Shown here in pieces: positions 1 through 33,507 of a stretch of DNA of 33,507 bases. Within the stretch, counting starts at the first letter, position 1. Each line of letters begins with the position of its first letter. The notes under the pieces were generated by a model. The model did not search any database. It saw only the letters and a list, made by a program, of their open reading frames with translations, and was not told the origin of the DNA. This stretch comes from a virus: the IMG/VR virus record IMGVR_UViG_3300043424_000455, positions 1 through 33,507 of that record; one strand, written 5' to 3'. Both the position numbers and the translations under genes were made by a program.

Positions 1-216
1 CCTTGACTTCCGGTGAAGCCAACACTACCTGTGAAGCCCACAGAGCCGGTGAATCCTACGCTACCAGCGAAGCCTGGTCCACCTTGACTTCCTGTGAATC
101 CAGCGCCGCCTTGACTTCCGGTGAAGCCAACACTACCTGTGAAGCCCACAGAGCCGGTGAATCCTACGCTACCAGCGAAGCCTGGTCCACCTTGACTTCC
201 TGTGAATCCAGCGCCG
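1..216. repeat. Exact 108-bp tandem duplication in the fibre gene
   Basis: Bases 1-108 and 109-216 are identical by eye. The unit encodes 36 residues (12 Gly-X-Y triplets) and keeps the frame. Identity at silent positions implies a recent duplication. The array may begin left of the window. Confidence 0.85.
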
Positions 217-3200
217 CCTTGACTTCCTGTGAATCCGATGCTTCCTGTAAAGCCTGAACCACCTTGACTTCCTGTGAATCCGATGCTTCCTGTAAAGCCT
301 GAACCACCTTGACTTCCTGTGAATCCGATGCTTCCTGTAAAGCCTGAACCACCTTGACTTCCTGTGAATCCGATGCTTCCTGTAAAGCCCACTGAACCTG
401 TGAAACCAGCACCACCTTGAGAGCCAACAAATCCTGTGGTACCTTGTGAACCAGTAAATCCTTGAGCACCAACTGATCCTGAAAGATTGACGGTCCAACT
501 AGTGTATGTTCCTGAACCTACTGTAGTAATTACATTTACTACTAAACTTCCTGTTCCAACATCGTAACTTGTTACAGTGCCTTCCAGGTAATTGTTTGTA
601 TCATAAACAATTTTCACAGCTTGAGTAGCACTGTATGACAAATCTGTTTCAACAGTGAACGTCTTAGAACCTGTGGAAATTGAATTGGATGTAGTACTGG
701 AAGTAAGATAACGGTCACCATCTAATCCATTAGAACCAGTGAAACCAGTATCGCCTTTACTTCCAGTGAAGCCTAGTGATCCAGTGAAACCAGTATCGCC
801 TTTACTTCCAGTGAAGCCTAGTGATCCAGTGAAACCAGTATCGCCTTTGCTTCCACTGAAGCCGATACTCCCAGTAAAGCCTGTAGTACCTTGCGACCCA
901 GTGAATCCGATTGACCCAGTGAAGCCAGTGGTTCCTTGTGACCCAGTAAAGCCTACACTTCCTGTGAAGCCTGTAGTTCCTTGACTTCCAGTGAAGCCGA
1001 TACTTCCTGTGAATCCGATACTTCCGGTGAATCCGATGCTACCAGTAAATCCAACATCACCTTTACTGCCAGTGAAGCCAATACTACCAGTGAAACCAAT
1101 GGTGCCTTGTGAACCTGTAAATCCTACTGAGCCAGAGAATCCTACTGAGCCAGAGAATCCTGTCGTTCCTTGTGAACCTGCGAAGCCGATACTCCCTGTG
1201 AAGCCAGAATCACCTTTGCTACCAATGAATCCAACACTTCCGGTAAAGCCGGTAGTTCCTTGCGACCCACTGAAGCCGATACTCCCAGTAAAGCCTGTAG
1301 TACCTTGACTACCTGTGAACCCCAGCGACCCTGTGAATCCTGTAGTTCCTTGTGACCCTGTAAATCCAGAATCGCCTTTGCTACCAGTGAATCCAACAGA
1401 ACCTGTAAAGCCTGTGGTTCCTTGTGACCCAGTGAATCCGATTGAACCTGTAAATCCAGAATCGCCTTTGCTACCAGTGAACCCGATACTTCCTGTGAAG
1501 CCTGCGGTTCCTTGTGACCCAGTGAATCCGATTGAACCAGTAAATCCAACAGAACCTGCGAAACCAGTTGTTCCTTGTGACCCAGTGAATCCGATTGAAC
1601 CAGTAAATCCAACATCGCCTTTGCTACCAGTAAATCCAGAATCGCCTTTGCTACCAGTAAAGCCTATTGAGCCTGTGAAGCCAGTAGTTCCTTGTGACCC
1701 AGTGAAGCCTACACTTCCTACGAAGCCAGTAGTTCCTTGTGACCCAGTGAAGCCGATACTTCCTGAGAAACCAGTAGTACCTTGCGAGCCTGTGAAACCA
1801 ACACTACCCGTGAAGCCAGTAGTTCCTTGCGACCCAGTGAAGCCGATGCTACCTGTGAATCCTTGATTACCTTGACTGCCTGTAAACCCAACATCACCTT
1901 GAGAGCCAGAAAATCCAATACTTCCTGTGAAGCCAACACTTCCAGTGAATCCAATATCACCTTGACTGCCTGTAAACCCAACATCACCTTGAGAGCCAGA
2001 AAATCCAATACTTCCTGTGAAGCCAACACTTCCAGTGAATCCAATATCACCTTTACTTCCAGAAAATCCAATACTTCCTGTGAAGCCTGTAGTACCTTGA
2101 CTTCCAGTGAAGCCAGTAGTTCCTTGCGAACCAGTGAACCCGATACTTCCTGTGAAACCTGCGGTTCCTTGAGAACCTGTGAAGCCAACACTTCCAGTGA
2201 ATCCAATATCACCTTTACTTCCAGTGAAACCTGTGGTTCCTTGTGAGCCTACAAAACCAATACTTCCAGTAAAGCCTGTAGTACCTTGACTTCCAGTGAA
2301 TCCTAATGAACCAGCAAAGCCTGTGGTTCCTTGCGACCCAGTGAAGCCGATGCTACCGGTGAATCCTGTATCTCCCTTACTACCAGTGAAGCCTACAGAG
2401 CCACTGAAGCCAGTGATTCCCTGTGAGCCTGTGAACCCGATACTTCCTGTGAAGCCTGTGGTTCCTTGTGACCCAGTGAAGCCGATGCTACCGGTGAATC
2501 CTACACTACCGGTGAAGCCAACACCACCTTGACTACCTGTAAACCCAGAACCTTGACTTCCAGTGAATCCTGAACCACCTTGACTACCAACAAAACCGCG
2601 ACTACCGGTATAACCTAAAGCACTACTGGCGGCATCAACCCATTGAGTACTGGTGCCGTCATTGTAATAAATTTTCAGTTGTCCAGATTCTTCGTCCCAC
2701 CATAAATCACCATCACTAGGAGTTTCTGGGGGTGTGGATGAAGTTGAAACAGATGCACCGCCACCGCCGCCACCTGAACCTGTATAACCAACAGCACCTT
2801 GACTACCCGTGAAACCACTGGTACCCGCAGAACCTTGTGAGCCTGTGAAGCCTTGAGCACCATCAGTTACAGTTGGATCCGCAAACAACACCCATTGACT
2901 ACTAGTACCATCATTATAATAGAAATAGGATTTACCAGAAGTTGAATCAAACCAAATAGTTCCTGTGTTTGGTAATACTGGAGGAGTTGTAGATGCAACA
3001 ACCGTGTATTGTGACCCTGTGTATCCAAGACTTCCTGTAAATCCAGTAACACCAAAGGATCCGGTGAAACCGACACTTCCTGTGAAGCCAATTTCACCTT
3101 TGCTACCATCAAAGCCTGTGGCACCTTGTGAACCAGTGAAGCCGATATCACCTTGACTACCTGTGAAGCCTAAAGAACCTGTGAAGCCTAAAGAACCTGT

Positions 3201-4115
3201 GAAGCCAGTACTACCCTGACTTCCCACATAACCAGTGTCACCACGGTCACCTGTTCGAGCGAACGTGATGATGATGTCCAAGTTGTTGGTGAATGATGTG
3301 GAACCAGAAAGCCAAGATATTGGAACTGCAAAATAATTACTGTATTCAGTGTGCGCGCCCGTGATAGCGAACATGGCAAAATTGTTCGTATCAGTCTTTT
3401 CTGTGATTGTGAAATGTCCTTTAATTGATGATGTAGAATCATCAATGGTTTGGAGATAATTGAAAACAGAAATTGCTGCATCATCAAACTGATTGATGTA
3501 GAGAACTGACGATGTTGAAAGGTCAGTAGAATTTAAACGTAACTTTCCAGAACCAGGATCAGAATTTGTGGTACTAGTATCAAACGTGTAATCAAACGCG
3601 GCGCCGCCGAAAGTACCTGGGTCACCTTTGCTACCAGTATAACCTAAATCGCCCTGTGACCCGACAAATCCTGTATCTCCTTGACTACCAGTGAAGCCAC
3701 GACTTCCTGAAAATCCTATACTGCCAGTGAAGCCCGTATCTCCTTGACTTCCAGTAAATCCAATAATACCAATACTTCCAGTAAATCCAATAATACCCTG
3801 ACTGCCAGAATAGCCAATATCTCCTTGACTTCCAGTATATCCAAGAATTCCCTGCGAACCAGTGAAGCCTGTGGCGCCTTGACTGCCGGTGAAGCCATTA
3901 TCACCCTTGCTTCCAGTGAAGCCGAGTGACCCAGTGAAGCCGGTGCTACCAACTAAACCTGATGAAATTTCTACAATGGATTCTACACCATCGTTTTTCT
4001 TGAAGTAAATTTTACCATCATTGGTATTGATAGCCAATTCACCCAACTGCAAGTCGGATAATTGCGGAACTTTACCTGGTACAGCAGACCGTTTTATTTT
4101 AATCAAATTCGCCAT
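1..4115 (-). CDS. Giant collagen-like tail fibre protein (3' end outside window)
   Basis: The frame is open for at least 1371 codons from ATG at 4115 to the left edge with no stop, so the gene is truncated by the window. A good Shine-Dalgarno (AGAGGAG) precedes the ATG. Residues 1 to about 52 (start MANLIKIKRSAVPGKVPQL, then LQVGELAINT) match the N-terminal domain common to phage tropism and fibre proteins (Mtd_N type). After that come Gly-X-Y blocks built from GFT-GSx triplets at about residues 54-165, 290-367, 415-442, 498-1129 and 1211 to the end. Globular modules interrupt them: a beta-rich domain (about 167-289), two related modules ending in YYNDGTS(S/T)QWV (about 370-412 and 454-495), and a GDRYLTSS module (about 1130-1209). 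I infer a long trimeric collagen-like fibre that reaches the host surface. The receptor-binding tip would lie outside the window. The gene diverges from the glycosyltransferase island. Confidence 0.88.
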   Translation of the reverse strand, partial: MANLIKIKRSAVPGKVPQLSDLQLGELAINTNDGKIYFKKNDGVESIVEISSGLVGSTGFTGSLGFTGSKGDNGFTGSQGATGFTGSQGILGYTGSQGDIGYSGSQGIIGFTGSIGIIGFTGSQGDTGFTGSIGFSGSRGFTGSQGDTGFVGSQGDLGYTGSKGDPGTFGGAAFDYTFDTSTTNSDPGSGKLRLNSTDLSTSSVLYINQFDDAAISVFNYLQTIDDSTSSIKGHFTITEKTDTNNFAMFAITGAHTEYSNYFAVPISWLSGSTSFTNNLDIIITFARTGDRGDTGYVGSQGSTGFTGSLGFTGSLGFTGSQGDIGFTGSQGATGFDGSKGEIGFTGSVGFTGSFGVTGFTGSLGYTGSQYTVVASTTPPVLPNTGTIWFDSTSGKSYFYYNDGTSSQWVLFADPTVTDGAQGFTGSQGSAGTSGFTGSQGAVGYTGSGGGGGGASVSTSSTPPETPSDGDLWWDEESGQLKIYYNDGTSTQWVDAASSALGYTGSRGFVGSQGGSGFTGSQGSGFTGSQGGVGFTGSVGFTGSIGFTGSQGTTGFTGSIGFTGSQGITGFSGSVGFTGSKGDTGFTGSIGFTGSQGTTGFAGSLGFTGSQGTTGFTGSIGFVGSQGTTGFTGSKGDIGFTGSVGFTGSQGTAGFTGSIGFTGSQGTTGFTGSQGTTGFTGSIGFSGSKGDIGFTGSVGFTGSIGFSGSQGDVGFTGSQGDIGFTGSVGFTGSIGFSGSQGDVGFTGSQGNQGFTGSIGFTGSQGTTGFTGSVGFTGSQGTTGFSGSIGFTGSQGTTGFVGSVGFTGSQGTTGFTGSIGFTGSKGDSGFTGSKGDVGFTGSIGFTGSQGTTGFAGSVGFTGSIGFTGSQGTAGFTGSIGFTGSKGDSGFTGSIGFTGSQGTTGFTGSVGFTGSKGDSGFTGSQGTTGFTGSLGFTGSQGTTGFTGSIGFSGSQGTTGFTGSVGFIGSKGDSGFTGSIGFAGSQGTTGFSGSVGFSGSVGFTGSQGTIGFTGSIGFTGSKGDVGFTGSIGFTGSIGFTGSIGFTGSQGTTGFTGSVGFTGSQGTTGFTGSIGFTGSQGTTGFTGSIGFSGSKGDTGFTGSLGFTGSKGDTGFTGSLGFTGSKGDTGFTGSNGLDGDRYLTSSTTSNSISTGSKTFTVETDLSYSATQAVKIVYDTNNYLEGTVTSYDVGTGSLVVNVITTVGSGTYTSWTVNLSGSVGAQGFTGSQGTTGFVGSQGGAGFTGSVGFTGSIGFTGSQGGSGFTGSIGFTGSQGGSGFTGSIGFTGSQGGSGFTGSIGFTGSQGGAGFTGSQGGPGFAGSVGFTGSVGFTGSVGFTGSQGGAGFTGSQGGPGFAGSVGFTGSVGFTGSVGFTGSQ
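218..397. repeat. Four-copy 45-bp tandem repeat in the fibre gene
   Basis: The string GACTTCCTGTGAATCCGATG recurs at 221, 266, 311 and 356, giving a 45-bp period (15 residues, five Gly-X-Y triplets). Copies are virtually identical until the last one diverges near 390. Confidence 0.85.
739..828. repeat. Exact 45-bp tandem duplication in the fibre gene
   Basis: 739-783 and 784-828 are identical. A third, diverged copy begins at 829. The unit is in frame and encodes Gly-X-Y triplets. Confidence 0.8.
1871..2050. repeat. Exact 90-bp tandem duplication in the fibre gene
   Basis: 1871-1960 and 1961-2050 are the same sequence, each beginning CTTGACTGCC. The unit encodes ten Gly-X-Y triplets, so the frame and collagen register are kept. 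Confidence 0.8.
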
Positions 4116-4156
4116 TTGGCTCCTCTAGATTCGCTATGTAGCGTAGATAAATAAAC

Positions 4157-4185
4157 TTGACAAAATACTATATGTATAGTATATT
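4157..4185 (+). promoter_or_regulatory. Consensus sigma-70 promoter for the glycosyltransferase island
   Basis: A perfect -35 TTGACA (4157-4162) is followed by a 17-base spacer and TATATT (4180-4185). Transcription would start near 4192, about 30 bases before the ATG at 4223. An 18-bp perfect palindrome (4165-4182) lies across the spacer and -10. Confidence 0.75.
4165..4182. promoter_or_regulatory. 18-bp palindrome over the -10 region; candidate operator
   Basis: ATACTATA-TG-TATAGTAT is a perfect inverted repeat with 8-bp arms. It covers most of the spacer and half of the -10 of the plus-strand promoter. This is the classic placement for a dimeric repressor site, but the site is AT-rich and no cognate regulator is in the window. 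Confidence 0.4.
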
Positions 4186-4192
4186 ATTGTTA

Positions 4193-4200
4193 TATTTATA
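4193..4200 (-). promoter_or_regulatory. T4-late-type promoter (TATAAATA) for the fibre gene
   Basis: The minus strand reads TATAAATA, the exact T4 late -10 element, 78 bases before the fibre ATG at 4115. The predicted start is near 4186, giving a leader of about 70 bases that contains a small hairpin (arms at 4132-4136 and 4139-4143) just before the ribosome binding site. T4 late promoters need no -35 element, and none is evident here. Position and orientation support the call, but no experiment is visible. Confidence 0.6.
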
Positions 4201-4222
4201 ATATTTTTACGAGGTGAATTGG

Positions 4223-7200
4223 ATGTCAAAGACAAAGATTGCTATAGTAGACCTTATTGGTTTAACCTATGACCCAACAACTTTAGAAAAGTATGGTCTA
4301 GGAGGATCGGAATCCGCTGTAATTTACATGGCTCGGGAACTGCAAAAGGCAGGATTCGATGTTACAGTTTTCAATAACTGTATAGATAGCAGAGCAAGAG
4401 AAGGTGTGTATGATGGTGTGACTTATGTAGATAATCAACGCCTCCATCATATGAATGATTACACATGTGATGTGTTTATCGTGTCACGCACAGTAATTCC
4501 ATTTCTGCCTGAAAAATATTGGAAAAATGTAAATTACAATCCTGGGGTTTATCAGCAATTAAAAAATAGTGCCAAAAAGAAAATTTTATGGCTGCATGAC
4601 ACATTCTGTTCAGGAGATGAATTATTAGAAGAATTGGTCATGGATGGACATATTGATGAGGTGTTCACCTTGTCTGATTTTCATACTACATATTTCGCCA
4701 ATTCTCATCACGGTAGAAGAAGAAATTTTGAAGTATTAAAGAACAAGATTTTCATGACACGTAATGGTATCAAACGCCATATTCATGAAATTGATGTTAC
4801 CAAGAAAGATAAAAACTTGTTTGTGTATAATGCTTCTATTACCAAGGGCATGTTACCCTTAGTTGAAAACATTTGGCCTCTAGTTAAACGTAGAATTCCA
4901 ACTGCCAAGTTGAAAGTGATTGGCGGGTATTATCGTTTCCGTGACGGAGCCCCTCCAGATGCACAAGAGGAAACATGGCATAAGTTAATTGCTCGTCCTG
5001 AAATGAAAGCCATGGACATTGAGTTCACAGGTGTTATTCCACAAAAACAAATTGCTGATATACTATCAGAAGCATCATTCATGATTTTTCCTGGCGCATT
5101 CCCAGAAACATTTGGAATTTCCAGTCTTGAATCTCTTGCATACAACACACCATTAATTACAACTCGATTTGGTGCATTAGAAGAAACTGCTGTAGACATG
5201 GCATGTTACAAGATTGATTATGCCATTGAACCAAACAATTTGTTCACTGATATTAACAAAGACAATCAAGTACGGAAATTTGTTGATATGGTGGTGTATG
5301 CATATAACAATCCCTATCTACATGCACAAAAGATGCAGTACTGTAACATCGTTCATGATATCTGTGAATGGGACACAGTAGCTTTACAATGGAAACAACA
5401 CATCTATAAAATTTTAGGGTTGTATCTTCCTGTTGATGAATATAAGAAAGTGTCATATATCAATCAAAAGGTTCATGAAGTGTATACTCGTAGATATAGC
5501 AATCCAGAAGAATGGCAACCTGTAAGAAGTTACCCACAACAAAACATTTCAGTTGTATCTCCCTTTTATAATGCAAAGGATTACATTGCCGATTGCATTT
5601 TGTCAGTTGCATCTCAGGATTATGAGAATTACACTCATTATTTAATTGATGATGCTTCTACAGATGGTAGTTTTGAAATTGCTAAAGAAACTATAAACAC
5701 ACTCTCTGAAAACATTAAATCAAAATTCAAGTTGATTCGAAATGGAGAGAATCAAGGAGCTGTTGCCAATCAAGTGTTAACCATCATGTCATGCAATGAC
5801 GAGGACATTGTTATGATGCTTGATGGTGATGACAAACTAGTAAATGATAATAACATATTTCAATATTATAATTCTGTGTATGATGGCACAACCGAATTCA
5901 CCTATGGATCCATGTGGTCCATGGTGGATAACATCCCGTTAATTGCACAGCCCTACCCTGAAAGGGTGAAACAGAACCGAGACTATAGAAAACATTTGTT
6001 TGCATGGAATATGCCATATACACATCTTAGAACATTCAAGAAGTTTTTGTTCAACGATATCCCAATGACAAATTTTCAAGATGAACATGGTAAGTGGTAT
6101 CGCGCAGGGGGCGACACGGCAATTTTCTATAATGCGATTGAAAAGGCAGAACCTTCGAAAGTAAAAGCTCTGCAAAAAATCGTATATAACTATAATGACA
6201 AGAACCCATTAAATGATTATAAAGTTAATGGAGTTGAACAAACTAAAACTGCAAATAAAGTACTGCACAACACTGAAACACATACAACTCATACTATGAC
6301 CTCACAAAACAAAAAGAAAATACTTTTGGCAATCCCCACAGCCAAGTATATTGAATCTGAAACATTCAAGAGCATCTATGATTTAGAAGTACCTGATGAT
6401 GTAGAATTAACCTTTCAATATTTCTATGGTTACAATATTGACCAAATTAGAAATTTGATTGCACACTGGGCAACACATTATGATTATCTGTTTTCTGTAG
6501 ACAGTGACATTGTTCTGCCTAAAGATTGTTTAGTGAAGATGTTGAATCATGATAAAGATATGGTCTCAGGTGTGTATATTCAACGTAAACCTGACCAGGA
6601 AATTTTAGAAATTTACAGAAAGAATGAACATGGAGGAGTTTCCAATGTTCCGTTCATTCACTTGCAACCGGCAGGATTACATCCAGTTGACGGGTGTGGA
6701 TTTGGTTGTGTTCTTGTGAAGTCTGAAGTTATTCGTAAGATTGGTTATCCGCAGTTTGTGTACAAGTCAGCATTGGACCACAGGAACACAATTTCCGAAG
6801 ATGTGTACTTCTGTACAAGAGCCCGCCAACTAGGATTCCAAATTTTTGCTGATTCTACAATTGTATGTAATCACATTGGTAATACCGTGTTCGTGCCGAA
6901 AGACATCATGAGTGATGAACAACAAAAAAATTACCTCCGGCATCTCTCGACATGGGACTTCAGAAAGGAAGATGTTGATTATCTGAAAACCATGAAGAAG
7001 CACGGCGTGAATCCTAAAGTAATTTATGATATTGGTGCTTGCACAGGTAATTGGACCCGTGAAGCACGAAAGATTTGGGACAATAGCAATTTTGTGTTGT
7101 TTGATGCCATGCCACAAGTTGAATTCCTGTTGAAGGAAACAGGATTTGATTATCACATTGGTGTGTTAAGCGATGTATCTCATAAAGAAGTTGAATTCTT

Positions 7201-7579
7201 TGAGAATGTGTGGCAACCAGGTGGTAACAGCTATTATCGTGAAATTGGTCATCCTGAATCAGGACGAGTATTTTCAGATGCACACAAGGTGAAGAAAACT
7301 ACTCGTTCATTGGATGATGTAGTACGATACAACAATTTCCCATTACCTGATATGATGAAGATTGATGTTCAAGGTTGTGAAATTGACGTATTGAAGGGTG
7401 CTGAATATACATTGTCCAAGTGTACGGACTTGTTGATTGAATTGCAACATACAGAATATAACCAAGGTGCGCCATTAAAGGATGAGGCTATTGAATTCTT
7501 AAAGAGTATTGGTTTCAAACAAAAGTATGCGTTACCAGCTACACCGTTTGATGGTGACTATCATTTTGTGAGGGTGTAA
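4223..7579 (+). CDS. Four-module fusion: GT-B glycosyltransferase, GT2, second GT-A, FkbM methyltransferase
   Basis: A protein of 1118 aa is predicted from ATG 4223, which has GAGGTGA five bases upstream. An in-frame GTG at 4214 is possible but would overlap that signal. Residue numbers here count from the GTG. Module 1 (about 5-410) is GT-B/GT4-like: GLGGSES near 30 and the nucleotide-sugar motif PETFGISSLE near 295. Module 2 (about 440-690) is a GT2 GT-A domain: ISVVSPFYNAKDY, then MLDGDD near 535. Module 3 (about 700-925) is another GT-A-like domain with VDSD near 762 and ISEDVYF. Module 4 (about 930-1121) is an FkbM-type SAM methyltransferase: VIYDIGACTGNW near 935 and MKIDVQGCEIDVLKGAE near 1047. 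It probably builds and caps a short glycan with O-methyl sugar. The acceptor is unknown; the adjacent fibre or a host surface glycan are candidates. No membrane segment or signal peptide is evident. The stop overlaps the next start (TAATG). Confidence 0.85.
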   Translation: MSKTKIAIVDLIGLTYDPTTLEKYGLGGSESAVIYMARELQKAGFDVTVFNNCIDSRAREGVYDGVTYVDNQRLHHMNDYTCDVFIVSRTVIPFLPEKYWKNVNYNPGVYQQLKNSAKKKILWLHDTFCSGDELLEELVMDGHIDEVFTLSDFHTTYFANSHHGRRRNFEVLKNKIFMTRNGIKRHIHEIDVTKKDKNLFVYNASITKGMLPLVENIWPLVKRRIPTAKLKVIGGYYRFRDGAPPDAQEETWHKLIARPEMKAMDIEFTGVIPQKQIADILSEASFMIFPGAFPETFGISSLESLAYNTPLITTRFGALEETAVDMACYKIDYAIEPNNLFTDINKDNQVRKFVDMVVYAYNNPYLHAQKMQYCNIVHDICEWDTVALQWKQHIYKILGLYLPVDEYKKVSYINQKVHEVYTRRYSNPEEWQPVRSYPQQNISVVSPFYNAKDYIADCILSVASQDYENYTHYLIDDASTDGSFEIAKETINTLSENIKSKFKLIRNGENQGAVANQVLTIMSCNDEDIVMMLDGDDKLVNDNNIFQYYNSVYDGTTEFTYGSMWSMVDNIPLIAQPYPERVKQNRDYRKHLFAWNMPYTHLRTFKKFLFNDIPMTNFQDEHGKWYRAGGDTAIFYNAIEKAEPSKVKALQKIVYNYNDKNPLNDYKVNGVEQTKTANKVLHNTETHTTHTMTSQNKKKILLAIPTAKYIESETFKSIYDLEVPDDVELTFQYFYGYNIDQIRNLIAHWATHYDYLFSVDSDIVLPKDCLVKMLNHDKDMVSGVYIQRKPDQEILEIYRKNEHGGVSNVPFIHLQPAGLHPVDGCGFGCVLVKSEVIRKIGYPQFVYKSALDHRNTISEDVYFCTRARQLGFQIFADSTIVCNHIGNTVFVPKDIMSDEQQKNYLRHLSTWDFRKEDVDYLKTMKKHGVNPKVIYDIGACTGNWTREARKIWDNSNFVLFDAMPQVEFLLKETGFDYHIGVLSDVSHKEVEFFENVWQPGGNSYYREIGHPESGRVFSDAHKVKKTTRSLDDVVRYNNFPLPDMMKIDVQGCEIDVLKGAEYTLSKCTDLLIELQHTEYNQGAPLKDEAIEFLKSIGFKQKYALPATPFDGDYHFVRV

Positions 7580-8307
7580 TGTCATTACCTACATATAATA
7601 AAAAATACGCACTTGAAGAATTTCAATTGCACGGTGAATATCAGATGCAAGAAAAATTGAGTACGATTCCTATGACTTCAATTTTTGATGTAGGGTGTAA
7701 TATTGGTGAATGGACAAGAATGGTTCGAAGTTTTCAACCAAAAGCATTAATTCACATGTTTGATATTTCTCCGTTCACCTTTCAAAAGATGCTTAGAAAT
7801 ATACCATTAGATAATGGCATTTTCGCTAATTCCTATGGACTTTCCAATGCAACCAAGGAAATTCCATTAAAGGTTGTCACTGATAATGATAGAGTTACAA
7901 CCACTGTGATGAATATAGCTCATGATAACAGCGTATATAAAAATGCCTTAGTTTCAACTGGTGAGTTTTATACTAAACATTATGGTATAGAACACATTGA
8001 TTTCTTGAAAATTGACACTGAAGGGCATGAATATGAAACACTACAAGGATTCATGCCTATGATTGAAAAAGGAAAAATAACCTGTATTCAATTTGAATTT
8101 GGTTATATCAATGTGTTGACAAGAAGATTTTTAATGGACTACTATCAATTACTTACTCCTCACGGCTATTTGTTAGGAAAGCTAACAAAAAATGGAGTAA
8201 AGTTTAAAGATTATCATTTAATGGATGAAGATTTTAAAGGTCCGGATTATATAGCAGTTCACATCTCCAGACCTGACATCATTGAATTAATAGGCGCCGC
8301 CGTCTAA
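7579..8307 (+). CDS. FkbM-family SAM-dependent methyltransferase
   Basis: This 242-aa protein begins inside the preceding stop (TAATG), which suggests translational coupling. The SAM-binding motif I is IFDVGCNIGEWT near residue 35, and the family signature FLKIDTEGHEYETLQGF lies near 142-158. The layout matches that of module 4 of the upstream fusion, so the island encodes two FkbM domains. FkbM enzymes usually O-methylate sugars or small hydroxylated molecules, so methylation of the glycan made by the upstream protein is the simplest role. The last 21 bases overlap the end of the convergent 222-aa gene. Confidence 0.85.
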   Translation: MSLPTYNKKYALEEFQLHGEYQMQEKLSTIPMTSIFDVGCNIGEWTRMVRSFQPKALIHMFDISPFTFQKMLRNIPLDNGIFANSYGLSNATKEIPLKVVTDNDRVTTTVMNIAHDNSVYKNALVSTGEFYTKHYGIEHIDFLKIDTEGHEYETLQGFMPMIEKGKITCIQFEFGYINVLTRRFLMDYYQLLTPHGYLLGKLTKNGVKFKDYHLMDEDFKGPDYIAVHISRPDIIELIGAAV

Positions 8308-8955
8308 ATCATCGAACACAGGAACGCCGCCAACACCGGCTTGCAATACTTTTCCTTGAGTCCCCGCTGCAGTCACCTGTAGTGGGGATGTTCCATTTCC
8401 ATATACGATACCATTAAGTGTGAATGTGCTTGCTCCGGTACCGCCATAAGATACTGCAATAGGAGAACCATTCACAATAATTGTTCCACCTACTGTCAAG
8501 GTGTTGCTGATGGAAATGCTACTTGCTAAAGAAAATGTTACAGTGTTGTTGGTAACTACCGTTGATATTTGATTGGTAGTGCCAAGAAATGATAATGTTT
8601 GCCCGTTAGTGAATACATCAGATCCTGTGTTGCCTGCGATATTAAATGTACCTGCAGGGATAGGGGCAAAAGATAACACACCATTTGCATCAGTTGTTAA
8701 AAACTGATTGGCAACAATGGTATCTGGAAATGTGTATGTGATGTCTCCTGCTAGTGCGTCAGGAGCCTTTAACAGAATACGGTCAGTTCCGTTTACAGTG
8801 GCTTCACGCAGGTAGAATTGTCCCCCTTCACTATCAGTTTCATTGATAAAAAACGCATCAAATGATGTTCTTTTAACCGATGTGTTGATAACTGCTGGTT
8901 CTACAACCGCTGTATTAATTGTCGTTGGTTGTACGACTCTTACCCGCAAAGCCAT
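8287..8955 (-). CDS. Putative tail fibre or minor virion protein (222 aa)
   Basis: The protein is rich in Gly, Thr, Asn and Val, with the beta-strand style of phage fibre proteins: LLKAPDALAGDITYTFPD in the first third, TLSFLGTTNQISTVV in the middle, and YGGTGASTFTLNGIVYGNGT near the C-terminus. Similar passages occur in the 676-aa S74 fibre of this window (GTSNQITASAS, GLSGTTYNGS), which suggests a shared fibre vocabulary. Its ATG overlaps the stop of the 110-aa gene (TAATG), so the two form a unit. Its 3' end overlaps the convergent FkbM gene by 21 bases. The exact virion location cannot be told from sequence. Confidence 0.65.
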   Translation of the reverse strand: MALRVRVVQPTTINTAVVEPAVINTSVKRTSFDAFFINETDSEGGQFYLREATVNGTDRILLKAPDALAGDITYTFPDTIVANQFLTTDANGVLSFAPIPAGTFNIAGNTGSDVFTNGQTLSFLGTTNQISTVVTNNTVTFSLASSISISNTLTVGGTIIVNGSPIAVSYGGTGASTFTLNGIVYGNGTSPLQVTAAGTQGKVLQAGVGGVPVFDDLDGGAY

Positions 8956-9287
8956 TATCGGGTAACCTCAGGAGTGACCGTGATGATGCCTTCCAGTACT
9001 CTAGTAACAATGTTTCCAGGACTGATGATTTCCACATCATAAACATAACGACCACTACGTAAAGCAGACGTTTGAGTATTAGTCAATGACATGGTAATTT
9101 CACCATTTAAAGCTGATGAAATTACCATGGTTATTGCTGTATATGTATTGGAACCGTAACTTTTTCTCAGTTGCGAACGTGCTGTGTATCCTGTTAAATC
9201 CAAAGGAGTTTCTAAACTATCAGTGATAACAACCGTTACAGAAAAATGGGAACCCTGGTCTATAACTAGATTTTTTACAGTTGCCAT
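8955..9287 (-). CDS. Small beta-sandwich virion-associated protein (110 aa)
   Basis: The pattern is IDQGSHFSVTVVITD, LDLTGYTARSQLRKSY, GEITMSLTNTQTSAL, GRYVYDVEI and EGIITVTPEVTR. This is a compact all-beta protein of a type I recognise from aquatic T4-like phages, where it sits among tail-fibre genes (resembling BppU N-terminal/Ig-like folds). AGAAGGAAAC lies before the ATG, and an exact TATAAATA late box lies 32 bases upstream. It probably heads the two-gene unit with the 222-aa protein. Its function in the particle is inferred from context only. Confidence 0.65.
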   Translation of the reverse strand: MATVKNLVIDQGSHFSVTVVITDSLETPLDLTGYTARSQLRKSYGSNTYTAITMVISSALNGEITMSLTNTQTSALRSGRYVYDVEIISPGNIVTRVLEGIITVTPEVTR

Positions 9288-9318
9288 AGTTTCCTTCTAT
9301 ATTAGTAGGTGACAACTA

Positions 9319-9326
9319 TATTTATA
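9319..9326 (-). promoter_or_regulatory. T4-late-type promoter for the 110-aa/222-aa unit
   Basis: TATAAATA on the minus strand sits between the stop of the 370-aa gene (9331) and the ATG at 9287. It is in intergenic DNA, in the right orientation, with a predicted leader of about 25 bases containing the ribosome binding site. This is the cleanest of the late-promoter candidates. Confidence 0.7.
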
Positions 9327-9330
9327 ATGG

Positions 9331-10443
9331 TTATGACTCGTATTGTTCCTTGAAGTAATTTTCCAGCCAATTCCAATCAACTGTCTTATTTAGTGCTTCT
9401 TTATTATCACGATATTGTTCAGCATATTCATACCCATCTTTAGCACCCTTCATCACCCAATCGGAGTTTTGCCCCTCAGCAAATGCCAGCCAACGTTCCA
9501 ACCAAAGATGTGAATCAGATGTATATTGGAGAGTCAGTTTCACAACTTCACGGAAAGCTGTTCTCCAGGCTTCATAAGGAGTTGTGGCAAATGTGGCTTC
9601 TGAAACAGTTCTTGGGACTGTGATGTTTTTGCTGTACTGTGTGAAATCCAAGCCGAAGTTTTCTGGCGTGTTTAATACTAGATTGCTGTTGTAACATACA
9701 ATGCCCATATGTCCATATTGCAATCTATTACTCATGTTTTTAGCTTGGAAAATGACATGAGCATCTGAAATGGTTTCAACTGGGTAATCAAATACAGACG
9801 CATCTGTGACATAATTCTTTCCAGTGACAACAAAGAATTGCTTTGCATTATCCGATAAGTCCACACATTTATGAAACATGTTTCTACGTCCATTGATACC
9901 ATCAATACGAACAGCACGTGGACATAATTTTACTAGATGTTCCCAATTATCATCGGCATTACTTTCTCCATTACTGGCAAAAAATACCGGCACTTGATCC
10001 TTTTTGCTAGTTCTACGAACCTTCAAAGTATGTAATGCCACAATTGGATCCACTTCAACAATCATCTTGTCAGTCCATTCCCATGGGTCAGAAGAAATCT
10101 TCTTCTGCTTTTCAATGAGTTTTCTTTCTCCTGCCCAACCAGCAATGAATACTTGTTCATCATCCTTACGAACAACAAACACCACAGGACCAGAAATATG
10201 TTCCCATGTCACGCCATTCAAACACCGATATAATTTCTTCTGTGCTAATGGGGCATCAATGATGTCAACATAATCAAACACAGTGAGTTCTTTATCTCCT
10301 GCTTGTGCCCAGCCTTGTGCATCTTTCACAGTTTCAATAAAGTCTGTGAACCAACCTAAACTTCTCACCCAAGGCTTAGTTTCAATCACCCAGTACTTCT
10401 CAAACAATTCACTATGTGCTAACCATGATTCATTATTTAGCAT
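9331..10443 (-). CDS. Conserved phage protein of unknown function, glycan-cassette member
   Basis: This 370-aa protein has no signal peptide or membrane segment. The central part (KDQVPVFFASNGESNADDN near 153-171, then AVRIDGINGRRNMFHKC and the passage TISDAHVIFQAKNMSNRLQY, then GHMGIVCYNSNLVL) resembles a family I know from aquatic T4-like phages, often next to glycosyltransferases. The pattern recalls a GT-A-like fold that names a residue pair, a partner sugar nucleotide or a glycan, but no clear DxD is visible, so activity is uncertain. The C-terminal third is rich in Trp and aromatic residues (AYEAWRTAFRE-like segment, LWLERWLAF). The start has AAGGTGAAAAAGA upstream and overlaps the 233-aa gene by 11 bases, implying co-translation. 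Function is not assigned. Confidence 0.6.
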   Translation of the reverse strand: MLNNESWLAHSELFEKYWVIETKPWVRSLGWFTDFIETVKDAQGWAQAGDKELTVFDYVDIIDAPLAQKKLYRCLNGVTWEHISGPVVFVVRKDDEQVFIAGWAGERKLIEKQKKISSDPWEWTDKMIVEVDPIVALHTLKVRRTSKKDQVPVFFASNGESNADDNWEHLVKLCPRAVRIDGINGRRNMFHKCVDLSDNAKQFFVVTGKNYVTDASVFDYPVETISDAHVIFQAKNMSNRLQYGHMGIVCYNSNLVLNTPENFGLDFTQYSKNITVPRTVSEATFATTPYEAWRTAFREVVKLTLQYTSDSHLWLERWLAFAEGQNSDWVMKGAKDGYEYAEQYRDNKEALNKTVDWNWLENYFKEQYES

Positions 10444-11134
10444 TCTTTTTCACCTTTTTAACGTGACGTTTCACAATTTGTTCATCATTAACACCAATAC
10501 TTGGTCCGAATGCCCATTGACCAATATGTCGTACTTGGGTACTTAAATTCATATCAACTAAAATCTTGTGTCCTGCATCTCGCAATTTTTGTTGAAAATA
10601 GAAATCTTCTCCATGCCATTCACCATCTTTATATTCAAATGCGAAAAACGGAGGTTCAATATTTTTCAACACTTCAGTTTTCATCATCATGCAACCCATA
10701 CCAATTCCTTCAACTTCTTGCAATTCGCCATCATGTTCCAACGGCAACCAATCTTCCCAGTTACCTCGTTCTGGATAGGCAACTGTTTGCAAAGGAACTG
10801 AACGCTTCATGTAATTGGAACACACAATGTCTTTGTTATGTCCCATCAAACGCATGGCAGTTGTGCTTGGAAACATCATGTCTGAATCTAACCACAGAGC
10901 ATAATCCGCCTTTAAATTCAATGCCTGTTTTGCTAGCTTCTCGCGTTGACTTAACAGAATGGTGCTTTGGTCATAAATCACATGAATATCAATACCTGCC
11001 ATGGTTGTTGTTTTCACTAACTCAACTAAACTAGCAGTAAACAAACTGGGAACAGTATCTCGACAAGGAACCAGAACTGCTAATTTTGTAGGTTTGGCTT
11101 TCCAGATGCTCATGTCATAAATGTTCTTGCTCAT
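10433..11134 (-). CDS. GT-A fold glycosyltransferase
   Basis: The 233-aa protein begins with a Rossmann-like strand (KLAVLVPCRDTVPS, about 17-30). It carries the metal/nucleotide motif LWLDSDMMFP (D83-S84-D85), then EGIGMGCMMMKTEV (about 142-155) and HGEDFYF (E176, D177), and ends with a basic tail (VKRHVKKVKKNAK). Strand order and motif spacing match GT2-like GT-A enzymes, and it is visibly related to module 3 of the plus-strand fusion (DYLFSVDSD, DGCGFGCVLVK, ISEDVYF). It likely transfers a sugar from a nucleotide donor in the host cytoplasm. Donor and acceptor are unknown. Its ATG overlaps the upstream stop (ATGA). Confidence 0.78.
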   Translation of the reverse strand: MSKNIYDMSIWKAKPTKLAVLVPCRDTVPSLFTASLVELVKTTTMAGIDIHVIYDQSTILLSQREKLAKQALNLKADYALWLDSDMMFPSTTAMRLMGHNKDIVCSNYMKRSVPLQTVAYPERGNWEDWLPLEHDGELQEVEGIGMGCMMMKTEVLKNIEPPFFAFEYKDGEWHGEDFYFQQKLRDAGHKILVDMNLSTQVRHIGQWAFGPSIGVNDEQIVKRHVKKVKKNAK

Positions 11135-11586
11135 AAGCCAGCAACCCCTGCTGCCAGATTGGTTGATTGAGTTGTGATATCACGAATCAATGTACTAATT
11201 TCATACACGCGCTTCACAACAAATTGATAATCGGCAAGCGGTAGTTGTGTGATGGTGTTCAATGTATCAATACTGTACTTATCGAAAATCAATATTTCCA
11301 TTGCCGCCTGTCTTGCCAATTTCTCAATGAGACTAAAACGTGATGTTTGCGGTTCATTGTTCAACAGATTTAACAGATGTTCAAAATCATGTTCAGCAAG
11401 AAGTCCTTCTAAAAAGGCAACTCGTTCAGGCCATTCATTCTTTTCCTTTAGATATTTCAATTCATACAAAAGTTCGGCAAGAACCTTTTTATCATATCCA
11501 ATAGAAACCCATCGGACATACCGTTCTTCGTATTCCGATGGGTTTGTATTGATTGCATCAATTAACTTGTCAACTGTAATTTCCAT
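11131..11586 (-). CDS. Hypothetical helical protein (151 aa), first gene of the glycan cassette
   Basis: Not recognised. The protein looks mostly helical and acidic (KLIDAINTNPSEYEERYVRW, LAELLYELKYLKEKNEWPE, FEHLLNLLNN), with a C-terminal segment of small residues (TTQSTNLAAGVAGL). GAGAGGG lies before the ATG, and a sigma-70-like promoter lies about 30-55 bases upstream. It overlaps the 233-aa glycosyltransferase by four bases (ATGA), so it is part of that operon. A partner or chaperone role for the enzymes is possible but only a guess. Confidence 0.6.
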   Translation of the reverse strand: MEITVDKLIDAINTNPSEYEERYVRWVSIGYDKKVLAELLYELKYLKEKNEWPERVAFLEGLLAEHDFEHLLNLLNNEPQTSRFSLIEKLARQAAMEILIFDKYSIDTLNTITQLPLADYQFVVKRVYEISTLIRDITTQSTNLAAGVAGL

Positions 11587-11613
11587 AATACCCTCTCAAA
11601 AATAGTATAATCA

Positions 11614-11641
11614 AATATAACTACAATTTTTATTTTGTCAA
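11614..11641 (-). promoter_or_regulatory. Sigma-70-like promoter for the three-gene glycan cassette
   Basis: On the minus strand TTGACA (11636-11641), a 16-base spacer and TATATT (11614-11619) precede the 151-aa gene. The first eleven bases, TTGACAAAATA, are identical to the promoter of the plus-strand island at 4157. It starts right after the stop of the 58-aa gene. Confidence 0.6.
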
Positions 11642-11644
11642 GTC

Positions 11645-11821
11645 TTAATAAGTGTTGGGTGTAGTTCTTCCACCAAAGTCTGTTGATAACCGAATTTGAC
11701 CAGATGAAATACCAATTTGTGCACCTAGGTTTCCGCGAAGTGATACTTGCCCGGATAACCCATATGCATTTCTTACTCTTCCCATCGCAATCGCGGAACC
11801 AGTGGCTGGTATTAGACCCAT
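11645..11821 (-). CDS. Small conserved virion-type protein (58 aa)
   Basis: A short reading frame starts MGLIPATGSAIAMGRVRNAY, continues GLSGQVSLRGNLGAQ and ends IRLSTDFGGRTTPNTY. GGAGTTTACA stands before the ATG. The composition (Gly, Ser, Ala, no Cys) and the GLSGQVSL core resemble a small protein seen among tail and fibre genes of aquatic T4-like phages. It sits 22 bases after the stop of the S74 fibre gene and is probably co-transcribed with it. Function unknown. Support is the ribosome binding site, the fit between neighbours, and family resemblance from memory. Confidence 0.65.
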   Translation of the reverse strand: MGLIPATGSAIAMGRVRNAYGLSGQVSLRGNLGAQIGISSGQIRLSTDFGGRTTPNTY

Positions 11822-11843
11822 TGTAAACTCCTAATGACTGAAA

Positions 11844-13874
11844 TTATTTAGTATTCTTTAGAACAGCGATTTCAGCCTTGAGTTCCTTGATGGCTTCAAT
11901 TAGTAATGGAACAATCTTTTCGTAACGAACTGCCTTGAAACCATTATTGCGAGTGGCGACAACTTGAGGAAGAACAGCCTCAACTTCTTGAGCGATGACA
12001 CCAACATCATGTTTGCGAACGAAATAATCATCCTCGCCGCCGCGTTCAGCAATATGTTCTTCTGTCCAATCAAATGAAACACCACGAATCAATGACACCT
12101 TATCAAGAGCACCATATAATGGAGTAACGTTTTCCTTCAAGCGAGCATCTGAAGTATAATATGCTGTAACTTCACCTTCCACTCGAATTTCACCTGTTGT
12201 ACTTGTTCCTGGAGCGACACCGACACCAATATTACCAAATTGAACATTTGCATCTGTGTGAATATTTTGTGGCAATGATAGAGTAATAGCACCTGTACTT
12301 GCTGATGCTGTAATTTGGTTCGATGTTCCAGTGATGGACAACACACCTGTATTGGCAATCGTAACAGCAGTTGAACCGTTATAGGAAGTTCCACTTAAAC
12401 CAGTACCAATAGTAAGAGCTTGTGTTGCAATTGCTGATACAGAAATACTTCCACCTAAAGCAACAGCAGAACCGTTAATTGTGATACTACTATTTACCAA
12501 CATGGTGTTTGTTACTGAACCAGCATCGCCGGTTGTAACGATGGTTCCGCTAACGTTCGGTACAGTTAATGTACGAACTTGTCCAGTAGTGATACCAGAC
12601 AACTGGAATGTCATTTTCTTGGTGTTATCAGCATCATCAACGAAAAAGGTTGTACTATCTGAAAAACTCTTGTTTGTTAATGTCTGTGTAGCACTTAATG
12701 TGACAACAGTTCCTGTATCAATGGCAATAGTTACAGCACTTGAACCATTATATGTTGTACCAGACAAACCTGAACCAATTGTTAAACTGAATAAGTTACC
12801 ACCAAGTGCAACACCTGAAATGGTACTATTAGCTAAGTTGGCGTTGGTGATACCAGCTGAACCGCTTAAATTGGAATTTGTTAAGCCAGTGATAGTGTTG
12901 GAACCGGCAGCAATAGTCTTATTGGTTAATGTCTGTGATTCAGTTAAACCAACAAGAGTGAAATATGTTGAACCATCTTTGGTGTATTCCCATATGTCCG
13001 AAGTTTCATTCCAACGGAATGCAACTGTTGCTGAACCACCACGAAGAACTTCAATGCCTGCATTTTCAGAAGGTGTGCCTGTAGTGAAGTTGCTATTTAA
13101 TGTGATGATGTTATCAGCAAGATTGATTGTTTCAGAATTCACAGTTGTTGTTGTGCCTGAAACTGTTAAATTACCAACAATGGTTACGTTGGCACCAGAG
13201 AAGGTGATGGCAGTTGTTGATGACGATCCTGAATTGATGGCAAGTTGTCCACCTGAGTTTACAAACTTGGCAAATTCTGTGCCGTCATCACGAAGAATCA
13301 CATCAGCGCCGCCGGCATCAAGAATAACGTCACCGGCTGCATCAAGTGTGATATTAGCCGGACTATCAATTTCTTCAATGATAGGTGTTGTTAATGTCTT
13401 GTTAGTGAGTGTTTGAGTGACATCAGTACCCACCATGGTTGTAGTGGCGTCTGGGATGGTAACTGTTCTATCGGCAGAGGGGTCTACAACATTCAATAGA
13501 AGTTCGAAGGCATCTTCAGTTGCTCCTTCGAAATAGATACCCGTGGTAACAACTGGCGCGGCTAATATTTTGTTTGTGAGTGTTTGAGCGCCAGTTAAAG
13601 TTGCTATTGTATATACTGTAGCTCCATCATAAAACTTTAAATTTCCACCATTGTTCCAAAAGTCACCTTGAACTGGAGAACTAGGATCAGCAGAGCCTTG
13701 AGTAAGTTTAATACTTGCAGTTGTTGTACTACTCACTACAGTATTCAACTTTCCTGTCATTGCTGTACTGCCGTCTTTCTCCAATTTATCAGTATTTAAA
13801 TTACTAAAGTTGTTGTCAACTTCAGTATTTGTTAATGGCGAACCCTTTACGTTTCTAAGAGTTAATGTGGACAT
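11844..13874 (-). CDS. Tail fibre/spike with C-terminal S74 intramolecular chaperone
   Basis: In this 676-aa protein, residues 1-45 (TLRNVKGSPLTNTEVDNNFS, DGSTAMTGKLNT) are the usual attachment-type start of phage fibres. The body is repetitive beta structure with recurrent SQTLTNKT-like strings (four or five copies) and GLSGTTYNGSSAVTI repeats. Residues 575 to the end form a Peptidase_S74/endosialidase-type chaperone: YTSDARLKENV with the Ser575-Asp576 self-cleavage dyad, GVIAQEVEAVLPQVV, and a helical tail (LIEAIKELKAEIAVLK). Such domains drive trimer folding and then cut themselves off. AGAGGATAACG precedes the ATG. A TATAAATA box lies 68 bases upstream, inside the 65-aa gene. Confidence 0.88.
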   Translation of the reverse strand: MSTLTLRNVKGSPLTNTEVDNNFSNLNTDKLEKDGSTAMTGKLNTVVSSTTTASIKLTQGSADPSSPVQGDFWNNGGNLKFYDGATVYTIATLTGAQTLTNKILAAPVVTTGIYFEGATEDAFELLLNVVDPSADRTVTIPDATTTMVGTDVTQTLTNKTLTTPIIEEIDSPANITLDAAGDVILDAGGADVILRDDGTEFAKFVNSGGQLAINSGSSSTTAITFSGANVTIVGNLTVSGTTTTVNSETINLADNIITLNSNFTTGTPSENAGIEVLRGGSATVAFRWNETSDIWEYTKDGSTYFTLVGLTESQTLTNKTIAAGSNTITGLTNSNLSGSAGITNANLANSTISGVALGGNLFSLTIGSGLSGTTYNGSSAVTIAIDTGTVVTLSATQTLTNKSFSDSTTFFVDDADNTKKMTFQLSGITTGQVRTLTVPNVSGTIVTTGDAGSVTNTMLVNSSITINGSAVALGGSISVSAIATQALTIGTGLSGTSYNGSTAVTIANTGVLSITGTSNQITASASTGAITLSLPQNIHTDANVQFGNIGVGVAPGTSTTGEIRVEGEVTAYYTSDARLKENVTPLYGALDKVSLIRGVSFDWTEEHIAERGGEDDYFVRKHDVGVIAQEVEAVLPQVVATRNNGFKAVRYEKIVPLLIEAIKELKAEIAVLKNTK

Positions 13875-13876
13875 CG

Positions 13877-14074
13877 TTATCCTCTATTGGTAATAATTTG
13901 TTGGAGCATATTTTTAATTTCTTTTAGCTCTTGTTTAACAGTATTTATATCAGTTTCAAGTTCTTTCAATTTTTTAGCACTTGCTCTCCGAGCTTTATAT
14001 GCAGCCAACGCTTTGGAGTCGGTGTTAATAACCGCAGAACTGTTTCTATCTCGTTTGATTTGACTAATATCCAT
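13877..14074 (-). CDS. Small basic coiled-coil protein (65 aa)
   Basis: The N-terminal half is basic (SQIKRDRNSSAVINTDSKAL, then AAYKARRASAKK). The C-terminal half has heptad spacing typical of a coiled coil (LKELETDINTVKQELKEIKNMLQQII). It lies one base after the stop of the 817-aa gene and two bases before the S74 fibre, so it is part of the late operon. Small proteins of this shape with VINTD near the middle occur between structural genes in aquatic T4-like phages. Role unknown; adaptor or assembly factor is a guess. Confidence 0.6.
   Translation of the reverse strand: MDISQIKRDRNSSAVINTDSKALAAYKARRASAKKLKELETDINTVKQELKEIKNMLQQIITNRG
13942..13949 (-). promoter_or_regulatory. Possible T4-late-type promoter for the S74 fibre
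   Basis: The minus strand reads TATAAATA inside the coding sequence of the 65-aa gene, 68 bases before the fibre ATG at 13874. The element is exact and the spacing plausible, but the bases are also coding, so chance is harder to exclude. Confidence 0.45.
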
Positions 14075-14075
14075 A

Positions 14076-16529
14076 TTACGCCATTAATGCTAATGCTCGC
14101 ATACTGTAGACTGTTGGAGAGTAGTAAGGATCTGTACTCAACAACACGATTTTTACTGCAAATGTGCTGAATTGATTGAACAACACACCATTCTTTGCAT
14201 AACTGAACACACCTGCATTGTCCAAGCCGCCAACTTTAGTGGCAAAGTCTAGAGAATTTTTACTGAGCTTATAAACATGTTCGCCGGCGCCCAATGTATT
14301 TCTATTTAATGAATAGTTCAATCTTGTCCAAGGTCTTTCATCAATTAATGCAGCATCGCCGGGTGCGATAAAACGACCATAGACACGAATTTCAGTGGAG
14401 TTGGGAATGTCGGCATCCAAGAACACCCATAAATCATCTGCTTCTTGTCCAGAAGGAAGAGTGACATATTTTGTATGATATTTTGAATTGCCCTTCACAT
14501 CAGTTGCTTCATAATCAACCGTGACAATTTCATTTGTTACGTCAATGATGGGAGCTTCTTCCAACGTTAATTGTGTTGAAGATGTTATTGACTTTACAAT
14601 TCCTATAACTCGATTATCAGAAGCACGTAAAACTGAACCAGGAATCACTTGATTGATGAATGCTGTATCAGTACCATTGACAGTGGCTCCTGTATTTGTT
14701 ATGGTCCCATTCAAGGTTCTACGAACACTTCGAATGATGTTTCCATATCCTACAAGTGATGATTTGCTGATGTCAATGACTGGAGAGATGTTGTTATTTG
14801 TAGTTGCTAAACTAGCTTTAATCATCACAGTTCCATCTTCAGTATCCGTGATACCCAAACCACCAGAACCTGTGGCTAAGCGTTCAAATGAATAGGAATA
14901 TGCTGTCTTTTCTTCACCCAAACGGAACTTTCCTTCTTTAGATACTGCACTATATGCTGCAGGTTCATTTCCTTCTGAGTCCCAAATTTTATGTTCAAAT
15001 GTAACGGCTGATTCATTGAATTCAATATATGAAATTCCATGTGCCAATTCATGTAGCACTTTACCGCTTACATTGTTGTTATATGGTTCCAATGTAATAG
15101 TCGCTGTCTTTTCACGAACATATACTGCCGTATTATTCAACTCATAACCAGCATTCGCTGTTAAAGTTAAACTGGTGTTATTTGTTATTGATGAAACTGT
15201 TCCTACTACAGTGTTGTTGCTTCTGATGATTACATCAGATGCATTCAAATCATTAATAAATGATGTGTTTGTTCCTGTGACAGTTGTTGATAAAGTTGAT
15301 GAGTTTATAGTTCCTTGAATTACTTTACCAACAGAAATTGATTGCCCTTCAGAAAATGTTCCAGAAGTGACTTCAGTGTGTGCAATATTTCTTGAGATAT
15401 CAAGTGAACGAACAACACCTACACCTGTACTAGAAATGATGATGTCACCCACTACAATGTTATCTGATGCTGCTGTTATTCCTAAAAAGTCAATTTTCTT
15501 GTTTTTTAAATACAATGTACCGTTTGATACATTAAATGTTGCCTTATATAAACTGAACTTTAAATCTCTGGTTTCAGAAACGGTCCAATTTACACTATTG
15601 GAAGAAATGTACAAACGACCAGCATTTGGTTGCTTGTCAATCTTTTCTTGTGTTCCCAACTTGTTTTGTCCCACTTCAGCCGTCCACACTTCATATCCTT
15701 CACGAAGACCTGCAGGTAACAACACAACTGCGTATTCTTCATTGTTCTTTAAATGAATAGGAGAAGTGAATGTGAATTGTGTGGGAGCAGATGCATCAGC
15801 GGATACATTCACATCTTTAGGATACAATGTAACATTACTAAATGGTAGAATAACGTTGCCTGGATTACCATTTATTGTATCACGAATTTGTAGTGTGATG
15901 GGAATGTTTGGATCTGAAGGCTTAGACTTGAAATACACATCAATTTTTGTAGTGAAAATTCCGTTAGGATTTCCTGACACAAAGAAAGTTTGTGCAATGG
16001 GGTCTTTGAAATTTGTTGAAGAAGGATTAACTGTGGTTAAACGGTCAACTGAAATTTCTCTTGGTGATGTGGAACGCGCAAAGGTGATGTTGGGTGCGCG
16101 CGTGGAAGCAATTCTTCCTGAATCATAGGTGATGGCACCGTATGAATTAAATGTCGCCACACCCACACAATCTGTATCAGCAGTAGGATCAGTTGGGTGA
16201 TTGATTAAGATGAATAATCTAACACCCGTTTTAAATGTTTCAGCAGGAATACGAAACACACCTGTAATTTCACCAGATGTGTCCGTCACTAAATCACTTC
16301 CAAATACATTACTTGTGGTCAAACGACAATGTTGTGACACTAGCTGTCCGTCAAAAAACGGATATACTTGTGTGTTTGGCTTTAACCCTTTAGCATTAAA
16401 AGTAACTAATGCACTTCGCATGTATGGTAACGGAATATCATCACTGGATACAAATTGTGAGATATCTGGTGGTGTTATTCCCGTTACGCTACGAGATATT
16501 CTTGACGAAGATTGAGCTATAGTTGTCAT
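14076..16529 (-). CDS. Large virion structural protein, probable C-terminal half of a split DUF4815-type protein
   Basis: This 817-aa protein has an N-terminal region with PLPYMRSALVTFNAKGLKPN and VYPFFDGQLVSQHC (about 33-70), a beta domain with DPIAQTFFVSGNPNGIFTTK and DVYFKSKPSDPNIPITLQIR (about 175-215), then NEEYAVVLLP. These resemble the C-terminal half of the very long DUF4815 proteins of T4-like cyanophages, as I remember them. Two copies of a SH3-like module follow, with VGTVSSITNNTSLTL and VIGIVKSITSSTQLTL. The end (AVKIVLLSTDPYYSPTVYSMRAL) is typical of baseplate-periphery proteins. It lies 11 bases after the 1432-aa gene, with AGGAATATAA before its ATG. It is probably a baseplate or fibre-connector protein. 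Confidence 0.68.
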   Translation of the reverse strand: MTTIAQSSSRISRSVTGITPPDISQFVSSDDIPLPYMRSALVTFNAKGLKPNTQVYPFFDGQLVSQHCRLTTSNVFGSDLVTDTSGEITGVFRIPAETFKTGVRLFILINHPTDPTADTDCVGVATFNSYGAITYDSGRIASTRAPNITFARSTSPREISVDRLTTVNPSSTNFKDPIAQTFFVSGNPNGIFTTKIDVYFKSKPSDPNIPITLQIRDTINGNPGNVILPFSNVTLYPKDVNVSADASAPTQFTFTSPIHLKNNEEYAVVLLPAGLREGYEVWTAEVGQNKLGTQEKIDKQPNAGRLYISSNSVNWTVSETRDLKFSLYKATFNVSNGTLYLKNKKIDFLGITAASDNIVVGDIIISSTGVGVVRSLDISRNIAHTEVTSGTFSEGQSISVGKVIQGTINSSTLSTTVTGTNTSFINDLNASDVIIRSNNTVVGTVSSITNNTSLTLTANAGYELNNTAVYVREKTATITLEPYNNNVSGKVLHELAHGISYIEFNESAVTFEHKIWDSEGNEPAAYSAVSKEGKFRLGEEKTAYSYSFERLATGSGGLGITDTEDGTVMIKASLATTNNNISPVIDISKSSLVGYGNIIRSVRRTLNGTITNTGATVNGTDTAFINQVIPGSVLRASDNRVIGIVKSITSSTQLTLEEAPIIDVTNEIVTVDYEATDVKGNSKYHTKYVTLPSGQEADDLWVFLDADIPNSTEIRVYGRFIAPGDAALIDERPWTRLNYSLNRNTLGAGEHVYKLSKNSLDFATKVGGLDNAGVFSYAKNGVLFNQFSTFAVKIVLLSTDPYYSPTVYSMRALALMA

Positions 16530-16540
16530 TTATATTCCTA

Positions 16541-19500
16541 TTATATTGCGTTATAATGTTGTGATCCTGCTACATCATATCTTCCTTCTAAGCCGGCAAT
16601 CAATGTACTGTCAACCCAGAAATTGCCGCCACCGCCACCGCCGCCACCTCCATATGAAGGGGGTTCTTCTTGCGGAGGAGCCGGTGAGTCATCAGGCAAT
16701 GCTGGTGGTTCACCTTCATCAATAATTATTGGTGTTTCTTCCGGAACATATGTAATTATTGGTAAATCTTCTACAGGTAGGTCTCCCCCACAGACATACC
16801 ATTGGTCATCTCGGTGAAATTCATCAGGTATAGGAAGTGGATGTGCGTCGGGAAAATCTATAACTACAAAGGTAAACACCTCTGTTGGATCACCTGGAGG
16901 TATTACAACAGGTGGAGTTTGAATGACAGTTTCGACAACTGTTGGTGTACTGACCACAACAGGATCACGAACAATTTCAACAATTTTCTCAACTTCAATC
17001 ACCTGTGGTACATATACAACTTCTTCAACACGAACTTCTACTTCCTTGGTGATTTCTCTTACAACCTCTACTTCATTATATATGATTTCTGTATTATAAT
17101 GATTGATGATTTGAGGTTGACTTCTGTGTTCAAACCAAATATCTTCAGCAGGAATTAATCCAATTTCTCCTTCATAACCATACACAACATTATTCGTCAC
17201 TGAAATGGCTTCAGAGGCATATGGATTTTCTGTGTATACTTCATGTACATATGGTAATGTTGCCAAATCACCAGAGACAGGTAATGTTATTAAATCTGGG
17301 CGCATATTTGATGGCATGATGGTTTCTGTCATACCAATATATGTGATGACACCAGTTGAATTGGTGGTTGATCCAGTTACATTATATGAAACATTGTTGG
17401 AGAATGTTCCAGACACGTTTGTCAAATATAAGCGAACCCATTTGAAATTTCCGCCGCGTGCAATTTCAACAGCATGTTCAACAACACCTGTTGCTGATGA
17501 TGTTGCTTGAGTTGCTGTTTCACCCTTCAAAAACACACTAGCACCAACAGCCTGACGAATAACAACTTTCACATCTTTAGGTGCAACTACAACATTGGTT
17601 GAACTTGAAAGTTCCAAATCAAGGGCGTCATAATCATAACGTGATGTTAGGATACCATTACCTACTAAACAGTTATTGGTTGGATTTTCTTTATCAACTT
17701 TTGAAGAACGTTCAAATGAATCAACTAATACCCCATTTTTAAATCGTTCATCACCAGCAACATTGTAAACCAAGGTGTTAATGGTTTTTTGTTCCAAGAA
17801 TGATAGTTTTGTATATAATTCAAGATTTTGCAAACGCTTTTCAATTGTACCAATATCAGACATGGTATAGCGACGCTGCAAATCTGATTTTGTGAAATTC
17901 ACAGCATTCTTGGGACGACCAGAATCTTTCGCTGTCTTGGGTGATAGTGAAGGATATGGAGGGAACACTGCAACACCTAATGTCATGGCATTGTTCGGTT
18001 CATTAGGCGGAGTAGGTGTTTCTGTTGGAACGCCGGTAACTGCTGTGAAGTTTCCATCTGCATCTAGGATAATTCTATCCACACGCGGCAAGTTCCATTC
18101 AACGTCTGTTAAAAATTCTTCTTGTGGATGTGGCGTATAGAATGGAGTGAATCCAGTAAATGCCTTGGACGCTGCGGTATAACTTCCAGGATTTATTGTT
18201 GCTAAATTTAACGTTGCAGTAGAAGCAGCAATGTTAGCAACAGTATTTCTAAAGTCGATACAATCACGTAAATCATAACGATTACCATTACTTGACACAT
18301 AAATTGGAATCTTATGCCAATCAATTTCTCCAGCAATTTTATTATCACCCTGAGTAGGTAATGGATATGAATCCACACAGAAGAAGGCACTACTTGATGA
18401 ACCATGTATGAAGTGATCCAATTGAATTACATAACGGCGTTCTTCAGCAAAAGAACCAGTCATATATGCGATATCGTACAGAGCATCTGTCTGACCGTTA
18501 TTCACCTTAAACTTGGTTGTAACATCGGTACCAGAGGATGCAACAGTGCTCCAAGCAGTTGCTGAAGAGCCTGCCTTAATGTAATCAATAGCATACAAAT
18601 CATACAAGCCCAGTGAAACTGGTGCAGTGAATCTACTAGTAGACATATCCCAATTAGGATGTGCAACTGTCACATATGCAGTAGTTGTAGGAATATCAGG
18701 TATTGAATATGCAGGACTTGAAGTTAATGTTATTTTAGGTCCTACTGTTAGTGTATCATTTCTTGGTGTAACTGATGCGACTGTTCCTAACAATCTGTTT
18801 GCTGAGTCGTAAAGTTTATCTCCTACTGCCAAATCATCAGACGTAATATTATCCGTTAGAGAATGTGTGAAAGTAATTTCATTGCCTGATACTGAAGAAA
18901 CAGCGAGAGCAAATGTTTTTGTTGTTTGAATTTTAACGTAACGATTTTCATTCAATGTTTTAGTTCTTGGTGTTACATTTGTATATTGTACAGAAACAAT
19001 TACAGTAACAGTTGGAGAACCTGCAACACTACCAGGTGTATACACATTCAATGACAACGATTGTGGAGCAACACTAACAGTTGTGTTAGCAGATGACATG
19101 TTAATAACTTCACCCGCCTTGTAAATAGTGGTAGGTGTAGATGTGGCAATGTCTGTTTCTGCAATTACAATAATTTCACTATTGATTGTTGTTTTTGTTG
19201 CAGTACTAAACGCGTAGGTTTCATCACCTGTAATATTAACTGTTACTGCACCTGCTGATGTGACAGACTTGTTTGTGATGACCTTTTTATACACAAATGA
19301 ATTGTCCACACCATATGGTTGTAAAGTTTTCACATAGTTATATCCTACAGGGAAAATATAACTGGAATAACCTATTTCTTGAAGTGTAGTGGGTGTGATA
19401 GCAACGTCGGCAAACAAATCTTTGATACCATTATTATAATACACCCCGCGAATATCTGCAATAGACCCACCAGTCATTGTGATATCATACAAATATAAAC

Positions 19501-20839
19501 GATACGCAGCGGCGGCAGTTCCTATTTCTCCGGCAGAATATTCAATTGTACCCACACGCGCTGTTCCAATGATGGCACCAGAAATGGGAGCAGTGGTTCC
19601 AGAAAATGTTCCACTTGTTACTGCTGTTTTTGCCACATTTGTTAAATTAATCAACGTGCCATTTGTTGGAATAGGTCCGCACAATTCATTCACAACTAGG
19701 TAATTTCCAATACCTGTTGAGGCGCTAATTGAAGTTCTTTTCAATGAATCTAGTGGCTTATCAATATCAATATATTTGGTTGCAAACAATTCATATTCAA
19801 ATCCACGTACATAGGCTTTTCCTGGCTCAATACCAAAAGCAATTTTCCCTGCATCACCACCTTGTCCTGAAGTATACACACCATCGTTAGAAGCATCACT
19901 CAAATGTTCACGAATGTGAAAACTAAATGGTGTAACTACATAGTCACCTGATTCGTCGTAGGTTCTGCGTGCAAGTGTTTTATTTAATTCGGCGTATTGA
20001 GTTCTGTCATAACGACGACTAATTTTACCAACACTGACTTCATACAAAACGAAGAATCCTTCAACTACTTCATTGATAGGATATGCAACCAACACTGTTG
20101 ATAGCTTGTATCTGTCAGCACCTGGAGCTGTGTAGTTGAATGCGCCCTGAGCAGGGTCTAGTAGAGTATCGTCATCATCAGATGTGATGATTTCTTCGTT
20201 AACAAGAAATCCTACTTTTTTACTTGGTGTTCCACTGAATTTTTCTAGAACAATTGTTTGTGTGTAATGGCGAACAAAGTGACCATTAGCATATACGATA
20301 CCATCGCCTACAGAGAACAAAGATCCTTTGGTGATAGGATCATGAGAAATGTCTGCAATAACTAATGTTGTATCTGAATCTTCTTCCCATTCAATGATTT
20401 CATCAGGTTCGAATGTAGATGTGGTTCCGTCGGTGCCTTGAGAAATGTATTGCAGGAACAATGCCTTGTGTGAGGTATCTTCACTACCTTCACCAGTTTT
20501 CTTGACAACCGCCTTAACACCATTGTTTCTTCCAATAAACACCAAATTTTCATAAGTAGGTAATTGACTGTTTTCAATAGTCACACCTGCAGTATTGATA
20601 TCTAGAATCTTAACAACATCAACATTGAAATTTGTGGATTCAGGACAACCAGAAATGACACTTCCTTCTTTGAAAATGTTATCACCGAATCTTTTAATTT
20701 GGTCTTGAAGAACTGTTTGTAATTGTGTTAATTCACGAGCTTGAACTGCAAACCCAGGCTTAAACAATATGCGATGAAAATTCTTATCTTCATCAAAATC
20801 ATCATAGTATGGGTAGGTATTTAAATTTAGTTTAGCCAT
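16541..20839 (-). CDS. Large virion structural protein with DUF4815 N-terminus
   Basis: In this 1432-aa protein, residues 1-55 (LNTYPYYDDFDEDKNFHRIL, KPGFAVQARELTQLQTVLQD, RFGDNIFKEGSVI) are the hallmark of the DUF4815 family in T4-like aquatic phages. Later comes PDIPTTTAYVTVAHPNWD and a YTMSDIGTIEKRLQNLELYT helix (near 980-1000). The C-terminus is odd: an acidic, Val/Glu-alternating stretch (about 1245-1295: EVEVVREITKEVEVRVEEVV), a Pro-rich segment (PPVVIPPGDP) and nine glycines near 1400. The family is virion structural, probably linking baseplate and fibres. AAGGAACT lies before the ATG. A TATAAATA box lies 213 bases upstream. Confidence 0.78.
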   Translation of the reverse strand: MAKLNLNTYPYYDDFDEDKNFHRILFKPGFAVQARELTQLQTVLQDQIKRFGDNIFKEGSVISGCPESTNFNVDVVKILDINTAGVTIENSQLPTYENLVFIGRNNGVKAVVKKTGEGSEDTSHKALFLQYISQGTDGTTSTFEPDEIIEWEEDSDTTLVIADISHDPITKGSLFSVGDGIVYANGHFVRHYTQTIVLEKFSGTPSKKVGFLVNEEIITSDDDDTLLDPAQGAFNYTAPGADRYKLSTVLVAYPINEVVEGFFVLYEVSVGKISRRYDRTQYAELNKTLARRTYDESGDYVVTPFSFHIREHLSDASNDGVYTSGQGGDAGKIAFGIEPGKAYVRGFEYELFATKYIDIDKPLDSLKRTSISASTGIGNYLVVNELCGPIPTNGTLINLTNVAKTAVTSGTFSGTTAPISGAIIGTARVGTIEYSAGEIGTAAAAYRLYLYDITMTGGSIADIRGVYYNNGIKDLFADVAITPTTLQEIGYSSYIFPVGYNYVKTLQPYGVDNSFVYKKVITNKSVTSAGAVTVNITGDETYAFSTATKTTINSEIIVIAETDIATSTPTTIYKAGEVINMSSANTTVSVAPQSLSLNVYTPGSVAGSPTVTVIVSVQYTNVTPRTKTLNENRYVKIQTTKTFALAVSSVSGNEITFTHSLTDNITSDDLAVGDKLYDSANRLLGTVASVTPRNDTLTVGPKITLTSSPAYSIPDIPTTTAYVTVAHPNWDMSTSRFTAPVSLGLYDLYAIDYIKAGSSATAWSTVASSGTDVTTKFKVNNGQTDALYDIAYMTGSFAEERRYVIQLDHFIHGSSSSAFFCVDSYPLPTQGDNKIAGEIDWHKIPIYVSSNGNRYDLRDCIDFRNTVANIAASTATLNLATINPGSYTAASKAFTGFTPFYTPHPQEEFLTDVEWNLPRVDRIILDADGNFTAVTGVPTETPTPPNEPNNAMTLGVAVFPPYPSLSPKTAKDSGRPKNAVNFTKSDLQRRYTMSDIGTIEKRLQNLELYTKLSFLEQKTINTLVYNVAGDERFKNGVLVDSFERSSKVDKENPTNNCLVGNGILTSRYDYDALDLELSSSTNVVVAPKDVKVVIRQAVGASVFLKGETATQATSSATGVVEHAVEIARGGNFKWVRLYLTNVSGTFSNNVSYNVTGSTTNSTGVITYIGMTETIMPSNMRPDLITLPVSGDLATLPYVHEVYTENPYASEAISVTNNVVYGYEGEIGLIPAEDIWFEHRSQPQIINHYNTEIIYNEVEVVREITKEVEVRVEEVVYVPQVIEVEKIVEIVRDPVVVSTPTVVETVIQTPPVVIPPGDPTEVFTFVVIDFPDAHPLPIPDEFHRDDQWYVCGGDLPVEDLPIITYVPEETPIIIDEGEPPALPDDSPAPPQEEPPSYGGGGGGGGGNFWVDSTLIAGLEGRYDVAGSQHYNAI

Positions 20840-20845
20840 AGTTCC

Positions 20846-23746
20846 TTAGAAGTTGATATACATTTTAATAGTTTCTGTTTGGTCATCCTGACGTTGCAAT
20901 GGCGGGATGTTGTTCAAGAAAATGATGTTACCTGAGTTTTGTGTAATGTCAGGTTCAACAAAGTTATCAGTAACTAACGTAGTATTAGGCAATATTGGTA
21001 AATTGGAAATACCGGTTGTGACATTTGTTAGAACACTATTTTCCGTGATATTATTTATAGAGGGTAACAAATAAATTTTATTGTTGTTTACATATACTAC
21101 AGTGAATTTGCCGCCACCGTCTGTGGTAATAACATCATCCAAATTATATTGTGTATCATCGGGAACGGTCACAACAAAGCATCCATTGCCTGTGTTATCC
21201 GTTAAAAAGGTATCTGTCCCATATTCGTTGATATTTTTTATAATACCATATTGTCTGAAATCATTATCTAAGAAAAAGTCAGATTGGAAATCTTCGATAT
21301 TCAATGACACACCTAATGTAGTTGCCAACAATTCTTGTGGAATGTTGGAACCATGACCACCTTGAGGAGAAATCACTGTTCGTAAATCAGCACCTACGCC
21401 GTCACCTGTGATGACTACATCAGCAAAAGTGTAATTGGTACCACGGTCTGTGATGATAACTTCTGTGATGACACCTTCAACAACCGTGACTTCTGCTGCA
21501 GCGCCGGAACCATTTCCCACAATATTCACACCTGTGGTGCCTTGTAGATATCCAGAACCACCATCAATGATTTTGATGAAGTCAATTTGCCCTGATGATG
21601 CAACTGCATACCCTGCAACATTTTGATTCACAACATTGGGTAAGTCGGTTGTTTCAATGATTGCTGTTGCAGTCGCTCCAGAACCGCCGCCACCGACAAA
21701 TTGTACGAAGGCGAAGCTGTATCCAGAACCACCATTTGTTAATTCAATTTTAGTGACTAATCCAGATTGAACAGTGGCTTGTGCTGTTGCGCCTACGCCA
21801 TCTCCCAAGATTAACACAGTGGGTGTTGAAGTGTAACTTGCGCCAGTTGAATCTAAAATAAGCTCAGTTACAGTTCCATTATGGTCAAATCTTGTTGATG
21901 TGCCGTAGAATTTCACAGGAATATATTCGTCATTTAAGAATTTTGTTCTATCGGCAGCAGGAACTTCATACATCAATTGCCAGACATAACCATCTGATAA
22001 GGTCTTGGGACCCACTTCTGAAAAACTAGGAAGGACTGTTGATGGATTTCCTGTATTGTTATCCAAACACTTGTATAAACGGAAATTGTTTGGATTAAAC
22101 ACAAAGAAATCTAAATCTGACAAATCAACCGAATCGTCATAGTTGTCATAAACAGTACCTGTTTCCCAATCAAGTCTACGAACTAAGAGGCATGTATCGC
22201 TGGCATTGATTTTCTTAACACCAAGAATATTTCTTTTTACTTGTGATTCTTCAAACCGACTATCAATGGGTGTAGGAGGAACAGTCTCCACATCCCATTC
22301 ATCGGATTTTGCCAAGAACATGTAAAAGTAATCTCTTGGATTTGGATAATTGTAAATGGTGAACGTGTTCACAACCACAGTTTGAACTAACGGACCTTGT
22401 AATGTGTATGACGCAACTTGAATAGGTGACAACAAATCTATTGCAATATCAGCAAGTGCATTTGATAATGATGTTGTCAACTTTATTGCATTCTCATTCA
22501 CCTTTATAACATAATAGGTTGAGGTATCACTCAAACCATTAATACTGCCTGTATTTTCACTGTATCGAACAGTTTGACCAGTAGCTAAACCATGGTCGGG
22601 AATGATAATTTGGTTGTTAGCTTGCAGATAAAAATACTGAGAATTGTTTCCAGTTCCACTCAAATCTACTAATCCAGTTACACCACCTAATAATGAATTT
22701 GCATAGGTGGTATACAATTTGAATGTTGAATCTGTTACCTTGTATACGTAATATGTTGAACCGCTAGTCAATCCAGTAATGGATGTTCCCCCGGCATTAG
22801 AATACACTACAGCATCACCAGTAACAAATGGATGTGATGTATAAGTTATCACATCTGTTGAAGTGTTAACACCAGAAGTTGCTATCACAGCATATGTGGT
22901 GTTGTTTACAACTAAACGTTTCACTAAAAACGTGAAGTCTGCTCCTAGAATATCTAAGTCAATACTAATATTAGCATTAGCGTTTGCTAATGTTGTAGCT
23001 AGAGTGAAGTTGTTTCTGTCATAACGAATTACAAAATATTGTGTTTCTGTTGTGCCTGCCGTTGGACGATATATTACAATATCTCCTGTGGAAAGCCCGT
23101 GTCCTTCAATATTCACATATTCACCAGCAGCAACCACTTCAATTTTTTCATAAGGAAGAAACAGATAATCAGAACCAGAACTAGATAATGCACTAATATC
23201 TACTTGTGTTCCTGCTAATGCATTAGTTAGGTTAGCTGCAACTTTAAATGAATTATCTGTTACTTTGATGACATAATATGGTGTGTTATCCACCAATCCT
23301 ACAATTGGCGATCCTGAGTTCTTCTTGTATACAACCACATCTCCTGTTTCTAGATTATGGGATGTGTAAGAAATTGTATCGGTAGAGGAATTAACATCTG
23401 TGTCAGAAAAAACTATTCCTGAAACAGAAAATGTTAATTCCTCTTCACCTGTAGGAGTTTCCAATACAATTGTATCACCATCATTAGCTAAAAATTTATT
23501 TGTGTCAACTTTATCACCGTCGATAAACACTTCTACGCGACCGGGTGTATATGTTAAAGTTTTACCTTTATCATCTTCGCCGGTGATAGTCGTGGTTGAT
23601 TCATCCACTGTGTATATGTAGGATGTTGTATCTAATGTGTTTAGAGTGTTTAACTCATCATTAGGTACATTTAATGTACTGACAATATCACGATGAAAAC
23701 TACGTGCTAATTCAGTACGAAAACGAATCGGTAATAAAGAAGGCAT
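20846..23746 (-). CDS. gp8: Baseplate wedge protein, gp8-like with N-terminal repeat domains
   Basis: In this 966-aa protein, the central part (about 465-625) resembles T4-like gp8: YPNPRDYFYMFLAKSDEWD, PPTPIDSRFEESQVKRNILG, the coil LVRRLDWETGTVYDNYDD, then FFVFNPNNFRLYKCLDNN and LSDGYVWQLMYEVPAADRTKF. The first 465 residues hold about four copies of a module with HGLSTGDIVIYR, YYVIKV and FKLxTTxxNAL. After the core come GSGY-type glycine repeats (ELTNGGSGYSFAFVQF, IKIIDGGSGYLQG). Near 855-912 is a domain also found in gp53 of this window. T4 gp8 is only about 334 aa, so this is a greatly extended version. No clear Shine-Dalgarno precedes the ATG, so coupling to the upstream gene is likely. 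Confidence 0.75.
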   Translation of the reverse strand: MPSLLPIRFRTELARSFHRDIVSTLNVPNDELNTLNTLDTTSYIYTVDESTTTITGEDDKGKTLTYTPGRVEVFIDGDKVDTNKFLANDGDTIVLETPTGEEELTFSVSGIVFSDTDVNSSTDTISYTSHNLETGDVVVYKKNSGSPIVGLVDNTPYYVIKVTDNSFKVAANLTNALAGTQVDISALSSSGSDYLFLPYEKIEVVAAGEYVNIEGHGLSTGDIVIYRPTAGTTETQYFVIRYDRNNFTLATTLANANANISIDLDILGADFTFLVKRLVVNNTTYAVIATSGVNTSTDVITYTSHPFVTGDAVVYSNAGGTSITGLTSGSTYYVYKVTDSTFKLYTTYANSLLGGVTGLVDLSGTGNNSQYFYLQANNQIIIPDHGLATGQTVRYSENTGSINGLSDTSTYYVIKVNENAIKLTTSLSNALADIAIDLLSPIQVASYTLQGPLVQTVVVNTFTIYNYPNPRDYFYMFLAKSDEWDVETVPPTPIDSRFEESQVKRNILGVKKINASDTCLLVRRLDWETGTVYDNYDDSVDLSDLDFFVFNPNNFRLYKCLDNNTGNPSTVLPSFSEVGPKTLSDGYVWQLMYEVPAADRTKFLNDEYIPVKFYGTSTRFDHNGTVTELILDSTGASYTSTPTVLILGDGVGATAQATVQSGLVTKIELTNGGSGYSFAFVQFVGGGGSGATATAIIETTDLPNVVNQNVAGYAVASSGQIDFIKIIDGGSGYLQGTTGVNIVGNGSGAAAEVTVVEGVITEVIITDRGTNYTFADVVITGDGVGADLRTVISPQGGHGSNIPQELLATTLGVSLNIEDFQSDFFLDNDFRQYGIIKNINEYGTDTFLTDNTGNGCFVVTVPDDTQYNLDDVITTDGGGKFTVVYVNNNKIYLLPSINNITENSVLTNVTTGISNLPILPNTTLVTDNFVEPDITQNSGNIIFLNNIPPLQRQDDQTETIKMYINF
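21052..21059 (-). promoter_or_regulatory. Possible T4-late-type promoter inside the gp8-like gene
   Basis: TATAAATA on the minus strand, 213 bases before the 1432-aa gene. It is in coding sequence and relatively far from the start, so the call is tentative. Confidence 0.35.
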
Positions 23747-23758
23747 GTATTTTAGCTA

Positions 23759-24223
23759 TTATGAAAGTTTTACAGTCCAAGTTACAGTCATTGCGTCTGA
23801 ACTACCCTTGTTAACAGTAGCAAACGTAGTACGGCACAACATGGTACCACCTGATGAGGCGTTGAACACACCAGCTTCTTGTAATGCACCTGTGCCTGTA
23901 CCGGCTGGGAATGTGCACACATATTGAACTGAGTCATTTGTTGTGGTTGTGGTGACTTGTGTACCACCAGAAGTTGTTAAAGCTGTACGTGAAGCTGACA
24001 CAGCAGCAACTAGTGCAGTTTGAGCTGCATCAGCAGCAGTTGATGATGTACCCACTTCCATGTGTGACATAACACCTGAAGCGGTGCCGGACATACGTGA
24101 AGTGATGAATGCCTTACCTACAGTTACCACAAGATTGTCAATATTGCGTTCTTCTTTAACTACACCATTTTCATCACGAATCACAATGTTAACTTTACCT
24201 GTTGCTTTTAATGATTCTTGCAT
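23759..24223 (-). CDS. Small virion-associated protein (154 aa)
   Basis: The start MQESLKATGKVNIVIRDENG and the following NLVVTVGKAFITSRM, then MSHMEVGTSSTAADAAQTAL, belong to a protein type found widely in phage tail regions. The C-terminal half is Thr/Gly-rich beta sequence (GALQEAGVFNASSGGTMLCR, TFATVNKGSSDAMTVTWTVK). A good ribosome binding site (AAAGGAGTAACA) precedes the ATG. It lies between the gp7-position and gp8-like wedge genes, so it is probably a particle component; gp9-like or fibre-attachment roles are possible but not shown by motif. Its stop lies 12 bases from the gp8-like start. Confidence 0.6.
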   Translation of the reverse strand: MQESLKATGKVNIVIRDENGVVKEERNIDNLVVTVGKAFITSRMSGTASGVMSHMEVGTSSTAADAAQTALVAAVSASRTALTTSGGTQVTTTTTNDSVQYVCTFPAGTGTGALQEAGVFNASSGGTMLCRTTFATVNKGSSDAMTVTWTVKLS

Positions 24224-24243
24224 TGTTACTCCTTTAAAGTTGA

Positions 24244-26913
24244 TTAAAAGTTGCTAATTGATCCTACATATCGTGAAACTACATACGGACTTAGGCTATT
24301 TTCATGCCCTTCAAAATAACTTTCTATGAAATACTCGCCGCCTACGTCTTGTAGACTTTGTGTATCTGAGGCTTGAATGTTAGTATTTATAACAATTGAA
24401 TCAGTATTGGTTACATTTTCATTTGGAATTACAATACTGGTTGTTTTTGTCACCGTTTCTGATGAGGAAACTTCATCATTATTAAATGGTACAGCTATAC
24501 TATAGGACAGACTATCTGTTGTTGTAACCAATTCAGATTTTGATGCGCTATAGTTGAGGGAGAGAATTTCGCTATTAGAAAGTGTATCAAGAACTATTTC
24601 AGCATATGTGAATGTGATGGTTTCACTGAATGTAATTTCATCCAACAACACACTATTTACGTCATTGTTTTGTGAGAATGAGAATTGGAACAATTCTGAT
24701 GTTGAAACAGTATCACTCAATACATCACTGATATTAAATCTGATAGTATCTGATGTTGTTGCTGTATCTGATAAACTTGGTTTCGGTTCTAGTGATAGAA
24801 TGTCAGTCGTGGATTGTGTATCAAGCAAATCCACAGGAATTACTAGAATAACATTGATATTATCAGTTAAAGATAATGTTTCATTAACTGCACCCTGTGT
24901 GTAATCATTTATATATGCATCAGTAATAGTAATATTTTCACTGATGTTTTTACTAAAAGTTGTTGTTACTGTTTCTGTGTTACTTACAACTTCTGATATA
25001 TTCATGTTGTATTGCAACACACTTGTGTCAGTAATCAATACTGTTTCATCTACTATCTTATTCGGATTAAGTGACGCAATATCTGAAACAGTTATAGTAT
25101 CTAAAAGTATACTGTCCGGATCATTTTGCTGTTGGAAATTGATAACAGCAACATCAGTTACCATGATTTCATCAGTAGGTGCAAGTTGAACATGAATTGA
25201 ATCTAGCGTGTCTGAAACTGTTGCAGTATCATTATATTGAACATTATAGGCAACTACTTGACGTTGGAAAACGTCATCAGTAGATGTAGTGGTTGTTAAA
25301 ATCTTACTGAAGTCTTGTACAGGAGACTCAGTTAATGTAAGTGTATCGAGTAATGAAAGCGTGAAAGCCAAGTTTGTACTGAAGGTTTCAGATGTTGTTA
25401 CAGTTTCACTAAATGGTAAACTTGGTTGTAAGGATACACTGTCTGTTACACCTTGTAATGTATTGAATGCAACTGAACCTGAATCACTAATAATGATGGA
25501 TGTGATTGATGAATCTATAGATGAAGAAACTTCTATATTACCAGTCAAAATTAAATCAGCAAATAACTTGAACCCGGCAGGATGTGTACTATTTAAATAG
25601 GTATCCTTCCATGTGTTCAACGGCTTAGTAGTTTGCACCACATAGGAATATGGTTGATAATAATCATTATCTTGTAGTTTTACAATATCAGACAAGAAGC
25701 CTGCATTATCTTTATATTCACCAGGCGCATGATAAACATGCCCTGTCTTGAATGTTACTTCTGAATCTGCCCCTCCTCGACGGCGCGGTGTCAAATCCAC
25801 TGTGAATGTTTTCACAGGTTCTTCATCATCATTGCGAACTAGGAATTTTTCACCTGTATCAATGATGGCGAGTTGATGAAGCAATCCACGAACAGGTGCT
25901 GAAGCATAATCACCATAGATGGTGTAATCTTGCTGGAAATATTGTTCTGCAATGGTGTTTCTTGTTTCAACAACACGAACAATGGCATTGTTCTGTAATA
26001 ACTCATATACGTATGCTGATGGTCCTGTTAAGTTAACAACATAGGACTCAGAACCTGACGCTGCAAAATAATTACCTTCAACACCAGTTTCACTGATGAA
26101 GTAGGAGTCATCACGGGCAAATCTACTACCGCGATTATCAATTGATACCACACCTGTGATTTGCTTAGAAATGGTACCATAGGTTGTTGTAGTGGCACCA
26201 TTGACAAATTGAACATATACGTGTGTATCATAGTTACCTAAACTGGCAGCTAAACTGGTATTAGCAACTATGAAATCAGGAAATACATAATCAGGATTTA
26301 AATCAACTTCCAGTTGATAAATTTTAGGGCGTGATGATTCAAACACATCAAAACAACGTGTTGTGACTGTTCGTTCAAATGTTCCCGCACCTGCAATATA
26401 TTCGGTATACCGCAACGTTACAATTTTTCCCACCAACTCGTAAATGTTGTTGTTTGGAAAATTTGTTGTTTCTACCTTAATGAATTTCTTTCGTGACCAA
26501 CGACCATCAGATGCACGTAAAATAAAATCACCTGGATATTCAACAGAGATGGTGTCATTGAACATGAAACGGAAAAACATTTCTGTTGCATTCTCAGAAC
26601 CCTTTCCCTCATAATACTGATTGATATATTTGATTAACTTACGATTCCCAATGATGGTATCAGAAGGAATATCGTAAATGAATTGATTTCTGTAATATGG
26701 GATGAATAAATCTAATGTTTTATCAATGTCTCTCCAATCTGCTGAATTCAACAGTGCATGATTAACACCTGGTAGTTGTAAATCACCAATAGATAATTGT
26801 TCCAGAAACTTGTAATAGTACTCTAGAAATTTTACAAATTGAGGATATTCAGCTCTTACAAACTCTGGGATTTGCCCAGATATAAGATGATGGAGTTTCT
26901 TTTTGATAGACAT
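24244..26913 (-). CDS. Baseplate structural protein in gp7 position, with Ser/Thr-rich repeat array
   Basis: In this 889-aa protein, the N-terminus (IPEFVRAEYPQFVKFLEYYY, DWRDIDKTLDLFIPYYRNQF, LIKYINQYYEGKGSENATEM, FFRFMFND, EYPGDFILRASDGRWSRKKF) matches a conserved tail or baseplate family of T4-like and other myophages. Residues about 460-860 are a degenerate array of units of about 20-30 residues rich in Thr, Ser, Asp and Leu, for example LSDTATTSDTIRFNISDVL and LDTQSTTDILSLEP. The final 40 residues return to unique sequence (ESYFEGHE...SRYVGSISNF), so the array looks inserted. Its ATG overlaps the gp6 stop (TAATG). Position after gp6 suggests a gp7 counterpart, but I see no specific T4 gp7 motif. 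Confidence 0.65.
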   Translation of the reverse strand: MSIKKKLHHLISGQIPEFVRAEYPQFVKFLEYYYKFLEQLSIGDLQLPGVNHALLNSADWRDIDKTLDLFIPYYRNQFIYDIPSDTIIGNRKLIKYINQYYEGKGSENATEMFFRFMFNDTISVEYPGDFILRASDGRWSRKKFIKVETTNFPNNNIYELVGKIVTLRYTEYIAGAGTFERTVTTRCFDVFESSRPKIYQLEVDLNPDYVFPDFIVANTSLAASLGNYDTHVYVQFVNGATTTTYGTISKQITGVVSIDNRGSRFARDDSYFISETGVEGNYFAASGSESYVVNLTGPSAYVYELLQNNAIVRVVETRNTIAEQYFQQDYTIYGDYASAPVRGLLHQLAIIDTGEKFLVRNDDEEPVKTFTVDLTPRRRGGADSEVTFKTGHVYHAPGEYKDNAGFLSDIVKLQDNDYYQPYSYVVQTTKPLNTWKDTYLNSTHPAGFKLFADLILTGNIEVSSSIDSSITSIIISDSGSVAFNTLQGVTDSVSLQPSLPFSETVTTSETFSTNLAFTLSLLDTLTLTESPVQDFSKILTTTTSTDDVFQRQVVAYNVQYNDTATVSDTLDSIHVQLAPTDEIMVTDVAVINFQQQNDPDSILLDTITVSDIASLNPNKIVDETVLITDTSVLQYNMNISEVVSNTETVTTTFSKNISENITITDAYINDYTQGAVNETLSLTDNINVILVIPVDLLDTQSTTDILSLEPKPSLSDTATTSDTIRFNISDVLSDTVSTSELFQFSFSQNNDVNSVLLDEITFSETITFTYAEIVLDTLSNSEILSLNYSASKSELVTTTDSLSYSIAVPFNNDEVSSSETVTKTTSIVIPNENVTNTDSIVINTNIQASDTQSLQDVGGEYFIESYFEGHENSLSPYVVSRYVGSISNF
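24384..24391 (-). promoter_or_regulatory. Possible T4-late-type promoter upstream of the 154-aa gene
   Basis: An exact minus-strand TATAAATA sits 161 bases before the ATG at 24223, within coding sequence of the 889-aa gene. It is weakly supported because it is coding and distant. Confidence 0.35.
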
Positions 26914-28799
26914 TAGTTATTTGTGTAAGGCTTTGCTGTTACGGTTAACCCTGCACTGATATTGGCATCAGAGTTACTTATACTATTGTCCAAAGTCAAG
27001 ATGGTGTTTTTTGCCGGCTTTGCCGCTACGGCAAATTGTGACATGTCTGAAGTGCGGACAATTCCACTAGTGATGTTTTGATATAATGGTTGTGGGTTCA
27101 ATGTCAAATACACTTGATTCAAGTTACCCAAGTAACGTGTCACATTTAAATTTTGAACATTTACCAATCCTGCTTCGTAATCAACAACACCTATATTGGC
27201 AACAGGTTCATTGGTTAAGATGTTTATAAACTTCAATGTGCCTGTTCCTGTTTCACTTTGAATTACGGTATCACTGAAATCTTGAATGAATCCTTGATAT
27301 GTTAATCCATTGATTGTTGTTTCAAACAAAGAACTCTTAATGGTTTCTGGGTCAATGGCTGCAAGATAATTCAATGTTTGTGAGTATGATGAATTTCTGC
27401 CTGTTCCAATAGTGATTCTTTTTTGTAAATGCATCTTGAACAATGAACTGATGAATGCTGAATTTGCACCGTTCACTCGTTCAGATAATTTTGACAAAAA
27501 GAATGTTCTGTCTAGTGTGCCTAAATCAGTATTGAAATAATCTTCAATTTCTGTCTTAGCTAAATATGCCAAATCGGAAGGTTTCAAACTGGTTAATTTA
27601 GGATTGTAGTTTACAATGGTATCAAACCCAATGAACACGTAATCTGGGTCAACAAATTCATGCTGAATACTCATGACACTACGAGGACGCAAAATATTTT
27701 CTAGAATGAAATCTTTGTCAGCTTCCGTTACAATTGCACCAGCCACAGGGTCAATTGAAATGAACACTTTTCCATAAATAGGTGGTTCATTTTCTTCACC
27801 ACCCCATACAACAACTTCTCGCGTTTTGTTGTAATTTTGCTTGATTAATGTTTTGTAATCTTCAGCAGTAACAGCTCTGTTTCTACTAGCATTAAATTTT
27901 GGTGCATTGAATCGCACTGAGTCAATGGATTCTCTAACAGCACCGCCGGCAGCAGCAGAAAGAATTGTGATATCAACTTGGTTTTCACCATCAATATCGC
28001 CAATCAATGTGAAGTTTCTACTACCATTACTGTTTGGTCCTTGTGATGCCAAGTAGGTGACTAGAACAATATTACCAGGTGTCAATTGCTTTCCAATGTT
28101 ATCATCACCGAAAATTAATTGATATGTCCCCGTGTTGTTTTCTTCAACCCAAAACACTTGACTTGTGTTTGTGACATCGACAATTGTTGTTTCTCTTGTG
28201 AAAATTCGTGTTGTTAAATCTGATACTGAATTTTGAACCAACACTTGTATTGTTGTGATGTCAACCGTGTTTACCGGAATAACTAATGGTCCATTAACAA
28301 TATCTGGTGTGATGACATATGAGTTGGATAAACGAACACCTTCAATCAACTCCACATCAGTGAACACAAACTTGCCATTTTGATTCACTGTGGCAGTTTG
28401 TGTTTCATTCACGTTGAATGTGAATGTTTGATTGTTATATTGTGCTCCAAATTTAACACTAGGTGTTATGGATAAAGTGGAACCAGAAGTTGTGTTTCTA
28501 GTGACACTCAAATCAACTCTAGCCTTTGCTGATGTTGTAGAACGAGGTATATACCCCAAAGTTTTAGCGATAGAAATCACTGAACTTCTTTTAATCGCCG
28601 TGTCAATGAACATTTCGTTCGCTTGCATGTTGGCTAAAATGGCATTGTAATGGGTGTTATATGCCAATACATCCAACAGAACACTTAATGCAGAACCTTC
28701 AAAGTCATAGTCAGCAAACTCAGTCTGTGAGGCTAGATAACTTCGTAAGTTGGTTTTGATTTCATCAAAATCAAGTTCTGTGACCTTTAATTCTGCCAT
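26913..28799 (-). CDS. gp6: Baseplate wedge protein gp6
   Basis: The 628-aa length is close to T4 gp6 (about 660). The N-terminus is diagnostic: ELDFDEIKTNLRSYLASQTE, DYDFEGSALSVLLDVLAYNT, YNAILANMQANEMFIDTAIK, RSSVISIAKTLGYIPRS. Later parts match the gpJ/gp6 type: QLIFGDDNIGKQLTPGNIV and RNRAVTAEDYKTLIKQNYNK, then VFISIDPVAGAIVTEADKDF. In T4, gp6 dimers form the ring that joins neighbouring wedges around the hub. The ATG overlaps the gp25 stop (TAATG) and the gene's stop overlaps the next start in the same way, so gp25, gp6 and the gp7-position protein are likely translationally coupled. Confidence 0.92.
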   Translation of the reverse strand: MAELKVTELDFDEIKTNLRSYLASQTEFADYDFEGSALSVLLDVLAYNTHYNAILANMQANEMFIDTAIKRSSVISIAKTLGYIPRSTTSAKARVDLSVTRNTTSGSTLSITPSVKFGAQYNNQTFTFNVNETQTATVNQNGKFVFTDVELIEGVRLSNSYVITPDIVNGPLVIPVNTVDITTIQVLVQNSVSDLTTRIFTRETTIVDVTNTSQVFWVEENNTGTYQLIFGDDNIGKQLTPGNIVLVTYLASQGPNSNGSRNFTLIGDIDGENQVDITILSAAAGGAVRESIDSVRFNAPKFNASRNRAVTAEDYKTLIKQNYNKTREVVVWGGEENEPPIYGKVFISIDPVAGAIVTEADKDFILENILRPRSVMSIQHEFVDPDYVFIGFDTIVNYNPKLTSLKPSDLAYLAKTEIEDYFNTDLGTLDRTFFLSKLSERVNGANSAFISSLFKMHLQKRITIGTGRNSSYSQTLNYLAAIDPETIKSSLFETTINGLTYQGFIQDFSDTVIQSETGTGTLKFINILTNEPVANIGVVDYEAGLVNVQNLNVTRYLGNLNQVYLTLNPQPLYQNITSGIVRTSDMSQFAVAAKPAKNTILTLDNSISNSDANISAGLTVTAKPYTNN

Positions 28800-29197
28800 T
28801 ATCGTAATCTCTGTAGAGTTAATGTTAGTGAAGCAGGTTGGCTAACGCCGAGTACAGTGAAAAATATTGAAATTTCATATTCATTATCATCATAGTTTGG
28901 AACAACATCAATATAATCTAACAACACTCTTGGTTCATAATTCGTGATGAGATTTTCAATACTTCTTCTGATGGTTTCAGTTGTGATGGGATCAATCGGC
29001 TCAAACAATAATGCATACATGGGAGACCCAACATCAGGCTTGAACAATTTTTCACCATATTGTGTAAATATCAATAATTTCAATGACTGACGAATGGCAT
29101 TAATATCAATCTTTTTCAGCACATCTTTTGTTTGAGGATGTGCTGAAAAAGATAAATCTAAATCTTTATAGAGTTTGTTCGGTGATAGAATAGCCAT
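28799..29197 (-). CDS. gp25: Baseplate wedge protein gp25 (GPW_gp25 family)
   Basis: The 132-aa length matches T4 gp25. Family features are visible: NKLYKDLDLSF at the start, the helix INAIRQSLKLLIFTQYGEKL, FKPDVGSPMYALLFEP, and the conserved NYEPRVLL (about 88-95) that contains the EPR motif, followed by two beta strands (YEISIFFTVLG, PASLTLTLQRL). gp25 plugs wedges to the sheath-initiating ring and resembles T6SS TssE. No Shine-Dalgarno is seen before the ATG; instead a TATAAATA box ends 10 bases upstream. A perfect 17-bp inverted repeat occupies codons 15-30. Confidence 0.93.
   Translation of the reverse strand: MAILSPNKLYKDLDLSFSAHPQTKDVLKKIDINAIRQSLKLLIFTQYGEKLFKPDVGSPMYALLFEPIDPITTETIRRSIENLITNYEPRVLLDYIDVVPNYDDNEYEISIFFTVLGVSQPASLTLTLQRLR
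29109..29153. repeat. Perfect 17-bp inverted repeat within gp25
   Basis: Left arm 29109-29125 (ATCTTTTTCAGCACATC) and right arm 29137-29153 (its exact reverse complement) are separated by 11 bases. In gp25 mRNA this would be a long, stable stem beginning about 45 bases after the start codon. It lies wholly in coding sequence and is not followed by a U-run, so it does not look like a normal terminator. Confidence 0.9.
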
Positions 29198-29207
29198 TTT
29201 TATTTAA

Positions 29208-29215
29208 TATTTATA
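29208..29215 (-). promoter_or_regulatory. T4-late-type promoter immediately before gp25
   Basis: The minus strand reads TATAAATA between the gp5 stop (29219) and the gp25 ATG (29197). A start 6-7 bases downstream would leave a leader of only about 3-5 bases. The element is exact and mostly intergenic. Confidence 0.55.
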
Positions 29216-29218
29216 TGG

Positions 29219-31069
29219 TTATGCCAACTGGACAAGAACGCCGCGTCCGTTCGGAGCAGTTTTATGATTCATGAATGTGCTGCAAGTGTTTCTACAACCA
29301 TTTCTATTGAATGAAATGTGAATCCATGGGTTACGAGTTCCTGTTGTCTTGTATTCCAACAACATTTGGTCATAGTTAACATTCTGTTTAATCCACTTGG
29401 CAATTTCAAAATAATCTGCCTTGGATGCACCTCTGAATTGTAAGTCAGCAGCTTGCCCCTTCATGTGTTGGGAAGTTGTAGAACCGCCTTCTGGTACATA
29501 ATTTCTGAATCCACTTGTGATGAACATGTTCGGGTATTTGTCCTTGATGGGATCAAGCACTTGTTCAGCCAAAGCTTTCATGTTACAAGCAATTTCTCGT
29601 TCAGTTAATCCAGCAAATGCTGTTAAACGAGACTTGGATGCTGCTGCCTGAGTTGTGAAACTGGCAATAGTGAAATGTTTTGACAACTTCAAACTTTCTG
29701 TGAGCTGAGTCACACTGTTGATGTCTCCACATCCTGGGATGACATCTTCTTTCTTAGGTGTAGGAGTTTCGTCCACTTCTTTCGGGGCTGGGGGTGGTTC
29801 TTCAATTTCTGCTCTAGTGATAACACCATCAGTGATGGCTTGTTCAACCAACTGTTTAATTACTTTACTATTCTTTTCAAAATCTTCACCGAGTACATCC
29901 AAGGTGAATGTCAACACTTCTTCGCGCGTTGGAACAATCAAATCAGGGAATGTAGGTAATGTGGGTGACTTTTCTGAGATGGTTGATGGTGGGACAATCA
30001 CAGGTGGGACAGGTGGTGTGGGAGTAATTGACATACCATTCATCTTCAACACTGCCACTTCTGTGATAGGACTTGCAATAGTTGTTTTTAACGTGCCTGT
30101 CATTATCAACCCCTTCAATGATTTGATGTTAATCTTGTCATTGGCATTGATGTTAACAGTTTTATCAGTATGAATATCAACACCTTCCGGTGCCGTCACA
30201 CTGAATTTTTTGCCTGCCTTCATTTCAATATCGCCGTGCGCATGTGCCTTTAAATTGCCATCCACTTGAAGATTACAATTGTTCTTCACATAGATGTTAC
30301 AGTTGCCTTCTATTGTGACATTGGCACTACCTTTAATCAACACATTGTTATTACGCATGATTATTTCATAGTTGTCACCCACAACTTTGCGTAACATGGT
30401 ACCATTTCTATCCACTTCCCAATAGGTGCCTTTTTTATGATAGGTTGCCAATCGTTCATTTTCTTTTGTATCATCAACTTCAACAATATGTCCTGATTCA
30501 GATTCATAGACATGATTGTACGGATACATGGCATTGTATGGTGTCATGGGTTGATCCCATGTGCCCTCAAATGCTATAGGTACACCTTTTTGACGCTCAT
30601 CATCTTTCATCTTGATGATGGTTTCATTGATTTGCTGATTTCGTGCAAGACGATTGGTATCAGGTTCACTATTTTTTAAATAAGCTTCTCTTGGATATTC
30701 TTTGTTAGGATCCTGGAATCCATAGTTTGCCGTGTTACGAATTTCATCATAATAGGATTTGCCAGGAATACCAGAAATGGTACCCATGATGACAGGTTCT
30801 TGGCAATCTTCTCCATCACGAAAGAATCCCGTGACCCATGTGCCCTCCACAGGTCCTGTAGGTGTGATACCGACACCTGACATGGCAGCAGATGTGATGG
30901 GTTGCATGGGAAACGCCCAAGGCAAATCAGTTGTAGGAAGTTCCACCTTATCAGAGGTATGATACCCTACAATACGGACCTTACAACGTCCTAAAAATAT
31001 CGGATCATTTCTATCTTCTACAACACCTACCCACCAATAGAATCCTGTTCTTGAATATGCGTTTTCCAT
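29219..31069 (-). CDS. gp5: Baseplate spike gp5-like, OB fold and beta-helix with C-terminal M15 peptidase
   Basis: In this 616-aa protein, residues 10-100 form the gp5/VgrG OB domain: GFYWWVGVVEDRNDPIFLGR, CKVRIVGYHTS, LPWAFPMQPITSAAMSGVG, GTWVTGFFRDGEDCQEPVIM. Residues about 185-345 carry the spike repeats (SGHIVEVDDT, GTYWEVDRNGTMLRKVVGDN, NVTIEGNCNIYVKNNCNLQV, KTVNINANDKINIKSLKG) expected of a trimeric beta-helix. A Pro-rich linker (348-440) leads to a Peptidase_M15_3-like domain (about 462-600) with SQHMKGQAAD (H535, D542), LLEY (E572) and WIHIS (H584), the usual zinc and catalytic positions. It probably cuts peptidoglycan cross-links during tail penetration. T4 instead has a lysozyme between the OB fold and the helix; none is seen here. 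Confidence 0.9.
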   Translation of the reverse strand: MENAYSRTGFYWWVGVVEDRNDPIFLGRCKVRIVGYHTSDKVELPTTDLPWAFPMQPITSAAMSGVGITPTGPVEGTWVTGFFRDGEDCQEPVIMGTISGIPGKSYYDEIRNTANYGFQDPNKEYPREAYLKNSEPDTNRLARNQQINETIIKMKDDERQKGVPIAFEGTWDQPMTPYNAMYPYNHVYESESGHIVEVDDTKENERLATYHKKGTYWEVDRNGTMLRKVVGDNYEIIMRNNNVLIKGSANVTIEGNCNIYVKNNCNLQVDGNLKAHAHGDIEMKAGKKFSVTAPEGVDIHTDKTVNINANDKINIKSLKGLIMTGTLKTTIASPITEVAVLKMNGMSITPTPPVPPVIVPPSTISEKSPTLPTFPDLIVPTREEVLTFTLDVLGEDFEKNSKVIKQLVEQAITDGVITRAEIEEPPPAPKEVDETPTPKKEDVIPGCGDINSVTQLTESLKLSKHFTIASFTTQAAASKSRLTAFAGLTEREIACNMKALAEQVLDPIKDKYPNMFITSGFRNYVPEGGSTTSQHMKGQAADLQFRGASKADYFEIAKWIKQNVNYDQMLLEYKTTGTRNPWIHISFNRNGCRNTCSTFMNHKTAPNGRGVLVQLA

Positions 31070-31071
31070 AA

Positions 31072-32325
31072 TTAATCCACAGATTTTTTAAATGATTCTT
31101 TCATAATTTCCATAAACATCTCATGCTTATTTAATGTGAATTGATGGCGTATAGCAGTGATTAGATAACGTCCTGACAAATATGGGTCAATGAAATCTTC
31201 TATTGTTTTACCTTCTTCATTTTTAGCAAGTGATTTTGGAATCAAACATTCAATCACCTTACCTACTTCAATATCTGTTCTTCCAGGAATTTGTATTGAG
31301 AACCGAAGGTTGTTTGCCTCATACATTAAACTGTTTCTTTGCATTGCCCAGTTTTCAAATAATGGATCAACATAATCATCAAACATTCTGTATTGTTTTG
31401 TTTTCACAATGGCATGACTATCTGGACTTCTCGGAATATCTTTTGGAAAAGTTGAGGCATCATGTAGATTGAAATACTTTTTACGTAGTTCATAATGGTC
31501 AGATAGAAATTCTTTATATTGTTTCAATGTGATATCATGTGTAATCAACTTACTAGCATAATATCCAAAATCCTGACCACGAAACACATCCATGTATGTC
31601 ATGGGTGTTAGTTTGATGATATTGTTATACCGTGATGCCAAGTCTTTGTAAGGACCTGTGTTTGCAGTAGGAATATATGAATAGGTACCAAACACAGAAT
31701 TTTTCTGACTTTGTGCTAGTTGTTCTATACTTGTTAAATAGAAATTTTTGTTACCTTCAAAAAATAAAACATTGGGGGCTTGTTTAAAACTTCTTGTTGC
31801 CACCCAATTAATAACTTTCAATGGAGACCAATAAGGAGATACTAATGCCACATTGGTTGTATGTTGTTCCAACACTTTCAACGGCTTATCTTCTTTCAGA
31901 TATTCATTGAATACACGTTCAATAACCGTGTGTGTTGCTCCTTTGAATTTCTTACTAATTCTAGTGATATTATCTTTTAACCCTTCTGTAGAAATGAAGT
32001 TCATCACATATACTTGTTCTTTTTCACCTAAAATACGAGCATCAATACTTGTGATATAGAATTTTCTTTCTATGCGTTCACTGCGAAATCCTGGACTTTT
32101 GAATGATAGTTCAAGCGTTTCTAAACCTGTGAGAGGTAACTGTGTTATTAAACTGGCAGCATCTTTCATAACAATATATCCCGTCATCACGTTGGAAAAA
32201 ATATCCTCGTAGATGATGGTTTGTGCTGCCATGGTTTTAATACTATACCGTTTACCACGAGAAATTAAATCAATCTTCTCTGTGGTAACCTCACCAGTAT
32301 CCTTGATTAGTTCAACATTATCCAT
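31072..32325 (-). CDS. gp27: Baseplate hub protein, gp27-like
   Basis: The 417-aa length is close to T4 gp27 (391). It sits directly before the spike gene, matching the gp27-gp5 hub-spike pair. Sequence features fit a VgrG/gp27 tube protein: SIKTMAAQTIIYEDIFSNVM and TGYIVMKDAASLITQLPLTG near the start, LELSFKSPGF, RKFYITSIDARI, VIERVFNEYL and the central WSPLKVINWVATRSFKQAPN (about 166-185), then LRFSIQIPGRTDIEVGKVIE and YLSGRYLITAIRHQF near the end. The ATG overlaps the gp53 stop (TAATG), and gp5 begins two bases after its stop. I assign it by position and pattern rather than a diagnostic motif. Confidence 0.75.
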   Translation of the reverse strand: MDNVELIKDTGEVTTEKIDLISRGKRYSIKTMAAQTIIYEDIFSNVMTGYIVMKDAASLITQLPLTGLETLELSFKSPGFRSERIERKFYITSIDARILGEKEQVYVMNFISTEGLKDNITRISKKFKGATHTVIERVFNEYLKEDKPLKVLEQHTTNVALVSPYWSPLKVINWVATRSFKQAPNVLFFEGNKNFYLTSIEQLAQSQKNSVFGTYSYIPTANTGPYKDLASRYNNIIKLTPMTYMDVFRGQDFGYYASKLITHDITLKQYKEFLSDHYELRKKYFNLHDASTFPKDIPRSPDSHAIVKTKQYRMFDDYVDPLFENWAMQRNSLMYEANNLRFSIQIPGRTDIEVGKVIECLIPKSLAKNEEGKTIEDFIDPYLSGRYLITAIRHQFTLNKHEMFMEIMKESFKKSVD

Positions 32326-33026
32326 TATTCACCAATTTTATTTCTGAAATCTTTAATGATTTCTGAGATGTAACGTTCATTCAAAATTTTAATAGTGCGT
32401 TTTTCATCATTTCTATCCGTTTCATATTCATAGTTTGTAACAGCTACAATGTTAGGATTGGATATATCATTGTCAACGATATATTCAATTTCAGTATCAT
32501 AGTAATGGTGAATTCCTTCTGTTGGGTCAACGACAGAGGTGACCGGCAAATCATTTTCTTCAGTTGTGACATTAGACAACTGAGATGTTGTTGATAGCCG
32601 AGTTATGCCTTTTTGAGAACGTAATGATACCGTAGTAGCGCCCACTTCTGTAACAATGAATTCACCTCCCGTGTCACTGTTCACTACATCATCAACATTA
32701 TATTTTGATGTATCAGGAACAGTAACAACAAAATCATAAGACGCAAACACAAACTCTGTAACCTTTGCATCAGGCATAGGCCATTCTTCTCTTGGGTCAA
32801 TGATATCATTCACAAGAAAGATGATCCAATGATACAACGGGGTGTTGTACATTTTGTAACTTACCATTTCAGGTGTTTCACCATCGCGCACAAAGTAATC
32901 ATCAAGCAACACCAAATTATTTCGAAATTCCTTTGAGATGGTTACACGACTTAGAAAATCTTCAACAACAATAGGATTACCGTTGTTGGAAATAACTGTT
33001 CGTGGAAAATATGAGAAGAATGCCAT
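32325..33026 (-). CDS. gp53: Baseplate wedge protein gp53
   Basis: In this 233-aa protein, residues 1-85 show the gp53 pattern: FFSYFPRTVISNNGNPIVVE at the start, then DDYFVRDGETPEMVSYKMYN, TPLYHWIIFLVNDIIDP, EEWPMP. The LysM-like start of the family and the C-terminal helix (NERYISEIIKDFRNKIG) are present. Between them, residues 98-155 form an additional beta module (DFVVTVPDTSKYNVDDVVNS, STTSQLSNVTT) that recurs in the gp8-like protein; T4 gp53 is shorter (about 196 aa). gp53 holds gp6 rings together in the baseplate. It is joined to both neighbours by TAATG overlaps. Confidence 0.87.
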   Translation of the reverse strand: MAFFSYFPRTVISNNGNPIVVEDFLSRVTISKEFRNNLVLLDDYFVRDGETPEMVSYKMYNTPLYHWIIFLVNDIIDPREEWPMPDAKVTEFVFASYDFVVTVPDTSKYNVDDVVNSDTGGEFIVTEVGATTVSLRSQKGITRLSTTSQLSNVTTEENDLPVTSVVDPTEGIHHYYDTEIEYIVDNDISNPNIVAVTNYEYETDRNDEKRTIKILNERYISEIIKDFRNKIGE

Positions 33027-33507
33027 TAATATCCTTCCTCGATGCGGTCTTCTGTGAGAAGTTCCAATTCTGTGAATTGTAATTGCATAGAAATTTCTGC
33101 AGGAGCACCGTTCGTATTTTTAAATGTGATGAAATCGTTACCACCATATTCCACTTTCATGTCTGTTAGCGCACAACTACTGATTCTGAATAGATGGTCA
33201 TTTTCCATATCTCTGTAATAATACGCCATGGAAAATTCAGCAGGATACCCCATGATGAAGGCATTTGCTCCTAGTGAGGGATGCATATATTTTTTAAACA
33301 ACTTGATGATTTTTTGTGCTGAATCATATTCAGCTGCATTTTTAGGCAGAAATGTATAATTGAAACTGAATGTTCTGAATCCCATACTTTTGAACAATTG
33401 TGCTGTATAAGGATTTGCTACCGTTCCTGTTGTACTACTTAAAAGCGCTGAAACATCTCCAAGTCCTCCTAAATTAGGTGCGTTTTTCAATGCGAAAGCT
33501 CCAGCAC
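33026..33507 (-). CDS. gp48: Baseplate tail-tube protein gp48/gp54 family (5' end outside window)
   Basis: The frame is open through the right edge. The residues before the first possible start continue as AGAFALKNAPNLGGLG, so the true start lies outside and at least 160 residues are in the window. The C-terminal domain has the tail-cap pattern: FRTFSFNYTFLPKNAAEYDS, AQKIIKLFKKYMHPSLGANA, HLFRISSCALTDMKVEYGGN, ISMQLQFTELELLTEDRI. These proteins cap the hub and nucleate the tail tube. gp48 and gp54 are hard to tell apart from this part alone; the position before gp53 does not settle it. The stop overlaps the gp53 ATG (TAATG). Confidence 0.82.
   Translation of the reverse strand, partial: AGAFALKNAPNLGGLGDVSALLSSTTGTVANPYTAQLFKSMGFRTFSFNYTFLPKNAAEYDSAQKIIKLFKKYMHPSLGANAFIMGYPAEFSMAYYYRDMENDHLFRISSCALTDMKVEYGGNDFITFKNTNGAPAEISMQLQFTELELLTEDRIEEGY

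Follow-up and report, generated by a model that had tools for sequence, protein, structure and literature searches.

A phage protein joining three predicted glycosyltransferase domains to an FkbM methyltransferase stands beside collagen-like fibre genes in one clade of uncultured phages

Main

A single reading frame in viral DNA encodes a polypeptide in which a GT-B, a GT2 and a GT-A-like glycosyltransferase (GT) domain are followed by an FkbM methyltransferase. Together with a second FkbM gene it forms a cassette that adjoins a divergently transcribed gene for a collagen-like fibre. It is reasonable to infer that the predicted enzymes assemble and methyl-cap a short glycan. The chances seem to us evenly balanced that the protein is a soluble enzyme building and methylating this glycan on a virion protein, most likely the collagen-like fibre. 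The window referred to below is the whole stretch of DNA analysed, 33,507 nt from IMG/VR record IMGVR_UViG_3300043424_000455 (positions 1–33,507).

Four domains in one reading frame

Positions 4,223–7,579 (plus strand) form one uninterrupted frame of 1,118 amino acids (P0001). The mechanically called open reading frame starts at GTG 4,214, which falls within the ribosome-binding site GAGGTG, and ATG 4,223 is therefore the preferable start. Domain 1 (residues about 1–400; 4,223–5,422, plus strand) has a GT-B fold and is GT4-like (PF00534/PF13692), with Glycos_transf_1 matched over residues 194–325 at 43.5 bits against a Pfam cut-off of 26.4 and an EX7E pair at E295/E303. Its AlphaFold model aligns in VIA-align with MshA (3c4q; Z 22.9, 3.5 Å, 327 residues), and its fold neighbours in structure comparison take in the LPS enzyme WaaG. 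Domain 2 (residues about 437–690; 5,531–6,292, plus strand) is a GT2-family domain of GT-A fold with a DGDD motif; it matches Glycos_transf_2 (PF00535) over residues 443–578 (81.8 bits, cut-off 23.3), its model aligns with TarS (5tze; Z 19.6, 3.3 Å, 210 residues, VIA-align), and taken alone it matches the GtrB-like PHROG 841.

Domain 3 (residues about 695–900; 6,305–6,922, plus strand) lies in a module, about 695–910, that gave no family match in Pfam. It matches PHROGs 34859 and 12406, both named glycosyltransferase, and PHROG 1574, for which no function is given. Its closest fold is A197 of STIV (2c0n; Z 21.0, 2.1 Å, 167 residues, VIA-align), which it also matches by profile (E 4.2e-6). A GT-A fold is combined with a DXD motif, VDSD, in which D760 and D762 are invariant, and with a SED motif (E859/D860). 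After A197, the fold neighbours include LH3 (Z 19.0) and COLGALT1 (Z 16.7), in a comparison where other GT-A enzymes already reach Z 14–15 and where the aligned part of LH3, its residues 293–536, may not be the sugar-transferring one. Whole-model Foldseek matches to COLGALT1 and LH3 were set aside, with rmsd values of 17–24 Å.

Domain 4 (residues about 918–1,118; 6,974–7,576, plus strand) matches the FkbM family Methyltransf_21 (PF05050) over residues 936–1,099 (58.2 bits, cut-off 22.7) and resembles a Moumouvirus FkbM protein (TM-score 0.95 by target, 36% identity). When domains 3 and 4 were compared together in VIA-align, domain 3 matches took up the list, so the methyltransferase fold rests on Pfam, class I methyltransferase folds and the Moumouvirus match. 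The SAM motif, DIGACTGNW, is glycine-rich and intact. P0001 has no membrane segment (hydropathy over 19 residues peaks at 1.0), and Pfam found no 2OG oxygenase or lysyl hydroxylase domain in it.

A sequence-only reading of this stretch had proposed just such a polypeptide, quoting PETFGISSLE, MLDGDD, VDSD and DIGACTGNW as its motifs. The frame, Pfam, PHROGs and folds bear the proposal out, all four motifs are found in the sequence, and the domain searches and structure prediction it suggested support separate GT modules rather than refuting them.

Conservation and spread of the architecture

The catalytic residues are likewise intact: across 45 dereplicated four-domain proteins, the window protein among them, none of the 16 GT positions checked varies. 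E295 and E303 of domain 1, D534, D536, D537 and D631 of domain 2, and the VDSD and SED motif positions of domain 3 are each unchanged throughout. In the SAM motif, the second glycine (G942) is kept by two of the 45 proteins, one being the window protein, and is replaced in the other 43 (Leu in 39).

The architecture recurs, fused or split, across many uncultured phage contigs. At least 550 relatives appeared in a protein scan, some perhaps sharing one GT domain only, and 80 were examined. UniProt holds two, both uncultured Caudovirales proteins. Scanning the genome collection with two peptide patterns, which could miss divergent relatives, returned 74 stretches and no true relative, one stretch being a weak local GT2 match. 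The suggestion that the same architecture might be sought in other phages was answered by uncultured contigs and not by the genome collection, and the impression that it was an undescribed system stands only in part, given this recurrence, the two UniProt entries and the precedent of PBCV-1 A064R/A061L.

A cassette among tail genes

Behind the four-domain gene lies a second FkbM methyltransferase gene (7,579–8,307, plus strand; 242 aa; PF05050, 43.8 bits, cut-off 22.7), whose product shares 19% identity with domain 4 when seven sequences are aligned. The TAATG coupling noted earlier is confirmed in the sequence, with the stop TAA at 7,577–7,579 and the ATG at 7,579, and Pfam confirms the FkbM assignment. 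Converging on the cassette is a gene for a 222-aa tail or baseplate protein (8,287–8,955, minus strand; PHROG 18186, 9.7e-8; no Pfam match), followed by one whose 110-aa product is of the L-shaped tail-fibre assembly type (8,955–9,287, minus strand; PHROGs 3304, L-shaped tail fiber protein assembly, and 1084, unknown). Inside the tail operon is a stand-alone GT-A protein, P0003 (10,433–11,134, minus strand; PHROG 1574, Pfam Anp1 slightly below cut-off), paralogous to domain 3 with 31% identity over P0001 residues 753–901. The placement of the cassette among tail genes is thereby supported. The cassette runs opposite to the tail operon, has a promoter word of its own and adjoins a collagen-like gene, points that were absent from the sequence-only reading.

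Association with collagen-like fibres

The collagen-like fibre (3–4,115, minus strand; Pfam Collagen, 450 bits) is also recognisable by sequence and composition and runs off the window; in the contig L001 it reaches 1,961 aa with the frame still open. Threonine and serine abound in its G[FY]TGSx repeats, which have hardly any proline. Across 6,051 triplets of these fibres, proline makes up 0.6% of Y and 0.8% of X positions and threonine 37% of Y. Composition does not single out the window fibre, because collagen fibres that do not adjoin a cassette have just as much threonine and, for the most part, as little proline. Threonine is frequent in Gram-positive collagens too (48% at Y; PMC3368898, Table 4), and composition was dropped as proof of the acceptor. 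As a composition control, ten annotated phage regions chosen by fibre head were too small a set, since only two, S-CBS2 and DSL-LC02, held reading frames with at least 15 triplets. One of the two S-CBS2 frames is glycine-rich and not collagen.

The position of the cassette was compared across 110 distinct loci whose left neighbour could be read; 58 of them are divergent and 52 co-directional. A collagen-like gene faces the cassette in 52 of the 58 divergent loci and is lacking in six, and a fibre-assembly gene lies at most five genes away on the right-hand side in 48. The left neighbour is collagen-like in only 3 of 52 co-directional loci; of the 19 near neighbours checked there, 13 gave a match to a tail or virion structural family. 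As collagen is rare beside co-directional cassettes, the adjacency marks one clade.

The association was also found in reverse. Among the matches listed for a DNA motif encoding G[FY]TGSQG were 43 records of at least 25 kb, of which 41 match Pfam Collagen and 25 contain the cassette; it is absent from 16 of the 41 collagen-positive records. With a control pattern the cassette was present in 0 of 16 records, two of them collagen-positive (cassette in collagen-motif versus control records, Fisher P = 2e-5, the control being small and unmatched in phage type and record length, and several collagen records resembling near-duplicates). Starting from the cassette, a collagen match occurs in 23 of 26 long records (22 above the cut-off), and collagen is also present in most long records whose cassette does not adjoin it. 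A general enrichment of GT2 genes near collagen was unconvincing (8 of 18 cassette-free collagen-motif records versus 4 of 16 control records).

Between the two divergent genes, a sigma70-like promoter word, TTGACA-17-TATATT, reads toward the cassette (4,157–4,185, plus strand). Such a word, matching at 11 or more of 12 positions, occurs in 14 of 29 dereplicated divergent loci where mononucleotide shuffles predict 0.08, and at 11/12 in 2 of 39 co-directional loci. Toward the fibre, TATTTATA (4,193–4,200) reads on the minus strand as TATAAATA, a word like the late promoter of T4. It is present in 39 of 44 rows, often as TATTTATAAATA; these rows are not dereplicated and one is the window itself.

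Discussion

We propose that P0001 would act in glycan assembly as a soluble enzyme of the cytoplasm, with consecutive steps fused in one protein. Domain 3 or a neighbouring GT may attach the first sugar to a virion protein, the remaining GT domains would extend the chain, and hydroxyl groups on its outer sugars would be methylated by the FkbM domain together with the separate FkbM enzyme. The likeliest acceptor is the divergently encoded collagen-like fibre with its G[FY]TGSx repeats. A sigma70-type promoter could make the enzyme ready by the time the late fibre is made.

Fused viral GT–methyltransferases and viral glycosylation of collagen are already known, from PBCV-1 A064R and mimivirus L230. 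According to passages of PMC9614988, A064R and A061L likewise comprise several GTs with a C-terminal methyltransferase and a second, separate methyltransferase, and the GT genes are expressed early; the window protein shares with A064R the joining of several GTs and a methyltransferase in a single viral protein. A064R differs in having two GTs and 638 aa and in serving the capsid N-glycan of an algal virus, and a search of PDB chains with the window protein at E 0.1 gave 15 sequence matches, none of them an A064R chain. PBCV-1 A111/114R also carries three GT modules on one viral polypeptide (PMC7826918), but it has 860 aa and, in passages of PMC9614988, its three domains are all GTs and no methyltransferase is among them. 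L230, a collagen lysyl hydroxylase-glucosyltransferase, is a virus enzyme that adds sugar to the virus's own low-proline collagen-like proteins (passages of PMC9614988), and joins one GT to a hydroxylase, which the window protein lacks; for mimivirus particles, the parts of that review concerned report hydroxylysine and do not report glucosylation. BclA, a bacterial spore collagen with proline-threonine repeats, is O-glycosylated on threonine by a short oligosaccharide whose last sugar is methylated (passages of PMC6222408), which resembles the glycan proposed here. T4-like pelagimyophages also have GTs among their fibre genes, and one phage pair has radical SAM cassettes, yet the text covered of PMC7029224 describes no four-domain fusion or collagen link.

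Alternative acceptors have to be weighed against the fibre. The main rival, which we consider rather unlikely, is that the cassette acts during infection on a glycan of the host surface, O-antigen or capsule, and remodels it to block superinfection or aid release. WaaG, a fold neighbour of domain 1, is an LPS enzyme and soluble like the window protein, and the sigma70-like word is compatible with early expression. O-antigen conversion clusters of the gtr type, however, use a membrane-bound GtrB and a flippase, GtrA, whereas P0001 has no transmembrane segment and neither a flippase nor a membrane GtrB-type gene was recognised among the window genes scanned. Nor does host-surface remodelling predict a conserved place beside fibre genes or an association with collagen. 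GTs of the pelagimyophage host recognition cluster have been read as modifying O-chains (passages of PMC7029224).

We find it improbable that the collagen neighbour is incidental and that the cassette glycosylates another virion protein, such as capsid, baseplate or other fibres. The co-directional loci, near structural, baseplate and fibre proteins and seldom beside collagen, would fit this, as would the virion glycosylation of mycobacteriophages (Freeman 2023, cited in PMC10955285), the GT of mycobacteriophage Che8 being among the fold neighbours; the collagen association in the reverse search and in the long cassette records argues against it. A role in DNA hypermodification, with the GTs glycosylating modified bases of the phage genome, seems highly improbable, given three GTs and two FkbM methyltransferases amid fibre genes and no base-modification gene recognised among the window genes scanned, which are a minor part of the genome. 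T-even phages do glycosylate modified DNA bases with phage-coded GTs. Base glycosylation has also been offered as the role of other GTs that DSL-LC02 and DSL-LC03 encode (a passage of PMC10611076).

It has long been asked how bacterial and viral collagens stay stable when they lack hydroxyproline. High proline at X has been suggested among the causes in E. coli prophage fibres, and threonine glycosylation is named as another known collagen-stabilising mechanism (passages of PMC3368898). The same passages describe a recombinantly made phage collagen from E. coli that, unglycosylated, stays stable up to 42 °C, so a phage collagen can do without sugar. Because the fibres described here are almost proline-free and threonine-rich at Y, and adjoin a predicted glycan-building enzyme, the idea is directly testable. 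The titles and abstracts searched, which leave most subscription journals outside their coverage, hold no description of phage collagen glycosylation. If fibre glycosylation is true, bacterial viruses would join giant viruses in adding sugar to their own collagen, gaining a new way to decorate their particles, and the fibre-region GTs of aquatic phages, taken for host O-chain modifiers in passages of PMC7029224, could be read otherwise.

More tentatively, many aquatic phages might carry proline-free collagen fibres on which a dedicated fused enzyme builds short methylated O-glycans at Thr or Ser, with sugar in place of proline and hydroxyproline as stabiliser of the triple helix, while unrelated sugar, radical SAM and oxygenase modules fill the fibre-side slot in different phages; we think this possible, with the balance against it. 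Against the fibre as acceptor of the window's cassette, the phage record G083, a near relative by gp6 (62% identity), has collagen and no cassette. In favour, other modification genes adjoin collagen fibres in two more phages: in G083 a protein with two GT2 stretches and a DUF6445 protein, and in DSL-LC02, a metagenome-assembled phage (title of PMC10611076), an FkbM/radical SAM fusion. The hydroxylase family PF13640 gave no match in a near-identical longer contig (G025, a fragment). In three relatives, P4H-like genes adjoin the cassette or lie within about 1 kb of it.

Gene and domain structure

A single uninterrupted frame on the plus strand of the window (4223-7579) encodes a protein of 1,118 residues in which three glycosyltransferases (GTs) are joined to an FkbM methyltransferase. 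Its ATG at 4223 is preceded by a good ribosome-binding site, within which an upstream GTG at 4214 sits. Above the cut-off in each case, Pfam detects glycosyltransferases of group 1 and family 2 as well as the FkbM domain; the third module has no Pfam match and instead matches PHROG 1574, which is unnamed, along with PHROG 34859 and 12406, both annotated as glycosyltransferase. No membrane segment is present in the protein. Directly 3′ of this gene lies that of a second FkbM methyltransferase (7579-8307, plus strand), coupled by TAATG and identified by Pfam. The 33,507-base record is a fragment of a phage; most of its other recognised genes are T4-like baseplate and tail genes, and its gp6 has its nearest relative in the phage collection in Pelagibacter phage HTVC008M (38%). 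The fused protein, the coupled second enzyme and the tail-gene setting proposed by the sequence-only reading are all confirmed.

Structure prediction likewise supports separate GT modules. The full-length AlphaFold model has a mean pLDDT of 77.8, and a model of domains 3 and 4 reaches 90.7. Domain 1 resembles GT-B enzymes (MshA, 3c4q; Z 22.9, 3.5 Å over 327 residues) and domain 2 resembles GT2 enzymes (TarS, 5tze; Z 19.6, 3.3 Å over 210). The top match of domain 3 is A197 of the archaeal virus STIV (2c0n; Z 21.0, 2.1 Å over 167 residues), followed by LH3 (residues 293-536; Z 19.0, 3.1 Å over 183), Mnn9 (Z 17.8), COLGALT1 (16.7), mimivirus R699 (16.6) and other GT-A enzymes at 15.5 or below. 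The presence of collagen-modifying enzymes among these fold neighbours is no more than suggestive. Domain 4 (6974-7576) adopts a class I methyltransferase fold and has a close neighbour in the giant virus Moumouvirus, a stand-alone FkbM protein matched over nearly its entire length (TM-score 0.95 by target, 36% identity), hinting at phage/giant virus exchange or a common source.

Distribution and conservation of the fusion

To survey relatives in IMG/VR, we combined 50 loci from one search with 80 kept among the matches listed in another scan, leaving 126 once three contigs fetched twice were removed. Among the matches listed, all four domains share one frame in 75 of 126 loci (66 of the 75 uncut and without extras), and 11 carry three fused GTs with the methyltransferase absent from that frame. 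Another 39 are split, or cut, after the GT2 domain, and one received no call; in split forms the third GT is joined to an FkbM, Methyltransf_24 or GT25-like domain. The exact window layout, with the second FkbM gene, occurs in 2 of the 126 listed loci, whose proteins are identical and 91% identical to that of the window. Matches occur in 74 annotated phage records, none covering 80% of the protein; a genome collection scan with two peptide patterns gave only a weak local GT2 match, and UniProt holds two relatives, entered as uncultured Caudovirales proteins.

A check for loss of GT catalytic residues covered 45 four-domain proteins left after dereplication, one of them from the window, and the GT positions examined are invariant in all 45: E30, R180, K208, E295 and E303; D477, D481, D534, D536, D537 and D631; and D760, D762, E859, D860 and H884. 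The methyltransferase residues D936, G938, W944, K1046, D1048, G1051 and E1053 are kept in at least 44 of 45. Although much of this domain is strongly conserved, G942 (7046-7048), the SAM motif's second glycine, is Gly in 2 of 45 and Leu in 39, so SAM binding may be altered or absent in many relatives.

Association with collagen-like fibres

The GT/methyltransferase cassette is associated with collagen-like genes. Of 43 records retrieved by a search starting from collagen DNA alone, 41 are Pfam-collagen positive and 25 carry the cassette. It was absent from 16 control records and four gp6 relatives; 3 of these 20 are collagen-positive (Fisher p 2e-5 for 25/43 against 0/16, where several of the 43 look near-duplicate and the controls are unmatched for phage type and length). 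Conversely, 23 of 26 long cassette records have a collagen match, 22 above the cut-off, the other three being fragments of 46-72 kb. The left neighbour could be read at 110 distinct loci. It is divergent in 58 and collagen-like in 52 of these, with a tail-fibre assembly gene at most five genes away on the opposite side in 48 of the 58; it is co-directional in 52, of which 3 are collagen-like. For 19 near neighbours from 12 loci outside the collagen-adjacent set, 13 belong by similarity to families of tail, head or virion structural proteins, and the others are of unknown type or match nothing.

The adjacent fibre (3-4115, minus strand, running off the window) consists mainly of G[FY]TGSx repeats. 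Across 6,051 triplets from the 52 divergent loci that face a collagen-like gene, a set that was not dereplicated and includes fibres truncated at contig ends, Thr occupies 37% of Y positions, Ser 39% and Phe or Tyr 36% of X positions, and Pro less than 1% of either. In Table 4 of PMC3368898, Pro accounts for 22% of X positions and 9% of Y positions in viral collagens, which have Thr at 9% of Y; in Gram-positive collagens Thr makes up 48% of Y. Because fibres away from the cassette are similar, composition does not mark out the neighbouring one.

Of 18 records examined for P4H-like oxygenases (PF13640), 17 of which have the cassette and one of which, G083, does not, 6 gave a match, 4 of them above the cut-off; in three records the oxygenase genes adjoin the cassette or lie within about 1 kb, and the window's longer contig has none. 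In the metagenome-assembled phage DSL-LC02, three genes lie opposite a collagen-like gene: one annotated as beta-mannosyltransferase, for which Pfam gives no match, one for an FkbM/radical SAM fusion, and one of the DUF6445 type. Downstream of the collagen-like gene in G083 are a DUF6445 gene and a 585-residue protein with two GT2 stretches. The DUF6445 genes (L136, 2163-2756; L301, 1750-2694) lie next to or near collagen-like fibres within two differently composed cassettes; by eye, their products appear oxygenase-like.

Predicted function

In our best account, a short glycan would be assembled on a virion protein step by step, inside the cytoplasm, and then methylated, the collagen-like fibre being the first-candidate acceptor. 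According to PMC9614988, chlorovirus A064R performs a comparable task on a capsid glycan, with A061L supplying a second methyl group, and mimivirus L230 adds sugar to viral collagen peptides. BclA bears a methylated oligosaccharide on threonines of collagen repeats, as described in PMC6222408. Counting against fibre glycosylation, PMC3368898 describes recombinant E. coli phage collagen that is stable without it. The main rival is that the cassette remodels the host O-chain, the reading published for GTs of the pelagimyophage host recognition cluster (PMC7029224).

The domains come from established enzyme families, and together they would act much as other viral glycan enzymes do. The suggestion that the architecture is undescribed stands only in part: its domain families and the analogue A064R are known and it recurs in uncultured phages, but the literature searched yielded no description of the fusion, this spread or the link with collagen fibres poor in proline.

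Promoter words and neighbouring modules

The intergenic region holds a promoter word of sigma70 type directed at the cassette (4157-4185; 11 of 12), one of three sites at that score in the 14 kb scanned. With a 17-base spacer, 11 of 12 is reached in 14 of 29 dereplicated divergent loci against 0.08 expected from mononucleotide shuffles; only 2 of 39 co-directional loci reach 11 of 12. Adjoining this word and reading toward the fibre is TATTTATA, a T4 late-type word. Many loci among L012-L049, relatives of the window, carry a palindrome, TATTTATAAATA, between fibre and cassette that could be a two-way late promoter.

Inside the window's tail operon (9331-11586, minus strand), a three-gene module, found also in L107, encodes a 370-residue protein assigned to no Pfam or PHROG family, a GT-A paralogue of domain 3 and a 151-residue protein. 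Two split-type relatives carry minus-strand gene runs adjoining the fibre assembly gene (L016, 11988-20286; L015, 4766-13741), with radical SAM enzymes in both and 2OG-Fe(II) oxygenases in L016.
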